Of a stretch of DNA of 64,000 nucleotides, positions 1 to 64,000 are shown piece by piece. Origin of the DNA: Methylophaga thalassica MP (lineage in GTDB: Bacteria > Pseudomonadota > Gammaproteobacteria > Nitrosococcales > Methylophagaceae); NCBI RefSeq assembly GCF_000214595.1, contig NZ_AFIG01000001.1:1840382-1904381 (forward strand), in the 5' to 3' direction. Both the position numbers and the translations under genes were made by a program. Below the pieces are notes generated by a model. It ran no database searches. It saw only the letters and a list, made by a program, of their open reading frames with translations, and had not been told where the DNA came from. Every line of letters begins with the position of its first letter. Positions within the stretch are counted from its first letter, which is position 1.

Positions 1-443
1 AACTCAACAATCTTGAAGCCACATCTATTAACGTAAAAGTGAATGTTACGTTTCTCAAAATACGGAGTAACGGTTTCCCAGGTTTTGGTGCTTGGGTATT
101 CTCTTTCGATCGCTTTCCAGGCTTGGAGCCCTAGCCCCCGACTCTGCCAATCGGTCGAGATGAAGAAAAACGACAACGAGTTTCGATTGCTTGTTTCGTC
201 GATTACCACAACCGCGCCTCCAACACGCTGATCATTGACCATTATCCAGTAGGTGACAGCTCCCTCACCCTTAACAGAACGCTCAATGTCTTCATCAGAA
301 GGAATTGGCTCCTCAAGCGGGTGACCTAAGTCCGCTTCCGCCGCAACCCAAAAAGAGCTTTGAAGAGCAACTTTGAACTCGCTGAAGGAGTTGGCGTTAG
401 CCTTTTGGAGTTTGACTATTCCAAAATCCTCATACTCACTCAT
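1..443 (-). CDS. GNAT-family N-acetyltransferase, 3' end cut by the window edge
   Basis: An open frame reads leftward from an ATG at 443 off the window edge (147 codons seen). The protein starts MSEYEDFGIV and carries the GNAT pattern: a central strand segment (VTYWIMVNDQRVGGAVVVID), then the acetyl-CoA-binding turn STDWQSRGLGLQAW, then a final segment with NRCGFKIVEF. Such proteins move an acetyl group from acetyl-CoA to an amine; the substrate cannot be read from sequence. It lies in the left cluster of small minus-strand genes and may be a gene cassette, but I found no convincing attC between it and its right neighbour. Confidence 0.8.
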   Translation of the reverse strand, partial: MSEYEDFGIVKLQKANANSFSEFKVALQSSFWVAAEADLGHPLEEPIPSDEDIERSVKGEGAVTYWIMVNDQRVGGAVVVIDETSNRNSLSFFFISTDWQSRGLGLQAWKAIEREYPSTKTWETVTPYFEKRNIHFYVNRCGFKIVE

Positions 444-622
444 CGACTTAACTTCCAACAAGTTTCATTAGACCTAAATTTCAACTAAGTTTCACCTTTC
501 TATCAGGAATCATGAGAGAACTATCAAATTTCCAGGAATTATGCATCATAAAAAGCTCTGTCAGATTGCTACTCAACACTGCTTTTATCATTATTATCAC
601 GTGGGTGAAGCTCTGACTCTAT

Positions 623-1189
623 CTACTTCGCGACTTCTTGTTTGTCTTTACGTTTTACCATCTGCCTTGTATTAATATCTTTTGGATAAACGCAAGTGCC
701 CGTATTGTGCTTCAGCACAAATGCTCGTTTCGCCCCAACAGGGTGTTTACTCGGTGCATGAATCACTGCCGCACTCAACTCCAGGCATTCAACGTCTTCC
801 AGTGAAGCGTTTAAACCTATTTCATTTTGAGTCTTTTCAATAATATCTCGAAACGTACCTAAAATCAGATAACCGCCATTCAGCAATGGCCCTTGACGTA
901 AGGTTTGCTGAACGTCCTGCTCGGTCACGTTTATGCGTTCAAATTCCGTCACAGCAAGCTTATGCTCCTCCCCGGACGTCATTTTTATCACCGCTTGTAC
1001 GCAAACTACATGAACAGGTCGCTCCCCCATATTCACTAATAAACATAAAGCATCAGGGTTTTCATTTTGAGCATGGTGAAAAATAAGATATGGCCGATTA
1101 TTACGGCGATATTGACTAAGAATTAACTGTAAATAGACAAGCCAAATAATGGCCATAACAGCAGAGCTGATGGGGCCAATATACTCCAT
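623..1189 (-). CDS. Hypothetical protein with one N-terminal membrane segment
   Basis: The 188-residue protein is not recognised. Residues about 5-25 form a hydrophobic helix (SSAVMAIIWLVYLQLILSQY) followed by basic residues (RRNNRP), so the rest is probably cytoplasmic. The soluble part looks like mixed alpha/beta and has no catalytic motif I know. A strong Shine-Dalgarno (GGAGGAGG) lies just upstream of the ATG at 1189. The 179 bp on its left and 217 bp on its right hold no gene. It may be a cassette, but its flanking attC sites are not evident. Confidence 0.6.
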   Translation of the reverse strand: MEYIGPISSAVMAIIWLVYLQLILSQYRRNNRPYLIFHHAQNENPDALCLLVNMGERPVHVVCVQAVIKMTSGEEHKLAVTEFERINVTEQDVQQTLRQGPLLNGGYLILGTFRDIIEKTQNEIGLNASLEDVECLELSAAVIHAPSKHPVGAKRAFVLKHNTGTCVYPKDINTRQMVKRKDKQEVAK

Positions 1190-1305
1190 AGATTCTCCTC
1201 CTCCGTGGGAAATTGGTGTTTAGAGGAGTACAGACTGAGAGCTCAGTGATGAGTTTCATTTAGTAAATTGATGAGGTGTATGCGTTGATAACTAATAGGA
1301 AAAAA

Positions 1306-1330
1306 TTAAGTTTGCTGACCCCTTGATTTA
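1306..1330. repeat. Short palindrome-ended repeat, copy 1
   Basis: A ~25-bp element with near-complementary ends around GTTTGCTGACCCC, closing in CTTGATT. The same element occurs at 2006-2031 and, slightly diverged, at 9580-9604, always in the cassette regions. It resembles the small mobile repeats often seen near Y1/IS200-like (RAYT) transposases, but no transposase is present here. The rest of 1190-1406 shows no gene. Confidence 0.6.
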
Positions 1331-1406
1331 GAGCATCCCTAAGCAACCTGTTAACCCAAGGAGACAATCAAGTTTACTGTTTCTGTTTATTTGGAGAACA
1401 CTTAAG

Positions 1407-1937
1407 CTATTGAGCATTAAGAACCGTCATTCTTTCTATAAAGGGATATTTTTTCATTAGATCTGGATACAGATTTTCCAGCTCTTTTTTTATATTTGCC
1501 GTATCGTTCGTAACCCAAAATTTACCTGCAGCACTAAAGGCACCTAGTTCAAGCTCTGAATTAAGATCACCAATGTATAAAATAGTACCCGGTTCAACCT
1601 TAAAGCCATATGTCCGGTCGAAATCGAGCCGTCTGTTTCCAAAACCAAGATGCGACCATCTATAGTTTCCAACCGGTAGTATGATGACTTTTAAATCATT
1701 TGACCTAGTCATTACAAACTTACCACTATTTACATTTAAATCAGCCTTGCCAAAAATAAATTCAAGATTGGCTAAAAGTGGATTGTCGTAACCTTTCCAG
1801 TTTGATCGTAGCTTAGTAACAACTATCCCCTCTCCCTCCGACAATGATTGACCAGTTGAGATATTCTTAGGCGCAGAAACACAACTACTTAGCCCTACGC
1901 TTAGAGCAATCGCTAATAGAAACTTTTTGATATTCAT
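1407..1937 (-). CDS. Putative lipoprotein
   Basis: The 176-residue protein begins MNIKKFLLAIALSVGLSSCVSAP: a basic n-region, a hydrophobic core and the lipobox LSSC, so it should be lipidated at Cys19 and anchored in a membrane. Residue +2 is Val, which does not retain it in the inner membrane, so the outer membrane is likely. The mature part is mainly beta and unrecognised. It may be one member of the left cassette cluster. The short repeat at 2006-2031 sits just upstream of its start. Confidence 0.65.
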   Translation of the reverse strand: MNIKKFLLAIALSVGLSSCVSAPKNISTGQSLSEGEGIVVTKLRSNWKGYDNPLLANLEFIFGKADLNVNSGKFVMTRSNDLKVIILPVGNYRWSHLGFGNRRLDFDRTYGFKVEPGTILYIGDLNSELELGAFSAAGKFWVTNDTANIKKELENLYPDLMKKYPFIERMTVLNAQ

Positions 1938-2005
1938 TTTATGAACTTCATCCTTGCCAATTAATGACTATTAGTCAAAACAGAAAACAGTACCTAATAA
2001 ATGAT

Positions 2006-2031
2006 AAATCAAGTTTGCTGACCCCTTGATT
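2006..2031. repeat. Short palindrome-ended repeat, copy 2
   Basis: This copy has perfect 7-bp inverted ends (AATCAAG and CTTGATT) around TTTGCTGACCC. It matches the element at 1306-1330 almost exactly and the one at 9580-9604 with a few changes. A third CTTGATT follows within 12 bp, so the element may be partly duplicated here. Confidence 0.65.
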
Positions 2032-2042
2032 CTCTCTTGATT

Positions 2043-2078
2043 TCTATAACGCCTCAAACAGGGGTGCTCGTTAGCACG
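2043..2078 (-). other. Candidate short attC recombination site
   Basis: Read on the minus strand, the site runs from GTGCTAAC, overlapping the stop codon of the gene ending at 2071, to GCGTTATAG. The ends TAACG and CGTTA can pair, and an inner CC(N5)GG stem is possible. This is short for an attC (about 35 nt), so the call is tentative. Its place at the 3' end of a small gene fits the cassette pattern. Confidence 0.4.
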
Positions 2079-2451
2079 TCCCGTCCGTAGCCCCTTGCTG
2101 CTTTGATTTATTATGTGTGACACCCTTTACAGTGCCATAGACTGACAAAGTTACGATACAAGACAATGTAACGAGCATGGGACGTACACCTATTGTTGAT
2201 GACACAATGAAATCTAAAAATATCGTAAATGGAATCAAAGCAAATGATACTGGGAACCACCAGCGTCCCCAAAAGCCGGATGCCCATGTAACAACTAGAA
2301 CGGAAAAAACAGCAGATACTGATGCCAACAGCGGGATTTCTAAACTTACTGCTTCCGCGTCGGATAAACCTATAACTATAAATAGAAGGCTAAAAAAATA
2401 CACCACTACAAAAGGCGCAGCGATAAATATCAATTTTAGAAACCTACTCAT
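2071..2451 (-). CDS. Small integral membrane protein, probable integron cassette gene
   Basis: The 126-residue protein is hydrophobic, with about four membrane segments (residues roughly 5-28, 36-58, 64-82 and 88-108) and a short hydrophilic C-terminus (HNKSKQQGATDGTC). No family was recognised. It is on the minus strand, with an attC-like sequence overlapping its stop codon, which is how cassette genes are arranged. A similar small membrane protein gene follows on the right, but the two do not look homologous. Confidence 0.6.
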   Translation of the reverse strand: MSRFLKLIFIAAPFVVVYFFSLLFIVIGLSDAEAVSLEIPLLASVSAVFSVLVVTWASGFWGRWWFPVSFALIPFTIFLDFIVSSTIGVRPMLVTLSCIVTLSVYGTVKGVTHNKSKQQGATDGTC

Positions 2452-2465
2452 GCTCTATGCCTATG

Positions 2466-2564
2466 ACACATAACGCCTTGCTATGGGGCAACCGAAATGC
2501 AGTGTAGATTGTCCCGCGGAGGCTGCGCTTTTTTGCGGCCGGAGTGAACTTGAACAGCTTTTTA
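2466..2564 (-). other. Weak attC-like region
   Basis: This stretch lies between two cassette-like genes. It has a GTTATGTG core on the minus strand at its left end and GC-rich potential stems (around 2515-2550), but the opposite core next to the stop codon at 2562 reads ACATAAA rather than YAAC. It may be a decayed attC. Low confidence. Confidence 0.3.
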
Positions 2565-2882
2565 TGTGATTGCACTTTTTATAACCGCATAAATATTGTT
2601 GTGACTAACCCACATCATTGAGGGTATGACGAAAAAAAATAATGTGAAGCAACCAATGCTAAGAGACCATACATAATCATTTTTTACCCATTTAAATAGC
2701 TCTGCATTGGAATAAAACAATAGCAAAAAATAAATGGCACAAAGGAAAATGAATATGATCCCGAAGAGCCACCATGGCAACGGGTTAATGACCATTGCTA
2801 CAAATGGTGCCAACAACAACCAAGCCATGACAATGACTAAGTTCTGAAAAGACACTTTAAGAATAGATGTCAAAGCTTTCAT
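2562..2882 (-). CDS. Small integral membrane protein, probable cassette gene
   Basis: The 106-residue protein has three predicted membrane segments (about residues 12-32, 37-57 and 72-92), separated by short polar loops. It is Trp- and Phe-rich and not recognised. A good attC-like sequence lies directly upstream (2891-2964), belonging to the cassette on its right, and a weaker one at its own 3' end. Orientation matches all neighbours. Confidence 0.6.
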   Translation of the reverse strand: MKALTSILKVSFQNLVIVMAWLLLAPFVAMVINPLPWWLFGIIFIFLCAIYFLLLFYSNAELFKWVKNDYVWSLSIGCFTLFFFVIPSMMWVSHNNIYAVIKSAIT

Positions 2883-2890
2883 GATTATTT

Positions 2891-2964
2891 ACACATAACG
2901 CCCGCATTTGCGGCTGGTTTGGAGCGCAGCGGAAAACCAGTCCGACAACATGCGCTTGTTAAAG
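2891..2964 (-). other. attC recombination site of the 2965-3846 cassette
   Basis: On the minus strand the site runs from CTTTAACAAGCGCAT to ATGCGGGCGTTATGTGT. The outer cores (YTTTAAC and GTTATGT), the nearly complementary inner boxes (GCGCAT against ATGCGGGC) and an imperfect central stem (ACTGGTTTTCCGC with GCTCCAAACCAGC) are the hallmarks of an attC that folds as a hairpin. It abuts the stop codon of the gene on its right. Confidence 0.75.
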
Positions 2965-3846
2965 CTATTTTTTGATGCCTTCATACATGTTACCTATAAC
3001 TTCAAATTTACTTGAGTCATACTCTCTATTTATGGGGAGCGTTTCCAAACCCTCTAGCCAAGGCCATAATGGGTTTGTTTTATTCTCTTCGGCGTGTGAG
3101 TCATGAAAGAAGGTAATTAGCTCAACTGGTGATCTGCATACGCTGAAGATACTTGGTTTAAAATAGACCTTATAGAACTCCGTGTGAGAAATACTCTTTT
3201 GGTGAATAATCTCGTTTCTATACGATTCTAAATTTAGGAAATTCCCCCACCACTTTTGAGAGTCAATTTTGTTTGTGTTATAGATTCCTGTAAGGATTGA
3301 CTTCACTTTGGTTCTAAGTGGCAACCAGCGCTCAATCGCTTTTTTGTCATAGATTTCAGATATACCTTTACTATTTTTTTCAGCGGTGTATTCGTAGTTA
3401 TCAGGGATGCTCAAATTCACGAATGCTTCTAATGCGGTATAACCGAACACAATCGATGTTTGGATGCTTTCAAGGAAATCGCAAACCAAAGAAGATGCAT
3501 TGTCCATCATCTCCTTTCGATCCCCAGTCATTTTCGCCAAGTCGAGTTCTATTTCTTTATTAGAAAAATACTTCGAGTGTATTTTCTTCGCTTCTTGTAG
3601 TGACTTATCACTCACAGAAAGGAGCAGAGCTATGTTGTTTGGTACAAAGTAAGTGATATTGCTCTTTTTGTTCAGGGATACCTTATCAATATCCTGAATG
3701 AGCATACTGCCTTTTAGTGCATCGCCTTCATATGATTGGTGGCAAACAGGTTTCATCAATCGGTTATCAACGAGACGATATCTATCAGGTGTGGTGCCTA
3801 CCACTAACCCTTGCTTTCCATCAGTCACTTTTTTCTTCTTTGACAT
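2965..3846 (-). CDS. Hypothetical protein with a HEPN-like RxxxxH motif, cassette gene
   Basis: The 293-residue protein is largely helical after residue 85. Two features recall HEPN domains: a helix with FGYTALEAFVNLSIP, the usual first HEPN helix pattern, and YRNEIIHQ near residue 220, which contains Arg-x4-His, the RNase motif of many HEPN toxins and defence nucleases. No antitoxin partner is adjacent on the same strand. It is the rightmost gene of the left cassette cluster, starting 20 bp from the boundary with the long repeat. The HEPN assignment is inference from motif and helix pattern only; function as an RNase is unproven. Confidence 0.5.
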   Translation of the reverse strand: MSKKKKVTDGKQGLVVGTTPDRYRLVDNRLMKPVCHQSYEGDALKGSMLIQDIDKVSLNKKSNITYFVPNNIALLLSVSDKSLQEAKKIHSKYFSNKEIELDLAKMTGDRKEMMDNASSLVCDFLESIQTSIVFGYTALEAFVNLSIPDNYEYTAEKNSKGISEIYDKKAIERWLPLRTKVKSILTGIYNTNKIDSQKWWGNFLNLESYRNEIIHQKSISHTEFYKVYFKPSIFSVCRSPVELITFFHDSHAEENKTNPLWPWLEGLETLPINREYDSSKFEVIGNMYEGIKK

Positions 3847-3865
3847 GGCACACTCTAAGAGGCTT

Positions 3866-4177
3866 TAACAGTGTCTTTTATGAAGCCTGTGGCTTCATAA
3901 TTCCGACTTAATATTTTCAAGCATTTGATTGTTAATAAAAATGTGATTAATTTTTTTGAAAAACAGAGCCAAAAAGTTGAAATGGGCTGGGAAAATAGAG
4001 CCATATTTTGATTCTCTTGGAAATGAATATTTCTCTGAGAAAAAGCGATATTCATATTGAACGCTCCATATTCTATGTCCCTTTAAATCCTTTACAAACT
4101 GATGTTTAAATCGCAATGCAATCTATTGATATTAGGTCAATATTTCATAGTTTTAATTGTTGAGCAACATTCAGAAG
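3866..4177. repeat. Long direct repeat, left copy, bordering the left cassette cluster
   Basis: This ~312-bp sequence recurs at 12105-12442. A stretch of 46 bp is identical (4099-4144 and 12364-12409), and the rest matches with scattered changes and one ~27-bp indel. The left border of both copies is TAACAGTGTC, which on the cassette strand is ...ACACT followed by GTTA. The copies stop matching immediately after this GTTA, the place where an integron integrase exchanges strands. No convincing gene was found inside. It may be an attI-like or terminal attC-like site with its flank, or simply sequence downstream of the HPP gene that was duplicated. Confidence 0.8.
3878..3900. other. Perfect 10-bp hairpin at the repeat border
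   Basis: TTATGAAGCC and GGCTTCATAA form a perfect 10-bp stem around a TGT loop, 12 bp from the cassette boundary triplet. It is conserved exactly in the right copy (12117-12139). It lacks a T-tract on either strand, so it is not a normal terminator. It could be the folded core of a recombination site. Confidence 0.55.
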
Positions 4178-4204
4178 GATCGAGCGATAAATATGTGATG
4201 TTCG

Positions 4205-5164
4205 CTAGCTCAATCTCAACCAGCGGCCATTTTGTTCGTAGACTTCAAATTTGGCCCATTGACGGAAGGCTTCGCGTTCTAGCATTCCAGTGTTGTATAG
4301 GTCATTACCGGCTACGTTTTTGTAGATAACCACATCATTTTTACTGCCTTCTTTGCCTTCATCTATCACGCGGCGAACAGCCCATGTGTGACCAATTTTG
4401 CCATTGCTGTAGAACTTGCCTGTGCTGATTTTTTCTGGATGCTCGATATGCAGTAAGGCATTTTGTTTGGCTTTTTCGAGGAGTTCACTTAAGCCTTCTT
4501 CGGTTAAATCCACAAAGGAATCCATCTCGCGAATAGCGGCATTAAAGTCTTCGGTAGTCAGAGCAACGTCTTCCGATGGTAAATTTACATGAGTAGCTTC
4601 TTTAGTCTGCCTGGATAAATGGACTGGGTAGCGTCGCCAGTGAAATAAGGCATTAAAGATAATCGCCACCATGAGGATAGCGATGACATTCACCAACACA
4701 GGGAAGAGCAAATAGCTGTAGCCCAGTTGTGTAATACCAGCCCCGCCCATAACAGCATTTAAAGCAGTGGCACCACCTGGTGGATGTATGCAACGGGTGT
4801 AATACATCAGCCCCACCGCCAAACCCACGGCAATAGCGGCTGCGAGTGGCGTGGCACCAAGAAGATATTGGCAGGTCACACCCACGGCGGCAGAGATTAG
4901 ATGACCTGCAATCACTTGCCATGGTTGTGATAAGGCACCATGAGGGACAGCAAACACCAATACGGCAGTGGCACCAAAAGAGGCAATAATCAATAACTCT
5001 GAACCCGCACTGATTGCAATATGCTGTGACAGCCATTTTGTCATCAGAATGGTCACTAGAATACCGACCATCGCCCCGAATGCTGAGATCACTTTTTCAC
5101 TATGGCTGGTTCTGTTTTTCTCAATCCCCAGCCATAGCATAAGTCGTTTTAAAGCATGCTTCAT
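4205..5164 (-). CDS. HPP-family integral membrane protein with C-terminal extension
   Basis: The 319-residue protein has an N-terminal HPP domain (residues about 20-180) with several membrane helices and the signature CIHPPGGATA near residue 125. The C-terminal ~120 residues are soluble and include a compact segment with GKIGHTWAVRRVIDEG. HPP proteins in plants and cyanobacteria have been linked to nitrite transport; that role here is inference, though the neighbours (NnrS, Hmp, NorR) handle nitrogen oxides. It is the last gene of a minus-strand set, after nnrS. A 25-bp palindrome lies just upstream of the start (5186-5210). A decayed piece of a second HPP gene lies at 12402-12584. Confidence 0.8.
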   Translation of the reverse strand: MKHALKRLMLWLGIEKNRTSHSEKVISAFGAMVGILVTILMTKWLSQHIAISAGSELLIIASFGATAVLVFAVPHGALSQPWQVIAGHLISAAVGVTCQYLLGATPLAAAIAVGLAVGLMYYTRCIHPPGGATALNAVMGGAGITQLGYSYLLFPVLVNVIAILMVAIIFNALFHWRRYPVHLSRQTKEATHVNLPSEDVALTTEDFNAAIREMDSFVDLTEEGLSELLEKAKQNALLHIEHPEKISTGKFYSNGKIGHTWAVRRVIDEGKEGSKNDVVIYKNVAGNDLYNTGMLEREAFRQWAKFEVYEQNGRWLRLS

Positions 5165-5185
5165 AAATTAAAATCACGGGATACA

Positions 5186-5210
5186 AAATAGGCATAAATT
5201 ATACCTATTT
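5186..5210. promoter_or_regulatory. 12-1-12 palindromic operator upstream of the HPP gene
   Basis: AAATAGGCATAA, one A, then TTATACCTATTT: a near-perfect inverted repeat with one mismatched pair. It lies 22-46 bp upstream of the HPP start codon. The size and AT-rich symmetry resemble sites of Rrf2-type repressors such as NsrR (11-1-11), which would suit this NO-related locus, but the bases do not match a consensus well enough to name the regulator. Confidence 0.55.
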
Positions 5211-5245
5211 AAATCATCCTCATATAGCAACAGGTTTTATCGAGC

Positions 5246-6430
5246 TCACCCCTTTCTCTCGGCGAATAAAATGGGCGTGTATTGATACAGAAAAATACTG
5301 TATGCCAACACCCATAGCAGAATACTGAGCCATAGACTCAATAAACTGGCTGAAAAGATGGTAAACATCAGTGTTCTCACTAAGCCGGCTATCAACACGC
5401 AGATGAAAGCGATTTTAATCTTTGAAGACGCGATAATGGGTCTGCCAGTATGACCGAGTGAGACTCGTGACATCATGCTTAAAATAAGTCCGCCCATGCC
5501 GCCGACCGTTAACGTATGTAGGGCATCATTCATGCTGATATCACCACCTGCATAATGATAGGCCAGCAGACTAAACCCAAGAGGAATACACCAGTAACTC
5601 AAGTGTAATGACCATAATAACGGGTGAGATAAGGTAGTAAAAAACCGCCAGCAAGCACACCTTATTGCAGTGAGACATGCTGATATCACTAGCATTACGG
5701 CCAGAACACCAGCCGGTATCCACGTTTGTAATTGCAGGAAAAACACCGCCACAATTAACCAGACAGAAAACAGCGCTGTCCTGTCCAGCCATATCCAACG
5801 AGGTCTGGCTGGAATCTGCGTGGTGTTAGCCGTAAACATCGGAATAATACGGCCACCAATGACTGCCATCATCAGCGTAATCAGAAATACGGCTGAATAA
5901 AGACTGTTGCTTGCCGTTTCAAACTGCTGCAACTGATTGGATAGATGGAAATTAATATTAGTAAAAATCAGTAGCAGCAACACTAGGACTGCAAAGTAAT
6001 TACGCGTTTGTTTCTTTTGATAAATCAATTTGGCTAAGAAAATAGCTGCATAAATAAAAAAACTGCTATCCAGCAATAGCACTAACCAGGATGGCAAGCT
6101 AACTGCTGGCCACATCGCAATACGGCCTACAAGCCAACAACCGACTAATAAAGCACATTGCTTACCATAAATGGAGCGTAAACCTGTCCAGGTTTGGACG
6201 GCCGTTAATAAAAAGCCAACCAACACCGCACCGACAAAACCAAACATCATTTCATGACCATGCCAGAGTGTGGCCGGCAATGCATTACTCGGATTTACCC
6301 AACCATTCCATACACCTCCCCAATAAAGCAGAGCGATGATGCCAAACAGACTAGCCAATAAAAATAAAGGCCTGAAAGCGAGATCGAACACAGGCTGTGA
6401 AAAAAACGCACGGCAGGATTTTATAGGCAT
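5246..6430 (-). CDS. nnrS: NnrS-family haem-copper membrane protein
   Basis: The 394-residue protein has about twelve membrane helices and the NnrS layout: an early FDLAFRPLFLLASLFG segment, LWHGHEMMFGFVGAVLVGFLLTA (with the conserved His pair) near residue 55, and GGMGGLILSMMSRVSLGHTGR near residue 315. NnrS proteins bind haem and copper and protect cells from nitrosative stress. It follows hmp after 57 bp and precedes the HPP gene by 81 bp, all on the minus strand under divergent norR. A GC-rich hairpin lies between hmp and nnrS, so it may also have its own promoter. The full family length is present. Confidence 0.88.
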   Translation of the reverse strand: MPIKSCRAFFSQPVFDLAFRPLFLLASLFGIIALLYWGGVWNGWVNPSNALPATLWHGHEMMFGFVGAVLVGFLLTAVQTWTGLRSIYGKQCALLVGCWLVGRIAMWPAVSLPSWLVLLLDSSFFIYAAIFLAKLIYQKKQTRNYFAVLVLLLLIFTNINFHLSNQLQQFETASNSLYSAVFLITLMMAVIGGRIIPMFTANTTQIPARPRWIWLDRTALFSVWLIVAVFFLQLQTWIPAGVLAVMLVISACLTAIRCACWRFFTTLSHPLLWSLHLSYWCIPLGFSLLAYHYAGGDISMNDALHTLTVGGMGGLILSMMSRVSLGHTGRPIIASSKIKIAFICVLIAGLVRTLMFTIFSASLLSLWLSILLWVLAYSIFLYQYTPILFAERKG

Positions 6431-6456
6431 AAACAGATACCAAAAGATAAAACAGC

Positions 6457-6472
6457 GAGCCCTTTCGGGCTC
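6457..6472 (-). terminator. Small hairpin between hmp and nnrS
   Basis: GAGCCC and GGGCTC form a 6-bp stem with a GAAA tetraloop on the minus strand, followed by GCTGTTTTATCTTTT. The T-run is interrupted, so it is a weak terminator or an attenuating hairpin that could lower nnrS expression relative to hmp. Confidence 0.45.
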
Positions 6473-6487
6473 AGCTGTTGGGTGAGG

Positions 6488-7684
6488 TTAAATAATCTCG
6501 TCATGTGGGCCGAATGTTTCAAAATGAATACGCTCAGAAGGCACACCATTCACATGCAGTTGCAAGCGTACAAAGCGCATAAACTCCAGTGGGCCGCACA
6601 GATACACATCGACATTATTGAAATCGACTATGTCTCTGAGCAGGTTGATATCCATCAAGCCTAAATTGATATCATCTGACACATGGGTTTCTTCGCTATA
6701 CCAATAAAACTCATGCAGATTAGGCCGCGTCATTTTCAACGCCGCCAAACGCTGCTTAAATGAATGTTGCTGAGCGTTTTTGCAGGTATGTAAAAAGAAA
6801 ATATCGTGCTGATAAGCTTCATCACTAACTAATGTCTCCAGCATAGACATCATTGGCGTTAAGCCAACTCCGCCAGAAATCAACATCACCGGTCTGCTGG
6901 GTTGGGTTAAAAAGAAAGCGCCCGCCGGTGGCATTAATTCAACTGTGTCCCCCACTTCCACCTCATCATGCAGATGATTAGACACCATACCTTTTATAGG
7001 AGAACGCTCACGCTTCACACTAATGCGGTAATGATCAGGATGATATTTATCTGAGAGTGAATATTGGCGAATCTCAACATGCTCGGCATTATCAGGTTTC
7101 ACCCTGACAGCAATATACTGGCCCGGCTGATACTGTCTTATCGGCTGTCCATCCACCGGTTCAAAAATAAAACTGGTCACTAACTCAGACTCTTTGTTTT
7201 TGTCTTTGACTCGAAACGCTCTAGGTCCGGTCCAGCCACCCTGCTCTTCTCTACTGTATTGATAAAGCGCTTTTTCACGGTCGATTAATACCGTTGCCAA
7301 TAACTGATAGGCTTTTATCCAGGCTTCAGCCACATCATCGGTAAACTCATCGGGCGCTAACTCTCGTAAGGTTTCAATCAGATGATGACCAACAATCTGA
7401 TATTGCTCAGGCTGAATATCAAAACTGGTGTGTTTCTGTGCGATGCGCTCGACCAAATCACCTAGCTCAGCCAGGTTATCAATGTATTTGGCATAAGCCG
7501 CAACCGCGCTAAACAACGCAAATTGCTGACGACCGCTTTTTTGATTGCTCAAGTTAAAGATATCTTTTAGCTCTGGGTTAGCCGTAAACATACGCTGATA
7601 AAAATGATCAGTGACCGCTGTGCCGGCCCCTTCCAGTAAGGGAATGGTGCTTTTTACGATTTGAATAGTGCGTGTATCTAACAT
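6488..7684 (-). CDS. hmp: Flavohaemoglobin, nitric oxide dioxygenase
   Basis: The 398-residue protein has the full Hmp layout: a globin domain (residues 1-140, with the proximal-His helix around YQIVGHHLIETL), an FAD domain (about 150-265, RQYSLS and YRISVKRE) and an NAD domain (about 270-398, SGGVGLTPMMSMLE and the YLCGPLEFM motif). It oxidises NO to nitrate using O2 and NAD(P)H in the cytoplasm. It is divergent from norR, and the shared intergenic region holds a sigma-54 promoter aimed at hmp and NorR-type sites, so NO induction through NorR is expected. A GAGGA ribosome site precedes the ATG. Confidence 0.96.
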   Translation of the reverse strand: MLDTRTIQIVKSTIPLLEGAGTAVTDHFYQRMFTANPELKDIFNLSNQKSGRQQFALFSAVAAYAKYIDNLAELGDLVERIAQKHTSFDIQPEQYQIVGHHLIETLRELAPDEFTDDVAEAWIKAYQLLATVLIDREKALYQYSREEQGGWTGPRAFRVKDKNKESELVTSFIFEPVDGQPIRQYQPGQYIAVRVKPDNAEHVEIRQYSLSDKYHPDHYRISVKRERSPIKGMVSNHLHDEVEVGDTVELMPPAGAFFLTQPSRPVMLISGGVGLTPMMSMLETLVSDEAYQHDIFFLHTCKNAQQHSFKQRLAALKMTRPNLHEFYWYSEETHVSDDINLGLMDINLLRDIVDFNNVDVYLCGPLEFMRFVRLQLHVNGVPSERIHFETFGPHDEII

Positions 7685-7726
7685 GTTGTCCTCGCTGTGC
7701 TGTTTTTATGTATTGCTACTCACACA

Positions 7727-7744
7727 TTGCAGAAGCTATGCCAG
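7727..7744 (-). promoter_or_regulatory. Sigma-54 promoter of hmp
   Basis: On the minus strand TGGCATAGCTTCTGCA shows the -24 GG and -12 GC exactly 10 bp apart, close to the consensus TGGCACG-N4-TTGCW. The predicted start is near 7717, about 33 bp upstream of the hmp ATG. The NorR-type sites lie a further 33-90 bp upstream, the usual distance for an enhancer-binding activator. Confidence 0.8.
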
Positions 7745-7774
7745 ATAAACCTGCTTATATAATTCAATCACTTA

Positions 7775-7833
7775 GTCATATATAATTTATCAAACGTGTC
7801 GTTTTGACCTACATAACATTAAGTCATATTGAC
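7775..7833. promoter_or_regulatory. NorR binding-site array in the hmp-norR intergenic region
   Basis: Two sites fit the GT-N7-AC pattern of NorR enhancers: GTCGTTTTGAC (7798-7808) and GTCATATTGAC (7823-7833). A degenerate third, GTCATATATAA, is at 7775-7785. They are spaced 23-25 bp apart, resembling the three-site NorR enhancer known from E. coli norR-norV. Binding here is inferred from pattern and context. Confidence 0.75.
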
Positions 7834-7873
7834 CTACTCATGTTTTTATAACCTGATTAAAAAGAACAGCCTA

Positions 7874-9454
7874 ATGTCATTAAACAGCCATCACCTTTTA
7901 GTGGAAGTCGCCCTGGACTTAGCTAACAGTTTAAATACCGGAGACCGGTTTGATCGCCTGTTAGGCTCGATAAGAAAAGCCATATCCTGTGATGCTGTGG
8001 TATTACTCGGCTTTCGTGATGGCATGCTGACCCCATTAGCCATGCAGGGATTATCGTCAGACGTATTAGGCAGGCGCTTTTTACTTGCAGAACACCCACG
8101 ACTTCAACATATCTGTGAGTCAAACAAACCTCTGTTATTTGCTAACGACTGTGATTTACCCGATCCCTATGATGGTTTGTTGGTATCTCAATTAGGTAAC
8201 TTACCCATTCATTCCTGTATGGGCTTACCCCTGTATTCAGACAATCAGCTTATTGGTGTTGTCACTTTAGATAGCTTTAAACCACATGCTTTTGATGACA
8301 TCGAATTAAAAACGCTGGAATTAATCACCGCTTTATCCGCTGCTACTTTAAAAACGGCATTAGAGTTCAAAAAGCTGGAGTTAAGTGCCCATCATGCCCA
8401 AGAAGTCGTCAAAGAGTTAACTCAGGAAGCCTTATTAAAAGACGGCGGCGAGATTATTGGGCAAAGCCCGGTGATGCAAACGCTGAAAAACAATATCGAA
8501 CTGGTCTCAGGCTCCAATTTCACCGTACTGATTACTGGCGAAACCGGCGTCGGCAAAGAACTGGTAGCCAGGAAAATACATCAACTTTCAGATCGTAAAA
8601 CGGCTCCGCTAGTGTATTTGAACTGTGCTTCCCTGCCAGAGTCATTGGTTGAAAGTGAGTTATTTGGCCACACCAAAGGCGCGTTTACCGGTGCAGATAA
8701 AGCCCGTGCTGGTAAGTTTCAGTTAGCTAATGGTGGCACTTTGTTTCTGGATGAGGTCGGTGAGTTACCCCTCAGCACACAAAGCAAATTATTACGGGTG
8801 TTGCAGTCGGGCGAGATTCAACCTGTCGGCCAAGACAAAGTCGAACATGTGGATGTACGCATTATTGCTGCCACTAATAGAAATCTGGAAAAAGAAGTCG
8901 AGAATGAACAGTTCCGCTCCGACCTTTATCATCGTCTGATGGTGTACCCCATTCACCTTCCCAGCCTGAAAGATCGTGGAGAAGACGTGTTGCTTTTGGC
9001 CGGATATTTTCTCGAACGCATCAGTCGCCAATTAAATATCCGCCAGCTTCGATTAACGTCAGAAGCCAACACCAGCCTGCTTAATTATTCCTGGCCTGGC
9101 AATGTACGTGAGCTGGAACATGTGATCAGCCGGGCAGCATTAAGAGCAAAAGCCATATCACCTCATCAGGCGATTGTGTCACTCACTTCTGAGTTACTTG
9201 AAATTACGTCTGAAAAACCCGTAGGCAACTTACCTGAGGTGGATACTAACCCAGCTAACAGCCTGCCCAATATGAGTTTAAAAACCGCGACGGAAGCCTT
9301 TCAAAAAAGAATCATCGCCCACGCATTACAACAAGCCGATGGTAACTGGGCACATGCGGCAAAACAGTTGCAGATGGATCGTTCAAACCTTATCCGCATG
9401 GCGAAACGGCTTAACATCAACGTTCATAAAAATACGCAGATAACGTTTAACTGA
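7874..9454 (+). CDS. norR: NO-responsive sigma-54 activator NorR
   Basis: The chosen start (MSLNSHHLLVEVAL, ATG 7874) gives 526 residues and aligns with the start of known NorR. A longer frame from a TTG at 7829 would begin inside a NorR operator and is unlikely. Domains: an NO-sensing GAF domain (residues ~1-170, with DVLGRRF and LPDPYDGL), an AAA+ domain (~200-430) with Walker A GETGVGKE, the sigma-54 contact loop GAFTGA and Walker B GGTLFLDE, and a Fis-type HTH at ~475-520. It senses NO through non-haem iron and activates the divergent hmp promoter. No norVW genes are present, so Hmp appears to be its local target. Confidence 0.93.
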   Translation: MSLNSHHLLVEVALDLANSLNTGDRFDRLLGSIRKAISCDAVVLLGFRDGMLTPLAMQGLSSDVLGRRFLLAEHPRLQHICESNKPLLFANDCDLPDPYDGLLVSQLGNLPIHSCMGLPLYSDNQLIGVVTLDSFKPHAFDDIELKTLELITALSAATLKTALEFKKLELSAHHAQEVVKELTQEALLKDGGEIIGQSPVMQTLKNNIELVSGSNFTVLITGETGVGKELVARKIHQLSDRKTAPLVYLNCASLPESLVESELFGHTKGAFTGADKARAGKFQLANGGTLFLDEVGELPLSTQSKLLRVLQSGEIQPVGQDKVEHVDVRIIAATNRNLEKEVENEQFRSDLYHRLMVYPIHLPSLKDRGEDVLLLAGYFLERISRQLNIRQLRLTSEANTSLLNYSWPGNVRELEHVISRAALRAKAISPHQAIVSLTSELLEITSEKPVGNLPEVDTNPANSLPNMSLKTATEAFQKRIIAHALQQADGNWAHAAKQLQMDRSNLIRMAKRLNINVHKNTQITFN

Positions 9455-9469
9455 CTCGATATAAGCAGA

Positions 9470-9505
9470 TGAGAAAAGGGACAGACTTATTTTTCCGACT
9501 CATTC
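9470..9505 (+). other. Remnant resembling a RAYT-associated end
   Basis: GAAAAGGGACAGACTTATTTTTC just downstream of norR resembles the ends that flank REP-associated tyrosine transposase units in gammaproteobacteria. No transposase frame is present. It may mark an old insertion at the left border of the right cassette cluster. Confidence 0.35.
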
Positions 9506-9670
9506 TCAAGTTTCAAATGTTCTAGCGCTTTGATTATCCGGTTTCATCTGTAGAACAAAACTTTCTAACCTATGAAAATAATCAAGTTGGCTGCCCCCTT
9601 GATTGTTTTCTACCCAGTCACCTAAATCACGATAGAAAATAGTTATGGGGTATTGTGGCTTGTTATTCAT
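9506..9670 (-). CDS. Small hypothetical protein (54 residues), probable cassette gene
   Basis: An ATG at 9670 opens a 54-residue frame, MNNKPQYPITIFYRDLGDWV and onward, ending at 9506. It sits immediately after the attC at 9694-9774, where the next cassette's gene is expected. The short repeat at 9580-9604 lies inside and in frame, encoding NQGGSQLDYF. Codons look plausible, but nothing is recognised. It may be a real short cassette protein or a frame left open by chance. Confidence 0.4.
   Translation of the reverse strand: MNNKPQYPITIFYRDLGDWVENNQGGSQLDYFHRLESFVLQMKPDNQSARTFET
9580..9604. repeat. Short palindrome-ended repeat, copy 3
   Basis: AATCAAG and CTTGATT flank TTGGCTGCCCC. This is a diverged copy of the elements at 1306-1330 and 2006-2031, so both cassette clusters carry it. 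It lies within the 54-residue open frame. Confidence 0.6.
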
Positions 9671-9693
9671 ATTTTACTTTTAATGTTTAGTTC

Positions 9694-9774
9694 ACATAAC
9701 GACTGAAGCAGCAAAAAAACAAAAGCGAAGTGAAACGTAGCTTTTGGTTTTCCGACTGCCTTTACTTGTTAAAC
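9694..9774 (-). other. attC site of the 9762-10358 cassette
   Basis: On the minus strand it runs from GTTTAAC (a perfect RYYYAAC core overlapping the gene's stop codon) to GTTATGTG. Between them, complementary blocks (AGGCAGTCGGAAAACC against the GCTTCAGTC side, and CAAAAGC with GCTTTTG) allow the extended imperfect hairpin expected of an attC about 80 nt long. Confidence 0.8.
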
Positions 9775-10358
9775 CTAGCTCGATATTCGCTGAGCTTCTT
9801 AACATACTGTTTGATGAACTCACTGTGTGCAAACTCTTTATCCAGTTTTAGAACTCTTTGAACCTCAGCGCTTATTTCTTCACACTGCTCAAAAGTAGCA
9901 CCATTATTGCCATACAAAATCCCACTTGGCCATTCGTGCTCGGAGTATTCTAACCACGAGACTAAAGCCTTGAGCAAAAGCAACCTAGCTTCATCGTTGT
10001 TTGGATCAAGTTCATGGCTTTTGCTATATAAACTCAACTCACTGACCCAATTTAGCTCTTGGTGGAGTTGCTGGGCCTGATATATGTTTTGTGCAAGCTT
10101 ACCCAGCCAAAGAGTACTATCAAAGTCATTGTTCTCGTAGCCGGATTTTAAAATTGGGTATACCAGTTCATGAAATATTTCATGACGAATTCTTGAATGC
10201 CTATTTGTTTGTAATGTAGGCAGAAACTCCCAAACCCATTCTTCTCTCTCTCGTCCATTTTCGAATGATGAAATAAAGTCACGTAGCGCCTTTGATGCCT
10301 GCTTCTTCAGTCCCTTTTCTTCTAGTTCTCTGAACTCTTGATAATGCTCGATAATCAT
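9762..10358 (-). CDS. Hypothetical helical protein, cassette gene
   Basis: The 198-residue protein is acidic and almost wholly helical, with a pattern of paired helices that resembles TPR-like repeats (for example SKSHELDPNNDEARLLLLKAL near residue 110). It has no signal peptide, membrane segment or catalytic motif that I recognise. Its stop codon overlaps an attC, and another attC lies just upstream of its start, so it is a complete single-gene cassette. Confidence 0.65.
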   Translation of the reverse strand: MIIEHYQEFRELEEKGLKKQASKALRDFISSFENGREREEWVWEFLPTLQTNRHSRIRHEIFHELVYPILKSGYENNDFDSTLWLGKLAQNIYQAQQLHQELNWVSELSLYSKSHELDPNNDEARLLLLKALVSWLEYSEHEWPSGILYGNNGATFEQCEEISAEVQRVLKLDKEFAHSEFIKQYVKKLSEYRARFNK

Positions 10359-10363
10359 AGAGG

Positions 10364-10419
10364 GTTAACGCTTCTATTCAGCCGACGCGTTAGCGGTCGG
10401 CTGCAGTGTTTTGTTAGAT
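10364..10419 (-). other. attC site of the 10426-10905 cassette
   Basis: On the minus strand the cores are ATCTAAC (perfect RYYYAAC) and GTTAACC, about 56 nt apart. The centre is a strong imperfect hairpin, GCAGCCGACCGC with GCGTCGGCTGA. This is a textbook short attC. Confidence 0.88.
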
Positions 10420-10425
10420 TTTGAC

Positions 10426-10905
10426 TCAATTTTTGAGAGCATAATGTTTACCTGCTGGACTCTGAACTAGCTCTCTAATGAGTTCTTCCATGTGTTCGTA
10501 TCCTTCCAAGAATAGTTCATCACCCTGAACTGTAATAAGCTCTATCGCATTATTGCGCTGAGTGAAATGATTAAAGGTAACCACTCTGTTTAACGGGAAT
10601 GAAACTTTAGAACCACCCTTTTTTGTCGAATGAATCCACAAGTTATTACCCTCAACCTCAAGGCTATCCTCACTGCTGGTGTAAAGCACGAAAGGAATGT
10701 AGTTATTAAGTACGAGCACCATGCCAGCAATCATCATTATTAATGAGAGTGCCAGCCCAAACCACAACAACACAACATCCGTATTTGAGTACTTTGTGTA
10801 TATCCAGAACACCATACAGCCGGTAATAAACATCCAAAAAAGTAATTTACCTAAATAAAAAACATGCTCCTTAAGGCGTTCTTTATATGGCTGCTTGTAT
10901 TGCAT
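10426..10905 (-). CDS. Hypothetical membrane protein, cassette gene
   Basis: The start chosen is the ATG at 10905 (MQYKQPYKERLKEHVFY), giving 159 residues. An ATG further upstream (10938) would lie inside the neighbouring attC. Two membrane helices (about residues 18-40 and 45-68) are followed by a soluble beta-rich domain (about 75-150) that resembles a PH-like or DUF-type membrane-anchored fold: LEVEGNNLWIHST then VSFPLNRVVTFNHF. Function unknown. It is flanked by attC sites on both sides. Confidence 0.6.
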   Translation of the reverse strand: MQYKQPYKERLKEHVFYLGKLLFWMFITGCMVFWIYTKYSNTDVVLLWFGLALSLIMMIAGMVLVLNNYIPFVLYTSSEDSLEVEGNNLWIHSTKKGGSKVSFPLNRVVTFNHFTQRNNAIELITVQGDELFLEGYEHMEELIRELVQSPAGKHYALKN

Positions 10906-10912
10906 ATTTAAA

Positions 10913-10970
10913 AATCTAACGCGGAGCACAGCGGCCATCGGCCGCGTACTGATGCGGATTGTTAGAAGCC
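10913..10970 (-). other. attC site of the 10986-11189 cassette
   Basis: On the minus strand it runs from TTCTAACAATCC to GCGTTAGAT (a perfect GTTRRRY core). The central stem pairs CGCGGCCGATGGCCGC. About 58 nt, immediately after the stop of the next gene. Confidence 0.88.
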
Positions 10971-10985
10971 GACATGGCTCGGAGT

Positions 10986-11189
10986 TTAATCTTCACTTTC
11001 TCCCCCGGTAACGGAAAATTCGAGGGCACTGCCAGCCTGGGTGTCTACGAAAAAGCGAGTACCATCCGAAAACTCCAATACAACCTCATGGATTCTCGGC
11101 CTCATCACACGAGCAAGAACCTTATCCACCAGCAAATCCTGAATAGCTCCGGCCTCACGTCCAAGACTATCTTTATCTTCCTGACTCAT
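10986..11189 (-). CDS. Small hypothetical protein, cassette gene
   Basis: The 67-residue protein begins MSQEDKDSLGREAGAIQDLL and ends in an acidic tail (TGGESED). A helix is followed by two or three strands (HEVVLEFSDGTRFFVDTQ). Not recognised. A plausible ribosome site (GGGTGG) precedes the ATG. Strong attC sites on both sides make this a complete one-gene cassette even though it is short. Confidence 0.6.
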   Translation of the reverse strand: MSQEDKDSLGREAGAIQDLLVDKVLARVMRPRIHEVVLEFSDGTRFFVDTQAGSALEFSVTGGESED

Positions 11190-11207
11190 CTTTTACCACC
11201 CAGAAGG

Positions 11208-11290
11208 CTTTTAACGCCGCCAGCAGGGGCCGAAAAACCAGAGCGAAGCGGCGGTTTTTTGGTCCCTCTGGCTGGCCTTGTTAGCACTGG
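11208..11290 (-). other. attC site of the 11308-11631 cassette
   Basis: The minus strand has the cores GTGCTAACAAGGCC and GGCGTTAAAAG. Long arms pair well: GCCAGCCAGAGGGACC with the GGCCCCTGCTGGC side, and AAAAAACCGCC with GGTTTTTCGG. About 83 nt. Confidence 0.88.
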
Positions 11291-11307
11291 TGCTTGCTAC
11301 TTGATTA

Positions 11308-11631
11308 CTATTCATTTTCGAACTCTATCCCTTCGCTCGATGGACTATCCTGCCGAAATACAACTTCACGATCGGGATACTCTTTTTCGTAGTCTCGTAA
11401 GCACTCGACAAAGCCATCATGTAGCTCAGGAAGAAAACTTTTGAGTGCAGCCAAGCCCTCAACTACTAGTTTCCGAGGCATAGATGATTGATCTTCATCC
11501 GTGATGCAATCCCAGAATGCATTTAGGTTGTAGCCATAGTACCCAGGAAAATTGAGTTTCTTGGATACGTACTCATGGAACGTTTCTTCATCCATGATTC
11601 CTGACATATCTATGAGTAATTCTTCGTTCAT
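11308..11631 (-). CDS. Barstar-family protein, cassette gene
   Basis: The 107-residue protein starts MNEELLIDMSGIMDEETFHE and has the barstar pattern: an N-terminal strand ending in ID, a helix (DEETFHEYVSKKLNFP), the GYYGYNLNAFWDCITDE segment that forms the ribonuclease-binding face, then VVEGLAALKSF and further helices. Barstar neutralises barnase-type RNases in the cytoplasm by plugging the active site. No barnase or toxin gene lies beside it, so it looks like an orphan immunity gene carried as a cassette. The family call is firm; its target is unknown. Confidence 0.82.
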   Translation of the reverse strand: MNEELLIDMSGIMDEETFHEYVSKKLNFPGYYGYNLNAFWDCITDEDQSSMPRKLVVEGLAALKSFLPELHDGFVECLRDYEKEYPDREVVFRQDSPSSEGIEFENE

Positions 11632-11640
11632 CGTTTTGTA

Positions 11641-11730
11641 GTGCTAACGCCAGCAATAAGCGGCGGCCTGACAAGGCCGTCCGGTGTAGGGCCAACGGCC
11701 CGGAACAACCTTGATTGCCTTGTTATGTGT
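11641..11730 (-). other. attC site of the 11723-12088 cassette
   Basis: On the minus strand it runs from ACACATAACAAGGC, overlapping the stop codon, to GGCGTTAGCAC, with GC-rich pairing in between (GGTTGTTCCGGGCC and GGCCTTGTCAGGCCGCC arms). About 90 nt. The R' core GTTAGCA fits the consensus well; the other core is ACATAAC. Confidence 0.82.
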
Positions 11731-12088
11731 TGTCATCGATACACACCGGTATCAGGTCAAATGCCAACTTGTACCCGATTTTGCGAAGGTTGGCCTCAAG
11801 CTCTTCCAGTGCCGCTTTGCTGGTGCGTCTTGACTGAATAACGTAGATACGCCACCGATCCCAGTTGTTAACGATGCCCTCAACGGCATCCCGAGTGGCC
11901 GACCTGGAATCATCAAAACCGAACTCAAAGCCACAAGAGCACATCTGAAAGGAGGGAGCACCGTCAGGATAGTAAGGAGGTGAAGTGAACTCCGGGCTTC
12001 CACACACAGGGCACAAAAAAACGCCTTCCTCGTCCTGCCGAATAAGAAAGTGCTCGCCTTCCGGTGTGACGCAGTGGTGTTCTTTCAT
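11723..12088 (-). CDS. Zinc-ribbon hypothetical protein, cassette gene
   Basis: The 121-residue protein has two cysteine pairs near its N-terminus, CPVCGS (about residue 27) and CSCGFEFG (about residue 50), separated by a short loop with YPDGAPSFQM: a zinc-ribbon pattern like that of small CPCC-type proteins common in integron cassettes. The C-terminal half is helical (TSKAALEELEANLRKIGY). Function unknown. It is the rightmost cassette of the second cluster; its start codon lies 16 bp from the long repeat. Confidence 0.65.
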   Translation of the reverse strand: MKEHHCVTPEGEHFLIRQDEEGVFLCPVCGSPEFTSPPYYPDGAPSFQMCSCGFEFGFDDSRSATRDAVEGIVNNWDRWRIYVIQSRRTSKAALEELEANLRKIGYKLAFDLIPVCIDDNT

Positions 12089-12104
12089 GGCACTCTTTTA
12101 CACA

Positions 12105-12442
12105 TAACAGTGTCTTTTATGAAGCCTGTGGCTTCATAATAAATATTAAAGAAGTCACTTTATAATTCCATTTTAAAATTTCTAAGCATTTGATTAAAAA
12201 AGAAACGACGATTAATTTTTTTGGAAAATAGAGCCAAAAAGTTGGAATGGGCTGGAAAAGTAGAGCTATATTTTGATTCTCTTGGAAGTCAGAGTATTTC
12301 GGAGAAAAAGCGATATTCATATTGAAGCATCCATTTCTATGTTCCTTTAAATCCTTTAACAAGCTGATGTTTAAATCGCAATGCAATCTATTGATATTAG
12401 GTCAATATTCCATAGTTTTAACTGTTGAGCAACATTCAGAAG
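12105..12442. repeat. Long direct repeat, right copy, bordering the right cassette cluster
   Basis: Homologue of 3866-4177, beginning with the same TAACAGTGTC border and hairpin (12117-12139). It has an extra ~27 bp after the hairpin. To its left lies a different cassette from that beside the left copy, and the match ends exactly at the GTTA core. To its right the similarity continues weakly into a relic of an HPP gene. Together with 12443-12635, this long stretch has no intact gene. Confidence 0.8.
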
Positions 12443-12584
12443 CATTCAATGATAAAAAGCTGATGATGTATCCATCATGATTCTCTGCACTATTGCAGAT
12501 AACCACATCATTTTTAGTTCTCTCATTTTTGAAGCTATTACAAATCACGCAATGCATTAAAGCTGAGATTGTAGTGTTTCTCAT
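12402..12584 (-). pseudogene. Decayed 3' fragment of a second HPP gene
   Basis: A 60-codon frame on the minus strand contains RTKNDVVICNSAEN, matching GSKNDVVIYKNVAGN in the C-terminal region of the intact HPP protein at 4205-5164. The DNA shares 20 identical bases (12497-12516 with 4324-4343). The fragment then runs directly into repeat sequence, so the true C-terminus has been lost. The upstream part of the gene is missing, and the modE operator lies where it would be. This indicates that an HPP gene plus its downstream repeat was once duplicated. Confidence 0.65.
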
Positions 12585-12615
12585 ACCGATATATAGTTAT
12601 ACCTACTATCGGTAT
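12583..12615. promoter_or_regulatory. ModE-type operator upstream of modE
   Basis: ATACCGATA and TATCGGTAT form a perfect 9-bp inverted repeat with 15 bp between, within an AT-rich TATA-containing core similar to known ModE operators. It ends 20 bp upstream of the modE start codon, so molybdate-bound ModE would block transcription of the whole modEABC unit. Confidence 0.72.
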
Positions 12616-12635
12616 TTAGAGACAATAAAAATCAC

Positions 12636-13424
12636 ATGACTGAACCACATGCAGACACCACATCGGCTTTATTCAGTCGTGGTCGTAAATACGATCATAT
12701 GGCGTTGTTGGAGCAGATTGATGTCACAGGTTCAATTCGCGCCGCAGCAACAGCATTAGGTATGACCTATAAAACCGCCTGGGATGCTGTTGAAGCTATT
12801 AATAATATGACCGACAGTCCTCTGGTAGAACGTCGCAAAGGTGGGCGTGATGGGGGTGGAGCCAAGTTGACTGATCATGGCCGTCGGCTTATCGGCACAT
12901 TTCGTCGGCTAGATGAAGAACGTGAACGCGTTCTGCTGCAATTAAATGATGTGGTAGATGACTTTGACACCTACTATCAACTCATCAGGAGGTTTGATTT
13001 GAAAACCAGTGCCCGTAATCAGTTTCTTGGCAAAGTGAAAACAATCAAACAAGGCGAGATTTTAAACGAAGTGATTTTGGATATCGGTGGTCACGATGAA
13101 ATTGTTGCTAATATTACGTCCGACAGTCTTGAACATTTGGGGCTTGAGCAAGGTACAGAAGCCTATGCGATGATTAAAGCCTCGTGGATCATTCTGACCT
13201 TAGACCATCAGATAAAAACCAGTGCCCGCAATAAGCTCACAGGCAAAGTTGCACGCTGTCATGAGGGCGCGATCAATACAGAAGTCATTATTGAACTCAA
13301 CGGGGGCAAAACACTGGCTGCCACCATCACTAATGAGAGTGCCCATGAACTGAATCTCAAACCGGAGACACAGGTCACGGCATTAATTAAAGCGTCCAAC
13401 GTTATCGTTGCTGTTGCGAGTTAA
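12636..13424 (+). CDS. modE: Molybdate-dependent transcriptional regulator ModE
   Basis: The 262-residue protein has the full ModE layout: a winged-helix DNA-binding domain (residues ~15-120; GSIRAAATALGMTYKTAWDAV, then the basic GGRDGGGAKLT turn) and two molybdate-binding Mop/TOBE domains (about 125-190 and 195-260), each beginning TSARN(Q/K)(F/L). With molybdate bound, ModE dimers repress the uptake genes. It is first in a + strand operon, 15 bp before modA, and a palindrome in front of it fits autoregulation. Confidence 0.95.
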   Translation: MTEPHADTTSALFSRGRKYDHMALLEQIDVTGSIRAAATALGMTYKTAWDAVEAINNMTDSPLVERRKGGRDGGGAKLTDHGRRLIGTFRRLDEERERVLLQLNDVVDDFDTYYQLIRRFDLKTSARNQFLGKVKTIKQGEILNEVILDIGGHDEIVANITSDSLEHLGLEQGTEAYAMIKASWIILTLDHQIKTSARNKLTGKVARCHEGAINTEVIIELNGGKTLAATITNESAHELNLKPETQVTALIKASNVIVAVAS

Positions 13425-13439
13425 TACTGAGATATCACA

Positions 13440-14195
13440 ATGAAACCATTACAAAAACTTCTTACCACCCTTTTCTTTTTATTTGCTCTTGGTAATGTTC
13501 AGGCGCAAACCGTGATGGTGGCGGTGGCAGCCAATTTCACCGAACCTATGCAGGAAATTGCTGCTGCCTTTGATAAAGAGACGGGTAATAACACGATGCT
13601 GTCTTTTGCCTCATCCGGTAAGTTTTTTGCCCAGATAAAAAATGGTGCGCCTTTTGATGTCTTTCTCTCTGCCGATGCCGCCAAACCATTAGCCCTTGAA
13701 GAAGCTGGTCTCAGTGTCAAAGACACTCGTTTTACTTATGCTCAGGGCGCATTGATTTTATGGTCACCCAAAGCGGATTTTGTCGATAGTCAGAGTCCAG
13801 ACGTGTTAACAAACGGTCAATTTAAACATCTGTCTTTAGCTAATCCCAAGCTTGCGCCTTATGGCACGGCTGCCATCGAAACATTAAAGAATCTGGGTGT
13901 TTATGAGGATGTCGCTAAAAAAATTGTGATGGGAGAAAATATTGCTCAGGCGTATCAATTTGTCACCACACATAATGCACAGCTGGGTTTTGTGGCTTTG
14001 TCACAGGTCATGAAGCAAGGCAAGCTAAGTTCTGGCTCCGGCTGGATTGTGCCTAAAGACCTGTATTCGCCTATTCGTCAGGATGCCGTCTTACTCAAAA
14101 AAGCAGAACAAAATGACGCGGCAAAAGCCCTGCTTGACTACCTTAAATCTGACAAAGCCCTGGCGATTATCGAATCCTATGGTTACTCACACTAA
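13440..14195 (+). CDS. modA: Molybdate ABC transporter, periplasmic binding protein
   Basis: The 251-residue protein has a cleavable signal peptide (KLLTTLFFLFALGNVQAQ) and a ModA domain. Visible family elements are VAVAANFTEPMQEIAAAF, the oxyanion-binding SFASSGKFFAQI and GAPFDVFLSADAAKP, and ANPKLAPYGTAA. It captures molybdate (and tungstate) in the periplasm and hands it to ModB. It lies between modE and modB. The probable use of the molybdenum is the formate dehydrogenase encoded at 21763-27780. Confidence 0.95.
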   Translation: MKPLQKLLTTLFFLFALGNVQAQTVMVAVAANFTEPMQEIAAAFDKETGNNTMLSFASSGKFFAQIKNGAPFDVFLSADAAKPLALEEAGLSVKDTRFTYAQGALILWSPKADFVDSQSPDVLTNGQFKHLSLANPKLAPYGTAAIETLKNLGVYEDVAKKIVMGENIAQAYQFVTTHNAQLGFVALSQVMKQGKLSSGSGWIVPKDLYSPIRQDAVLLKKAEQNDAAKALLDYLKSDKALAIIESYGYSH

Positions 14196-14217
14196 GTCCA
14201 AATTAACCTAAGACATC

Positions 14218-14895
14218 ATGTTCAGCGACGCGAATCTCACTGCTATTTTACTGACGGCGAAACTGGCTAGTATCGTGACTATTTTGCTGTTACTAATCAG
14301 TACACCTATCGCGTGGTGGCTGGCTCGCACCCGTTGTCGTGCCAAAGTAGCTATTGAGGCATTGGTGGCAATGCCGATAGTCTTACCACCGTCGGTTATC
14401 GGTTTTTATTTATTGGTCGCCATGGGTCCTGAAGGTCCGGTGGGGCAATTGACGCAGGCACTTGGTTTGGGCACCTTACCTTTTACCTTTAGCGGACTGG
14501 TGATTGCGTCCATCTTTTATTCCCTGCCTTTTGTGGTGCAACCGATACAGTTGGCCTTTGAAAATATTAATGAACATTATCTGGAAGCCGCTGCCACACT
14601 GGGCGCCAGTCCGCTCGATCGCTTTTTCACTATTGCCTTGCCGCTTGCCATACCTGGATTTTTAACCGGCGGCATTCTTGGCTTTGCTCACACCGTTGGT
14701 GAGTTTGGTGTGGTGTTAATGATTGGTGGCAATATTCCCGACGTTACACGGGTTGTCTCTGTGCAGATTTATGATTATGTCGAAGCCTTAGAGTACGGGC
14801 AGGCATGGGAGCTATCGGCGATTATGATTGCGTTTTCATTTGTCACTTTGTTATTGCTCTACCTGTTTAACCCCAATAAAAGAAAACTCGCATGA
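14218..14895 (+). CDS. modB: Molybdate ABC transporter permease
   Basis: The 225-residue inner-membrane protein has five or six helices and the binding-protein-dependent permease loop EAAATLGASPLDRFFTIALPLAIPG, which docks on ModC. The conserved MPIVLPPSVIGFYLLV segment is typical of ModB. Its end overlaps the start of modC by 4 bp (ATGA), so the two are translationally coupled. Confidence 0.95.
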   Translation: MFSDANLTAILLTAKLASIVTILLLLISTPIAWWLARTRCRAKVAIEALVAMPIVLPPSVIGFYLLVAMGPEGPVGQLTQALGLGTLPFTFSGLVIASIFYSLPFVVQPIQLAFENINEHYLEAAATLGASPLDRFFTIALPLAIPGFLTGGILGFAHTVGEFGVVLMIGGNIPDVTRVVSVQIYDYVEALEYGQAWELSAIMIAFSFVTLLLLYLFNPNKRKLA

Positions 14896-15968
14896 GCAAG
14901 TCTGGCATCGAAACGCGTTTTTATCTTCAACATCCGGGCTTTACGCTGGATATTGATCTGACCATTCCTGATCAAGGTGTCACAGCTTTGTTTGGCCCGT
15001 CCGGTTCGGGAAAATCCACCATCCTACGTTGTATTGCCGGTCTGGAAAAAGCCAAGGGCAAATTCGTCTTTGATGGCAACGTCTGGCAGGATGACAACAC
15101 CTTTATTCCACCTCACCAGCGTCCGATTGCCTATGTATTTCAGGAGTCGTCTTTATTCCCTCATCTCAGTGTGATGGCCAATTTGAACTATGCGTTTAAA
15201 CGTAGAAAACAAAACAACCATGAATTTTCACTGGATAAAGCCATTGAGTTATTAGGCATTGCACACTTACTTGACCGCAAACCTGCCAAATTATCCGGTG
15301 GTGAAAAACAACGGGTTGCCATAGCACGCAGCCTGGCAGTGAACCCAAAACTCTTATTGATGGATGAACCATTAGCGGCACTGGATGTAGCCAGAAAACG
15401 TGAGTTTTTGCCTTTTTTAGAAAAGCTGCATGACACACTTAAAATGCCGGTGATATATGTGAGTCACTCCCCCACTGAAGTTGCGCGATTAGCAGATCAT
15501 ATCGTGTTACTAAAAGAAGGTCGGGTTGAAGCTACTGGCCCGCTCAATCACACACTCTCCCGGCTGGATTTATCTTCACAAATGGATGAGCAAGCTAGCG
15601 TCATCATTGAAGCCAGGATTGAACAACTTCAGTCTGAATGGCACCTTGCTGAGGCTGCGTTTGAGGGTGGCAGCATGTGGGTTAGAGATATGAATTTTGT
15701 TATCGGCAGTCAGGTACGTCTGCAAGTACTGGCTCGCGATGTCAGTCTCACCCTATCTCCTGATAAAGATTCCAGTATTGCCAATACAATCGAGGCCATC
15801 ATCGAAGAAGTCGGCGCTGGTGATCATCCAGCCATCTTATTAGTGAGACTTAAGATCGGCGCTAATTTTCTACTTAGCCGTCTTACCTCACGCTCATTTC
15901 ATCATCTCGGCGTTTCTGTCGGTGATAAAGTCTGGGCGCAAATTAAATCCGCTGCCATCATCGAATAA
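14892..15968 (+). CDS. modC: Molybdate ABC transporter ATP-binding protein
   Basis: The 358-residue protein has an ABC ATPase domain (Walker A GPSGSGKST at about residues 34-42, signature LSGGEKQR, Walker B LLLMDEPLAALD, and a switch His in YVSHS) and a C-terminal Mop domain (about 290-355) that senses cytoplasmic molybdate. It powers import through ModB. It is last in modEABC; no terminator hairpin is evident in the ~185 bp that follow. Confidence 0.95.
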   Translation: MSKSGIETRFYLQHPGFTLDIDLTIPDQGVTALFGPSGSGKSTILRCIAGLEKAKGKFVFDGNVWQDDNTFIPPHQRPIAYVFQESSLFPHLSVMANLNYAFKRRKQNNHEFSLDKAIELLGIAHLLDRKPAKLSGGEKQRVAIARSLAVNPKLLLMDEPLAALDVARKREFLPFLEKLHDTLKMPVIYVSHSPTEVARLADHIVLLKEGRVEATGPLNHTLSRLDLSSQMDEQASVIIEARIEQLQSEWHLAEAAFEGGSMWVRDMNFVIGSQVRLQVLARDVSLTLSPDKDSSIANTIEAIIEEVGAGDHPAILLVRLKIGANFLLSRLTSRSFHHLGVSVGDKVWAQIKSAAIIE

Positions 15969-16153
15969 CCGCATTTCTTCTAGCTCGTTCCAGCCTTTTC
16001 CAATACATCATCATCCATGTCTGTGATTTGAATAGAACAACAGGCATTTCATCATCTTCATGATCAGGATCAATGTCGCGATACATTCTCAGCTTTATTA
16101 TTGGCGGCAGTTTTTTGGAATACCCGACAAATGGATAATAAGGCTCAATAAAG

Positions 16154-17068
16154 ATGAATTCAGATGCAACGATAACAGCATCTTCTCTCTATGATCGTGC
16201 TTTAGGCGCTTATCTTGGTTTTGCTTGTGGTGATGCACTGGGTGCCACCTTGGAATTTATGACACCAGAACAGATTCAGGCAAGCTTTGGTGTTCACAAA
16301 GATATTACCGGCGGTGGCTGGTTAAGATTGCCCAAAGGTCATGTAACCGATGCCACCGAGATGACCTTGACGCTGGGCCAAGCGATTATCGACGCGCAGG
16401 GCTGGGATATCAAAACGACTGCCGACTACTTTGTTGTGTGGTTAAGCAAACATCCGACCGATATCAGTGAAGCAGTCCTTCGGGGAATTCGTCGCTATAA
16501 AAATACCGGTGAGATCATTGCTCCTTATGACGAACATGACGCTGGTAATGGCGCCTGTAGCCGAATATTACCTTTGGCTTTGATCTGTCTATATCGAGAT
16601 GATGAGTTTGAACACTGGCTTTGTGAACAAAATCATTTTACTCACCACAACAGCTTATCTGACCGAGCCAGTAAGATGCTGGGATATCTGATAAAGCATT
16701 TAATTCGGCAAGAAACTGATTTGGCTGAACACACCATTTCTGAGTTCATTGAAAAAGAGCCCTTGTTTGCTTTCTCACCCTACCCTGGTCATAGCTCTGG
16801 CTATATCGTGGATACCATGCAAACCGTGCTGCATTTTTTTCATGCTACCGATGGCCTGGAATCCTGTGTGATTAAGACGGTCAATATGGGCGGTGATGCC
16901 AATACGGTGGGTGCTCTCGCCGGTATGTTGGCTGGCGCAAAATATGGCGTGGATGCTATTCCCGAGCGGTGGCTGAAACAACTTGATCCGGATGTTTATC
17001 AACAGATAAAAAGTCAGACAACCACCTTACTTTCATTAGCAGAAAAACTCGCCGAACAAGATCAATAA
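16154..17068 (+). CDS. ADP-ribosylglycohydrolase (DraG) family protein with altered metal-site motifs
   Basis: The 304-residue protein belongs to the DraG/ARH fold: GAYLGFACGDALGATLEFMTP at residues 18-38, a TD-motif at 65-68 and GGDANTVGALAGMLAGAKYG near 247-266. Members remove ADP-ribose from proteins or other targets using two metal ions. The two metal signatures differ from the usual ones: TDAT instead of TDDT, and GGDANT instead of GGDxDT, so two expected Asp ligands are Ala67 and Asn250. Either a divergent metal site or loss of activity is possible. It stands alone between modC and dbpA, with no nitrogenase genes nearby. Confidence 0.8.
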   Translation: MNSDATITASSLYDRALGAYLGFACGDALGATLEFMTPEQIQASFGVHKDITGGGWLRLPKGHVTDATEMTLTLGQAIIDAQGWDIKTTADYFVVWLSKHPTDISEAVLRGIRRYKNTGEIIAPYDEHDAGNGACSRILPLALICLYRDDEFEHWLCEQNHFTHHNSLSDRASKMLGYLIKHLIRQETDLAEHTISEFIEKEPLFAFSPYPGHSSGYIVDTMQTVLHFFHATDGLESCVIKTVNMGGDANTVGALAGMLAGAKYGVDAIPERWLKQLDPDVYQQIKSQTTTLLSLAEKLAEQDQ

Positions 17069-17277
17069 GATCTTTCTGCTGTGACGGCGAAGTGTTATGT
17101 CGCTTTGCTAAGGTGAGCAAGGTATAATTCTTTCCTATATTCAAAGGACTACTAGCTCCCTGAGTTTATCTCTCTCCCATTAAGAAGTTCAGTCTTGATT
17201 GTGGAACAACGCTAAGTCTTATTTTCATATCCGCTGAACAGCCATCACGCATGCACGTGATTATTAATTGAGTTCCT

Positions 17278-18660
17278 ATGTCAGATACTGCTTTTTCGTC
17301 CCTCCCCTTATCTCAGCCTCAACTGGATGCCTTAACCTCATTAGGTTATGACAGCATGACAGCCATTCAGGCAGAAACATTACCCTGGTTATTAAAAGGC
17401 CGCGATGTGGTCGCCCAGGCGAAAACCGGCAGTGGTAAAACGGCAGCGTTTGGAATCAGCGTATTAAATAGCATCAACCCGCGTTTCTTTGGGGTGCAAG
17501 CGTTAATCTTAAGTCCGACCCGCGAGCTGGCAGAACAAATCACCAGCGAATTACGCAAGCTCGCGCGTTTAATGCCGAACATCAAAGTCACCACCTTATG
17601 CGGTGGTAAACCCATCGGCCCACAAATTGCGTCACTAGAACATGGCACACATATCGTCGTGGGCACGCCGGGCCGGGTAAATGACTTACATAGCAAAAAC
17701 TGTTTAAAGTTAGATCAACTTAAAGTACTGGTTCTCGATGAAGCGGATCGTATGTTGGATATGGGCTTTGCTGAAGTGATTCACCGCATCATTGATCAAA
17801 CACCAGAATCGCGTCAGACCGCTCTGTTCTCTGCCACCTATCCTGATACGATTCAGCAGATGAGTGAATCCATCCAAAAGTCACCCGTATCAGTTAAGGT
17901 TATCTCTGAACATAAGCAAGATGTCATCGAGCAACTGTTTTTTGATATCAATAAAAATGAACGTGATCAGGCGTTAATCAAGCTGATTCAGCACTATAAA
18001 CCGGCTAATGCTGTCATCTTCTGTCATACCAAAAAGCAGTGTGATGAAGTGGCTCAGTGGTTATCCAGTCAACAAATACAAGCGGCCGCTATTCATGGCG
18101 ATCTTGAACAACGAGATCGTGATCAGGCACTGATTCGTTTTGCCAATAACAGTTGCCCGGTATTGGTCGCTACCGATGTTGCTGCCAGAGGTCTGGATAT
18201 CGCCGCTCTGGAAATGGTCATTAACTATGAATTACCACGCGATCCGGAAGTGTATGTGCATCGTATCGGCCGTACCGGTCGTGCCGGTGAAAAAGGCATG
18301 GCGATCAGTATCGTCACACCAGCTGATGCGCCTCGGGTTGTTGCCATTGAAAACTATGTCTCCGAGCCGGTTCATTATGGCAATTTATCCAAGCTAAAGA
18401 CCGATTCAGGTTTCACGCTGAAAGGCAAGATGACCACCATCCAGCTGGATAGTGGTCGTAAAAATAAAATACGCCCTGGTGATATTTTAGGTGCCTTAAC
18501 TGGCGATGCGGGTTTAAACGGTCAGCAAATAGGCAAGATTGATATTCGCGATATGTCCAGCTACGTGGCCGTTGAACACAGTGCCCTTAGGCAAGCAATG
18601 AATTACTTAGCCAAAGGCAAAGTGAAAGGCCGATCTGTTCGGGCCAGACAAATTCGTTAA
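17278..18660 (+). CDS. dbpA: ATP-dependent RNA helicase DbpA
   Basis: The 460-residue DEAD-box protein has the Q motif (FSSLPLSQPQLDAL), motif I AKTGSGKT, motif II DEAD, motif III SAT and motif VI HRIGRTGRAG. The C-terminal ~75 residues form the DbpA RNA-binding domain (IRPGDILGALTGDAGLNGQQIGKIDI), which recognises hairpin 92 of 23S rRNA and distinguishes DbpA from other DEAD-box helicases. It acts in large-subunit assembly. It is monocistronic and converges on the methyltransferase gene 11 bp away. Confidence 0.95.
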   Translation: MSDTAFSSLPLSQPQLDALTSLGYDSMTAIQAETLPWLLKGRDVVAQAKTGSGKTAAFGISVLNSINPRFFGVQALILSPTRELAEQITSELRKLARLMPNIKVTTLCGGKPIGPQIASLEHGTHIVVGTPGRVNDLHSKNCLKLDQLKVLVLDEADRMLDMGFAEVIHRIIDQTPESRQTALFSATYPDTIQQMSESIQKSPVSVKVISEHKQDVIEQLFFDINKNERDQALIKLIQHYKPANAVIFCHTKKQCDEVAQWLSSQQIQAAAIHGDLEQRDRDQALIRFANNSCPVLVATDVAARGLDIAALEMVINYELPRDPEVYVHRIGRTGRAGEKGMAISIVTPADAPRVVAIENYVSEPVHYGNLSKLKTDSGFTLKGKMTTIQLDSGRKNKIRPGDILGALTGDAGLNGQQIGKIDIRDMSSYVAVEHSALRQAMNYLAKGKVKGRSVRARQIR

Positions 18661-18671
18661 CTGATTGCTTG

Positions 18672-19346
18672 TTATTGCTTTTCGAGCACGTAAGTACGCC
18701 ACATCGCATATTTGGGTAAAAAGTCGATGGCCGCTTTTACTTCAAACCCACTTTGGCGAAACTCATTTTCAATGGTGTGCTGATTAATCACAAAACGGTT
18801 TTGGTACTCTCTTGCGTGGCGTTTTTTCTCGAGCTTTTTACGACGCCAGGCCTTAAAGTTACCATCCACCCATAACGAAATAATCACGGTTTTTTGCGTT
18901 ACCCGATGAAACTCTTTCAGCAGTGTTAAGCGATCTTGTGCATCACCAATATGGTGAATAAGACGAATACAGAAAATATTTTCTACAAAATTATCTGGTA
19001 CATCCAGGCTGAACGCCGATGCCTGAAATGCTTCTACCCGTTGTGTAATCGCCTTGTCACGATACCGCATGCCAGTGTTTATCATGTCCTGGCTATAATC
19101 ACTGGCAAAGATCTGGCGTTGTGGATTTTCACATAATAAAGACCAGAATCGGCCTGTACCACATGGCACATCTAATACCGTTTTTGGGTCACCTGCCAGT
19201 TTAAGTGCTTGTCTGGCCACTTGATGATCACGCCAGTTAGATAATTGACGCCATAAGCCATCCTGATGTTTTTCAAAATAAGCTTTCGCATGTGTATCAT
19301 CATATTTATCTGAAAACTCAAGCGTTGTTTTAATATCTGTGGTCAT
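18672..19346 (-). CDS. Class I SAM-dependent methyltransferase
   Basis: The 224-residue protein has motif I VLDVPCGTGRFWSLL (SAM-binding Gly loop), motif II ASDYSQDMI, the post-motif VENIFCIRLIHHIGD, and a C-terminal region with REYQNRFVINQHTIENEFRQSGF. The substrate is unknown; the pattern is that of small-molecule methyltransferases (Methyltransf_11/25 type). It stands alone between convergent dbpA and the PQQ dehydrogenase on its right. Confidence 0.75.
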   Translation of the reverse strand: MTTDIKTTLEFSDKYDDTHAKAYFEKHQDGLWRQLSNWRDHQVARQALKLAGDPKTVLDVPCGTGRFWSLLCENPQRQIFASDYSQDMINTGMRYRDKAITQRVEAFQASAFSLDVPDNFVENIFCIRLIHHIGDAQDRLTLLKEFHRVTQKTVIISLWVDGNFKAWRRKKLEKKRHAREYQNRFVINQHTIENEFRQSGFEVKAAIDFLPKYAMWRTYVLEKQ

Positions 19347-19451
19347 CTCATCACCTACTTTTTTAAACTGAGGCTGAGTATGGTTAACAAATATTAAAAA
19401 AGACTTAACCGGTTTTTAATATTGCAACGTGGCGTTAACTTAAGTGAGATA

Positions 19452-21203
19452 TTAATCCTTTAATGCCCATACTTTCATATAATCACCTGTTTCATAGCCG
19501 AATAATTTATTGCCACCACTGGCAACAGCAATATACTGCTTTCCTTCAATCTCATAACTGATTGGTGGCGCATTCACACCGGCTTCTGAGTGACCTTGCC
19601 ATAACAGCTCACCTGAGGCCGCATCAAAGGCTAATAATCGACCATCCCCTTCACCTGTAAAGACAAGACCGGCAGCCGTGCTAAGCACGCCGCCTAATAA
19701 TGGATTTGGAGTTTTATATTGCCAAACAATTTGGCCAGTATTGATATCGATCGCCGTTAATAGCCCATAGTGCTCAACATCATTCATGGGTGACATAGAA
19801 GAATATTTCACCCCTGACTCACCATCGCCGGTCCCCATTTGATGCAGGCGATAATTAATTGGCCAGTGAATACCCGCGATAAAAGCCAGTCCACGTTGTT
19901 GATCAACAGAAATAGGTGACCAGTTTGAACCGCCAAGTACGCCCGGGTAGATAACGGTACCCTCTTCACTAGGTAGTTTGAACATATTCTGTTGCGGCAC
20001 ATAGGCTTCGCTTCTAAATAACAGTTTGCCGGTGTTACGGTTTAACACATAAAACCAGCCCGTTTTTCCCGCCTGACCCAGCGCATTAATCTTTTTGCCA
20101 TCAATATCCACAGTGAATAATGCCGGAGGGCTGGCCACATCATATCCCCATAGATCATGGGGGACTTGCTGGAAATACCACTTTACTTTGCCACTCATGG
20201 CATCTAATGCGACGATAGAAGATGTGTAGAGATTATCTCCAGGTCGTGATGAATCTTCCATCTGTGGCGATGGATTACCGGTGCCAAAAAATAGTGTATC
20301 GGTATCCTCATCTATTGCAGGCGTACTCCAGGCTGAGCCACCGCCATAACGCCAGGCATCAGGATATTCTGCTAACACCGCTTTTTCTTTTTCGATATCT
20401 CTGGGTAAGGCTTCACCACCCGGTGTAGTTGTGACGAACTGACCTTCCCAATTGTGTTCTGGAATGGTATCGAACTGCCATAAGGGTTTTCCGGTTTCAG
20501 CATCATAGGCAGCAAGAAAGCCTCTCCGTCCATACTCACCAGCGATACCCACCACAGCACCCAAAGGTGCATTAACGTCAGGAGAGTCGATATGTAAGCC
20601 ATAACCAACACCTGTAATGCCAATAATGACCTGGCCTTTGTACACCATGGGTGCCATGTTGATACCGGCGCCTGATTTACCCGATACTTTTCCTTTAGCC
20701 TCGTCCCCCAGCGTAGCGATATCCTCCTGGATACCACTCTCACCCAGAGTGACATCTCTATCCCAGGCTAACTTGCCTGTTTGTCGATCCAAAGCAATCA
20801 ACCGACCGTCTACTGTGCCCATATACACATGATAGTCATCAACAGCGACACCTCGATTCGCCGGACCACAACACATCTCACGGGATGTGATTCGCTCATG
20901 ATGATAACGCCATATTTGTTGCCCCGTTTTGGCATCTAATGCCACCACATCATTAAAGGGTAAAGACAAGTACATCACCTTACCTTTGACAATAGGCGTT
21001 GCTTGAAAAGTGGCTTTAATACCGCTTTGATATTGCCACGCAGGCTGTAAGTTCTGGATGGTATCTTGATTAATTTGTGTCAGCGGTGAATGTCTTTGAT
21101 GCCATTGGTTACCACCAAATACAGGCCATTGATTTTCATCAGCATTGGCCTGCACATTTAATATACTGAAAACAACGACGATACAAAGCTGTCTTAATTT
21201 CAT
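19452..21203 (-). CDS. Periplasmic PQQ-dependent dehydrogenase (type I alcohol dehydrogenase-like)
   Basis: The start is placed at ATG 21203 because a GGAG site lies 5 bp before it (583 residues). A signal peptide (MKLRQLCIVVVFSILNVQANA) sends it to the periplasm. Several tryptophan-docking repeats (ALDAKTGQQIW, ALDRQTGKLAW, AYDAETGKPLW, and others) indicate the eight-bladed PQQ propeller, and the adjacent Cys pair EMCCGP near residue 112 is the PQQ-site disulfide. No CxxCH is present, so electrons must go to a separate cytochrome c. Around the metal site GGGSAW replaces the GGGTNW of methanol dehydrogenases, and the catalytic Asp sits in VALDAMSG. It is thus neither MxaF nor XoxF; the alcohol or sugar substrate is unknown. 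Confidence 0.85.
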   Translation of the reverse strand: MKLRQLCIVVVFSILNVQANADENQWPVFGGNQWHQRHSPLTQINQDTIQNLQPAWQYQSGIKATFQATPIVKGKVMYLSLPFNDVVALDAKTGQQIWRYHHERITSREMCCGPANRGVAVDDYHVYMGTVDGRLIALDRQTGKLAWDRDVTLGESGIQEDIATLGDEAKGKVSGKSGAGINMAPMVYKGQVIIGITGVGYGLHIDSPDVNAPLGAVVGIAGEYGRRGFLAAYDAETGKPLWQFDTIPEHNWEGQFVTTTPGGEALPRDIEKEKAVLAEYPDAWRYGGGSAWSTPAIDEDTDTLFFGTGNPSPQMEDSSRPGDNLYTSSIVALDAMSGKVKWYFQQVPHDLWGYDVASPPALFTVDIDGKKINALGQAGKTGWFYVLNRNTGKLLFRSEAYVPQQNMFKLPSEEGTVIYPGVLGGSNWSPISVDQQRGLAFIAGIHWPINYRLHQMGTGDGESGVKYSSMSPMNDVEHYGLLTAIDINTGQIVWQYKTPNPLLGGVLSTAAGLVFTGEGDGRLLAFDAASGELLWQGHSEAGVNAPPISYEIEGKQYIAVASGGNKLFGYETGDYMKVWALKD

Positions 21204-21309
21204 CATCCACTCCACTTATTCTGCTTGATAAAATCACTATACATGAGAAGTCTCTGTATTTTTTGTATAACAAAGACACGATAAATCTATTTTCAGTTAA
21301 GGATTCGTA

Positions 21310-21696
21310 ATGGAGTTACCACAAGATAAACATGCCGTTTTACGGATTATGGCCAGACCGAGTGATGTGAATATCGCTGGTGATATTTTTGGTGGTTGGT
21401 TAATGTCGCAATGTGATATTGCCGGTGGTATTTATGCCAGTCGTCTTGCCGGCGGCCGGGTTGTTACTGTCGCCGTCAATAATTTTCAGTTTATTGCGCC
21501 CGTGTTGGTGGCTGATATTGTCAGTATTTATGTGGATACAATACGTATCGGCACAACCTCTATCACCGTGAAAGTGACGGTATTAATTGAACGCCGTGAT
21601 GGAAAAAATGAAACGACAATGAAAGTAGCAGAAGCTGACATTGTCTATGTTCATATTGATGAAAACCGCCAACCAGCCGCTATTACACAAGAATAA
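21310..21696 (+). CDS. YciA-type acyl-CoA thioesterase (hotdog fold)
   Basis: The 128-residue protein begins MELPQDKHAVLRIMARPSDVNIAGDIFGGWLMSQCDIAGG, the active-site segment of YciA/BACH thioesterases (N...GDIFGGWLM...D). It hydrolyses acyl-CoAs in the cytoplasm, and hexamers are usual in the family. It is divergent from the PQQ dehydrogenase and followed by a strong bidirectional hairpin. Confidence 0.9.
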   Translation: MELPQDKHAVLRIMARPSDVNIAGDIFGGWLMSQCDIAGGIYASRLAGGRVVTVAVNNFQFIAPVLVADIVSIYVDTIRIGTTSITVKVTVLIERRDGKNETTMKVAEADIVYVHIDENRQPAAITQE

Positions 21697-21708
21697 TATC
21701 GACACATA

Positions 21709-21737
21709 AAATATAAGGCCTTAACGGCCTTATATTT
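21709..21737. terminator. Bidirectional terminator between the thioesterase and fdsD
   Basis: AAATATAAGGCC and GGCCTTATATTT form a 12-bp stem with a TTAAC loop. It has A/T-rich flanks on both strands and lies between two convergent genes, so it can end transcripts from both sides. Confidence 0.8.
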
Positions 21738-21762
21738 GTTGCTTATGTTGAGAAGAAGTGGG

Positions 21763-22017
21763 TTAAACAGCTTGCTTCGTGGCAGCGGCTTCTTCCATGC
21801 CACTTTTAACTTGCTCTGCTGCTTCTTTCGCAATCGGATCCAGCTCAGCACCACCAGCATCCAGATATTCCACTAAATCTTCTTTCATCTTTCTGGCCCA
21901 GAAGCGCTTGATATGACTGGCAACACGTTCAGCTGCCTCTTTATCTTCGTAAGCGCGATTATTGGCCGCGATTTGGTTAATCATTTTGATCAAAGTTTCA
22001 ACCGGACTATGACTCAT
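21763..22017 (-). CDS. fdsD: NAD-dependent formate dehydrogenase delta subunit
   Basis: The chosen start is ATG 22017 (MSHSPVETLIKMINQIAANN), preceded by GGAAAG, giving 84 residues. A longer frame starts inside fdhD and is unlikely. FdsD proteins carry this start and the ERVASHIKRFWARKMKEDLVEYL helix. The delta subunit is small and is needed for assembly or stability of the soluble FdsABG enzyme. It is last in the operon, 13 bp after fdhD. Confidence 0.9.
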   Translation of the reverse strand: MSHSPVETLIKMINQIAANNRAYEDKEAAERVASHIKRFWARKMKEDLVEYLDAGGAELDPIAKEAAEQVKSGMEEAAATKQAV

Positions 22018-22030
22018 TTTGTTACTTTCC

Positions 22031-22861
22031 TTACATTGCCCTGTGGGCTTTTTCGTGATCATATTGAGTAAACGGATCGTGATAAATGACGTGACGACCA
22101 GAACGGGCAAAGCCAACCAGCTTCAGACCCACATGCTGTGCTTGTTCAATCGCTAAAGATGTGGGGGCAGACACAGCCACAAGACAGCCAAAACCAGCGC
22201 TGGCTGTTTTCTGTACCATCTCATAGCTGGCACGACTGGTGACTAAAACAAAACCGTCATGTGGCGATAATCCGGCTTTAACATGCGCTCCGATGAGTTT
22301 ATCCAGTGCATTGTGTCTGCCGACATCTTCCCTCGTTAGCACAATATTGCCCTCAAGATCACACCAAGCTGCTGCATGGGTCGCCCCTGTCAGTTGCTGA
22401 AGCTGTTGGTATTGCTTGATATTATTCAAGGCTGTCTGGATAACATCATCCGCAACTTGCACCGACTGAACGGGTTTAATCGGGCGAATAGCCTGTTTAA
22501 GTGATTCAACACCACATAAACCACAGCCAGTTCGGCCAACTAAACTGCGCCGACGCTCACGTAATGCATCAAACTTTTCATCAGCAATCATCAATCGGAC
22601 ACTGATGCCATTACTATTCGACTGCACATGAATATGGCTAACCTGTTCGGCATTATCCACAATATCTTCAGTCAAACTAAACCCCAGAGCAAAGTCAGCT
22701 AAATCTGCCGGTGTCGCCATCATCACCGCATGAGAAATGGTGTTGTAAACCAGTGCAACAGGTATTTCAACAGCAATGTCGTCATGCTGATATTGAGTAG
22801 CCGATTCATTGTGATGAACGGCTACCTCAACATCAACTGTCGTTTTATCAACGCTTGTCAT
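22031..22861 (-). CDS. fdhD: Formate dehydrogenase accessory sulfurtransferase FdhD (FdsC)
   Basis: The 276-residue protein has the FdhD core with the redox Cys motif GRTGCGLCG near residue 109, AAWCDLEGNIVLTREDVGRHNALDKLIGA and SRASYEMVQKTASAGFG. It moves sulfur onto the molybdenum bis-MGD cofactor before insertion into the alpha subunit, which is required for activity. Its start codon overlaps the stop of fdsA by 1 bp, so the two are coupled. Confidence 0.95.
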   Translation of the reverse strand: MTSVDKTTVDVEVAVHHNESATQYQHDDIAVEIPVALVYNTISHAVMMATPADLADFALGFSLTEDIVDNAEQVSHIHVQSNSNGISVRLMIADEKFDALRERRRSLVGRTGCGLCGVESLKQAIRPIKPVQSVQVADDVIQTALNNIKQYQQLQQLTGATHAAAWCDLEGNIVLTREDVGRHNALDKLIGAHVKAGLSPHDGFVLVTSRASYEMVQKTASAGFGCLVAVSAPTSLAIEQAQHVGLKLVGFARSGRHVIYHDPFTQYDHEKAHRAM

Positions 22862-25737
22862 TACTCAGCTTCTACCTCTGAGTGAGCCGTGTCTGCTGCC
22901 CCTTTCAGTAGTTTCATCTGCAACGCTTCAAATGATTTGAAGTTTTGCTGCCACTCTGAAGGTTGGCTGACTCGTTCAACCTGAACGGCTGTCACTTTAT
23001 ACTCAGGACAGTTGGTCGCCCAGTCAGAGTTATCGGTGGTAATAACGTTGGCACCGCTACCAGGATGATGGAATGTGGTGTAAACCACGCCCGGCAGGAC
23101 TTTATCGGTAATGCGAGCACGCAATACCGTTTGTCCGGCTCGACTGGTAATACCTAACCAGTCATTCTCTTTAATACCCCGTACTTCAGCATCAGATGGA
23201 TGAATATCCAATACGTCCTCATTATGCCAGGCCTGATTCTCAGTACGACGTGTTTGAGCACCGACGTTGTATTGAGACAGGATACGTCCGGTTGTGAGTA
23301 ATAATGGGAAACGACTATTAGTACGTTCATCCGTCGCCACGTATTCAGTGACACTGAAACGACCCTTACCAATCGGGAAATCATCCACATGCATGGTAGG
23401 CATACCCACTGGATTTTCATCATTACATGGCCATTGAATACTGCCCAGCTCGTCAAGACGATCATAGTTAACACCGGTAAAGGTAGGTGTCAACGAGGCA
23501 ATTTCATCCATAATTTCTGATGGATGGTTGTAATGCATGGGATAACCAAGGGCATTCGACAAGTCCACTGTGATTTCCCAGTCTTCCTTACCTGCTATTG
23601 GTGGCATCACTTTACGTACGCGGTTGATACGGCGTTCCGCGTTAGTGAATGTACCGTTCTTCTCAAGGAATGAAGACCCCGGTAATAACACGTGTGCAAA
23701 TTTGGCTGTTTCATTCAGGAACAGATCCTGAACAATCAAACACTCTAAAGAACGCAGTGCTTTTTCCACATGCTGTGTGCCTGGATCAGACTGAGCAATA
23801 TCCTCACCCTGAACATATAAGGCTTTAAATTCACCAGCAATCGCTGAATCAAACATATTAGGGATACGCAGACCTGGTTCATTATCCAGTTTCACACCCC
23901 AGACTGATTCAAAGTGTGAACGCGCAGTATCATCTGAAACGTGTTGATAGCCTGGCAATTCATGTGGGAATGAGCCCATATCGCATGAACCCTGCACATT
24001 ATTCTGACCACGAAGTGGGTTCACGCCCACACCTTCGCGACCGATATTACCGGTTGCCATCGCCAGGTTAGCAATACCCATGACCATGGTTGAACCTTGA
24101 CTATGTTCGGTCACACCCAGACCGTAGTAAATCGCGCCGTTCTTCGCTGTCGCATAAGTTCTGGCCGCTTGACGTACTTTGTCGGCGGCGACACCGGTTG
24201 TGGCTTCAACGGCTTCTGGTGAATGACGTTCATCACGAATGAACTCACGCCATTTTTCATAACTTTCCATATCACAGCGTTTTTCCACAAAGGCTCTGTC
24301 TTCCAGGCCTTCTGTCACTACGACGTGTGCAATAGCATTAACCAGCGCCACATTAGAACCTGGGCGTAAAGCTAAATGTTGTGCTTTTTTCAAATGCGGA
24401 GTTTTCAACAGATCAATATGACGTGGATCCGCCACAATCAAGTCGGCTCCTTCACGCAGACGACGACGCATCATTGAACCAAATACCGGATGCGCATCCG
24501 TTGGGTTAGCACCGATAACCATGATGACATCAGATTTCATTACAGAATCGAAGTTCTGCGTACCCGCTGATTCACCCATGGTCACTTTCAGACCATAACC
24601 CGTTGGTGAGTGACAAACGCGTGCACAGGTATCCGTATTGTTATTACCAAATGCTGCACGGACTAATTTTTGAACCAAATAACTTTCTTCGTTAGTACAG
24701 CGTGATGAGGTGATACCACCGACACTTTCACGACCGTATTTAGCTTGAATACCTTTCAGACGTGTTGCTGCAAAATTAATCGCCTCTTCCCAGCTAACTT
24801 CTTGCCAAGGATCGGTAATCGACTCACGAATCATCGGTGCTTTGATACGATCTTTATGCGTTGCATAACCAAAGGCAAAACGACCTTTCACACAAGAATG
24901 ACCGTGGTTTGCGTCGCCGCCTTTATAAGGCACCATACGCACCACTTTGTCGCCTTTCATTTCAGCTTTAAATGAACAACCAACACCACAATAGGCACAT
25001 GTGGTAACAACACTGTGCTCAGGTTGGCCCATTTCAATGATGCTTTTTTCCATTAGGGTGGAAGTTGGGCACGCTTGCACACACGCACCACAAGACACAC
25101 ACTCTGAATCCATAAAGTCTTCATTTTGACCAGCAGCGACTTTGGAATCAAAACCACGTCCATCTATCGTCAGAGCGAAGGTACCCTGCACTTCTTCACA
25201 GGCACGTACACAACGAGAGCAGACAATACATTTGCTTGGATCAAAACTGAAATATGGGTTGGAATTATCTTTTTCACTATCCAGATGGTTTTCACCTTGA
25301 TAGCCATAACGTACTTCACGCAGGCCCACATCACCAGCCATATCCTGTAACTCACAGTTACCATTGGCAGGACAGGTCAGACAATCCAGAGGGTGATCTG
25401 AAATGTACAGTTCCATCACATTTCTGCGTAATTTGGCTAACTTGCTGTTTTGCGTGGTGACTTTCATGCCTTCATCAACAGTTGTTGTACATGAAGCCGG
25501 ATAGCCACGTCGTCCTTCAATCTGTACAGCACATAAACGACAAGAACCAAAGGATTCCAGATTGTCGGTTGCACATAATTTTGGAATATTGATATTCGCT
25601 AACGATGCAGCACGCATTACTGACGTGCCTTCAGGCACTGTGATTTCCACACCGTCAATTTCTACAGTCACTAACTTCTCAGATACACGAGCTGGTGTAC
25701 CGTAGTCTTTATTTGGATTAAATGTTTCAATTCTCAT
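22861..25737 (-). CDS. fdsA: NAD-dependent formate dehydrogenase alpha subunit (molybdenum)
   Basis: The 958-residue protein reads in order: an N-terminal [2Fe-2S] domain (LCATDNLESFGSCRLCAVQI), a NuoG-type His/Cys cluster region (CLTCPANGNCELQ), two ferredoxin-like [4Fe-4S] motifs (CIVCSRCVRACEE and CVSCGACVQACPT), a further cluster at CAYCGVGC, and the bis-MGD domains with the catalytic residue in DTCARVCHSPTG. The active residue is Cys, not selenocysteine. It oxidises formate to CO2 and passes electrons to FdsB in the cytoplasm, the last step of C1 oxidation in methylotrophs. An AGGAG site precedes the ATG. Confidence 0.97.
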   Translation of the reverse strand: MRIETFNPNKDYGTPARVSEKLVTVEIDGVEITVPEGTSVMRAASLANINIPKLCATDNLESFGSCRLCAVQIEGRRGYPASCTTTVDEGMKVTTQNSKLAKLRRNVMELYISDHPLDCLTCPANGNCELQDMAGDVGLREVRYGYQGENHLDSEKDNSNPYFSFDPSKCIVCSRCVRACEEVQGTFALTIDGRGFDSKVAAGQNEDFMDSECVSCGACVQACPTSTLMEKSIIEMGQPEHSVVTTCAYCGVGCSFKAEMKGDKVVRMVPYKGGDANHGHSCVKGRFAFGYATHKDRIKAPMIRESITDPWQEVSWEEAINFAATRLKGIQAKYGRESVGGITSSRCTNEESYLVQKLVRAAFGNNNTDTCARVCHSPTGYGLKVTMGESAGTQNFDSVMKSDVIMVIGANPTDAHPVFGSMMRRRLREGADLIVADPRHIDLLKTPHLKKAQHLALRPGSNVALVNAIAHVVVTEGLEDRAFVEKRCDMESYEKWREFIRDERHSPEAVEATTGVAADKVRQAARTYATAKNGAIYYGLGVTEHSQGSTMVMGIANLAMATGNIGREGVGVNPLRGQNNVQGSCDMGSFPHELPGYQHVSDDTARSHFESVWGVKLDNEPGLRIPNMFDSAIAGEFKALYVQGEDIAQSDPGTQHVEKALRSLECLIVQDLFLNETAKFAHVLLPGSSFLEKNGTFTNAERRINRVRKVMPPIAGKEDWEITVDLSNALGYPMHYNHPSEIMDEIASLTPTFTGVNYDRLDELGSIQWPCNDENPVGMPTMHVDDFPIGKGRFSVTEYVATDERTNSRFPLLLTTGRILSQYNVGAQTRRTENQAWHNEDVLDIHPSDAEVRGIKENDWLGITSRAGQTVLRARITDKVLPGVVYTTFHHPGSGANVITTDNSDWATNCPEYKVTAVQVERVSQPSEWQQNFKSFEALQMKLLKGAADTAHSEVEAE

Positions 25738-25747
25738 GTCGTCACTC

Positions 25748-27289
25748 CTAGCGCGTTGCGCTGAGTTCTTCTGGGAAATATTTCATTACGCTCTGCACAG
25801 GGAATGGCGTCATGCCACCCATAGCACAAAGCGAGCCGTCTATCATGGTTTCGCACAAGTCTTCGAGTAAGACCCAGTTCGCATTGGCATTTTCGCCGCT
25901 GCGAATGCGATCAATGACCTCGACACCGCGTGTGGAGCCAATTCGGCATGGCGTACATTTGCCACAAGACTCGACTTTACAAAATTCCATTGAAAAACGG
26001 GCCTGCTGTCCCATATCCACGGTTTCGTCAAACATAACGACCCCGCCATGGCCTAATACGGCGCCAACAGCAGCGAACTCTTCATAGTCAATGAGGGTAT
26101 CCCATTGGCTTGCGGGTAGATAAGCACCCAGTGGACCACCTACTTGTACAGCTTTCAGAGGTTTACCCGTCAACGTGCCACCACCAAAGTCTTCCATTAA
26201 CTCTCGTAAACTAATACCAAAAGCTAATTCGACTAAGCCGCCTTGTTTTACATTACCCGCCAATTGCAACGGTAATGTGCCGCGCGAGCGCCCCATGCCA
26301 TAGTCCGCATACGACTGACCGCCTTTATCCAAGATATAAGGCACAGCAGCAAACGAAAGCACGTTATTGACAACCGTCGGTTGCCCGAATAAGCCGACAA
26401 TGGCTGGTAACGGTGGCTTGGCTCTGACTAGACCACGCTTTCCTTCCAGACTATCTAACAGAGACGTTTCTTCACCGCAGATATAAGCGCCTGCGCCGAG
26501 ACGCACTTCTAAATCAAAGTGTTTACCCGACCCCAGAATATTTTCCCCCAGATACCCGGCTTTATAGGCACGTTCAATTGCTTCATTCAGAAGTTTATGG
26601 GCGACAGGATATTCAGAACGGAGATAGATATAACCCTGTGTTGCATGAACGGCCAAGCCAGCAATGGTCATGCCTTCTATCAGCATGAACGGATCGCATT
26701 CCATCACCAGACGATCAGCGAAGGTGCCAGAGTCACCTTCATCGGCATTACAGACAATATATTTTTGTTCTGATGGAGTATCTAAAACAGTTTGCCATTT
26801 AATGCCGGTAGGGAATGCTGCGCCACCACGACCACGCAGGCCAGATGTTTTGACTTCATCAACAATATTCTGGGCTTGCATTGCGATTGCATTTTTCAGG
26901 CCGTTAAAACCATCCAAAGCAATATAATCTTCAATTGAAACAGGATCAGTAATACCAGAACGGGCAAATGTCAGTCTTTGTTGTTTTTTGAGGAAGGGAT
27001 GTTCTTCAACCAGACCAATGCAACTTTCGTGTTGTTGATTACCATCCAACATGCCAGCATCAAATAGCGCCGGTACTTGCTGAGCACTGATAGCACCATA
27101 ACCAACGCGACCTTTTGCTGTCTCGACTTCAACAAGTGGTTCAAGCCAAAGCATGCCACGGCTACCGTTACGGACAATAGTAGCATCCAGGCCACGTTGT
27201 TCAATTTCTTGCTGAACCGCTTCTGCTAGTTGATCTGCTCCCAAAGAAAGTGCGGTTGTATCGCAGGGAATATAGATACGCTGACTCAT
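25748..27289 (-). CDS. fdsB: NAD-dependent formate dehydrogenase beta subunit (FMN, NAD+ site)
   Basis: The 513-residue protein resembles complex I NuoF. An N-terminal thioredoxin-like region (~1-110) precedes the FMN/NAD domain (GLRGRGGAAFPTGIKW, CNADEGDSGTFADR, GAGAYICGEETSLL) and a C-terminal [4Fe-4S] domain with ESCGKCTPCRIG and LEDLC..SLCAMGG. It takes electrons from FdsA and reduces NAD+. Its ATG overlaps the fdsG stop (TAATG), and it ends 10 bp before fdsA. Confidence 0.97.
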   Translation of the reverse strand: MSQRIYIPCDTTALSLGADQLAEAVQQEIEQRGLDATIVRNGSRGMLWLEPLVEVETAKGRVGYGAISAQQVPALFDAGMLDGNQQHESCIGLVEEHPFLKKQQRLTFARSGITDPVSIEDYIALDGFNGLKNAIAMQAQNIVDEVKTSGLRGRGGAAFPTGIKWQTVLDTPSEQKYIVCNADEGDSGTFADRLVMECDPFMLIEGMTIAGLAVHATQGYIYLRSEYPVAHKLLNEAIERAYKAGYLGENILGSGKHFDLEVRLGAGAYICGEETSLLDSLEGKRGLVRAKPPLPAIVGLFGQPTVVNNVLSFAAVPYILDKGGQSYADYGMGRSRGTLPLQLAGNVKQGGLVELAFGISLRELMEDFGGGTLTGKPLKAVQVGGPLGAYLPASQWDTLIDYEEFAAVGAVLGHGGVVMFDETVDMGQQARFSMEFCKVESCGKCTPCRIGSTRGVEVIDRIRSGENANANWVLLEDLCETMIDGSLCAMGGMTPFPVQSVMKYFPEELSATR

Positions 27290-27780
27290 TAGCCGACCTC
27301 CTTCATATCTTGCTGATGGGATGCCACTAATTCATCGAAACGATCCAGACTGACCCGGCCATGGATATCGTCATCAATCCTAATAGAAGGGCCAGTAGCG
27401 CAGTTACCCAGACAGTAAACGGGTTCTAGTGAAAACTGTCTGTTTGCGGTGGTTTGGTGGTAATCAATACCGAGTGCTTGTTTTGCGTGTGCTTCTAGCG
27501 ATCGGCAACCGACAGCCTGACAGGCTTCTGCACGACATATTTCAATCGTGTGTTTTCCTGGCGGTGTGGTTCTAAAATGATGATAGAAACTGATCACACC
27601 GTGAACTTCTGCTCGCGTTTGCAACAAAGACTCAGCAATCTGTGCAACCGCTTTTTCAGGGATGTAACCAATTTCGTTCTGAATTGCATGCAAGATGGGT
27701 AACATCGCGCCAGGCTTGTGTTTTAGCCCATCTATAATTAATTGAATAGACTGCTCAGTCCATTCTTTACCAACTGTCAT
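27289..27780 (-). CDS. fdsG: NAD-dependent formate dehydrogenase gamma subunit
   Basis: The start chosen is ATG 27780 (MTVGKEWTEQ), preceded by GGAGAGAG, giving 163 residues; a longer frame from 27813 lacks a good ribosome site. It is NuoE-like, with a helical N-terminus (MLPILHAIQNEIGYIP) and a thioredoxin-fold [2Fe-2S] domain with cysteines in CRAEACQAVG and CLGNCATGP. It is the first gene of the fdsGBA-fdhD-fdsD operon. The 27814-28090 stretch upstream is AT-rich with repeated TTTAATCATATTTAAA-like words that may hold its promoter or operator. Confidence 0.95.
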   Translation of the reverse strand: MTVGKEWTEQSIQLIIDGLKHKPGAMLPILHAIQNEIGYIPEKAVAQIAESLLQTRAEVHGVISFYHHFRTTPPGKHTIEICRAEACQAVGCRSLEAHAKQALGIDYHQTTANRQFSLEPVYCLGNCATGPSIRIDDDIHGRVSLDRFDELVASHQQDMKEVG

Positions 27781-28090
27781 TATATCTCTCTCCGTTATCT
27801 GAAATATGCACAATTAGGCATATTTAATTTATCTTATTTTTATTATTGACAAGACATTAGCATAGAGATTGCACGATAAAAATATGCATTTTTAATCATA
27901 TTTAAAAACTGTGAATCACTATCCATTTTTTATAAAAGTATGACCTTAACAAGCTCATAAAATTTCCTACTCTGGTTCCCAGGCCGAATTAAGTGCAAAG
28001 CCATTTATATTTGCACCATAGCTGTGCATAAAATTTATTAACAACTTTCACACCCAATATAAAGCTTTGTTTTAAATGGTAAATAAAAAC

Positions 28091-28106
28091 TGGCACAGTT
28101 ACTGCT
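28091..28106 (+). promoter_or_regulatory. Sigma-54-type promoter facing a putative small RNA
   Basis: TGGCACAGTTACTGCT has the -24 GG and -12 GC exactly 10 bp apart, and TGGCAC matches the -24 consensus fully. The predicted start is near 28117. The next feature on this strand is not a gene start but a strong terminator at 28178-28207. Confidence 0.65.
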
Positions 28107-28116
28107 AAATATAAAT

Positions 28117-28207
28117 TACAAACAACTTTTCAGCTGCATTTTGTTTGTATTTCTCTCTTGTCTACGTGCTGAGCCTTGGGGTGAACATAAGTTCACCCCT
28201 TTTTTTT
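28117..28207 (+). ncRNA. Putative ~90-nt small RNA
   Basis: Between a sigma-54-like promoter (28091-28106) and a perfect intrinsic terminator there is about 60 nt without a plausible start codon plus ribosome site. The layout, promoter then short unannotated transcript then a GC stem with eight T, is that of a trans-acting Hfq-type small RNA. The 5' part is A/C-rich and the middle is U-rich (TTCTCTCTTGTC). No known family is recognised. The ends are inferred from the two signals only. Confidence 0.5.
28178..28207 (+). terminator. Intrinsic terminator
   Basis: GGGGTGAAC, loop ATAA, GTTCACCCC, then eight T. A perfect 9-bp stem with a T-tract on the + strand only. No + strand protein gene lies upstream of it, which is why a small RNA is proposed. 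It also rules out an N-terminal extension of the following transporter that would span it. Confidence 0.9.
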
Positions 28208-28276
28208 GTCTCAAATTGTCCCATCAGTTCTGTTAGCATAGCAGTATCATTCATCGGCAATTACTCTCTGAATTCT

Positions 28277-29209
28277 ATGCATCAGCGCACTATTGAAAAC
28301 CTTCAACAAGATCATGATTTTGTCACGGTAAATCCCCATGCTGAGAAGCGTACCCGATATGTGCTTTTCCTTACTGTGATTACCATGGTTGCAGAAATTA
28401 TCGCCGGTACGCTATTTGGCTCAATGGCATTGCTTGCTGATGGCTGGCATATGGCTACCCATGTCGTCGCTTTTCTGATTACTTTATTTGCTTATTCTTA
28501 CGCGGCGAAAAATAAAGCAAATGCAGCCTTTGCTTTTGGTACAGGAAAAGTAAGTGTTCTGGGCGGCTTTGCCAGTGCAATTGCTCTGGGAGTGGTGGCT
28601 TTAATGATGTTGCTTGAATCTGTTGAGCGACTGGTTAATCCACATCAAATTGAATTCAGTGCCGCGATTCTTGTCGCTGTGATTGGTCTCGTTGTTAATC
28701 TGATCAGTGCTCTATTATTAAAAGATAACCATGCACACAGTCATGATCATGGACATGCTCATTCGCATCACGATCACAATCTGAAAGCCGCCTATATGCA
28801 TGTATTGGCAGATGCCTTAACCTCAATTCTCGCCATCATTGCCCTTATTGGTGCGATGTATCTTGGCTGGTTATGGTTAGATGCCACAATGGGTATTATC
28901 GGCGCAGCCATTATTAGTATCTGGGCCATTGGCCTAATTCGGGAAACAAGTCCAGTCTTACTCGACGGCAGTATTGATAAAAGCTATAGCCAAGCCATCC
29001 AGAACTGTATTGAAAGTGATGCAGATAATCGTATCGTTGATTTTCATATTTGGCATGTGAGTGCTAATCATTTTGCTGCCATCATTTCCATTGTGACATC
29101 TGAGCCTAAAGCCACGCATCATTACAAGTCACTACTCACTGAATTTGATCGTCTTTCTCACATCACGATTGAAGTCAATCAATGTCACGATAAGTCATGT
29201 CGCCATTAA
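28277..29209 (+). CDS. Cation diffusion facilitator, DmeF-like metal exporter
   Basis: The start is put at ATG 28277 (MHQRTIENLQQDHDF), giving 310 residues; a longer frame would run through the terminator at 28178-28207. It has six membrane helices with the CDF metal site (ALLADGWHMATHV, with HxxxD-type ligands in helix 2, and MHVLADALTSILA in helix 5), a His-rich loop (HAHSHDHGHAHSHHDH) between helices 4 and 5, and a cytoplasmic C-terminal domain. It exports divalent metals (Co, Ni or Zn) by proton exchange. The His-rich loop and D-x-W-H motif suggest the DmeF group. No dmeR-type repressor is adjacent. Confidence 0.88.
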   Translation: MHQRTIENLQQDHDFVTVNPHAEKRTRYVLFLTVITMVAEIIAGTLFGSMALLADGWHMATHVVAFLITLFAYSYAAKNKANAAFAFGTGKVSVLGGFASAIALGVVALMMLLESVERLVNPHQIEFSAAILVAVIGLVVNLISALLLKDNHAHSHDHGHAHSHHDHNLKAAYMHVLADALTSILAIIALIGAMYLGWLWLDATMGIIGAAIISIWAIGLIRETSPVLLDGSIDKSYSQAIQNCIESDADNRIVDFHIWHVSANHFAAIISIVTSEPKATHHYKSLLTEFDRLSHITIEVNQCHDKSCRH

Positions 29210-29270
29210 AAATTGATTTATAACAAGTTTTTCAAAGAAAACTCGACCTTCGTTCAATATCTTAAATAGG

Positions 29271-29288
29271 CGGTACGAATACTGCATT
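29271..29288 (+). promoter_or_regulatory. Sigma-54-type promoter of the glucosylglycerate operon
   Basis: CGGTACGAATACTGCATT has GG and GC exactly 10 bp apart; the -24 box matches 5 of 7 and the -12 box 4 of 5 consensus bases. The predicted start is near 29297, about 30 bp before the first gene. This fits the known link between glucosylglycerate accumulation and nitrogen limitation in other bacteria, but the activator is unknown. Confidence 0.55.
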
Positions 29289-29324
29289 AAGCTACCCATA
29301 ATCAATTAAAGCCACCTGAGAGAT

Positions 29325-31103
29325 ATGGATATGCTGAATATCGACATCAGCGACTTTCTTCAAAAGCATCAATTACCTGATAGTTATCAAACGCTTGCGC
29401 GAGACTGGTATCTACCCATAATAGAAGAAATCGCTACGCACCAGAACAGTGCAAAAAGGACGATCACGATTGGTATTAATGGTGCACAAGGTTCAGGAAA
29501 AAGTACGCTAGCGCAGTTGGCTGTTTATGTCCTCACTCAGCATTATTCGCTGAGTGTTGTCTCTCTTTCATTAGATGATTTCTATTTTACACGTCAGGAA
29601 AGAACACAACTGGGTCAGGGTATCCATCCTCTTTTAGCCACACGCGGTGTGCCAGGAACACACGATATAACACTTGCCAGAAGAACCATTACTCAGCTTA
29701 TTCATCAGCAATTTCCAGTGAGTATTCCGCGTTTCAATAAAGCAGAAGATGATCGCTTCCCTGTTGAATCTGCAGAAATTATTACTCATCCTGTCGATGT
29801 CATCGTGCTTGAGGGTTGGTGTTTAGGTGCAGAAGCCCAACATGAATCGTCACTCATCCAGCCAGTTAATGATTTGGAAGAAATTGAAGACAAAGATCAG
29901 GCATGGCGCCGTTACGTTAACGAGCAGCTAGCACGGTTTTATCCAAAGCTGTTTGAACTGATAGATATCTGGATCATGCTCAAAGCCCCATCATTTGATT
30001 GTGTTTTTCAATGGCGGTTGGAACAGGAAAACAAATTAAAACGAAGTTTGTCAGAGTCTGATAAACAAACACAGATCATGGATGAAAAAGCGGTCGGACG
30101 CTTTATTAAATTTTATCAACGTATTACCGAAAATACCCTCAACACGCTGCCTAAGAAAGTGAACTATCTATTTGAACTCGATCAAAACCGTCAGATAACA
30201 AAATTAACCAGACCGACTCAATCCACTTTGAATACAGACTTGCCTTGCCAATGGTTAGTCTTCACCGATATGGATGGGAGCCTACTGGATCACCATAACT
30301 ACCATTTTGATGAAGCCATTCCGACCTTAACAGCGCTTGAACAGAACCATATTCCCGTCATCCCTGTGACCAGTAAAACTGCTGCTGAAGTGGAATTAAT
30401 CAGAGACAGCTTAGCTAATCACCACCCTTTTATTATTGAAAATGGTGCTGCAGTCTATATCCCACAAGACTATTTTGAAAAGCAACCCGAAGGCACTGAA
30501 AAACGAGGAAAATACTGGGTGAAAAGTTTTGTCCAGCCCCGTAGCTATTGGCAATCGCTCATTAATCAGCTGCGTCCCAAATATCAGAATGACTTTGTTA
30601 CCTTTGCTGATGCAGGCATCGACGGCATTATTGCCATGACAGGTCTGAATGTTCATGCGGCCGCTTGTGCAGCAAGAAGAGAGTTTGGCGAACCCGTGTC
30701 CTGGCATGGCAATGGTAATCTGAAACAACAATTTATTGCTGAACTCAATGCGCTGGGAGCCAATATTCTTGAAGGCGGCCGTTTTCTTCATGTATCTGGG
30801 CAATGTGACAAGGGACGGGCCTTAAAATGGTTGACAGATATGTATCAGAACACGATGCCCGAACAAGTTATACAAACCTTAGCGATAGGTGATAGCCAAA
30901 ATGACAAAGCCATGCTTGAACAGGCTGATCATGCCTTAGTCATCCGCTCACCGGTACATGGTCTACCTGATATCGACAGAACACATAATTTAACGGTGTC
31001 CACATTTTTTGGCCCTAAAGGTTGGGCTGAAGGCGTCACTCAAATCATCGATGCAAAGCTGCATTCCGATTCATTTAACTTACCCCGAGGCAATCATGGC
31101 TGA
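29325..31103 (+). CDS. Fused D-glycerate 3-kinase and glucosyl-3-phosphoglycerate phosphatase
   Basis: The 592-residue protein joins two enzymes. Residues ~1-300 are a plant-type glycerate kinase: P-loop GINGAQGSGKST at 50-61, LDDFYFTR at 83-90 and LLATRGVPGTHD. Residues ~308-590 are a HAD phosphatase of the mannosyl-3-phosphoglycerate phosphatase type: the nucleophile motif DMDGSLLD at 315-322, VTSKTAAEVELI, and the late motif AIGDSQNDKAML. The kinase would turn glycerate into 3-phosphoglycerate, and the phosphatase would strip phosphate from glucosyl-3-phosphoglycerate made by the next gene. A start at 29331 (third codon) is favoured by the GAGAG spacing. It overlaps the next gene by 8 bp. 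Confidence 0.85.
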   Translation: MDMLNIDISDFLQKHQLPDSYQTLARDWYLPIIEEIATHQNSAKRTITIGINGAQGSGKSTLAQLAVYVLTQHYSLSVVSLSLDDFYFTRQERTQLGQGIHPLLATRGVPGTHDITLARRTITQLIHQQFPVSIPRFNKAEDDRFPVESAEIITHPVDVIVLEGWCLGAEAQHESSLIQPVNDLEEIEDKDQAWRRYVNEQLARFYPKLFELIDIWIMLKAPSFDCVFQWRLEQENKLKRSLSESDKQTQIMDEKAVGRFIKFYQRITENTLNTLPKKVNYLFELDQNRQITKLTRPTQSTLNTDLPCQWLVFTDMDGSLLDHHNYHFDEAIPTLTALEQNHIPVIPVTSKTAAEVELIRDSLANHHPFIIENGAAVYIPQDYFEKQPEGTEKRGKYWVKSFVQPRSYWQSLINQLRPKYQNDFVTFADAGIDGIIAMTGLNVHAAACAARREFGEPVSWHGNGNLKQQFIAELNALGANILEGGRFLHVSGQCDKGRALKWLTDMYQNTMPEQVIQTLAIGDSQNDKAMLEQADHALVIRSPVHGLPDIDRTHNLTVSTFFGPKGWAEGVTQIIDAKLHSDSFNLPRGNHG

Positions 31104-32319
31104 TTTTCACCAGAATGGGATTATTACCACACTTCATAATCTAACCAATCGTCACCTAGCTGATTTAGAGAGTGATCTTGTACAGTTCAGCAAACAAAGA
31201 CCAATGGGATTACTTCTGCCCTCTCTTTTCTCAGAGCTTGAAGGCGAGGCCTTACCGCAAATAATTCAACAGCTAAAAACGGTACCCTACTTATCTGAAA
31301 TTGTGATTGGTCTCGACCGCGCTAATGCCGATCAATATCGCCATGCACTGACCTTCTTTTCTGCCTTACCACAACACCATCGTATTTTATGGAATGATGG
31401 CCCCAGGCTCACCGCCATAGATGAAGAGTTACAGTCATTAGGACTGGCACCGAAAGAAAAAGGTAAAGGTCGTAACGTGTGGTATTGCATGGGTTACATC
31501 ATTGCTTCAGGCAAGACAGAATCTATTGCTCTCCATGATTGTGACATCGTAACTTACACCAGTGATTTACTGGCACGATTGATCTATCCGGTTGCTAACC
31601 CCATGTTTAACTACGAATTTTGTAAAGGCTACTACGCCCGCGTTGCCAGTGGCAAACTGAATGGTCGTGTGAATCGTTTGTTAGTGACGCCACTTATCCG
31701 TGCATTAAAAATGGTGGTAGGCAACCAACCCTATCTTGAGTACATGGATAGCTTCCGCTACCCATTAGCGGGCGAGTTCTCTTTTAGACGCGATGTATTA
31801 TCCGATATTCGTATTCCCAGTGACTGGGGACTGGAAATTGGTGTGTTATCAGAAATGCATCGTAACTATGCCAATAACAGACTGTGTCAGGTCGACGTTG
31901 CCCAAGTTTATGATCACAAACATCAGGAATTATCGCCGGATGATCAGCAAGCCGGCTTATCAAAAATGTCGATTGATATTGCGAAATCCCTGTTCAGAAA
32001 ATTAGCAACGAAAGGCACTGTTTTTACGCCTGAATCATTCCGTACCCTGAAAGCCACCTATTACCGAATCGCACTCGACTTTGTTGAAACCTACCACAAT
32101 GATGCTGTGATGAATGGGCTGCATTTTGATATTCATCAGGAAGAAGAATCAGTGGAAATGTTCGCTAAAAATATTATGGATGCAGGGCAGATGTTCCTGG
32201 AAAATCCGATGGAAGTCCCTTTTACTCCGAGTTGGAGCCGCGTTCAGAGCGCTCTTCCAGATATTTTTGAAAGACTGTATGAGGCTGTTGAAGCTGATTA
32301 TCAGGAATTTTCCGCATAA
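31096..32319 (+). CDS. gpgS: Glucosyl-3-phosphoglycerate synthase (GT81 family)
   Basis: The start at ATG 31096 (MADFHQNGIITTLHNL) lies inside the end of the previous gene, giving 407 residues. GT81 features are present: an early PSLFSELEGEAL segment, VIGLDRANADQY, KGKGRNVWYCMGYI, the metal motif ALHDCDIVTY, and the acceptor-site stretch YPLAGEFSFRRDVL...DWGLEIGVLSE. It joins glucose from UDP-glucose (or GDP-glucose) to 3-phosphoglycerate in the cytoplasm, the first step of glucosylglycerate synthesis. The fused phosphatase upstream completes it. The neighbours galU and a glycerate kinase can supply both substrates. Confidence 0.9.
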   Translation: MADFHQNGIITTLHNLTNRHLADLESDLVQFSKQRPMGLLLPSLFSELEGEALPQIIQQLKTVPYLSEIVIGLDRANADQYRHALTFFSALPQHHRILWNDGPRLTAIDEELQSLGLAPKEKGKGRNVWYCMGYIIASGKTESIALHDCDIVTYTSDLLARLIYPVANPMFNYEFCKGYYARVASGKLNGRVNRLLVTPLIRALKMVVGNQPYLEYMDSFRYPLAGEFSFRRDVLSDIRIPSDWGLEIGVLSEMHRNYANNRLCQVDVAQVYDHKHQELSPDDQQAGLSKMSIDIAKSLFRKLATKGTVFTPESFRTLKATYYRIALDFVETYHNDAVMNGLHFDIHQEEESVEMFAKNIMDAGQMFLENPMEVPFTPSWSRVQSALPDIFERLYEAVEADYQEFSA

Positions 32320-32331
32320 GGGACACTGAAC

Positions 32332-34086
32332 ATGACACCTAATGATGAGCAACTACAGCAATTAAAACAAACAGTTCTCCATCATCTCACCGCGATTTAT
32401 GCTGATACTTCACCGGAGCTTTCTCTCCCCGCTTTATGTGATGACATCATCAACATTATGCGGTTGAATCAGGATTACAAAGAAAGCGTTTCACACAGAA
32501 ATAACTGGGATCAAAATGACGTTATTCTGATTACTTACGGCAACAGTATTAAAAAGGAAGGGGAAGCCCCTTTAAAAACCTTACACCGTTTCTTGAACAA
32601 AGAAGTCAGTGGCTATATCAATGGTGTGCATATTTTGCCATTTTTCCCCTACTGTTCTGATGATGGCTTTGCGGTAATGGATTATTACGAAGTCAATAAA
32701 GCGCTGGGAGACTGGGACGACATCGAAGCTATCGCCAATGATTATCGTCTCATGGCAGATCTTGTTATCAATCATGGCTCCAGCAGTGGTACGTGGTTTA
32801 AGAATTTCATTAAAGGCGATGGACCTGGCCATGACTATTTCTTTACTACATCACCTTCAGCCCCCATCAGTCAGGTTGTTCGGCCACGCACCAGCCCGTT
32901 ATTACGCGAGACTGAAACACATGACGGGACTCAATATGTCTGGTGTACCTTCAGCCATACTCAAGTCGACTTCGATTTCCGTAATCCTGAAGTTCTGAAG
33001 GAATTTATTAATATCGTTCGTTTTTATCTGGATAAAGGCGTTCATATTTTCCGGCTGGATGCTGTCGCTTTTTTATGGAAAAAAATTGGCACGAACTGCC
33101 TTAATCTGCCGGAAACCCATGAAGTTGTCCGTTTGATGCGAAGCCTGATCCAGCATGCCGATCCCGATGCTGTGATCATTACTGAAACCAATATTCCTAA
33201 CCGGGAAAACCTGAGTTATTTTGGTAATGCCAATGAAGCACACTGCATCTATAATTTTTCATTACCACCGTTACTGGTAAACACGCTCGTTACGGGCGAT
33301 TGTTTTTATTTAAAACAATGGCTGATGAGCATGCCGCCAGCACAACATGGCACGGCCTACTTTAATTTTATTGCTTCACATGATGGTATTGGCCTAAGAC
33401 CAGCTGAAGGATTACTCAGCGAAGCAGAAATTGCCTCATTAATCAGTACTATGCAGCAATTCGGCGGTCGTATTTCCTGGCGTGAAGGTGAGAATGGCGT
33501 TAAAAAACCTTATGAAATCAATATTTCATTGTTTGATGCGCTGCAAGGAACGACGTCAGGCAAAGATGAGTGGAATATAGACCGTTTTATTTGCGCACAT
33601 GCCATCATGTTGGCACTAGAAGGAATTCCCGGCATTTATATCCATAGTCTACTTGCCACCAGCAATGATATTGACAAGTTAGAACAAACTGAACAAAACC
33701 GTTCGATCAATCGTCATGAATGGGATGAAGACGCTTTGATGGCTGAACTGGCGACACCGACATCACAACATGCTCAGGTATCAGGTTTACTCAAAAAGCT
33801 CATTCATTTAAGAAAACAACAACGGGCTTTTCATCCTAATGCCACTCAGTTTACACTGCACCTTGGTGAAAAACTGTTCGGTTTCTGGCGACAAAGTATG
33901 GACAGAAGACAAAGCATCTTCTGCATCTATAATGTTACAGATACCGAACAACCACTGCGTATCGCCAACTTAAATTTAGTTGTCACGGATAGATGGTGGG
34001 ACCTGATTAGCGGTGTTATTCTAGATGGTTCATCTGACGTTATTACAGTTGCGCCATACCAAGTATTATGGATTACCAATGGCTAA
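32332..34086 (+). CDS. GH13_18 sugar phosphorylase, probable glucosylglycerate phosphorylase
   Basis: The 584-residue protein is a sucrose-phosphorylase-like GH13 enzyme: [25 protein letters not shown] in the first part of the barrel, [11 protein letters not shown], the nucleophile motif [13 protein letters not shown], the acid/base Glu in [10 protein letters not shown], and [10 protein letters not shown]. Members split sucrose, glucosylglycerol or glucosylglycerate with phosphate. Because it directly follows gpgS (12-bp gap) and a glycerate kinase, glucosylglycerate phosphorylase (to glucose-1-phosphate and D-glycerate) is the best fit. Sucrose phosphorylase remains possible but less consistent with the operon. 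Confidence 0.82.
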
Positions 34087-34148
34087 GGTATTGTCATCAG
34101 ACTTTCATACCTATTAGCTAAGCTATATAAAAAAATAAGGAACAATGA

Positions 34149-35003
34149 ATGCAACCAGTTAAAAAAATTCGTAAATGTCTATTCCCTGTAGCAGGTTATG
34201 GCACACGATTCCTGCCGGCGACTAAAGCCATGCCCAAAGAAATGCTTCCTGTTGTTAACAAACCCTTAATTCAATATGGTGTTGAAGAAGCCATTGAAGC
34301 AGGTATTAACCAAGTTGGATTTATTACAGGCCGGGGCAAACGTGCCATTGCTGATCACTTCGATACCAGTTATGAACTAGAGCATCAGATTCGCGGCACA
34401 AGTAAAGAAAAGCACCTCGAAGATATCCGTGCCGTTATGGATACCTGTGACTTTATCTTCATGAGGCAACGTGAAATGTTAGGTCTTGGTCACGCTATCC
34501 TGACAGGACAACCTATTATTGGTGATGAACCATTTGCTGTTATTTTAGCGGATGACCTTTGCGCACGAACTGATGAAAACGTATCCAAACGCGCCCTAGG
34601 TCAGCTGGTTGAACTCTATGAAAAATATAACTGCAGTGTTATCGCCATTGAAGAAGTCCCCGGCGACAATATTAGTAGTTATGGTGTGATATCTGGTCGT
34701 GAAATCGAAGACGGTGTTTATGAAGTCGATGACATGGTGGAAAAACCAAAACCAGAAGATGCGCCAAGTCAGCTGGGTATTATTGGTCGTTATGTGTTAA
34801 CACCAGATATTTTCGAATACATTGAAAAAACGCCGCCGGGTGCTAACGGTGAAGTCCAAATCACCGATGCTATACGCACACTAGCCAAAGAAAAGCGTGT
34901 TCTGGCACTGAAATTTAAAGGTCATCGTTTCGACTGCGGTAGTATTGACGGCTTTGTTGAGGCCACCAATTATTACTATCAGCGTGATCATGTGAAAAAA
35001 TAA
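34149..35003 (+). CDS. galU: UTP-glucose-1-phosphate uridylyltransferase
   Basis: The 284-residue protein has the GalU signature VAGYGTRFLPATKAMPKEMLPVVNKPLIQYGVEEA at its start, then GLGHAILTGQPIIGDEPFAVILADDL and VEKPKPEDAPS. It makes UDP-glucose from glucose-1-phosphate and UTP. In this operon it would re-use the glucose-1-phosphate released by the phosphorylase and feed GpgS; UDP-glucose also serves envelope polysaccharides. It is 62 bp downstream of the phosphorylase and ends at a strong terminator. Confidence 0.96.
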   Translation: MQPVKKIRKCLFPVAGYGTRFLPATKAMPKEMLPVVNKPLIQYGVEEAIEAGINQVGFITGRGKRAIADHFDTSYELEHQIRGTSKEKHLEDIRAVMDTCDFIFMRQREMLGLGHAILTGQPIIGDEPFAVILADDLCARTDENVSKRALGQLVELYEKYNCSVIAIEEVPGDNISSYGVISGREIEDGVYEVDDMVEKPKPEDAPSQLGIIGRYVLTPDIFEYIEKTPPGANGEVQITDAIRTLAKEKRVLALKFKGHRFDCGSIDGFVEATNYYYQRDHVKK

Positions 35004-35021
35004 GTCGTATTATTAAGTTTG

Positions 35022-35053
35022 AAAAAAAGCCGGCCCTGTTGCCGGCTTTTTTT
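35022..35053. terminator. Bidirectional terminator after galU and dinB
   Basis: AAAAAAAGCCGGC and GCCGGCTTTTTTT flank a CCTGTT loop, forming a GC-rich stem with A- and T-tracts. It ends galU on the + strand and the convergent dinB on the - strand. Confidence 0.92.
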
Positions 35054-36284
35054 ATATGGTCTTTCGGTGACCTTTGGGTTTCCATGCCGGGGCAATCACG
35101 TTGGGCATGGTGGATTTTTGTAATAATCTGGCCGGTGCCAGAGTCAGCTCGCCATAACGATAATTCACTTTATCTACCGTCTGATTAAGATGTTCTCTTT
35201 GCAGATCGGGCTGTGCAAATAAGTCCAGTTGCTTACCTTGCCGAGGCGATAATGCTGTCACCTGTACTTGCCACACACCTTGCCCCGCCCAGTAAAAATC
35301 AACAAAGGCTTTACATAGCTGGTAAATCACTTGTCCATCATCAGTGTAGACACCGGCATGTGCTTTTGTTTTAAGCCAGCCTCTCTCCGTTTTTAAACCA
35401 ATAAAAAAGCACTCCGCCTGATAACAAAAACAACGCATCCTAGCCGCGACTTTTTCAGCCATATGTTGTAAATAGGTCAATATGATATTTTTTTGAGCCG
35501 TTTTAGGTGGCAAAACCTTTCCATGACCGATGCTCTTAGGTGCTTTAACATTAAAATGTAAAGGTTCTGGATCCAGCCCTTGCGCCATTAGCCATATTCG
35601 CCGGCCTAAATGCCCAAAGCGTTTCGCCAGTAAACTCATTGGTATTTTTTTCATATCACCACAGCGCTCTACACCGTAATGTCTCAGAAAGCGGCCAATG
35701 CCTTTATTAATACCACTCAGAGCTGTCACCATTTCTGATGCCAACACTTCAGCAGCTAAGTCTGGGTGAATCACCTTTAGTCCGTCAGGTTTAGCTTTTT
35801 TAGCAGCGAATTTCGCTGTGGTTTTATCCCCACTGATCCCTATCGAACAACGTAAACCAGACACTTGCCAGACTCTTTTTTTTATCAAATATCCAATATC
35901 TGTCGCCCCCTTATATAAGCTTTGGCAACGACTTAAATCGAGAAACGCTTCATCCACACTAAACACTTCCACATCAGGGGTAATGTCGATGAGCCCTTCC
36001 ATAATTCGGGTTGATAACTCAGCATAGCGATAAGGACGTGAAGGAGCATGAATGAGGCCAGGACATAACTGCCTGGCCTGTTTCAGACGCATACCGGTAT
36101 GCACACCAAACGCTCTGGCTTCGTATGAACAAGTGATGATGGTGGTTCCCTGTGTACCATTAGTGACAGCAACAGGTTTCTTAAACCAGTTACGGTTATC
36201 CATTTGCTCAATTTGAGCAAAGAAACAATCCATATCAATTAAGACGATCATCCTTGACCACGGTGCAGATGAATCAAAGGCCAT
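35052..36284 (-). CDS. dinB: Y-family translesion DNA polymerase (DinB/Pol IV-like)
   Basis: The 410-residue protein has the Y-family catalytic palm (LIDMDCFFAQIEQMDN and SVDEAFLDLS), finger residues SYEARAFGVHTGM, a helix-hairpin-helix segment (ALSGINKGIGRFLRHYGVERCGDM) and a little-finger domain. Near the C-terminus QLDLFAQ is a beta-clamp-binding motif. It copies across damaged DNA. It lies 3 bp after lexA in the same direction, so it is an SOS operon under LexA control. The sequence is closer to Pol IV than to UmuC, but the lexA linkage recalls the lexA2-type SOS mutagenesis cassettes. Confidence 0.88.
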   Translation of the reverse strand: MAFDSSAPWSRMIVLIDMDCFFAQIEQMDNRNWFKKPVAVTNGTQGTTIITCSYEARAFGVHTGMRLKQARQLCPGLIHAPSRPYRYAELSTRIMEGLIDITPDVEVFSVDEAFLDLSRCQSLYKGATDIGYLIKKRVWQVSGLRCSIGISGDKTTAKFAAKKAKPDGLKVIHPDLAAEVLASEMVTALSGINKGIGRFLRHYGVERCGDMKKIPMSLLAKRFGHLGRRIWLMAQGLDPEPLHFNVKAPKSIGHGKVLPPKTAQKNIILTYLQHMAEKVAARMRCFCYQAECFFIGLKTERGWLKTKAHAGVYTDDGQVIYQLCKAFVDFYWAGQGVWQVQVTALSPRQGKQLDLFAQPDLQREHLNQTVDKVNYRYGELTLAPARLLQKSTMPNVIAPAWKPKGHRKTI

Positions 36285-36287
36285 TAA

Positions 36288-36899
36288 TTAAGGGTAGGTC
36301 CGTAGCTGTCCAACCACGACACCTTGTACCCTGACTCGATTGGCTGGCAAAGTAACAGGTTCATAGTTCACATTGGCAGGCATTAATGTCACGGTACCAT
36401 CGTTATTGATTAATAAGGTTTTCAAAGTCGCATCAAACCCATCCACCAATGCCACAACAATATCGCCATGACGTGCAGTCGGCTGTGATTGCACCACCAC
36501 ATAGTCGCCCGACATAATGGCCTTATCTATCATCGAGTCACCGTTGACCTTCAGAACAAAGCGACCTTTGCCAGTAAACATATCGCTCAAATCAATTTCG
36601 GACTCATCTGCGACAGCTTCAATTAAACGACCGGCTGCAATTTTGCCTTTGACTGGCAAAGTGACCGCTATCTGGGGAGCGGTATCAGGCTGATCCGTTA
36701 AATGCAGGCCACGTGTTCTTCCAACATGCCTTTCCAGCAGCCCGGCATCCACTAATGCCTGAATATAGCGGTGAGTGGTACCTTGAGACTTAATCCCTAA
36801 GCCTTTGGCAATCTCAGAAACTAACGGTGAACGTCCCTGTTCATCAATATAATGACGAATAAAATCCAAAGTATCTTGTTCACGTTCAGTCAGCATCAT
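36288..36899 (-). CDS. lexA: LexA-type SOS repressor
   Basis: The 203-residue protein has an N-terminal winged helix (LTEREQDTLDFIRHYI, SPLVSEIAKGLGIKSQGTTHRYIQALVDAGLL) and a C-terminal S24 peptidase domain. The self-cleavage Ala-Gly lies in KIAAGRLIEAV, the catalytic Ser in NGDSMIDKAI and the Lys in DATLKTLL. On DNA damage, RecA filaments trigger its self-cleavage. The recognition helix differs from E. coli LexA, and I saw no CTGT-N8-ACAG box upstream, so its operator is probably a different sequence. Confidence 0.9.
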   Translation of the reverse strand: MMLTEREQDTLDFIRHYIDEQGRSPLVSEIAKGLGIKSQGTTHRYIQALVDAGLLERHVGRTRGLHLTDQPDTAPQIAVTLPVKGKIAAGRLIEAVADESEIDLSDMFTGKGRFVLKVNGDSMIDKAIMSGDYVVVQSQPTARHGDIVVALVDGFDATLKTLLINNDGTVTLMPANVNYEPVTLPANRVRVQGVVVGQLRTYP

Positions 36900-37080
36900 C
36901 TCTTCCTTTTAGAGAAAATATTGAGAAGAGAAAATATAGAGAATTTATTCCGTTTGAGCAAGTATTATTTTTAATAATTTCCCCAACAAAAATATGCGCT
37001 TAGCTCTTTGTTATTAAAGGAGTAAATTTAGTCAAAAACTAGACTTAACCGGGTGTTTCAGCGATAATTACTGCCTTTTC

Positions 37081-37175
37081 AAGCCTTTCCTCATCGAAGG
37101 CTTACCTCTCATGACTCAGCCAAAATCAAAATAAATAACGTCTAACACCTGCCATGCATGGTGTGTATGAGTCAT
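37081..37175 (+). promoter_or_regulatory. Structured 5' leader of the SulP gene
   Basis: Three nested or adjacent stems are visible in ~95 nt: AAGCCTT/AAGGCTT (37081-37103), ATGACTCA/TGAGTCAT (37111-37118 with 37168-37175) and, inside this, CACC/GGTG around TGCCATGCA. The long-range outer stem suggests a folded regulatory leader rather than a terminator, as no T-tract follows. No known riboswitch class is recognised. The rest of the 300 bp between lexA and sulP shows no gene. Confidence 0.5.
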
Positions 37176-37203
37176 AGCTCAGTTTGGTTTATAAAGGGAT
37201 TCT

Positions 37204-38736
37204 ATGTTTAATCTGTTACTAAAACGTCCACAGAACATAAAAAATGATGTGCTGTCCGGGCTCACTGTTGCTTTAGCCCTGGTGCCAGAAGCCGTTGCTT
37301 TTGCTTTTGTCGCAGGTGTTGAACCGTTAGTCGGATTATATGCCGCGTTTCTTGTGGGTTTAATTACAGCCGCTATCGGTGGCCGTCCAGGTATGATTTC
37401 AGGCGCGACAGGGGCTTTAGCTGTTGTCATGGTGGCGTTGGTTGCACAGCACGGTGTTGAATATTTGTTTGCTACCGTGATTTTAATGGGCGTTTTACAA
37501 ATCCTGGCAGGCATATTCCGGCTGGGGAAATTTATTCGTATCGTACCATTACCGGTCATGCTCGGATTTGTAAACGGACTGGCCATGGTGATTTTCCTTG
37601 CCCAGCTCAAATCATTCAAAGTCACAGGCGAAAATGGTGAAGAACAATGGTTGTCTGGTGAGCCGCTATGGTGGATGTTAGGTCTGGTCGCTTTAACGAT
37701 GGCTATCAGCTATTTCTTACCCAAACTGACCAAAGCCTTCCCCTCATCTTTAGCCGCTATTATTGTTGTCACGTTAGTGGCAATTGGTCTGCATCTTGAT
37801 ATTCGTAATGTAGGTGATATAGCTTCTATTGCCGGCGGCCTTCCAGAGTTCAGTATTCCGATGGTCCCCTTCAGCTTGGAAACATTACTGATTATTGCCC
37901 CCTACTCCTTTATCTTAGCGTTTATTGGTTTAACAGAGTCCTTACTAACACTCACTCTCATTGATGAAATCACAGAAACCACTGGCCGCCCCAATAAAGA
38001 ATGTATTGGCCAAGGTGTGGCGAATACAGTCACAGGATTTTTTGGTGGTATGGGCGGTTGTGCGATGATTGGTCAAAGTATGATCAATATTAACTCCGGC
38101 GGCCGTGGTCGATTATCCGGTATCTCTGCCGCGCTGTTTTTGTTGTGCTTTATTCTGTTTGCATCGCCACTTATCGAAATCATTCCGATTGCGGCTTTGA
38201 CAGGCGTCATGTTTATGGTGGTATTAGGTACGTTTGAATGGGCCAGTTTCCGTTTGCTTGGACGTATCCCATTACCTGATGCCATTATCGGTATTTCCGT
38301 CGCCGTTATTACCGTCTTTACTGATCTGGCTATCGCTGTAATTACAGGCATTATCATGTCGGCGCTGGTATTTGCATGGCAACACGCCAAACACATTTAT
38401 CTGAAAAGTTATAAAAATGAACAAGGTTCTATCGTTCATGAATTGAACGGGCCATTATTCTTTAGCTCAGTCCGTAACTTCAATGACTTATTTGATCCGA
38501 AAAATGATGATGCTGACGACATCATTCTTGATTTCAAAAACTCGCGCGTTTACGACCATTCAGCCATTGAAGCGATTGACTCACTGGCAGAACGTTACAT
38601 CAAAGCTGGAAAAACGCTGCATTTAAGGCATTTAAGTGAAGAGTGTAAACAATTACTCAACAATGCAGCTGATCTGATTGAAGTGAATGTGATGGAAGAT
38701 CCGCACTATCATATTGCTGATGATAAGCTGGCATAA
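37204..38736 (+). CDS. SulP-family anion transporter with STAS domain
   Basis: The 510-residue protein has 12-14 membrane helices with the SulP opening (DVLSGLTVALALVPEAVAFAFVAGVEPLVGLYAAF), GGRPGMISGATGALAVVMVAL and a C-terminal cytoplasmic STAS domain (~400-500, DDIILDFKNSRVYDHSAIEAID). Members carry sulfate or bicarbonate with Na+ or H+. The substrate cannot be fixed; bicarbonate (BicA-like) or sulfate are both possible. A structured leader precedes it. A 35-residue membrane protein gene follows 78 bp downstream with no terminator between. Confidence 0.85.
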   Translation: MFNLLLKRPQNIKNDVLSGLTVALALVPEAVAFAFVAGVEPLVGLYAAFLVGLITAAIGGRPGMISGATGALAVVMVALVAQHGVEYLFATVILMGVLQILAGIFRLGKFIRIVPLPVMLGFVNGLAMVIFLAQLKSFKVTGENGEEQWLSGEPLWWMLGLVALTMAISYFLPKLTKAFPSSLAAIIVVTLVAIGLHLDIRNVGDIASIAGGLPEFSIPMVPFSLETLLIIAPYSFILAFIGLTESLLTLTLIDEITETTGRPNKECIGQGVANTVTGFFGGMGGCAMIGQSMININSGGRGRLSGISAALFLLCFILFASPLIEIIPIAALTGVMFMVVLGTFEWASFRLLGRIPLPDAIIGISVAVITVFTDLAIAVITGIIMSALVFAWQHAKHIYLKSYKNEQGSIVHELNGPLFFSSVRNFNDLFDPKNDDADDIILDFKNSRVYDHSAIEAIDSLAERYIKAGKTLHLRHLSEECKQLLNNAADLIEVNVMEDPHYHIADDKLA

Positions 38737-38814
38737 AAGTGAAATAACTGCTATCTTAAGCCCATAATAATAAGCTAAAAATTGTATAACCTATTGAACT
38801 ACGAGAAAAAAAAC

Positions 38815-38922
38815 ATGTTAAAAAAAATTGATAAACTGCTGATAGAAAAATTTCCACATATTATTCTTGGCTTTACTGTTTTTTGGTTGTCACTGATTGC
38901 TTTCGGCCTATATAACAACTAA
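38815..38922 (+). CDS. Tiny membrane protein (35 residues), first of a related pair
   Basis: MLKKIDKLLIEKFPHIILGF opens the frame, followed by TVFWLSLIAFGLYNN. It has an amphipathic start and a single membrane helix. The pattern KI-x4-I-x3-F-x12-W-L-x-L-(I/V)-A-(F/Y)-G-L is shared with the product of 39101-39205, so both are probably real. It lies 78 bp after sulP without a terminator between and is followed by one, so it may be the last gene of the sulP transcript. Function unknown. Confidence 0.6.
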   Translation: MLKKIDKLLIEKFPHIILGFTVFWLSLIAFGLYNN

Positions 38923-38942
38923 GCCGATCAGCGGTATCGTTA

Positions 38943-38971
38943 AAAAGCCAGTCATCGACTGGCTTTTTTTA
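38943..38971 (+). terminator. Intrinsic terminator
   Basis: AAAAAGCCAGTC, loop ATC, GACTGGC, then seven T. A strong hairpin 20 bp after the first tiny gene, it separates the sulP unit from the FNR-boxed second tiny gene. Confidence 0.9.
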
Positions 38972-39008
38972 TGTCCAAATTTATTTCCATTCGACAAGTT
39001 ATTCATTT

Positions 39009-39022
39009 TTGATCTAGGTCAA
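39009..39022. promoter_or_regulatory. FNR/Anr-type box
   Basis: TTGATCTAGGTCAA matches the FNR consensus TTGAT-N4-ATCAA with one mismatch. It lies 79 bp upstream of the second tiny membrane-protein gene, a usual distance for activation at a -41.5-type site if the 5' leader is ~35-40 nt. Confidence 0.6.
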
Positions 39023-39100
39023 TGCCTAATATCTGTGCCAGGCGAATAATAACCTCACGCTGTTTTAAAACAGCACAATATTCTCAGTGAGGAGACGATG

Positions 39101-39205
39101 ATGGAAAAAATTGAACACTATATTCATGATAACTTTGCCGCATTAATTTGTGTGATGTCAGTTGCTTGGCTTGCCTTGGTTGCCTATGGCCTTATCATGT
39201 CTTAA
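39101..39205 (+). CDS. Tiny membrane protein (34 residues), second of the pair
   Basis: It begins MEKIEHYIHDNFAALICVMS and ends in VAWLALVAYGLIMS. It is related to the product of 38815-38922. A ribosome site GGAG lies 6 bp before this ATG, so this start is preferred over the ATG one codon earlier. Size and single-helix layout resemble small subunits of respiratory complexes (CydX or CcoQ class), and an FNR-type box lies upstream, but no sequence match to those families is evident. Confidence 0.65.
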   Translation: MEKIEHYIHDNFAALICVMSVAWLALVAYGLIMS

Positions 39206-39210
39206 TGCCT

Positions 39211-40320
39211 TTAGGGCATAAGCAACTCAAAACTCGCCCGGGCAATACACTGGCCATTCAATAGGCACTCAACCTCGTGTATGCCCGGGTAATATTTTCT
39301 GGTCGATATCTTCTGTAAAGTATGTCGTTTTTGCATTTGGAGATATTCGCCTTCTGCTAAACGTATATTTTTCCATTTAAAGACTTTTTCTCTCGTCATT
39401 TTTCCAGCAGCCCCAACAAAACGTATCCGGTAGTCTAGTACTACATACTGCGCCTGCTTGCTTCGTAACCGAAAATCCAGCACCAGCGCCTGCCCTAATA
39501 ATAATCGGCTATGGGAAAGACGAAGTAATGGCTGTTCAATATCCACCGACTGACTAAAACCTAACAGCGGATAAACATCAGCATTTCCCTGTTTCACCAA
39601 ACTCCGTAAACCATGGCGAATCACCCAGTTTATGTTTTGTGAAGCTGCTTGTTTCCACTCTGAACAAATATCAATCACCATTTGAGGATGATCCTTACTA
39701 ATATCATTGATGTTATTAGCAACAGAACGCCTGACATAGAGGCTGTGATCACCTTTTAACTTCTCAAGAATCGGCCATATTGGTGTTGGGTCATCACGTA
39801 AATCAGTTAATTGTGGTGCCCAAGGTAAACGTGGTCGAATGCCTTCAGAGGCTAATCGTCTGATATGTTCATTCTCATGTTCAGCCCACTGCAGCATTTG
39901 CAAATAGGTTTCTTCAAAATGCGCCAATAGAAAAAACCGAATGGCAAACTCGCCGGTAAATAATGGGGTTAATTTTTCTAATGCAGCAAAAGAAACATGG
40001 AGGTGGTCGATGCCATATAAAGCAACATAGTCAATTAATGGCCAGGCTAAATAATGTTCCCAACCAGAAAACTGTTCTTCTCTAAGGTATTCAGAAGCCT
40101 GTAACAGAATAGCTATCGCATCAACATAATCATCAGGCAGGTAAACATGCAAACTCCTAGCAAGATAGTCTGCACGTGCTTTGAGCTCCAGTTCATCCAG
40201 TTTGAGTAATGCTGTCTCAATAAAATCAGTCATAGCAAAGTCTGGCCACACTGAATCAATCAGTGAGCCTAGCACATGAACTGCTGCAGTATTGAGTTTA
40301 TTTTTGAGTTGTTCAGCCAT
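39211..40320 (-). CDS. HEAT-repeat DNA alkylation repair-like protein (AlkC/AlkD type)
   Basis: The 369-residue protein is built of paired helices typical of the AlkC/AlkD fold. The diagnostic stretch is RRLASEGIRPRLPWAPQL, then DPTPIWPILEKLKGDHSLYVRRSVANNINDISKDHP at about residues 150-215, which forms the DNA-binding concave face. The C-terminal ~110 residues are beta-rich (FRLRSKQAQYVVLDYRIRFV), an extension seen in AlkC-like relatives. It probably excises alkylated bases; activity is inferred. It ends 5 bp from the tiny gene on the opposite strand. Confidence 0.8.
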   Translation of the reverse strand: MAEQLKNKLNTAAVHVLGSLIDSVWPDFAMTDFIETALLKLDELELKARADYLARSLHVYLPDDYVDAIAILLQASEYLREEQFSGWEHYLAWPLIDYVALYGIDHLHVSFAALEKLTPLFTGEFAIRFFLLAHFEETYLQMLQWAEHENEHIRRLASEGIRPRLPWAPQLTDLRDDPTPIWPILEKLKGDHSLYVRRSVANNINDISKDHPQMVIDICSEWKQAASQNINWVIRHGLRSLVKQGNADVYPLLGFSQSVDIEQPLLRLSHSRLLLGQALVLDFRLRSKQAQYVVLDYRIRFVGAAGKMTREKVFKWKNIRLAEGEYLQMQKRHTLQKISTRKYYPGIHEVECLLNGQCIARASFELLMP

Positions 40321-40350
40321 AAAAAAAGCCGCGATGGAATCGCGGCTTTT
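40321..40350 (-). terminator. Intrinsic terminator of the PEP-CTERM gene
   Basis: Stem AAAAGCCGCGAT with ATCGCGGCTTTT around a 3-nt loop; on the minus strand seven T follow. It lies between the PEP-CTERM stop and the next gene's ATG. Confidence 0.9.
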
Positions 40351-40373
40351 ATCATACGGTATTCTGTCTTAGC

Positions 40374-40979
40374 TTAGGCAGTTTTTTTACGTCTGCGCAT
40401 CGCTGTAAAGCCCATCAAACCAGAACCAAATAACCATAATGCTGCTGGAACAGGTACTTCACTTACAGGTGGGCAGTATGTACCATCCACTGTTAATTCA
40501 GCCCAGAAAACATCTTCTTTTATTTTATCAAAAATAGCTTTGAAGGTGATACCAGCAAGCACTTCGTCAAATAAGTTTGAACTTAGTTGAAATACATCAA
40601 CGCCACCATCTAATTTACCAACGTATGTCAGGTATGGGAAATAATTATCTAATGTCCATAAACCATCAGAGAACCATGAACCGTTGGCATTTGATTTAAC
40701 TGATAAAGTAGCCGAAGTAATTTCTAAAGTAGGCTCATTGATGGCTTCAAAGCTCATATACGCCTCTGAAGAGTCCCAGAAAGTTCCCCAGTAATCATAA
40801 TCTTCGTTAGTTACTTTAGCGTTTAATGTCGTTGAATAAGCTTGAGGGTTATCACATGTTGAACCATCATTACCACAACCTCCATGATGATGCCCACCAT
40901 GATAAAACGTTGCTGAAGCAACACTTGAAAAACCTAGCAACATAGCAGCTACTAACATAGCCGATTTGTAAAATTTCAT
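40374..40979 (-). CDS. PEP-CTERM (VPxPA variant) secreted protein
   Basis: The 201-residue protein has a signal peptide (MKFYKSAMLVAAMLLGFSSVASA), a His/Gly/Cys-rich start to the mature part (FYHGGHHHGGCGNDGSTC) and a C-terminal sorting tag: VPVPAALWLFGSGLMGFTAM then RRRKK. This tripartite tail is recognised by an exosortase, which cuts near the Pro-Ala and hands the protein to the cell surface or exopolysaccharide. The exosortase is not in the window. A c-di-GMP-type riboswitch precedes it, which links it to biofilm or surface-attached life. Confidence 0.88.
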   Translation of the reverse strand: MKFYKSAMLVAAMLLGFSSVASATFYHGGHHHGGCGNDGSTCDNPQAYSTTLNAKVTNEDYDYWGTFWDSSEAYMSFEAINEPTLEITSATLSVKSNANGSWFSDGLWTLDNYFPYLTYVGKLDGGVDVFQLSSNLFDEVLAGITFKAIFDKIKEDVFWAELTVDGTYCPPVSEVPVPAALWLFGSGLMGFTAMRRRKKTA

Positions 40980-40997
40980 AGAATTATCCTTATTTAC

Positions 40998-41069
40998 TAT
41001 GCAACCCGGCCATCTTTAAAAAAGATCCGTGGCTTTCCGTCACATGGCTCACACCAAGGTTGGCTTAAC
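40998..41069 (-). promoter_or_regulatory. c-di-GMP-I (GEMM) riboswitch
   Basis: On the minus strand the 5' leader of the PEP-CTERM gene holds GTGACGGAAAGCCACGG and then ATGGCCGGGTTGCAT, close to the GEMM core GGACGCAAAGCCACGGG...AGCCGGGUUGCC. The order, the 7-nt loop between the two arms (TTTTTTA) and the distance (~20 nt before the ATG) fit this class, which senses cyclic di-GMP. The 5' part (AGCCAACCTTGG) fits the receptor helix less exactly. Confidence 0.75.
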
Positions 41070-41126
41070 TGTTCAATATGCAATCACTACCTGCAGAATA
41101 CATATTAGTGATTCGTCATTAGCTGA

Positions 41127-41146
41127 ACAATTGTACTTTGGTACTA
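41127..41146 (-). repeat. 20-bp direct repeat upstream of the PEP-CTERM gene, copy 1
   Basis: On the minus strand TAGTACCAAAGTACAATTGT. The second copy at 41266-41285 differs at one base and contains a perfect GTACC-AA-GGTAC palindrome. Two copies about 139 bp apart upstream of the riboswitch suggest binding sites for a regulator of this gene. Confidence 0.6.
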
Positions 41147-41265
41147 AAACGTAAAATTAATCAGCCATCTACAGACTTTTTTATCAAATACCACCCTTAA
41201 TATTTGATAAAAACATGGGAATAACTCCCAGTGCGATGCATTGTATTACCTTAGTTTTGATCAGG

Positions 41266-41285
41266 ACAATTGTACCTTGGTACTA
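41266..41285 (-). repeat. 20-bp direct repeat upstream of the PEP-CTERM gene, copy 2
   Basis: On the minus strand TAGTACCAAGGTACAATTGT, with the palindrome GTACC-AA-GGTAC. The stretch 41070-41297 between the riboswitch and rlmD contains no gene; besides the two repeats it has an AT-rich segment with inverted TATCAAATA/TATTTGATA words (about 41190-41212). Confidence 0.6.
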
Positions 41286-41297
41286 GTTATAAAATTT

Positions 41298-42632
41298 TTA
41301 ACGTTTTTTTGTAAAAACGGCTATCGACTCAACGTGTGTTGTGTGAGGAAACATATCCATAATGCCTGCTGATTCCATAATATAGCCATGCTGATTAACC
41401 AGCTCACCGGCATCACGTGCCAATGTCGCCGGATTACAAGACACATACACCAGACGCTCAGCACCTAATGCAGCGAGTTGATGTAAAACTTCAAACGACC
41501 CACTTCTGGGCGGATCCAGCAAAATCTTATTAAAGCCTTTTTCTGCCCAAGGATAATCTTTGAGCTCGGTTTGTGTCAGATCGGCCAGTTCAAACTCAGC
41601 ATTCTTTAAGCCATTAAGCTGTGCATTATTTTTAGCGTGTTGTACCAGAGCCGCATCACCTTCGACACCAACCACTTCATTAACTCGTCTGGCTAGAGGT
41701 AAAGTGAAATTACCTAAGCCACAAAATAGGTCAAGAATGCGATCATCAGCTTGTACGTCCAGTAACTTCATGGCTCGCTGGATCATTTTTTCATTAATAC
41801 CGGCATTCACCTGAGTAAAATCGCTCGGATCAAACTGTAAGTTCAACCCTGCTTCCGGCGCATAACTGAGCTGAGCTGACTCAGGCCATAATAAGGACAC
41901 GGTATCCGGACCACCCGGTTGCTGATAAATCCATAAATTATTGCTTTAACCAAAGCTAATCAGTGCATTTTTATCCGTCTCAGATAATGCATCAAGATTG
42001 CGAAAAACTAACGCCACATGCTCATCATCCATCGCCACTTCAATCTGAGCGATACGATTATAGGCTTCAAGCCCAGCAATTAATGACGCTAAATCCGTTA
42101 AACGATGACCCACTCGAGGATCTAAGACCTCACATTGCTCTAGCATGGCAATATAAGGTGAAGACTTTTCTCTGAAACCGACCAGAACCTGTTCTTTTTT
42201 CGCGACATACTTCACGCCTAAACGTGCTTTACGACGATATCCCCATAATGGACCTGTTAAAGGTTCTAACCACTGTTCAGGGCTTAAGTTACCAAAGTGA
42301 GTGAAGTGTTCAGCCAATGTGGCTTGTTTATGAGCCAACTGTGCTTCAGGTGACATATGCATCAAACTGCAGCCACCACAAATACTAAAATGCTGACATT
42401 TTGCTGCTACGCGATCATCAGCGCCAGACAGCACCTCTACCGTACGTGCCTCATCATATTTTTTAAGAACCCGGCTATATTGAAAGTTCACTTTTTCTCC
42501 GGCTAAGGCGCCATCCACAAAAACGGTTTTACCTTCAATTCGAGCGATGCCTCTACCATCGTGTGATAACGACTCAATCTCTGCTGTAACGGGTTCTTGC
42601 GGTATTCTTTGTCTGCGGCTACGTCTTGCCAT
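41298..42632 (-). pseudogene. rlmD: rlmD, 23S rRNA m5U1939 methyltransferase gene interrupted by one in-frame stop
   Basis: The reading frame from ATG 42632 to 41298 is colinear with RlmD (about 445 codons) but has a TAA at 41946-41948. The first part (228 residues) has the TRAM domain and the Fe-S cysteines CQHFSICGGC. After the stop the same frame continues with [20 protein letters not shown] and the methyltransferase domain ([35 protein letters not shown] with the catalytic Cys). No frameshift is needed; one base change (for example CAA to TAA) explains it. Both halves look otherwise intact, so the event is recent, a sequencing error, or read through. Confidence 0.85.
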
Positions 42633-42651
42633 CTTTTATCTCTTATCTCTG

Positions 42652-42690
42652 AAAAATAAAAAGTCCAGTGACGCTTTCACGCCACTGGAC
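42652..42690 (-). terminator. Intrinsic terminator after ydbL
   Basis: On the minus strand GTCCAGTG and CACTGGAC pair around an inner CG-TGAA-CG loop, followed by TTTTTATTTTT. It separates the ydbH-ydbL unit from rlmD. Confidence 0.88.
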
Positions 42691-42717
42691 GTCATTATTA
42701 TAATCAATCTGCTGTAT

Positions 42718-43326
42718 TTATTTTTGTTTCCAGCTACCACCCTGCTGATACCACCAGCCTTTTGCTGCATTACTAATCCAGCGCTGTGCGAAGGTTTGTT
42801 GGATATCATCCTGCCATTCCGGATGACCGTTTGCTCTGGCGATTTCAGCATAGAGCGCTTTACGATCATTATTTTCGGCGGCAATCAGACTATTTAACTG
42901 GTTACGGTCTTTTAACGGTACAGACTTGGCATCACGTAGAGTAATAAAACCATCATCAGTTAACCCTATCGCACCACTATTATAGAAAGGCTTCAAACTT
43001 TCATGGCGTGTTTTCATATTCGACTGTAATGCATTGATAGCAGGTGAATTGATATTAATATCCGCACCTGCCGCTTCAGCCTGCGGTACCATCCAGTTCA
43101 ACACAGACATAGCCAGTGGCAGCCTGGAGTCTGATGTTGACGATTGTTTATCCTGCTTGTCAGGTTCAGCCGTATCTGCAGGTTGTGTTTCTGGGCCCCA
43201 CACATCTTCAATAATTCTGTCTGCTGCTTTTTCAGCCGCTGCCGCTGGGAAATAGATATTAATGGTGACACATGAAACCAACATTAATCCCGACACCGTG
43301 CCCGTTAACCACTTCATTAAATGCAT
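42718..43326 (-). CDS. YdbL-family (DUF1318) protein with lipoprotein-like N-terminus
   Basis: The start is set at ATG 43326 (MHLMKWLTGTVSG) because AAGGAGAGG lies just before it, giving 202 residues. The N-terminus ends in a lipobox-like LVSC, followed by VTINIYFPAAAAEKAADRIIEDVWG, the DUF1318 entry motif. The middle (residues ~45-80) is a low-complexity linker and the C-terminal ~100 residues are the YdbL domain (AINALQSNMKTRHESLKPFY, GAIGLTDDGFI). In enterobacteria YdbL works with YdbH and the lipoprotein YnbE in outer-membrane lipid transport. Here the lipobox suggests YnbE and YdbL functions may be joined. Confidence 0.75.
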   Translation of the reverse strand: MHLMKWLTGTVSGLMLVSCVTINIYFPAAAAEKAADRIIEDVWGPETQPADTAEPDKQDKQSSTSDSRLPLAMSVLNWMVPQAEAAGADININSPAINALQSNMKTRHESLKPFYNSGAIGLTDDGFITLRDAKSVPLKDRNQLNSLIAAENNDRKALYAEIARANGHPEWQDDIQQTFAQRWISNAAKGWWYQQGGSWKQK

Positions 43327-43336
43327 AAACCTCTCC

Positions 43337-45403
43337 TTACTCAATAATGGGTCCAGAACTATTTTGTACCGCTTTGATACGTTCTAATAAATCAGCCCAG
43401 TCCACTCTACGCGTATAGCCAATCACATCAATCCATGGTGGTAACCCGCCCCCACCTTTGACAATATAGTACCCCTGATCAGCATCTTCGATGCCAGCCA
43501 TTTCACAAACATCATTCCGTAAATGACATGACAGTCCTAAACGTTTATAAGAAAAGTCATCAAAAAAACGTAAAAAACTTCTCGAAATCATCCCTGTCGC
43601 GCCACCACCGACCTGCGTTAAATTATCCACGGCACGCTGACTGATAATGCGTTTTCCCGGATTATCTTTAGAGGTCGCCAACTTGGCATCAAACTGCACA
43701 GGTTGCCAGTTAGACAAACGCAAGTTATAGATTTCTCCAGTAACACGTCCGGTAATCTTGCCGACATCAAAGGTCTTGGTTAACAAGGCTAAATCCAAAT
43801 CGTTCATATCAATATTGGCATACAGTTGTGGTAATACACCTAAAGGATCGGTTAAACGTAAATCACGAATAACTGTTGTGCCATCAAAGACTTTGACCTG
43901 TAACGCACCATCAATGGTGAGTTTATGTGATTGATAACGCACATGAGGAATCACGCCAGATAACTTACCGTGCATTGTTGGCCAACCCAGCGCCTCGGTT
44001 AAACTTTCCATGGATATCGGTAACAATAAACCATCAAATGACCATGTTATCTGCTTATCTTCTTGCTGCTGCAAACTCAATTGGTTAATTTGCAGTTCAC
44101 CATCCAAAACAGGAATGCTGGTTTCCTCGACTAATTTAAAGCCATTTTTAACGGTTTGTGCATGCAACTGACCCGCACCAATATCAATGGCATAAAGCTT
44201 GGCTTGCTGCCAGGATAAATGACCATCCAAAGGGGTTTGTTTATTGGTCCAGACCAGCTCGCCATTTAAATTCTCAGCATTGTAGCGTTGCTGGCTATCC
44301 GTAACATTTACCTTATCCAGTGTAGCTGTGAGCTGATACTGCTTATCAGACCAACTGAGCGATGATGAGACCTGACCTGATACCTGTAAATTGGCAGCCG
44401 CGGTACCCACCATAAAAGGTTTTACCCATGTTGGATAAAATGACGATAGCGTGCTTATGGTGACATCCGCTTCCACTTTCGTCGGCACGTTATCCGTGAC
44501 CTCAGCGAGAGCCTCTAAGCTGAACTCTTCTGACTGACTTAACTTAATATCCGCCAAAGTCCAGTGATTTGTCTGGGTTTCAAATTTGCCTTGTACACTC
44601 AGTGTGATAGGAGAAACCGATAAATCAACAAACACGGGATCGCTGTAGGCCTGACCAGCAGTCAACGAAGATGAAACAACAAAGTCCCAAGTATCATCCG
44701 AATTATCTAAGGACACTTCTCCCTGCATCGCGATATTTTCAGCCACCTGGCTTGCTGTCGCATTACTAAAACCCAAGTCAGTGAATTGCCATTTTGCGAT
44801 GCCAGACACAATTCCCAGTGTGTTTCCATCAAGGCGTGCTTGAACAGATACTTGCCCTTGTGGCTGCCAGTCATTGACAGCATCAAGGTAATGTTTATCC
44901 AGGAATTGGGGTAGCCATTTCTGTAATGCTGATAACGAGATATTCTGAGCATCAATATCCGCATCCCAATGCTGCTCAGCAAGGTTAACAGCAAGATTTA
45001 TCGTACCACCATCTAATTTCAGATTTTGTAGCTGCAGATCATAGTGTTCGTCTTCTGTATTAGCATCAATACTAAATTGAACGCGTTGCTGGCCTAACTC
45101 AGCTTGAAAAAACTGTAAGGTGCCTGACTGACAGGAAAAGCCCTCTGTTAGCCAGGCCGCGTTAGCACACTCAAATGTGACATTGTGTAATTGATTCAGC
45201 GGGGCCGGTAAAGTGATTTGGGCAGCCTGCCCTGAAAGTTTCAGGCCTTCAGAGGTGAACCGGACAGCGGTTTTCAGATCTTTTGCATCAAATTTTTCTG
45301 CCCAGCTATGATCAATATTAATTTGAATCGTATTAATGGCCAATACAGGCAATGACCATATACATAGCCACAGGAATACTGACTTTAGCGTCAGATATTT
45401 CAT
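43337..45403 (-). CDS. ydbH: YdbH-family AsmA-like envelope protein
   Basis: The 688-residue protein has an N-terminal membrane anchor or signal (FLWLCIWSLPVLAINTI) and a long series of beta-strand repeats typical of bridge-like AsmA proteins. The C-terminal YdbH signature is clear: RITGRVTGEIYNLRLSNW-type text, then SRSFLRFFDDFSYKRLGLSC and YYIVKGGGGLPPWIDVIGYTRRVDW. Such proteins span the periplasm and are thought to move phospholipids between membranes, together with TamB and YhdP. It lies 10 bp before ydbL and 2 bp after cysM. Confidence 0.82.
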   Translation of the reverse strand: MKYLTLKSVFLWLCIWSLPVLAINTIQINIDHSWAEKFDAKDLKTAVRFTSEGLKLSGQAAQITLPAPLNQLHNVTFECANAAWLTEGFSCQSGTLQFFQAELGQQRVQFSIDANTEDEHYDLQLQNLKLDGGTINLAVNLAEQHWDADIDAQNISLSALQKWLPQFLDKHYLDAVNDWQPQGQVSVQARLDGNTLGIVSGIAKWQFTDLGFSNATASQVAENIAMQGEVSLDNSDDTWDFVVSSSLTAGQAYSDPVFVDLSVSPITLSVQGKFETQTNHWTLADIKLSQSEEFSLEALAEVTDNVPTKVEADVTISTLSSFYPTWVKPFMVGTAAANLQVSGQVSSSLSWSDKQYQLTATLDKVNVTDSQQRYNAENLNGELVWTNKQTPLDGHLSWQQAKLYAIDIGAGQLHAQTVKNGFKLVEETSIPVLDGELQINQLSLQQQEDKQITWSFDGLLLPISMESLTEALGWPTMHGKLSGVIPHVRYQSHKLTIDGALQVKVFDGTTVIRDLRLTDPLGVLPQLYANIDMNDLDLALLTKTFDVGKITGRVTGEIYNLRLSNWQPVQFDAKLATSKDNPGKRIISQRAVDNLTQVGGGATGMISRSFLRFFDDFSYKRLGLSCHLRNDVCEMAGIEDADQGYYIVKGGGGLPPWIDVIGYTRRVDWADLLERIKAVQNSSGPIIE

Positions 45404-45405
45404 TA

Positions 45406-46293
45406 TCAGGCAGGGAAAACGCCTGTTGAGATATAACGGTCGCCGCGATCACAGACAATGCTGACAATCACAGCATTTTCTACCTGCTCAGAGACTTTCA
45501 TGGCAGCAGCTAATGCTCCACCTGATGATACACCAGCAAAAATTCCCTCTTCAGCCGCCAGACGACGCATCATGGTTTCAGCTTCATCTTGCGTGACATC
45601 TAATGTCATATCAATACGTTCTGGTTCAAAAATCTCAGGTAAATAAGCCTGAGGCCAACGACGAATACCGGGAATATTAGCGCCCTCAGCGGGCTGCACG
45701 CCAACCACCTGAATCGCTGGATTTTGCTCTTTTAAATATCGCGATGTGCCCATGATGGTACCCGTGGTTCCCATTGAACTAACAAAGTGGGTAATTTCAC
45801 CATGTGTATCAGCCCAGATTTCTGGACCCGTTGTTTCATAATGGGCCAGCGGATTATCAAAGTTACCAAACTGATTTAGCACCTTGCCTTTGCCTTCTTT
45901 TTGCATCTGTAGCGCTAAATCTCTGGCGGATTCCATCCCATCGGTCAGAATCAGTTCAGCACCATAGGCTTTCATGGAAGCACGACGCTCAGCACTACTA
46001 TTTTCCGGCATAATCAGAATCATCCGGTAACCCAAAATGGCCGTGACCATCGCTAATGCAATACCGGTATTACCGCTGGTTGCTTCAATTAAAGTATCAC
46101 CCGGCGTGATATCACCACGGAGCTGAGCTTGCTGAATCATACTGACCACAGGTCGGTCTTTGACTGAACCGGCGGGATTATTGCCTTCCAGCTTGACCAG
46201 AATAGTATTGCTGGTATGACCAGGAATACGTTGTAATCTGACTAAAGGTGTGTGGCCGATAAAGGCTTCAATGGTCGGGTAAGATTTCATCAA
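45406..46293 (-). CDS. cysM: Cysteine synthase B
   Basis: The 295-residue PLP enzyme has EGNNPAGSVKDRP with the PLP lysine, the substrate loop EATSGNTGIALA, GTTGTIMGTSRYLKE and FAGVSSGGALAAA. The NPAGSVKDRP form is typical of CysM, which can also use thiosulfate. It makes cysteine (or S-sulfocysteine) from O-acetylserine. Its ATG overlaps the acpS stop by 4 bp. Confidence 0.93.
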   Translation of the reverse strand: MMKSYPTIEAFIGHTPLVRLQRIPGHTSNTILVKLEGNNPAGSVKDRPVVSMIQQAQLRGDITPGDTLIEATSGNTGIALAMVTAILGYRMILIMPENSSAERRASMKAYGAELILTDGMESARDLALQMQKEGKGKVLNQFGNFDNPLAHYETTGPEIWADTHGEITHFVSSMGTTGTIMGTSRYLKEQNPAIQVVGVQPAEGANIPGIRRWPQAYLPEIFEPERIDMTLDVTQDEAETMMRRLAAEEGIFAGVSSGGALAAAMKVSEQVENAVIVSIVCDRGDRYISTGVFPA

Positions 46294-46673
46294 TTGGATT
46301 CCATTAAAACGACATAAGCAATCGCGTATTCATGATCATCACTCAGGCTTAACATGGCCTTATCAATATGCATTTTCTGTTTCAGCTCAAGTCCTACTCT
46401 CTCAAACTGTAATTCTGGTTTGCCAAGGGGGTCATTTCTAACACTGATATGACGTAGACTCAAACCATCCCGAAAACCTGTTCCCATAGCTTTAGCTGCC
46501 GCTTCTTTTGCTGCAAAACGTTTCGCTAAAAAATTAGCTGGTTTGAGCTGTAATTTGAACTCACTGAACTCAGCATCACTGAGTATTCTCTCAGCAAATT
46601 TATCACCATGTTTATCGAGTAAGGCCTGCATTCGGGGAATATGAACCAGATCCGTACCAATGCCGATAATCAT
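46290..46673 (-). CDS. acpS: Holo-[acyl-carrier-protein] synthase
   Basis: The 127-residue protein begins [16 protein letters not shown] and has the family motif [19 protein letters not shown] with the Mg-binding Asp8 and Glu residues. It moves 4'-phosphopantetheine from CoA to the acyl-carrier protein. It overlaps pdxJ by 4 bp, the usual pdxJ-acpS order in gammaproteobacteria. Confidence 0.96.
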
Positions 46674-47401
46674 CTGCGGCGTGCATCCTGCATCAATTGT
46701 TTCATCTCACGCACGGCTGCCTGAAACCCAGTAAAAACTGAGCGAGCTACGATAGCATGACCGATGTTTAATTCCACCAGTTCAGGTATTGCCGCGATTT
46801 TCTGTGTATTGTGGTAATGCAGACCATGTCCGGCATTCACCTGTAATCCTCTTTCATGGGCTTGCTTTGCCGCTTGTGCAATAATCGCCAGCTCATGCTC
46901 GGCTTCTGCATCCGTTTCTGCATCAGCATAACGGCCTGTATGTAATTCCACCACAGGCACACCACAGGCAACAGCGGCGTCGATTTGAGCCAGATCAGGA
47001 TCAATAAATAACGAAACACGCACATTTGCCTCTGCCAGACGCTGACAAGCCTGCTGCATGCGAGATAATTGCCCCGCTACATCCAGCCCACCCTCGGTAG
47101 TCAGTTCTTCACGTTTTTCGGGTACCAGACAGCAATCTGCCGGACGATATTTTTCAGCCATCGCCAGCATCTCTTCCGTTACCGCCATTTCCAGATTCAT
47201 TTTTGTCTGCAGAATATCGCTTAACATCGCCACATCGCGTTCCTGAATATGTCGACGATCTTCACGTAAGTGCAAAGTAATACTGTCAGCCCCTGCTTGT
47301 TCCGCTTCAATCGCCGCCTGAATAGGATCTGGATAGCGCGTACCACGGGCCTGACGTAATGTGGCGATATGATCGATGTTGACACCTAGATAAATAGACA
47401 T
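46670..47401 (-). CDS. pdxJ: Pyridoxine 5'-phosphate synthase
   Basis: The 243-residue TIM-barrel protein begins [23 protein letters not shown] and has [38 protein letters not shown] and [11 protein letters not shown]. It condenses 1-deoxyxylulose-5-phosphate with 3-amino-1-hydroxyacetone phosphate to pyridoxine phosphate. Coupled to acpS; 12 bp after recO. Confidence 0.97.
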
Positions 47402-47413
47402 GAATCTCCAAAC

Positions 47414-48127
47414 TCAGCTTGTTTTTGTATTAAATTGATTAAGGCCAGCAAATAACTGACGGCTATGTAAAGGCCGGCCGCCCAGATAATAATTTATCAC
47501 TGACCGCATCATATGTTTGATTTCTTTCAGGCTAAGCTCGTCAAACCCGGCTTCTTGTTCGAGGTGACGCAGACTTCGTCCTGATACCGTATTTTGCAGA
47601 CGCTGACCGAATACACGTCGAGGACCGCTGTCAGGGTGGTAGATATAAATACCATCCTCTTCAATCGCTTCTCCCGACTCGGCATCCACCGTTAAGGCCA
47701 AGCCATAACCCAGATGACTCAGTAAGGCTTTTTCAAATAAACGCAGTGTAATCTGCTCATTATTCTTTTGCTGGAGCGAGGAGAGAGCCTGGCGATAGGC
47801 ATCAAAAATGTCTGGCTCTGCTTCATGAACAGGGAGTAATTTCACCAATAATTCATTCATATAAAGCCCGCACAAACTGGCATTTCCGAGCAAACGATAA
47901 CCGGGCTCATCTTTTTCTATCTGACTTAAGGTCACTAAGTCACCCCGGCCATACCAGCTTAACCATACTGGCTGGAATATCTGTATCGGTGATGACCGTT
48001 TTTTTGTCTGCCTGAGCCCCCGGGCCACCAGACTTACACGACCATGATCACGCGTTAACACATCGACCAGTGAACTGGTTTCCCGATACGGTCTGTGATG
48101 TAGGATAAAGGCTGATGTCAGCTCCAC
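47414..48127 (-). CDS. recO: DNA repair protein RecO
   Basis: The 237-residue protein has the N-terminal OB fold (AFILHHRPYRETSSLVDVLTRDHGRVSLVARGLRQTKKR) and a helical C-terminal domain (GFDELSLKEIKHMMRSVINYYLGGRPLHSRQLF). It loads RecA on SSB-coated DNA with RecR. The zinc cysteines found in some RecO are absent, as in enterobacterial RecO. It follows era by 9 bp. Confidence 0.93.
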   Translation of the reverse strand: MELTSAFILHHRPYRETSSLVDVLTRDHGRVSLVARGLRQTKKRSSPIQIFQPVWLSWYGRGDLVTLSQIEKDEPGYRLLGNASLCGLYMNELLVKLLPVHEAEPDIFDAYRQALSSLQQKNNEQITLRLFEKALLSHLGYGLALTVDAESGEAIEEDGIYIYHPDSGPRRVFGQRLQNTVSGRSLRHLEQEAGFDELSLKEIKHMMRSVINYYLGGRPLHSRQLFAGLNQFNTKTS

Positions 48128-48136
48128 AAGCGACCA

Positions 48137-49042
48137 CTACAAATCGTCGTTATAACCCAGATTTCTTAACATACGTTCGTTGTCAGACCAGCCTTCACGC
48201 ACCTTAACCCAGATTTGTAAAAAGACTTTACAGCCGAATAACTGTTCCATTTCCAGTCGTGCGTCTTGGCCTATAAGTTTGAGCTGTTCACCCTTTTTAC
48301 CAATCACGATGGATTTCTGACCGCTACGCTCAACATAAACAACAGCGCCGATCCGGTACATGCCTTCTTCTTCCTCAAACTGCTCAATTTCTACAGTGAG
48401 TGAGTAAGGCAGTTCCTGCCCAAGATAACGGAATAATTTTTCACGAACGATTTCACCGGCCAGAAATCGAGAACTGCGATCGGTTAACTGATCTTCATCA
48501 AAGATCATCTCGCCTTCCGGCATTAACTTGGCTATTTCCTGTTCCAGTACGTCGGTATTCATGCCTTTTCGTGCAGAAATAGGCACAACCGCAGCAAAAT
48601 CATACTGTGGTGCAAGCTCTTGTATTTGTGGTAATAAATCAGATTTATCTGATAATTTATCTGCTTTATTTAACACTAAAATAACCGGCGAACGCGCATC
48701 TTGTTGAATGCGTTTTAAAACTCGCTGATCATCTTCTGTCCACTTCAGACCTTCCACCACAAACAACACCACATCCACATCATCAATCGAGGCAGCCGCA
48801 GCACGATTCATATAACGGTTCATCGCTTTTTTGCCATCACTGTGCATACCGGGTGTATCCACATAGATGAACTGCCCCTCATCGGTGGTTTTAATGCCCA
48901 GAATACGATGGCGAGTAGTTTGTGGCCGACGTGAAGTAATACACAGTTTTTGGCCAAGAATACGATTAATTAATGTCGATTTGCCGACATTAGGACGACC
49001 GATAATAGCGATATAACCGGAACGAAATGGTGTTGAGTTCAT
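48137..49042 (-). CDS. era: GTPase Era
   Basis: The 301-residue protein has a GTPase domain (G1 GRPNVGKSTLIN, G3 DTPGMH, G4 NKADK) and a C-terminal KH domain (VVYVERSGQKSIVIGKKGEQLKLIGQDARLEME). It binds 16S rRNA near its 3' end and helps 30S maturation. It overlaps rnc by 4 bp, the classic rnc-era pair. Confidence 0.97.
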   Translation of the reverse strand: MNSTPFRSGYIAIIGRPNVGKSTLINRILGQKLCITSRRPQTTRHRILGIKTTDEGQFIYVDTPGMHSDGKKAMNRYMNRAAAASIDDVDVVLFVVEGLKWTEDDQRVLKRIQQDARSPVILVLNKADKLSDKSDLLPQIQELAPQYDFAAVVPISARKGMNTDVLEQEIAKLMPEGEMIFDEDQLTDRSSRFLAGEIVREKLFRYLGQELPYSLTVEIEQFEEEEGMYRIGAVVYVERSGQKSIVIGKKGEQLKLIGQDARLEMEQLFGCKVFLQIWVKVREGWSDNERMLRNLGYNDDL

Positions 49043-49722
49043 TGTTTACCTTCAATTAAAGTTAAGGCACGTTCAGCGGCTTTCTTTTCAGCTTTTCGGT
49101 GACTGCTACCTTGAGCAACCACCACCTTATCCAGCAAGGTAATCTGACAGGAAGCTTCAAATACCGGTTGTTTTTTATCGGTTTTTAATTCTTTCACGCT
49201 ATACAAAGGCAGGGGCTGCTTACGGCTCTGTAATAATTCTTGTAAGCGTGTTTTGGGATCTTTGACCGTTTCTGTGACATCGATCGCATCTAATCTTTCA
49301 GCAAATAATCTTAAAATAAGATCTTTAACCGGGGTCAGGCCACTATCCAGATAAAGTGCGCCCAGGATAGCTTCGACAGCATCAGCCAGAATAGACTCAC
49401 GCCGGAATCCACCGCTCTTTAACTCGCCGGGCCCCAGTATCAACACATCACCTAACTTTAGCTCTCGGCCAAGTTCAGCGAGTGTTTCACCTTTCACTAA
49501 AGACGCTCTTAACCGGCTTAACTTTCCTTCCTTAACCTGAGGAAACCGGTTAAATAACTCTTCAGCTATCACAAAGCTCAGGATAGCATCACCCAAGTAT
49601 TCCAGACGTTCGTTATTTTTTGGATCTGCGCTACGGTGCGTTAATGCCTGTTGTAAGAAGGCGATATCTTTAAATTCTACTTTTAACTGTTTGCACAGGG
49701 CTTTTTGCCGCTGGGTTATCAT
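49039..49722 (-). CDS. rnc: Ribonuclease III
   Basis: The 227-residue protein has the RNase III signature NERLEYLGDAILSFVIAEELF with catalytic acidic residues, ADAVEAILGALYLDSG with the second metal ligand, and a C-terminal dsRNA-binding domain (DPKTRLQELLQSRKQPLPLYSV, GSSHRKAEKKAAERAL). It cuts double-stranded RNA in rRNA processing. It lies between the DUF4845 gene and era. Confidence 0.97.
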   Translation of the reverse strand: MITQRQKALCKQLKVEFKDIAFLQQALTHRSADPKNNERLEYLGDAILSFVIAEELFNRFPQVKEGKLSRLRASLVKGETLAELGRELKLGDVLILGPGELKSGGFRRESILADAVEAILGALYLDSGLTPVKDLILRLFAERLDAIDVTETVKDPKTRLQELLQSRKQPLPLYSVKELKTDKKQPVFEASCQITLLDKVVVAQGSSHRKAEKKAAERALTLIEGKQ

Positions 49723-50099
49723 TATAGCTGTGGCTCTACATCAATTTCTTTGTGGAAATGTCCCACAAGATCAATCTGGGCAAAAAACGGTTTTCTGACT
49801 TCATAATCAATGACAATCTTGGTCACATATGCCGTATTCTTACCACGAAATACTTCAACATCATCACGCTTTACACTGCTGATATAGCCAATATTAAAAC
49901 GCTTGGAAAGCAAGGTTTGCACTTCATTTTTGGATAAGTTGTTATTACGCAGTTCGGTTTTCATATCTTCCATAATCTGAACCACACCATAATATTCCTG
50001 ATACATCGGCACCAAACGAATCGCTAATGTGACAAAGAAAGCGATCAAGGCCATGACAATGACCCAGCCAATTAATGTCATACCACGCTGGTGTTTCAT
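49722..50099 (-). CDS. DUF4845-family membrane-anchored protein
   Basis: The start is ATG 50099 (MKHQRGMTLIGWVIVMALIAFF), preceded by AAGGAG at proper spacing, giving 125 residues. The N-terminus looks pilin-like, with one membrane helix; the periplasmic part has the DUF4845 pattern. The family is regularly found between lepB and rnc in gammaproteobacteria, as here; its function is unknown. It is joined to rnc by a TAATG overlap. Confidence 0.85.
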   Translation of the reverse strand: MKHQRGMTLIGWVIVMALIAFFVTLAIRLVPMYQEYYGVVQIMEDMKTELRNNNLSKNEVQTLLSKRFNIGYISSVKRDDVEVFRGKNTAYVTKIVIDYEVRKPFFAQIDLVGHFHKEIDVEPQL

Positions 50100-50109
50100 C
50101 ACAATCTCC

Positions 50110-50886
50110 TTATTCAATGGACTTACCTAAACGATTCCAGACAATTCCGCCTTCATTCCAGTCCCAACTCATCCAGACAAGGAACGCTTTACCAACAAGG
50201 TTTTCTTCAGGGACAGTGCCCCAATAACGACTATCGTTGCTGTTATCACGGTTATCACCCATTACAAAATAGTGTCCTTCAGGTACTACCGTTTCGCCTT
50301 CCACCCGTTTAATGCCAGGTTCAACCAGTATTAAATGGTTATGTTCACCTAATTGCTCAGCGCGTAATTCTGAACCAGGCGCAGCAATATTGATCATGCT
50401 TTCCGGCTTTTCGCGCGGATCTTGTGCAACAGGTTTACCATTAATATAAATCGTTTTATTGAAATAACCGACTTTGTCGCCAGGCAGCCCTACAACACGT
50501 TTGATGTAATCAATATCCGGATCGTCTTTATGTTTTTTCACCGGATAACGAAACACCACGACATCTCCACGTTGTGGCTCACCTGTATCGAAAATTTTTG
50601 TATTAAGAACGGGTAAACGAATGCCATATGAGAATTTATTCACCAGAATGAAATCACCAATGTGCAAGGTTGGCACCATCGATGATGAGGGAATTCGGAA
50701 AGGTTCAGCAATAAATGAACGAATCACCAGCACCAGGAGAATAATCGGAAAAAATGAACGTGCGTATTCCACCACCACAGGTTCTTTTGCATCATTATCA
50801 CGACGTGGGGCCCAGAACAGCTTGTCGATTAACCAAATCAAGCCAGTAATGGCTACCAGTAAAACCATGATTGCGGGAAAACTCAC
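50110..50886 (-). CDS. lepB: Signal peptidase I
   Basis: The 258-residue protein has N-terminal membrane segments (PAIMVLLVAITGLIWLI and FFPIILLVLVIRSFIAEPF), catalytic Ser in IPSSSMVPTLHIGDF, catalytic Lys in DYIKRVVGLPGDKV and the GDNRDNSNDSRYWG box. It cuts signal peptides on the periplasmic side, including those of the secreted proteins noted here. It follows lepA by 20 bp. Confidence 0.97.
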   Translation of the reverse strand: MSFPAIMVLLVAITGLIWLIDKLFWAPRRDNDAKEPVVVEYARSFFPIILLVLVIRSFIAEPFRIPSSSMVPTLHIGDFILVNKFSYGIRLPVLNTKIFDTGEPQRGDVVVFRYPVKKHKDDPDIDYIKRVVGLPGDKVGYFNKTIYINGKPVAQDPREKPESMINIAAPGSELRAEQLGEHNHLILVEPGIKRVEGETVVPEGHYFVMGDNRDNSNDSRYWGTVPEENLVGKAFLVWMSWDWNEGGIVWNRLGKSIE

Positions 50887-50906
50887 TGTTTAACGCTCCT
50901 ACCTTT

Positions 50907-52703
50907 TTATGAATTCTTTGACAGTTGTAAAACGGCGAGGAAAGCTTCTTGTGGAACGTCCACCTTGCCGACTGATTTCATCCGTTTTTTACCTGCTTTT
51001 TGTTTTTCCAGCAATTTACGTTTACGAGAAACGTCACCACCGTAACATTTTGCTAATACATTCTTACGCATCGCTTTGACTGTCGAGCGCGCGATAATAT
51101 GACCTCCAATCGCCGCCTGAATCGCAATATCAAACATTTGACGAGGAATAAGCTCTTTCATTTTTTCTACTAATAACCTACCGCGACTGACACTGGTGTC
51201 TTTATGCACAATCAACGACAACGCATCAACACGTTCACCATTAATCATGATATCCAGCTTAACCAGATTGGCGGGTTCAAATCTGACGAAGTGGTAATCA
51301 AGCGAGGCATAACCACGGCTGACAGATTTCACACGGTCGAAGAAATCAATGACCACTTCATTCATTGGAAGTTCATAGGTCAAGGCCACTTGTTTACCCA
51401 TGTATTGCATATTCTTCTGTACACCGCGCTTTTCGACACACAAGGTAATGACCGCACCTAGATGATCTTGTGGTACCAGAATGTCAGCTCTGACGATTGG
51501 CTCACGAATTTCTTCGATCGTGCCAATATCCGGTAGTGATGATGGGTTTTCAACGCGAACGACTTCACCATTTTTCTTCAGCACTTCAAACACAACGGTT
51601 GGCGCTGTGGTAATCAAGTCAAGATCGTATTCCCGCTCCAGACGCTCCTGAATGATTTCCATATGCAAAAGGCCGAGGAAACCACAACGGAAGCCGAAGC
51701 CTAAGGCTTGTGAACTTTCTGGTTCGAAAAATAATGAGGCATCATTTAAACGCAGTTTAGATAAAGCTTCGCGGAAATTCTCATAGTCATCACTGCTGAC
51801 AGGGAAAATACCGGCATAAACCTGTGGCGTTACCTCTTTGAAGCCTGGCAACATCTTATCGGCACCATGATGTGCATGGGTCAATGTGTCACCTACCGGC
51901 GCACCATCAATTTCTTTCACACCTGAAATAACGTAGCCTACGTCACCACAGTCCAGCACATCACAGGGTGTGCGCTTAGGTGTAAAGGTACCAACCTGAT
52001 CCACCTGATATTCATGTCCGGTCGACATGACTTTGATTTTATCTTTGGTTTTCAGCGAGCCATCAACGATACGGACTAAGGAAATAACGCCTACATAACT
52101 ATCAAACCAGGAATCAATAATCAGCGCTTTTAAAGGGCCATCAGGATTACCTTTAGGTGCAGGAACTTTAGCTACCAGTTCTTCCAACACATCTTCGATA
52201 CCAATACCGGTTTTGGCACTGCAACGAACCGCATCCATGGCATCAACACCGATGATATCTTCAATTTCCTGAGCAACACGCTCTGGTTCAGCCGAAGGTA
52301 AATCGATTTTATTCAGTACGGGTAAGACTTCTAAGCCCAGTTCAATCGCCGTGTAACAGTTAGCCACACTTTGTGCTTCAACCCCTTGAGCGGCATCAAC
52401 AACCAATAAGGCCCCTTCACAGGCCGCCAGAGAACGCGATACTTCATAAGAAAAGTCAACGTGTCCAGGGGTGTCGATAAAATTCAGTTGGTAGGTTTCA
52501 CCATCACGGGCTTTATATTCCAGTGAGACGCTTTGTGCTTTAATGGTAATCCCACGCTCGCGCTCGATATCCATAGAGTCGAGTACTTGTTGTGACATTT
52601 CCCGCGCAGTCAGACCACCACAAATTTGGATAAAGCGGTCAGCAATAGTAGATTTACCGTGGTCAATATGGGCGATGATAGAAAAGTTACGTATATTCTT
52701 CAT
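50907..52703 (-). CDS. lepA: Elongation factor 4 (LepA)
   Basis: The 598-residue translational GTPase begins [24 protein letters not shown], with [19 protein letters not shown] and [11 protein letters not shown]. The LepA-specific C-terminal domain ([44 protein letters not shown]) is complete. It back-translocates or remodels stalled ribosomes. First gene of the lepA-lepB-(DUF4845)-rnc-era-recO-pdxJ-acpS-cysM run. The ~290 bp on its right holds no gene apart from its promoter region. Confidence 0.97.
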
Positions 52704-52995
52704 TTAGTTACATTTTCATTAGTGACGTCGGTGGCCATCCCGAACAGTTAACATAGATTTTGCATGACATGCATTGTTCCCGCTGGCAGATGATGTTGGC
52801 CTTTGAGTCACGCGCTCAGCAAATGATTGGATATTATACGCATTTCACTATCACAAAACGATAATCTAGCGAGTCTGTAGATAAAAACGTGACATACGAC
52901 AAACTGTCTGACACTCTGTCACCGGTTTTATATAAGCATTAATTTGACCAAAACTTTCTGAATAGAAAAAAGCGTTTTTCTGGATAACAAATATC

Positions 52996-54324
52996 ATGGA
53001 TAAAGCCGTCCTGTCTGGCCCTATCATTCCCACCTTTTTACGGTTTGCCATTCCCTCAATTTTAGGCCTTTTAGCCATTACCACCGCCAGCATTGTCGAT
53101 GGTATTTTTGTGGGTCAATTCGTTAGCGCTGAAGGTTTGGCAGCCATTAATTTACTGATCCCTTATCTGTCATTGATATTTGGTCTGGCCCTGATGTTAT
53201 CGATAGGTGGAGCCGTTCGCGCCGGTTATTACCTTGGACAAAAACGATTTGCTGCTGCGTCAGATGTATTTAGCCAATGTCTTATCGCCATTGTTGTGAT
53301 TGGTTTGAGCTTTATGCTGCTTTCCTGGTTCTTTGCAGACAGTATTTTAGGATTTCTCGGCACTCCAGAATCCTTACTGACTTTAATACGACCTTACTTT
53401 TACATCATCAATGCGGTGCTAGTCGTTCAAATATCCACCATGGTGATGTATTACTTTATTCGCCAGGATAATGCTCAAACCTTGGCTTCTTCAGCATTAA
53501 TAAGCGGCGCGCTGATCAATATTGTTCTGGATGCACTATTTATCATCGTATTTGATTGGGGGCTTAAAGGTGCAGCGGCAGCCACGGCTATTGCCCAAGT
53601 TATCCAGTTAATAATGTTAAGTCGTTACTTTTTACGTGCTGAAAAAACACTTTCTTTTTCATTAACGCAACAGCATTGGTCTGAAATTAAACCGGCCATG
53701 TTTAATGGTGGATCCGAGTTTATTAACGAAATCTCTGGGGGTCTGGTTATTTTAGTGCTGAACTGGCTTTTAGTGAGTCGGCTCGGTGTCGAAGGCATTG
53801 CCGCATTTGCGGTTATCAATTATCTGATTTTTATCAGTTTGATGCTGTATTACGGCATTTCAGATGCATTGCATCTGGTTGTCAGCCAAAATCATGGTGC
53901 TCAGAATGTGCAGCGTATCCGCCAGTTTCTATTAACTGCGTTGAGCTGTATTTTACTGATTAGTATCAGCCTGACGCTTTGTTTAGTCTTTTTCCCTGAA
54001 CAAATCAGCAGACTGTTTTTAGATGAAACGGCAGAACAGACCTTGCTGTTATCCCAACAATTTATTGCTTTGTTATGGCCATTATTTTTGATTAATGGCG
54101 TTAACGTCATTATGTCTATCTACCTGACAGCCATTCAAAAACCCATTCCATCCATGGTTATTGCATTATCAAGAGGTTTATTTTTGCCGGTTCTGCTTTT
54201 GCTGCTTTTCTCATGGTTATTACCCGAACCCGAATTTCTGATCGCTTTACCGCTTTCAGAGTGGCTGACCTTTATTATTGCCATTGTCCTGTTCAGCTGG
54301 TATCGACCCAGCAAACAGACTTAG
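52996..54324 (+). CDS. MATE-family multidrug/solute exporter
   Basis: The 442-residue protein has 12 membrane helices in two similar halves, with the family opening GPIIPTFLRFAIPSILGLLAITTASIVDGIFVGQF and SALISGALINIVLDALFIIVFDWGLKGAAAATAIAQ. MATE proteins expel cationic drugs or metabolites by Na+ or H+ exchange. No regulator is next to it. It is divergent from lepA. The ~290 bp after it contain only the terminator of the TonB-receptor gene. Confidence 0.88.
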   Translation: MDKAVLSGPIIPTFLRFAIPSILGLLAITTASIVDGIFVGQFVSAEGLAAINLLIPYLSLIFGLALMLSIGGAVRAGYYLGQKRFAAASDVFSQCLIAIVVIGLSFMLLSWFFADSILGFLGTPESLLTLIRPYFYIINAVLVVQISTMVMYYFIRQDNAQTLASSALISGALINIVLDALFIIVFDWGLKGAAAATAIAQVIQLIMLSRYFLRAEKTLSFSLTQQHWSEIKPAMFNGGSEFINEISGGLVILVLNWLLVSRLGVEGIAAFAVINYLIFISLMLYYGISDALHLVVSQNHGAQNVQRIRQFLLTALSCILLISISLTLCLVFFPEQISRLFLDETAEQTLLLSQQFIALLWPLFLINGVNVIMSIYLTAIQKPIPSMVIALSRGLFLPVLLLLLFSWLLPEPEFLIALPLSEWLTFIIAIVLFSWYRPSKQT

Positions 54325-54550
54325 GATGATGTTCGATAAAACACATGATCTTTAAAATTATCGGAGTTGTCTGTAAAGCAGATTCTTACTGGCACCTCAT
54401 AACAGCCTATTAATAGAACAGTCGTATAGCCCTTTTGTTATCAATGGTTTTTATATTGGCATTTATCGATAACATTCTTGTTACATACTCTGACAACCAT
54501 GAAGCAAATATACAGTCTTTGAATAGAGGTATTATCCAGCACAAAAAATA

Positions 54551-54572
54551 AGCCAGATATAATTATCTGGCT
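54551..54572 (-). terminator. Intrinsic terminator of the TonB-receptor gene
   Basis: AGCCAGATA and TATCTGGCT pair around a 4-nt loop; on the minus strand TATTTTTTG follows. It lies 41 bp after the receptor stop codon. Confidence 0.85.
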
Positions 54573-54612
54573 CAATAAAAAGTCTGAGAGAGTATTCAGA
54601 CACTTGGGGAAA

Positions 54613-56583
54613 TTAAAATTGCCATGCGACGCTCAGGCGGACATCACGGCCGGGTTCGTTATATCCTCGAACAATTTCATAACCTGAGATACTTGTGTAG
54701 TCTGCTACACTGGCCTGATCGATATAGTTTTTATCAAAAACATTTCTAACGGTCATTGTAATTCGAACGTCATAAAGCTCTGAAGGTATCCATTGGGCAT
54801 ATAAGTCATGAACACCATAACCAGGCTTATCTACTTCACCATCAGAAAACTTGACATTGTCACGCCCTTTCGCAAACTGGGCATTCCACCCGAAACTCCA
54901 TTGTGCATCTAACTGGTAGTCAAGTTGGGTAAGTAATGTATCTCGAACGGTATTAACAATTCCGTTATGGTCGTAGGCATTAGCCTCAATGCCATCAACA
55001 TCAGCTTCATTATGGTGATAACTTACTTTACCTAGAATATTATCCCAACGATAACCCAGGTCAACTATGACACCATCCGATTTTAAATCACCAATATTTT
55101 CAAATAACCTTGGGCCTCCAGCCGGATCAGCGACAACGTCTTCTATTCTGCTTCGATATACTTTTGCTGAACCAAACCACGATTGAGAATCATAAGCTAC
55201 GCCGAACTCAACATTTTTTGCTTTTTCAGGTTTTAAATCTGGACTGTTTGCAACAAAATCAATTTTAAATGCGTCTTGTGCTTGTGGTCCCTTGAATGCT
55301 TCGGCATAAGATGCAAATGCACTAAAACTATCAGTGAAGTGATAATTAACTCCGATATTGCGACTGATATCATCTTCATCAAAGTTATTGTTACCTATTT
55401 GATCATCTAGTTCATAGTCGTCATATCGCAGACCCGCACTAAGTAACAAGGCATCCGTAATCTGCATATCATCCTGAATATAAACGCCCCTAACTTCTGA
55501 TTTATCCTCAAAAGCAGAGTTATCTGAATATGCTTCACCACCCGCAGTAGTAGTATCCTCACGATAATCCAAACCATACGTAAGCTTGTGCATTCCTAAG
55601 ATAGAGGTATTACGCAAATCGAAACCTTTACTCTTACCATCACCATAGTAAGGACCAAATGTGCCATCCTGAAATAACTCTGTTTCTGTATGGTATAGCG
55701 TTAATGCCATATTTACATATGCATTATCTATAGGATTTAATTCATAATTTAATGTAAGTGTTTTCCGCTCAATATCAATTGGAAATAATGGATTTCCTTC
55801 ACTAACTACCCACTGTGGACGTCTTGCACGCTCACCTTCATCTTGGCGCTTTTCGTAGCTAAGGCGAAGAGTCTGACTTTCAGTCATATGGCCAACAATC
55901 TTTGCGAAGATATAGTCTTGGTCAAACCCCGTTCCTAAGACTTCATTACCATCACCATCTTCGTAATTATCAGTGTCATTACGTGTATATGAAACCATAG
56001 CACTCCAATCATCCGTCATACGCCCGAAGAGACTGGTGTTAGTTTTAAAACTATCGGTATTACTGGAAAAGCTGCCTTTGACAAGTCCACCAAATTTTTG
56101 CCCAGGTTTCAACATATCTTCTGGGTCTTTTGTTATAAACTTAATCGAGCCACCTAATGCTCCTGGTCCCGAAAGGGCATTACCTGCACCAGCATTAACT
56201 TCAACACGCTTGAGTAATTCTGGCTCAATGCTGATACGTCCTGCGTGATGATATTGACGAGTCGACTGCTGAGCACCATCAATTGTAATATTTAATAACT
56301 GATCTTCTATACCTCTAATATAGAGTTTCTGTGCTGCATCAGGCCCTCCACCTACCGTCACTTCTGGCGACTGACTGAACAAGTCTTGCAAATCGTTAGC
56401 TTGCATCTTTTCTATCTGTTCAGCGTCAACGCTGTTTGTTTCTGGTGTAACGGTATTTCCAACAACATTTAATGTGTCTAACTCAAGTGTTTCTGCTGAT
56501 GATACAGGTTGTGTTGATAAACCTGCTAAAACAGCGAGTGTTAGCATCGTTGGTTGACTTATTTTATTTAAATAAATTCTCAC
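54613..56583 (-). CDS. TonB-dependent outer-membrane receptor, probable iron/siderophore type
   Basis: The start is placed at GTG 56583, because AGGGGTGG precedes it and a signal peptide follows (RIYLNKISQPTMLTLAVLAGLSTQPVSSA), giving 656 residues. A longer frame would overlap the sensor kinase. The plug domain (~45-160) has QANDLQDLFSQSPEVTVGG, KLYIRGIEDQLLNITIDGAQQ and GNALSGPGALGGSIKFITKDPED; the barrel ends in the canonical aromatic residue (RLSVAWQF). A Fur-type box just upstream points to iron-dependent repression. The plug resembles haem or catecholate receptors; the ligand is not certain. Confidence 0.88.
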   Translation of the reverse strand: MRIYLNKISQPTMLTLAVLAGLSTQPVSSAETLELDTLNVVGNTVTPETNSVDAEQIEKMQANDLQDLFSQSPEVTVGGGPDAAQKLYIRGIEDQLLNITIDGAQQSTRQYHHAGRISIEPELLKRVEVNAGAGNALSGPGALGGSIKFITKDPEDMLKPGQKFGGLVKGSFSSNTDSFKTNTSLFGRMTDDWSAMVSYTRNDTDNYEDGDGNEVLGTGFDQDYIFAKIVGHMTESQTLRLSYEKRQDEGERARRPQWVVSEGNPLFPIDIERKTLTLNYELNPIDNAYVNMALTLYHTETELFQDGTFGPYYGDGKSKGFDLRNTSILGMHKLTYGLDYREDTTTAGGEAYSDNSAFEDKSEVRGVYIQDDMQITDALLLSAGLRYDDYELDDQIGNNNFDEDDISRNIGVNYHFTDSFSAFASYAEAFKGPQAQDAFKIDFVANSPDLKPEKAKNVEFGVAYDSQSWFGSAKVYRSRIEDVVADPAGGPRLFENIGDLKSDGVIVDLGYRWDNILGKVSYHHNEADVDGIEANAYDHNGIVNTVRDTLLTQLDYQLDAQWSFGWNAQFAKGRDNVKFSDGEVDKPGYGVHDLYAQWIPSELYDVRITMTVRNVFDKNYIDQASVADYTSISGYEIVRGYNEPGRDVRLSVAWQF

Positions 56584-56592
56584 ATCCACCCC

Positions 56593-56613
56593 TAAATAAT
56601 AATCATTATCAAA
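56593..56613 (-). promoter_or_regulatory. Fur box upstream of the TonB receptor
   Basis: On the minus strand TGATAATGATTATTATTTA closely matches the Fur 19-bp consensus GATAATGATAATCATTATC over its first half and the AT-rich second half. It ends 10 bp before the GTG start. Confidence 0.75.
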
Positions 56614-56684
56614 TAACACGTAATCGCATTCTAATGATTGATGAAGGTAATGAATATGAAATTTACAATTGTTACATTCCGCTA

Positions 56685-58025
56685 CTATCTTGTTGGGAGG
56701 GTGATAGTCATTCTTAAACCACCGTTGACTAAATTTTCTGCCACTAGCTGACCACCACATACTTCAATATGACGTTTGGCCAGGCTTAATCCCACCCCAA
56801 ATCCTCGATGATTCTCTCGACTCGCCTGAGCCAACCTAAAAAACGGTTTGAAGATATCACTTAAATGTTGCTCTGCAACACCTGGTCCAACATCATCAAC
56901 TTCGACCAGGTAGCTCTGCATAACTGTTTTCACGTTAATCTTAACGGGCTCTTCTTTCGGAGTATGGCTTAGTGCATTTCTGAGGATGTTTTCAAAGGCA
57001 TGCCCCACTGCCCGGGCACTGCTATTTTCAATAATTGCCTGTTCAGGCATGGTGATAATGAGTTGCCGATCAGGAAACTCAAATCGTGCATCATCGAGAA
57101 TGCTGTCTATCAAGTCGATTAAGTCGAGCGTTTCCTGACGTAAATCCGGTCGTTCATTATCAAGCCATGCCAGAGTGAGAGTATCTTCAACCATGGCACG
57201 CATTTGCAGACATTCATAACGAATTCGTTCTATGAGTTGTGGATCGAGATTTTGGTTTTCAGCCCAACTCAAGGCTAACTCAACCCGTGCTAATGGCGTT
57301 CTCAACTCATGTGATAAATCAGAAATAAGATGGCGCTGTGTCTGAATCAGTTGACCAATACGCTCAGCCATACCATCAAATGTTTCGCCTAAGGCCGTGA
57401 TTTCATCTTGACGTTTTGCCAGGCTTTTTCCAACACGAACACTAAAATTGCCATCACTAAATTGTCTGGTGGCTTTTTCTAACTGACTCAATGGTGACAT
57501 AACATGGCGATAGATAATCACGCTAATTAATGTCATCAGCAATAAAGGCAGTGCGATTTGTAATAATAAACTGGTCTGAAACCAATAGGCACCGGGACGC
57601 ATTCGATCCGGTAGGGTAATTAAAAAATGTGCTCTTCCATTTGCAATAGGCAAATCCATAATGGGATTTTCTTTGAAGTACAAATGTATTTTCCAGCTAA
57701 TATCTCGCCCGAGACCAAAGCTTTCCTGAAACGCTTCTGATAAATAACTATTACCTATTGGAGTAACCTGGGAAGTCACCACCGCAGCCCAGGTATGTTC
57801 TTTTTCTTCGATCTGTTTTATCCACTGGTCTAATGACTGGATATCATCCGCCAAGTAATACTTCTCAGCTTTTTTTGCATACTCTTTTAATAAGCCCTGA
57901 TCACGTTCAGCAATAAAACTCATATGCTGTTCTGTGTGTAACATCAATAGGTGTATCAGCCAAAACAGTAATACGGTTCCGATAACTATGGTCGCCACTA
58001 ACTTCCATAGCAAACGACGCTTCAT
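56685..58025 (-). CDS. Sensor histidine kinase (envelope stress/metal type)
   Basis: The 446-residue protein has a first membrane helix (LLWKLVATIVIGTVLLFWLIHLLML), a ~130-residue periplasmic sensor, a second helix (LLLQIALPLLLMTLISVIIY), a HAMP domain, the dimerisation/phospho-His box HLISDLSHELRTPLARVELAL, and an ATPase domain with N, G1 (VDDVGPGV), F and G2 (GFGVGLSLAKRHIE) boxes. It overlaps the regulator gene by 4 bp. The TonB receptor follows 101 bp downstream, so iron or another receptor-linked signal is possible. Confidence 0.92.
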   Translation of the reverse strand: MKRRLLWKLVATIVIGTVLLFWLIHLLMLHTEQHMSFIAERDQGLLKEYAKKAEKYYLADDIQSLDQWIKQIEEKEHTWAAVVTSQVTPIGNSYLSEAFQESFGLGRDISWKIHLYFKENPIMDLPIANGRAHFLITLPDRMRPGAYWFQTSLLLQIALPLLLMTLISVIIYRHVMSPLSQLEKATRQFSDGNFSVRVGKSLAKRQDEITALGETFDGMAERIGQLIQTQRHLISDLSHELRTPLARVELALSWAENQNLDPQLIERIRYECLQMRAMVEDTLTLAWLDNERPDLRQETLDLIDLIDSILDDARFEFPDRQLIITMPEQAIIENSSARAVGHAFENILRNALSHTPKEEPVKINVKTVMQSYLVEVDDVGPGVAEQHLSDIFKPFFRLAQASRENHRGFGVGLSLAKRHIEVCGGQLVAENLVNGGLRMTITLPTR

Positions 58026-58723
58026 AATAAAATATATCCTGTCCCGTGAACGGTTTGCAGGTGATCTGCAGGCAGCCCCGCCATGACTAATTTACGTCTG
58101 ACACGACTCATATGCATATCCAGACTTCTGTCATAACGACTGAATTCTTTTTCTAACACTAAGCGATAAAGCTGTGGCTTACTGAGTGTCTGGTTTGGGT
58201 TCTGCATCAAGGTCCAAAGCAGCTTGAACTGGATGGGCGTAAACGGAATAGGCTGGTCAGCAAAAAACACCGTCTGTTTAGATTTATCTAGCTTAATACC
58301 ATGCCGTGTTAGCTGTTTCTGCTCATCATCAGGACTGGTCTGCGGCAATGATCGTCTCAGAATCGCTTCTATTCTTAATAATAATTCGGTGAAATTAAAA
58401 GGCTTAGATAAATAATCATCTGCGCCACTTTTTAATCCCAGAATACGTTCTTCTTCTGCACCATGTGCGGTTAGCATAATGACAGGCGTAACACGGGTTT
58501 GCCTCAATGTTCTTAAAACGCTGTAGCCGTCTTTTTCAGGCAGTGAGACATCCAATAAGATCAAATCCAATGGAAGGCTAATTGCCTTTGTCAGCCCCTC
58601 ATTACCATCGTATGCAGTAATAGTAGAAAAGCCTGCATTTTCAAGTAATTGATTTAGTTGTTTGTTTAAGGTGGGGTCATCTTCAACAATAAGGACTTTT
58701 GCTGACATGGTGAGTTTGTTCAT
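58022..58723 (-). CDS. OmpR-family response regulator
   Basis: The 233-residue protein has a receiver domain (acidic pocket EDD, phospho-Asp in LILLDVSLPEKDG, Lys in YLSKPF) and a C-terminal winged helix (PIQFKLLWTLMQNPNQTLSKPQLYRLVL ... RSLDMHMSRVRRKL). A start at codon 6 (58708) is possible. It pairs with the kinase that follows. An AT-rich stretch just upstream (ATAAATGCGAATCATTAG on the minus strand, 58743-58760) looks like a Fur box. Confidence 0.92.
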   Translation of the reverse strand: MNKLTMSAKVLIVEDDPTLNKQLNQLLENAGFSTITAYDGNEGLTKAISLPLDLILLDVSLPEKDGYSVLRTLRQTRVTPVIMLTAHGAEEERILGLKSGADDYLSKPFNFTELLLRIEAILRRSLPQTSPDDEQKQLTRHGIKLDKSKQTVFFADQPIPFTPIQFKLLWTLMQNPNQTLSKPQLYRLVLEKEFSRYDRSLDMHMSRVRRKLVMAGLPADHLQTVHGTGYILL

Positions 58724-58742
58724 CCTTGCACATATTATAAAT

Positions 58743-58760
58743 ACTAATGATTCGCATTTA
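58743..58760 (-). promoter_or_regulatory. Candidate Fur box upstream of the response-regulator gene
   Basis: ATAAATGCGAATCATTAG on the minus strand resembles Fur sites of the GCGAATCATT type common before iron genes. It lies ~20 bp before the start codon. If real, iron would repress both the two-component system and the nearby receptor. Confidence 0.55.
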
Positions 58761-58806
58761 TAATATTACCAGATAACAATATATAAAAATCAAATATCCT
58801 GATAAA

Positions 58807-58840
58807 AAAAGAGCCGTTGATTTTCATCAACGGCTCTTTT
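58807..58840 (-). terminator. Intrinsic terminator of the sigma-E operon
   Basis: AAAAGAGCCGTTGAT and ATCAACGGCTCTTTT form a 15-bp stem around TTTC/GAAA, with T-rich flanks on the minus strand. It lies 23 bp after the mucD stop codon. Confidence 0.93.
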
Positions 58841-58862
58841 TAACTTCAGTTATGTGAGAAGG

Positions 58863-60281
58863 TTACTCTTTAATTTCTATCGCCAGAAATTGAGCAGAAC
58901 CTCCACGCTGTACCAATACAGGGATAGGTTTATTGGCAGGAAGCTTTTTCGCCACCTCAATAAACTGATGAGGATCTTCAATCTCAGTATTGTTAAGGCT
59001 CAGAATAATATCTCCAGGTCTGATACCCGCCTTAATGGCTGGACCTTGCTCAACTTTCATGACCATAACACCACCTTTTTCAACTTCGAACTGCTTACGC
59101 TGTTCTGGAGTGATATCCGCCACTTCCATTGATAAACGGTCATCAACAAATCGGCCAGGTTTAGTGCTGTTGCTTGTCAATGCCTCATCTTTTGGTAACT
59201 CTTCAATCGTCACTTTAAGCGTTGTATGCTTGTTATTCCGCATGACTTCAACATCAACTTCTTTGCCTACTTTTGTTCTACCTACGATAGGAGGTAAATC
59301 AGAAGATGTTTCCACTTCTTTACCATCAAATTTCAAAATAACATCACCCGTTTTAAATCCTGCACGAGCTGCCGGGCTGTCATCAACAACACGAGAAATC
59401 AGCGCACCACTTGGTTTTGATAAACCAAATGACTCGGCTAGTTCACGCGTCACATCTTGAATAACTACACCTAACCAGCCACGACTGACATAACCCTGTG
59501 ATTTAATTTGTTCTACGACGTTCATGACAGTATCAATTGGGATTGCAAACGATACGCCCATAAATCCACCTGTACGGCTGTAAATCTGTGAGTTTATGCC
59601 AATAACTTCACCATCAAGATTAAACAATGGGCCACCTGAGTTACCCGGATTAATCGCGACATCTGTTTGAATGAATGGCACATAACTGTCGCTTGGCAAA
59701 CTTCGGCCCAGCGCACTGATGATGCCAGCAGTAGCAGAGTAATCAAAGCCAAAAGGTGAACCGATGGCTAATACCCATTCACCTACTTTGAGATTGTCTG
59801 AATCCCCAAGTTTGACTGTTTTCAAGTTCTTCGCATCCACTTTCAATAGCGCGACATCACTGCGTTCGTCACTACCCAATACTTTAGCTTCTAACTCAGT
59901 ACGATCACTGAAACGAACTATAATTTCATCAGCATCTTTAATCACATGGTGATTAGTCAGAATGTAACCATCGGATGAGATAACAAAACCTGAGCCTAAA
60001 GACTCACTTTCACGGGGAATAGGAGCGCCACCACCTTGACCCTCAAAAAACTTTTTAAAGAAATCATCAATTCCCGAACCTTCCGGCAAATCCAGGCCAC
60101 GAGGCAACATCGATGTTGGTGTTTCTTCCGTTTTATTGTGAGTTCGGATATTGACAACAGCATCACCATTATCGGCGACGAGTTCAGTAAAATCAGGTAA
60201 TGAACGGGCTTGGACACTAAAACTCAGCATTAGCCAAGCAAACAGCATTGTTAAAGCCGCCCAATTTTTGTTTACTCTCAT
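58863..60281 (-). CDS. mucD: DegQ/MucD-type periplasmic serine protease
   Basis: The 472-residue protein has a signal peptide (LTMLFAWLMLSFSVQA), a trypsin-like domain with the triad His in NHHVI, Asp in RSDVALLKV and Ser in NPGNSGGPLF, and two PDZ domains (~280-370 and ~380-470). It degrades misfolded envelope proteins. It is the last gene of the rpoE operon and overlaps rseC by 4 bp, the arrangement known as algU-mucABCD in pseudomonads, hence the MucD name. Confidence 0.93.
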   Translation of the reverse strand: MRVNKNWAALTMLFAWLMLSFSVQARSLPDFTELVADNGDAVVNIRTHNKTEETPTSMLPRGLDLPEGSGIDDFFKKFFEGQGGGAPIPRESESLGSGFVISSDGYILTNHHVIKDADEIIVRFSDRTELEAKVLGSDERSDVALLKVDAKNLKTVKLGDSDNLKVGEWVLAIGSPFGFDYSATAGIISALGRSLPSDSYVPFIQTDVAINPGNSGGPLFNLDGEVIGINSQIYSRTGGFMGVSFAIPIDTVMNVVEQIKSQGYVSRGWLGVVIQDVTRELAESFGLSKPSGALISRVVDDSPAARAGFKTGDVILKFDGKEVETSSDLPPIVGRTKVGKEVDVEVMRNNKHTTLKVTIEELPKDEALTSNSTKPGRFVDDRLSMEVADITPEQRKQFEVEKGGVMVMKVEQGPAIKAGIRPGDIILSLNNTEIEDPHQFIEVAKKLPANKPIPVLVQRGGSAQFLAIEIKE

Positions 60282-60703
60282 TTGAAGTCCTCATTTGGTT
60301 TGACATTGATACCAGCATCATGATGACTCATACGATGTTTGACCCACACAAAACCGGTAATCAGACCTAATAGACCAGACACAATTTGTAGCAGTTCCCC
60401 ACCACCAGCTAAACGCACGATAATTGATGTAAAAAAAAGTAAAATAAGCGGCAGCATGTACATAAGAAAAGCACCTGAAAGTAATGCTTCTTCGGGAATA
60501 GACACGGTGACTTCCTGCCCAACTTCCAGTGTGCCTTCATCTTTTACAGCGATGCGTGAGAATTTTTTTCCTACATGTTTTGCAAGCAAGCCAGTGCCAC
60601 AGCCTTTACGAGCCGCACATTGACCACAAGTGGACTGTCTTTCAGCTTCGACCCAGACTAAATGGTCGTGACGACTGATAACTGTCGCTTTCTGTTCAAT
60701 CAT
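60278..60703 (-). CDS. rseC: RseC/MucC family protein
   Basis: The 141-residue protein has an N-terminal cytoplasmic region with four cysteines (CGQCAARKGCGTG) followed by two membrane helices (LSGAFLMYMLPLILLFFTSII, LLQIVSGLLGLITGFVWV). RseC modulates sigma-E and is linked to SoxR reduction. It overlaps rseB and mucD by 4 bp each. Confidence 0.92.
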   Translation of the reverse strand: MIEQKATVISRHDHLVWVEAERQSTCGQCAARKGCGTGLLAKHVGKKFSRIAVKDEGTLEVGQEVTVSIPEEALLSGAFLMYMLPLILLFFTSIIVRLAGGGELLQIVSGLLGLITGFVWVKHRMSHHDAGINVKPNEDFK

Positions 60704-61686
60704 TCCTGATCAACCGGCGTGAAAGCGATTGCACTGCCAATTTTCTCAACGGTGACTGCTGGTACTTCGCCAACCACTGTCACAAAGTGAGCATTCATAA
60801 TCGTACCGAAAGCATTGATTCCACCCACATGAGATGCACCATGCAAATGGTTATGTTTGGCCCGGATTTTTTCAATAAACACAGATACAGAGCTTAGACC
60901 ATCGCTATACACTCTCTGTTCGACATCGGCACCGTTATTGGCTCTCAAGCGTGTTTGTAATGCAACTAATGCAAAGCCATCTGGCAACCAATTAACTTGC
61001 CATTCGAATTCATGACTATGTTTATCTATATCAATGGGATTCTCTGGTTCTGTTTTGTGCCAGACCATATCATCGTCAGCCAGCAACGATTTAAACTTGT
61101 AGTCAGGAATCGGCTCGCCTGTACTCACCGATGAAAATGAAAATGTTTCCAATACATCGCCATCCTGACCGATAAGTTCAGACTTTAAAAGAAGGTATGT
61201 CTCAGCATCGACCCACAAGTGATAGCCATAGCGATAATTATCGATAGGCGTAATCAGTAATTGATAAGCTTCTTTGCCGGCGATACGACTTTTACCACCC
61301 ATTTCAACTTCATAATAAGGTGCAGCTGAGCTGAATCGACGAGGCAAGTCACTTGGGAACCCTCTTCCTAAGGGACGTCGGCTAATATTGACCTGCTTAC
61401 CATCGGGGTTAATACAGGTCACCATATCATTATTGCGAATGACTTCCCTGGCAGCACCATTTAGAGAAATCATTCTTTCCAGTTCACCATTCTCATCTGC
61501 GCGATGAAAAATGCGTATCGACTGTAAATTTCTACCAGACTGATAATTAAACACGCCTTCATAGGTTAATGTTTTTGCCGCTGAAGTCATTTTCTCAAGA
61601 ATTTGCATTGCTTCAGGATCATCAGCATGTGCAGTTGCTGAGAATGATACAAATGTGACGACTAACAGGTGGAGCAAAAAACGCAT
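60700..61686 (-). CDS. rseB: RseB/MucB periplasmic sigma-E regulator
   Basis: The 328-residue protein has a signal peptide (LLHLLVVTFVSFSATAHA) and the RseB pattern: LTYEGVFNYQSGRNLQSIRIFHR, LINPDG-like ICINPDGK region, the lipoprotein-like LolA fold and a C-terminal domain with VYSDGLSSVSVFIE. It normally binds RseA in the periplasm, shields it from cleavage, and releases it on sensing lipopolysaccharide. Its partner gene rseA is broken here. Confidence 0.94.
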   Translation of the reverse strand: MRFLLHLLVVTFVSFSATAHADDPEAMQILEKMTSAAKTLTYEGVFNYQSGRNLQSIRIFHRADENGELERMISLNGAAREVIRNNDMVTCINPDGKQVNISRRPLGRGFPSDLPRRFSSAAPYYEVEMGGKSRIAGKEAYQLLITPIDNYRYGYHLWVDAETYLLLKSELIGQDGDVLETFSFSSVSTGEPIPDYKFKSLLADDDMVWHKTEPENPIDIDKHSHEFEWQVNWLPDGFALVALQTRLRANNGADVEQRVYSDGLSSVSVFIEKIRAKHNHLHGASHVGGINAFGTIMNAHFVTVVGEVPAVTVEKIGSAIAFTPVDQE

Positions 61687-61692
61687 TAGCGA

Positions 61693-62276
61693 CTACTCCT
61701 CACCGTATGAAACAACTCTGGCGTAAGAGAATAAACCTGAAGCACCGGCATATTCGTTATGATCAACTAAGTAATCATTCAGACGATCTTCAACTTCTGA
61801 CTCACCCACTGTCCAGCGGTTTGAATCAGCAACCGTAGTTTGCTGCTGCATAGGTTCAGATTGCGCCATATTCGTCGTTGGCATAACCGTCTGTGGTTGT
61901 GACATCAAGCCGACTACAGCCAGTGCGCCAATAGAAGCAGCGGCAGCTAAACCAGCCGTTTGCTTCCAGAACCAGTCAGGTAATGCAAACACTTTTGCTG
62001 TGTGTCTGTCTTCTGTTGGTTTAACATCTAAACCCGGCTCGTTAGATAAGGCCTGCTGTATTCTGTCTGTTAAATCAATTTGTTTATGTTCGGTCACATA
62101 ACCATGTAATAAATCACTTGAGAATTGATATCTCATATAATTGAGAATTGATATCTCATATAATCTTGTTTGGCACTGTCGTCTGATTTCATCAATGCCA
62201 GTAACTCATCAAGCTCTTGCTCATTAAGTTCGCCATCAACAAACGCTGACAATAATTCTTGTTGCTTGATTGTCAT
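61693..62276 (-). pseudogene. rseA: rseA, anti-sigma-E factor gene disrupted by a 23-bp tandem duplication
   Basis: From ATG 62276 the frame reads MTIKQQELLSAFVDGELNEQ, a proper RseA anti-sigma start, and continues to QFSII before a TGA at 62133-62135 (47 residues). The cause is a direct duplication of 23 bp (62119-62141 and 62142-62164), which shifts the frame. Removing one copy restores a continuous RseA of about 186 residues: cytoplasmic domain, membrane helix (AGLAAAASIGALAVVGLM) and periplasmic domain ending SYARVVSYGEE. The rest can restart at ATG 62136, whose ATG overlaps the TGA, so a second polypeptide of 147 residues may be made. Confidence 0.9.
62119..62164. repeat. 23-bp perfect tandem duplication inside rseA
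   Basis: The unit TGAGAATTGATATCTCATAT plus AAT occurs twice in direct tandem. Its length is not a multiple of three, so it breaks the rseA frame. The unit itself has a short inverted repeat (TGAGA and TCTCA), which could favour replication slippage. Confidence 0.95.
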
Positions 62277-62851
62277 AGTTCCTCTCCACCCATAACTGCT
62301 TTGACCTGTTTATCTATTGCCTCTCTGGCGCGAAATATACGCGACCTGACGGTCCCAATTGGACAATCCATTGCCTGTGCAATTTCCTCATAGCTCAGAC
62401 CTTCAAACTCCCGCAGTTTGATTGCCGTTGCCGTATCTTCTGGCAATTCCTGAATAGCGTCATGAATTGCCTGCTGTAAGTCGTCGCTCATTAGACTACT
62501 TTCAGGTGTCTCAAATTCCTTCAATTCCGGCGCATCGTAATAAATTGTTGCATCCATAGCATCAACATCACTGACAGGTGGTCTTCTGGACGCCGCTGTC
62601 AGATAGTTTTTTGATGTATTAATCGCAATACGATACAGCCATGTATAGAAAGCACTATCACCCCTAAAGCCTGGCAAAGCGCGGTAGGCTTTAATAAACG
62701 CTTCTTGCGCTACATCCATCGCTTCAACAGGATCATGAACAAACCCTGTAATGACGTGAATGATTCTTTGCTGATATTTCATAATCAGCAAATCAAACGC
62801 CTTTTTATCACCTGCTTGTACGCGCCGTACTAGCTCTTGATCCACATTCAT
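62273..62851 (-). CDS. rpoE: RNA polymerase sigma-E factor
   Basis: The 192-residue ECF sigma factor has region 2 (DLLIMKYQQRIIHVITGFVHDPVEAMDVAQEAFIKAYRALPGF...FYTWLYRIAINTSKNYL) and region 4 (LPEDTATAIKLREFEGLSYEEIAQAMDCPIGTVRSRIFRARE). It drives envelope-stress genes when freed from RseA. Its stop overlaps the rseA start (ATGA). A sigma-E-type promoter lies upstream, for positive autoregulation. Confidence 0.96.
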   Translation of the reverse strand: MNVDQELVRRVQAGDKKAFDLLIMKYQQRIIHVITGFVHDPVEAMDVAQEAFIKAYRALPGFRGDSAFYTWLYRIAINTSKNYLTAASRRPPVSDVDAMDATIYYDAPELKEFETPESSLMSDDLQQAIHDAIQELPEDTATAIKLREFEGLSYEEIAQAMDCPIGTVRSRIFRAREAIDKQVKAVMGGEEL

Positions 62852-62904
62852 CCTATCATCCGGCTTGAGTCGACACGTCTATCACTTCTTTAAATTTAGC
62901 TTGA

Positions 62905-62931
62905 TTGACCATGTCGATTTAACTTTGTTCC
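62905..62931 (-). promoter_or_regulatory. Sigma-E-type promoter of rpoE
   Basis: On the minus strand GGAACAA, 16 bp, then TCAA matches the sigma-E pattern GGAACTT-N16-TCnnA. It lies ~55 bp upstream of the rpoE start. With RseA broken this loop would be strongly active. Confidence 0.72.
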
Positions 62932-62978
62932 ACATTAAGTGCAAAATAAACATTCCTATTGTACCTGTATAGAGCCTT

Positions 62979-64000
62979 ATGACCACAACGCATCATTACG
63001 ATATTTTAATTATTGGCAGTGGCACCGCCGGACTCACTCTCGCTTTACACATGGCCGATGATGTCAAAGTCGCTGTAATTTCCAAGGGTCAACTTGAAGA
63101 AGGCGCATCTTTATACGCTCAGGGAGGCATCTCCGTAGTCCTTGATAAAACAGACTCCATTCAATCCCATATCGACGATACTCTGAGAGCCGGTGCGGGA
63201 TTATGTAGCGAAAAAGCTGTTCGATTTACCGTCGAACACGCCCGGGAAAATATTGAATGGTTAATCAAACAGGGTGTGACATTTACGCGGGACGGAATAA
63301 CATCAGAAACCTATCATTTAACGCAAGAAGGCGGTCACAGTCACCGACGAATTATTCACTCTGCAGATGCCACAGGTAGAGAAGTAGAAACTACGTTACT
63401 CGATAAAGCCAAAGCGCATCCAAATATAGAACTACTTCCTTATCATATTGGTATTGACCTCATCAGCAGTAGCAAGCAGTTAGGTGAAAAAGAAAACCGT
63501 ATCCTGGGTTGTTATGTACTCGATATCAAAAAAGATGAAGCCAAAACACTGTTAGCCCCCATAACAGTTCTGGCCACTGGCGGTGCAGGAAAAGTCTATC
63601 TTTACACCAGTAATCCAGACGTATCGACAGGTGATGGTATTGCCATGGGATGGCGCGCAGGTTGTCGCATTGCGAATATGGAATTTATTCAATTCCATCC
63701 CACTTGCCTGTTTCATCCACAGGCGAAATCGTTTCTAATCAGTGAAGCACTGCGCGGAGAAGGGGCCAAACTGGTGTTAGCCAATGGTGAACGTTTTATG
63801 GAGCGTTTTCATCCCCAGGCTGAATTAGCACCAAGAGATGTCGTCGCGCGCGCGATTGACCATGAAATGAAACGTACCGGACATGACTGTGTCTATCTTG
63901 ATATTTCACACAAACCCGCGGCGTTTATAAAAGAACATTTCCCCACCATTTATCGACGCTGTTTACAGTTTGGCATTGATATCACCAAACAAGCTATCCC
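62979..64000 (+). CDS. nadB: L-aspartate oxidase, 3' end cut by the window edge
   Basis: An open frame starts at ATG 62979 and runs off the window edge (340 codons). The N-terminus has the FAD Rossmann motif IIGSGTAGLTLAL, then EGASLYAQGGISVVLD, the substrate-site stretch TQEGGHSHRRIIHSADATGRE, VLATGGAGKVY, GDGIAMGWRAGC, MEFIQFHPTCLF and ISEALRGEGAKLV. It oxidises aspartate to iminoaspartate for NAD synthesis. It is divergent from rpoE, a common nadB-rpoE arrangement in gammaproteobacteria. Confidence 0.95.
   Translation, partial: MTTTHHYDILIIGSGTAGLTLALHMADDVKVAVISKGQLEEGASLYAQGGISVVLDKTDSIQSHIDDTLRAGAGLCSEKAVRFTVEHARENIEWLIKQGVTFTRDGITSETYHLTQEGGHSHRRIIHSADATGREVETTLLDKAKAHPNIELLPYHIGIDLISSSKQLGEKENRILGCYVLDIKKDEAKTLLAPITVLATGGAGKVYLYTSNPDVSTGDGIAMGWRAGCRIANMEFIQFHPTCLFHPQAKSFLISEALRGEGAKLVLANGERFMERFHPQAELAPRDVVARAIDHEMKRTGHDCVYLDISHKPAAFIKEHFPTIYRRCLQFGIDITKQAI

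Follow-up and report, generated by a model that had tools for sequence, protein, structure and literature searches.

We identified, in the 64,000-nucleotide stretch of Methylophaga thalassica MP DNA analyzed here (the window), a gene cluster that is probably an operon for making and salvaging 2-O-α-glucosylglycerate, in which a predicted glycerate 3-kinase and a predicted glucosyl-3-phosphoglycerate phosphatase are fused in a single protein. An open reading frame (ORF) check of the window showed four intact ORFs at positions 29325–35003, all on the plus strand, encoding the fused kinase/phosphatase (29325..31103; 592 aa), glucosyl-3-phosphoglycerate synthase GpgS (31096..32319; 407 aa counted from the ATG at 31096), a GH13 glucosylglycerate phosphorylase (GGaP; 32332..34086), and UTP-glucose-1-phosphate uridylyltransferase GalU (34149..35003). 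The ATG at 31096, which overlaps the stop codon of the fusion gene, is the most likely start of GpgS, and the mechanically called TTG at 31009 is disfavored. The GGaP gene starts 12 nt downstream of GpgS and galU 62 nt downstream of GGaP; this close spacing and the shared strand suggest that the four genes form an operon and would be co-transcribed. Promoter-like sites in the region 29100–35200 numbered 15, against a mean of 13.7 in shuffled sequences, no excess to speak of, and the terminator-like sites in this region (6 versus 5.0 in shuffles) were uninformative. The original prediction of a kinase-phosphatase fusion within an operon-like cluster was confirmed, both halves of the protein being matched by sequence and fold, and each of its gene assignments found support at the sequence level.

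The kinase half of the fusion (residues about 1–295; 29325..30209) was assigned by sequence and fold matches to the class III D-glycerate 3-kinases, with the GLYK/PRK-like P-loop fold. It matches the D-glycerate 3-kinases with Protein Data Bank (PDB) accessions 6ckg (E 7e-21) and 7xpc (E 4e-17), and the AlphaFold model of the fusion yielded target TM scores of 0.73 and 0.70 to these two structures, respectively. In addition to the GLYK sequence and fold, the kinase half has the intact P-loop expected of this class: GAQGSGKS at residues 53–60 (29481..29504), which we take to be the Walker A motif, retains G53, Q55, G56, G58, and K59 as invariant positions in an alignment of 47 fusions, namely, that of the window and 46 of the 57 fused named loci. 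By analogy with the Arabidopsis class III kinase, which makes 3-phosphoglycerate (PMC4378991), the same product is predicted for the kinase half. A linker (residues about 296–308; 30210..30248), which looks flexible in the AlphaFold model, with pLDDT below 50 at residues 303–306 and a pTM of 0.55 for the whole fusion, leads to the HAD-IIB phosphatase half of the MpgP/GpgP type (residues 309–576; 30249..31052), recognized by profile and fold matches. This half scores above the cutoff of the MPGP family model TIGR01486 (201.4 bits; cutoff, 164.75) and below that of the equivalog NF001218 (358.1 bits; cutoff, 362), and its AlphaFold model has a target TM score of 0.89 to MpgP. The DxD and GDxxND motifs of the family are present as DMDGS (30267..30281) and GDSQND (30888..30905), presumably HAD motifs I and IV, respectively, with D315, D317, and G318 of the former and G522, D523, N526, and D527 of the latter invariant across the same 47 fusions. 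The sugar on the substrate of the HAD half is likely glucose. Pfam and NCBIfam scans of the fusion detected no domain beyond the kinase and HAD.

The remaining three proteins were assigned from profile and motif matches. The predicted GpgS aligned across the full length of model NF040724 with 373 bits, below the cutoff of 700, and scored 69 bits against NF010496, also below the cutoff (262); two GpgS models in total were matched and no mannosyl model at E 0.001, and the match to PDB GpgS was weak (E 2e-4). For GGaP, PMC7178133 gives two sequence marks, (T/S)ETN at strand 5 and a loop-A Glu at a site where most other clades have Gln. Both are found in the window phosphorylase, as TETN at residues 284–287 (33181..33192) and as Glu395 (33514..33516) of the Y(E/Q)xN site in loop A, which was placed by alignment only; the window protein reads PYEIN at this site, whereas the aligned sucrose phosphorylase 7qqj reads YQIN. 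TETN is conserved in every one of the 81 related rows that span 400 aa or more, as well as in 20 of the 21 rows of a second set, which shares two loci with the first, and the loop-A Glu fits a strict pattern in 80 of the 81 rows (the exception being PYEAN) and a looser one in all 21 rows of the second set. Furthermore, the window phosphorylase is 38% identical to Escherichia coli YcjM, annotated as glucosylglycerate phosphorylase, and scores 221 against the sucrose phosphorylase equivalog TIGR03852, below the cutoff of 334. Sucrose phosphorylase was judged an unlikely identity from these motifs and model scores; the window enzyme is predicted to act on glucosylglycerate, as originally proposed, and action on sucrose only is unlikely. 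GalU scores 395.4 bits against TIGR01099, above the cutoff of 326.8, and is the only copy over the cutoff in this Methylophaga genome, so that it presumably serves other pathways too.

In the proposed pathway, GpgS would glucosylate 3-phosphoglycerate with UDP-glucose as the donor, after which removal of the phosphate by the HAD domain would yield glucosylglycerate. During salvage, GGaP would use phosphate to split glucosylglycerate into glucose-1-phosphate and D-glycerate, which would be converted by GalU to UDP-glucose and by the kinase domain to 3-phosphoglycerate, respectively. The fused protein would combine both steps that are expected to be irreversible, with the phosphatase pulling synthesis and the kinase pulling breakdown. 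We infer these activities, as well as the flux directions and the physiological trigger; neither enzyme assays nor metabolite data on these proteins turned up. A cycle that turned continuously would just spend nucleotides; synthesis and salvage under different conditions would be a better fit.

The fused frame is not due to chance, because it is kept in 20 of the 23 genomes of the genus, with the match spanning the kinase through the phosphatase half (free of stop codons in 19 of the 20 and interrupted by a stop in one), and because the motif residues of both halves are invariant among the aligned fusions. GpgS occurs in the same 20 genomes, neither gene being found in the other three, and the full GGaP is present in 19 of the 20; in the remaining genome, the contig breaks off within GpgS. 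The fusion occurs in other genera as well, including Moritella, Glaciecola, and, in diverged form, Pseudoalteromonas. Within Pseudoalteromonas, strain HL-AS2 has just the kinase at the locus where Bsw20308 has the full cluster, which makes the two a natural comparison. Among 369 sampled gammaproteobacterial genomes, 46 encode a strong GpgS, with a HAD gene directly upstream in 42 and a class III kinase in 16, and in 25 no glycerate kinase was present within the stretch fetched around the cluster; in one genome (G064, L163), the kinase, GpgS, and GGaP are present, and HAD was not detected. Of the genomes carrying a class III kinase, 25 of 41 lack GpgS, which argues that this kinase has other uses. 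The 73 named loci that have both domains all encode GpgS downstream on the same strand, and 65 encode GGaP (63 downstream on the same strand); galU is found in only 18, and a few lineages besides that of the window also have GalU joined to the cluster (L050, L057, L117, and G091). For the stand-alone class III kinase, no general conserved partner was found across 13 kinase-only loci; one group of four of these loci has a common run of neighbors, one family recurs in three, at differing positions, and a few more neighbors are shared by each of two loci.

Predicted glycerate kinases of three unrelated classes are joined to this pathway, either by neighborhood or through differing fusions. This Methylophaga genome gave no hit to class I or class II kinases. 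A class I kinase lies near the cluster in genomes G230, G092, and G216 and is fused to GalU in G091; in G791, the frame stays open from the kinase into GalU, within which the contig stops. G315 encodes a class II kinase in one protein with the HAD phosphatase, the domain order being reversed relative to the window fusion; this is the only one of the eight genomes of its family with such a protein, and no more phosphatase-class II kinase fusions were found among the matches listed for a 398-genome sample of the phylum. The attachment of unrelated kinases by some other bacteria, and the class I kinase-GalU fusion, suggest that the glycerate kinase and GalU belong to the pathway and argue for glycerate recovery coupled to synthesis.

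On the combined tree of the kinase and HAD domains, the fusion state changes at least eight times, gain not being distinguishable from loss in this count; strongly supported branches force only three of the eight changes, the number being two on the HAD tree and two on the kinase tree. The combined quick tree rejects a single origin of the fusion, that is, one fused clade (AU p 1.4e-5). In 6 of the 23 unfused rows of the tree set, the kinase and phosphatase genes share one frame, with a single stop codon between them. The fusion has changed state repeatedly, most simply via the loss of the stop between the adjacent genes, and the joining of kinase and phosphatase seems to have been reached more than once in bacteria.

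The in-frame neighbors separated by a single stop, the repeated changes of state, and the low-confidence linker all fit neutral fusion, whereby stops between close in-frame genes are occasionally lost and the halves work independently. We give this explanation a little less than an even chance, given that the fusion is kept in all 20 matching genomes of the genus (one stop-interrupted) and in the diverged Pseudoalteromonas, and that an independent fusion of reversed order with an unrelated kinase exists in one genome. What the fusion most likely brings is expression of both halves together and their concentration in one place, and not a rigid channel. We are doubtful that the fusion is a two-way switch, a design reached more than once, whose halves would send the osmolyte pool either to breakdown or to synthesis under reciprocal regulation within a single chain. 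Equally hard to sustain is the strong form of the original prediction, a continuously turning closed cycle with entry and exit controlled by one polypeptide. The five activities are indeed encoded together, and a few other lineages likewise join GalU to the cluster, but net turnover would cost ATP and UTP for nothing, GalU is presumably shared, and the fusion contains no further domain in the profile scans. Control through one polypeptide fares poorly also because unfused neighbors are common, the fusion state is changeable, and the linker is modeled with low confidence. The original interpretation is supported in part, at the sequence level, for the gene assignments, the glucosylglycerate signature of the phosphorylase, and the membership of a glycerate kinase and GalU in the pathway.

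Two further alternatives concern the direction and the substrate of the pathway. The kinase might serve synthesis, phosphorylating scavenged glycerate that is then glucosylated by GpgS and dephosphorylated, so that the fusion would bracket GpgS in one anabolic module. This is improbable, because 3-phosphoglycerate is ordinarily at hand from central metabolism, the glycerate-releasing GGaP accompanies most of the loci with both domains, and G091 joins its class I kinase to GalU, the enzyme that uses the second product of GGaP, even though GpgS invariably lies downstream and its substrate is the product of the Arabidopsis class III enzyme (PMC4378991). Least probable is that the cluster handles another glycoside, mannosylglycerate or some other compound: the best HAD models are named mannosyl-3-phosphoglycerate phosphatase, but the transferase matches GpgS and no mannosyl models, the phosphorylase bears the GGaP marks, and GalU makes UDP-glucose. 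Synthesis and salvage of glucosylglycerate is the reading we prefer, with fairly high confidence.

The gene set without the fusion has already been described: according to the accessible part of PMC7178133, which reviews Franceus et al. 2017, GGaP genes often adjoin those for glycerate kinase, GpgS, or GpgP, and the same part mentions no kinase-phosphatase, phosphatase-kinase, or kinase-GalU fusion. New here are the spread of the fusion over the genus and other genera, the repeated fusion, and the unrelated kinases joined to the cluster. According to the sources cited here, the exact metabolic function of GGaP was, as of 2020, without experimental confirmation (PMC7178133), and the function of the class III kinase in bacteria “remains unclear” (PMC2063504, 2007). 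The cluster suggests a specific route of glucosylglycerate turnover that can be put to the test and a task that class III glycerate kinases may have in some gammaproteobacteria, and the three unrelated kinase classes on one pathway represent a natural convergence experiment. It also predicts glucosylglycerate, a salt-protecting osmolyte, in methanol-using marine bacteria; the accessible portions of the literature on Methylophaga osmolytes name ectoine and not glucosylglycerate.

Among known systems, the class III D-glycerate 3-kinases of plants, fungi, and cyanobacteria (6ckg and 7xpc) share fold and sequence with the kinase half, which is here joined to a phosphatase. The HAD half has the same fold and motifs as the MpgP/GpgP HAD-IIB phosphatases, such as Thermus MpgP (3ztw) and E. 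coli YedP (1xvi), which, unlike the fused domain, are stand-alone chains in these structures. In the bifunctional mannosyl-3-phosphoglycerate synthase/phosphatase (NCBIfam NF011072), a phosphatase of the same family is likewise fused within one osmolyte pathway, although its partner is the synthase rather than a kinase. PFK-2/FBPase-2 likewise unites a P-loop kinase with an opposing phosphatase in a single chain, but its phosphatase fold is unrelated to the HAD half and both of its activities act on the same substrate pair.

The window encodes four intact ORFs in the same direction: a 592-aa fusion of a class III glycerate 3-kinase with an MpgP/GpgP-type HAD phosphatase (29325-31103, +), glucosyl-3-phosphoglycerate synthase (GpgS; 31096-32319), a GH13 glucosylglycerate phosphorylase (GGaP; 32332-34086), and GalU (34149-35003). 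The stop codon of the fusion (31101-31103, +) overlaps the GpgS start, which is likely the ATG at 31096, and 12 nt and 62 nt, respectively, separate GpgS from GGaP and GGaP from galU. Residues 309-576 of the fusion were assigned to the MPGP family of HAD-IIB phosphatases through Pfam, NCBIfam, and PDB comparisons; residues about 1-295 form a PRK-like kinase with no Pfam kinase match at E 0.001, its nearest relatives being the D-glycerate 3-kinases 6ckg and 7xpc. The AlphaFold model contains two well-formed domains (mean pLDDT 88.9) connected by a low-confidence linker, with a low overall pTM (0.55), and Foldseek matched it to MpgP and glycerate 3-kinase. When the window was aligned with 46 of the 57 fused named loci, no variation appeared at the P-loop lysine, at D315/D317 of the HAD domain, or at the GDxxND motif. 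The intact ORFs, domain assignments, and invariant motifs show that the fused kinase-phosphatase of the original prediction is real. In public annotation, the Pseudoalteromonas fusion is a 'HAD-IIB family hydrolase'. Upstream of the cluster lies a DmeF-type Co/Ni cation diffusion facilitator (28145-29209; NF033827 over the cut-off).

The reading of the cluster as a glucosylglycerate pathway is well supported by sequence. According to Franceus and Desmet (2020, PMC7178133), two marks set apart strict glucosylglycerate phosphorylases: a (T/S)ETN motif and, in loop A, a Glu. In the window GGaP, residues 284-287 read TETN, and E395 stands within PYEIN; this residue was placed in loop A by the aligned YQ/YE pattern rather than by structure. 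The aligned sites of sucrose phosphorylase 7qqj read LPEIH and YQIN. Among related rows of at least 400 aa, ETN is present in 81/81 and the strict loop pattern in 80/81; in a further set, which has two loci in common with the first, the figures are 20/21 for ETN and 21/21 for the loop, the latter by a looser pattern. The window protein is 38% identical to Escherichia coli YcjM, annotated as glucosylglycerate phosphorylase in K-12, and falls outside the sucrose phosphorylase equivalog model. A second GH13 protein of the host genome (G000:C3:1604765-1606366, -; open frame of 662 aa), 29% identical to GGaP and recurring in most genomes of the genus, is, we would guess, possibly amylosucrase-like. 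Class I (PF02595) and class II (PF13660) glycerate kinase queries, positive in 5 and 4 of 14 control genomes, respectively, found no match in the 3.26-Mb host genome, where the fusion is a single match; its kinase half is therefore the only glycerate kinase recognised there. Likewise, the galU of the window is the only gene over the TIGR01099 cut-off, so that GalU presumably serves other needs of the cell as well.

The closest named relatives found by search are Methylophaga, the fusion of M. sulfidovorans being 93% identical. A search of 23 genomes of the genus recovered the fusion, together with GpgS, in 20; the remaining three (the near-complete G007 and the incomplete G011 and G018) matched neither. 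Full-length GGaP accompanies the fusion in 19 of the 20, the exception (G001, 55% complete) having a contig end inside GpgS. In M. thiooxydans DMS010 (G002, L022:7001-8764), which is counted among the 20, an in-frame stop, whether error or decay, falls within the kinase half, with the phosphatase half and the remaining cluster genes open. Within the family, G025, G026, G028, and G032 retain the kinase by itself, neither GpgS nor GGaP being matched, and in G030, which has GpgS and GGaP, one stop separates kinase and HAD. In G025, galU directly follows the class III kinase (L131:6037-7834), a pair that may be an operon remnant.

Beyond the genus, a scan of genome contigs gave 571 pattern hits and 482 relatives; the best 80 of the 482, a sample biased towards the fusion, yielded 79 loci, of which 57 are fused, 1 is interrupted, 15 have adjacent separate genes, and 6 have the kinase only. 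In this sample, all 73 two-domain loci have GpgS downstream in the same orientation. GGaP is found in the stretch of 65, in 63 downstream and co-oriented and in 2 on the opposite strand, and GalU at 18 (2 upstream); several of the stretches are truncated at contig ends. Fusions were seen in Pseudoalteromonas, Moritella, and Glaciecola as well as in other Alteromonadaceae. Pseudoalteromonas Bsw20308 carries a fused three-gene cluster between uracil permease and cytochrome b562, and strain HL-AS2 has only the kinase at the same place. At four loci (L083, L089, L092, and L130), a lone class III kinase precedes a common run of genes, the first resembling an amidohydrolase by eye. An unfused kinase-HAD-GpgS set on a contig labelled Akkermansiaceae (L084) reflects transfer or misbinning.

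Fusion was gained or lost repeatedly. For the combined kinase-plus-HAD tree, 56 rows (33 fused and 23 adjacent) were kept after thinning at 85% identity; on it, fusion state changes at least 8 times, and strongly supported branches force 3 of these changes. The HAD tree by itself calls for 9 changes, and the kinase tree, for the fused label, for 11 with kinase-only rows counted and 9 without them. Holding the fused rows as one clade in the combined quick tree costs 258 log-likelihood units, and a single fused clade is rejected (AU p 1.4e-5). The simplest path is loss of the stop codon between neighbouring genes: in six unfused pairs (L031, L049, L077, L079, L081, and L084), a single stop codon parts two in-frame genes. 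The changes may also reflect fission of fused genes.

In a sample not chosen by the fusion, GpgS matched in 50 of 369 gammaproteobacterial genomes, 46 of them strongly; the four weak ones were left out. A HAD gene lies directly upstream of GpgS in 42 of the 46, the others being G064 (L163; no HAD detected), G315 (HAD further off), G223, and G381. The class III kinase is directly upstream in 16: it is fused in 3, set off by one in-frame TGA in 1, and separate in 12. The 12 include G064 and also G077, where contig ends cut the locus and another contig holds a further piece of kinase. This kinase occurs in 41 of the 369 genomes, 16 of which have GpgS; independence would predict 5.1 (41 x 46 / 369, uncorrected for relatedness). 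The 25 without GpgS indicate that it has other uses too.

Glycerate kinases of the other classes also occur at this pathway. We ran class I and class II queries on the stretches around GpgS (8.6 to 18 kb, some ended by contig ends) in the 30 GpgS genomes without the class III kinase. G230, G092, and G216 have a class I kinase close to the cluster, and in G091 a 666-aa ORF (L161:4093-6093, +) fuses one to GalU (TIGR00045, 439 bits, cut-off 168; TIGR01099, 380, cut-off 327). HAD and GpgS come next, GGaP is encoded on the opposite strand, and the genome has another GalU-like match, 46% identical. In G791 (L195, L196), the same kinase-GalU frame stays open up to the contig end, and GalU, HAD, GpgS, and GGaP are on another contig. 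In the 16 kb of G334, a class I kinase gene stands beside a separate galU, and none of HAD, GpgS, and GGaP is matched. In G315, a 720-aa ORF (L169:10552-12714, -) joins HAD (1-260; TIGR01486, 236 bits) to a class II kinase (275-705; DUF4147 and MOFRL). GpgS lies 3.4 kb beyond, the intervening stretch containing a second, GpgS/mannosylglycerate-synthase-like glycosyltransferase (L169:9252-10517) and a mechanosensitive-channel-like ORF (L169:8506-9240), both beside the fusion, and a transposase-like ORF (by eye), with no GGaP match; a class I kinase is present elsewhere in this genome. Genome-wide, class I kinase occurs in 12 of the 30, at the cluster in 4 and about 9 kb away in G209. Overall, a glycerate kinase is near or fused in 21 of 46 GpgS clusters and absent from the stretches covered in the other 25.

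With glycerate removed by the kinase, phosphorolysis would be pulled forward, as would GpgS with its product removed by the phosphatase. According to PMC4378991, plant GLYK yields 3-phosphoglycerate and the E. coli kinases 2-phosphoglycerate; a class III kinase would accordingly hand glycerate straight back as GpgS substrate. All steps at once would merely spend ATP and UTP, so separate phases of synthesis and salvage, rather than simultaneous operation, are expected. The proposed control of entry and exit through one polypeptide remains speculation. The accessible text of PMC7178133, on glucosylglycerate and glycerate kinase, mentions no fusion, and the 2017 GGaP paper may say more; passages on Methylophaga in papers that also name glucosylglycerate tie the genus to ectoine or vitamin B12, not glucosylglycerate. 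The three glycerate kinase classes have no common origin according to PMC2063504. The gene set itself is already known; within the literature searched, what seems to be new is that fusions occur and that they recur with unrelated kinases.
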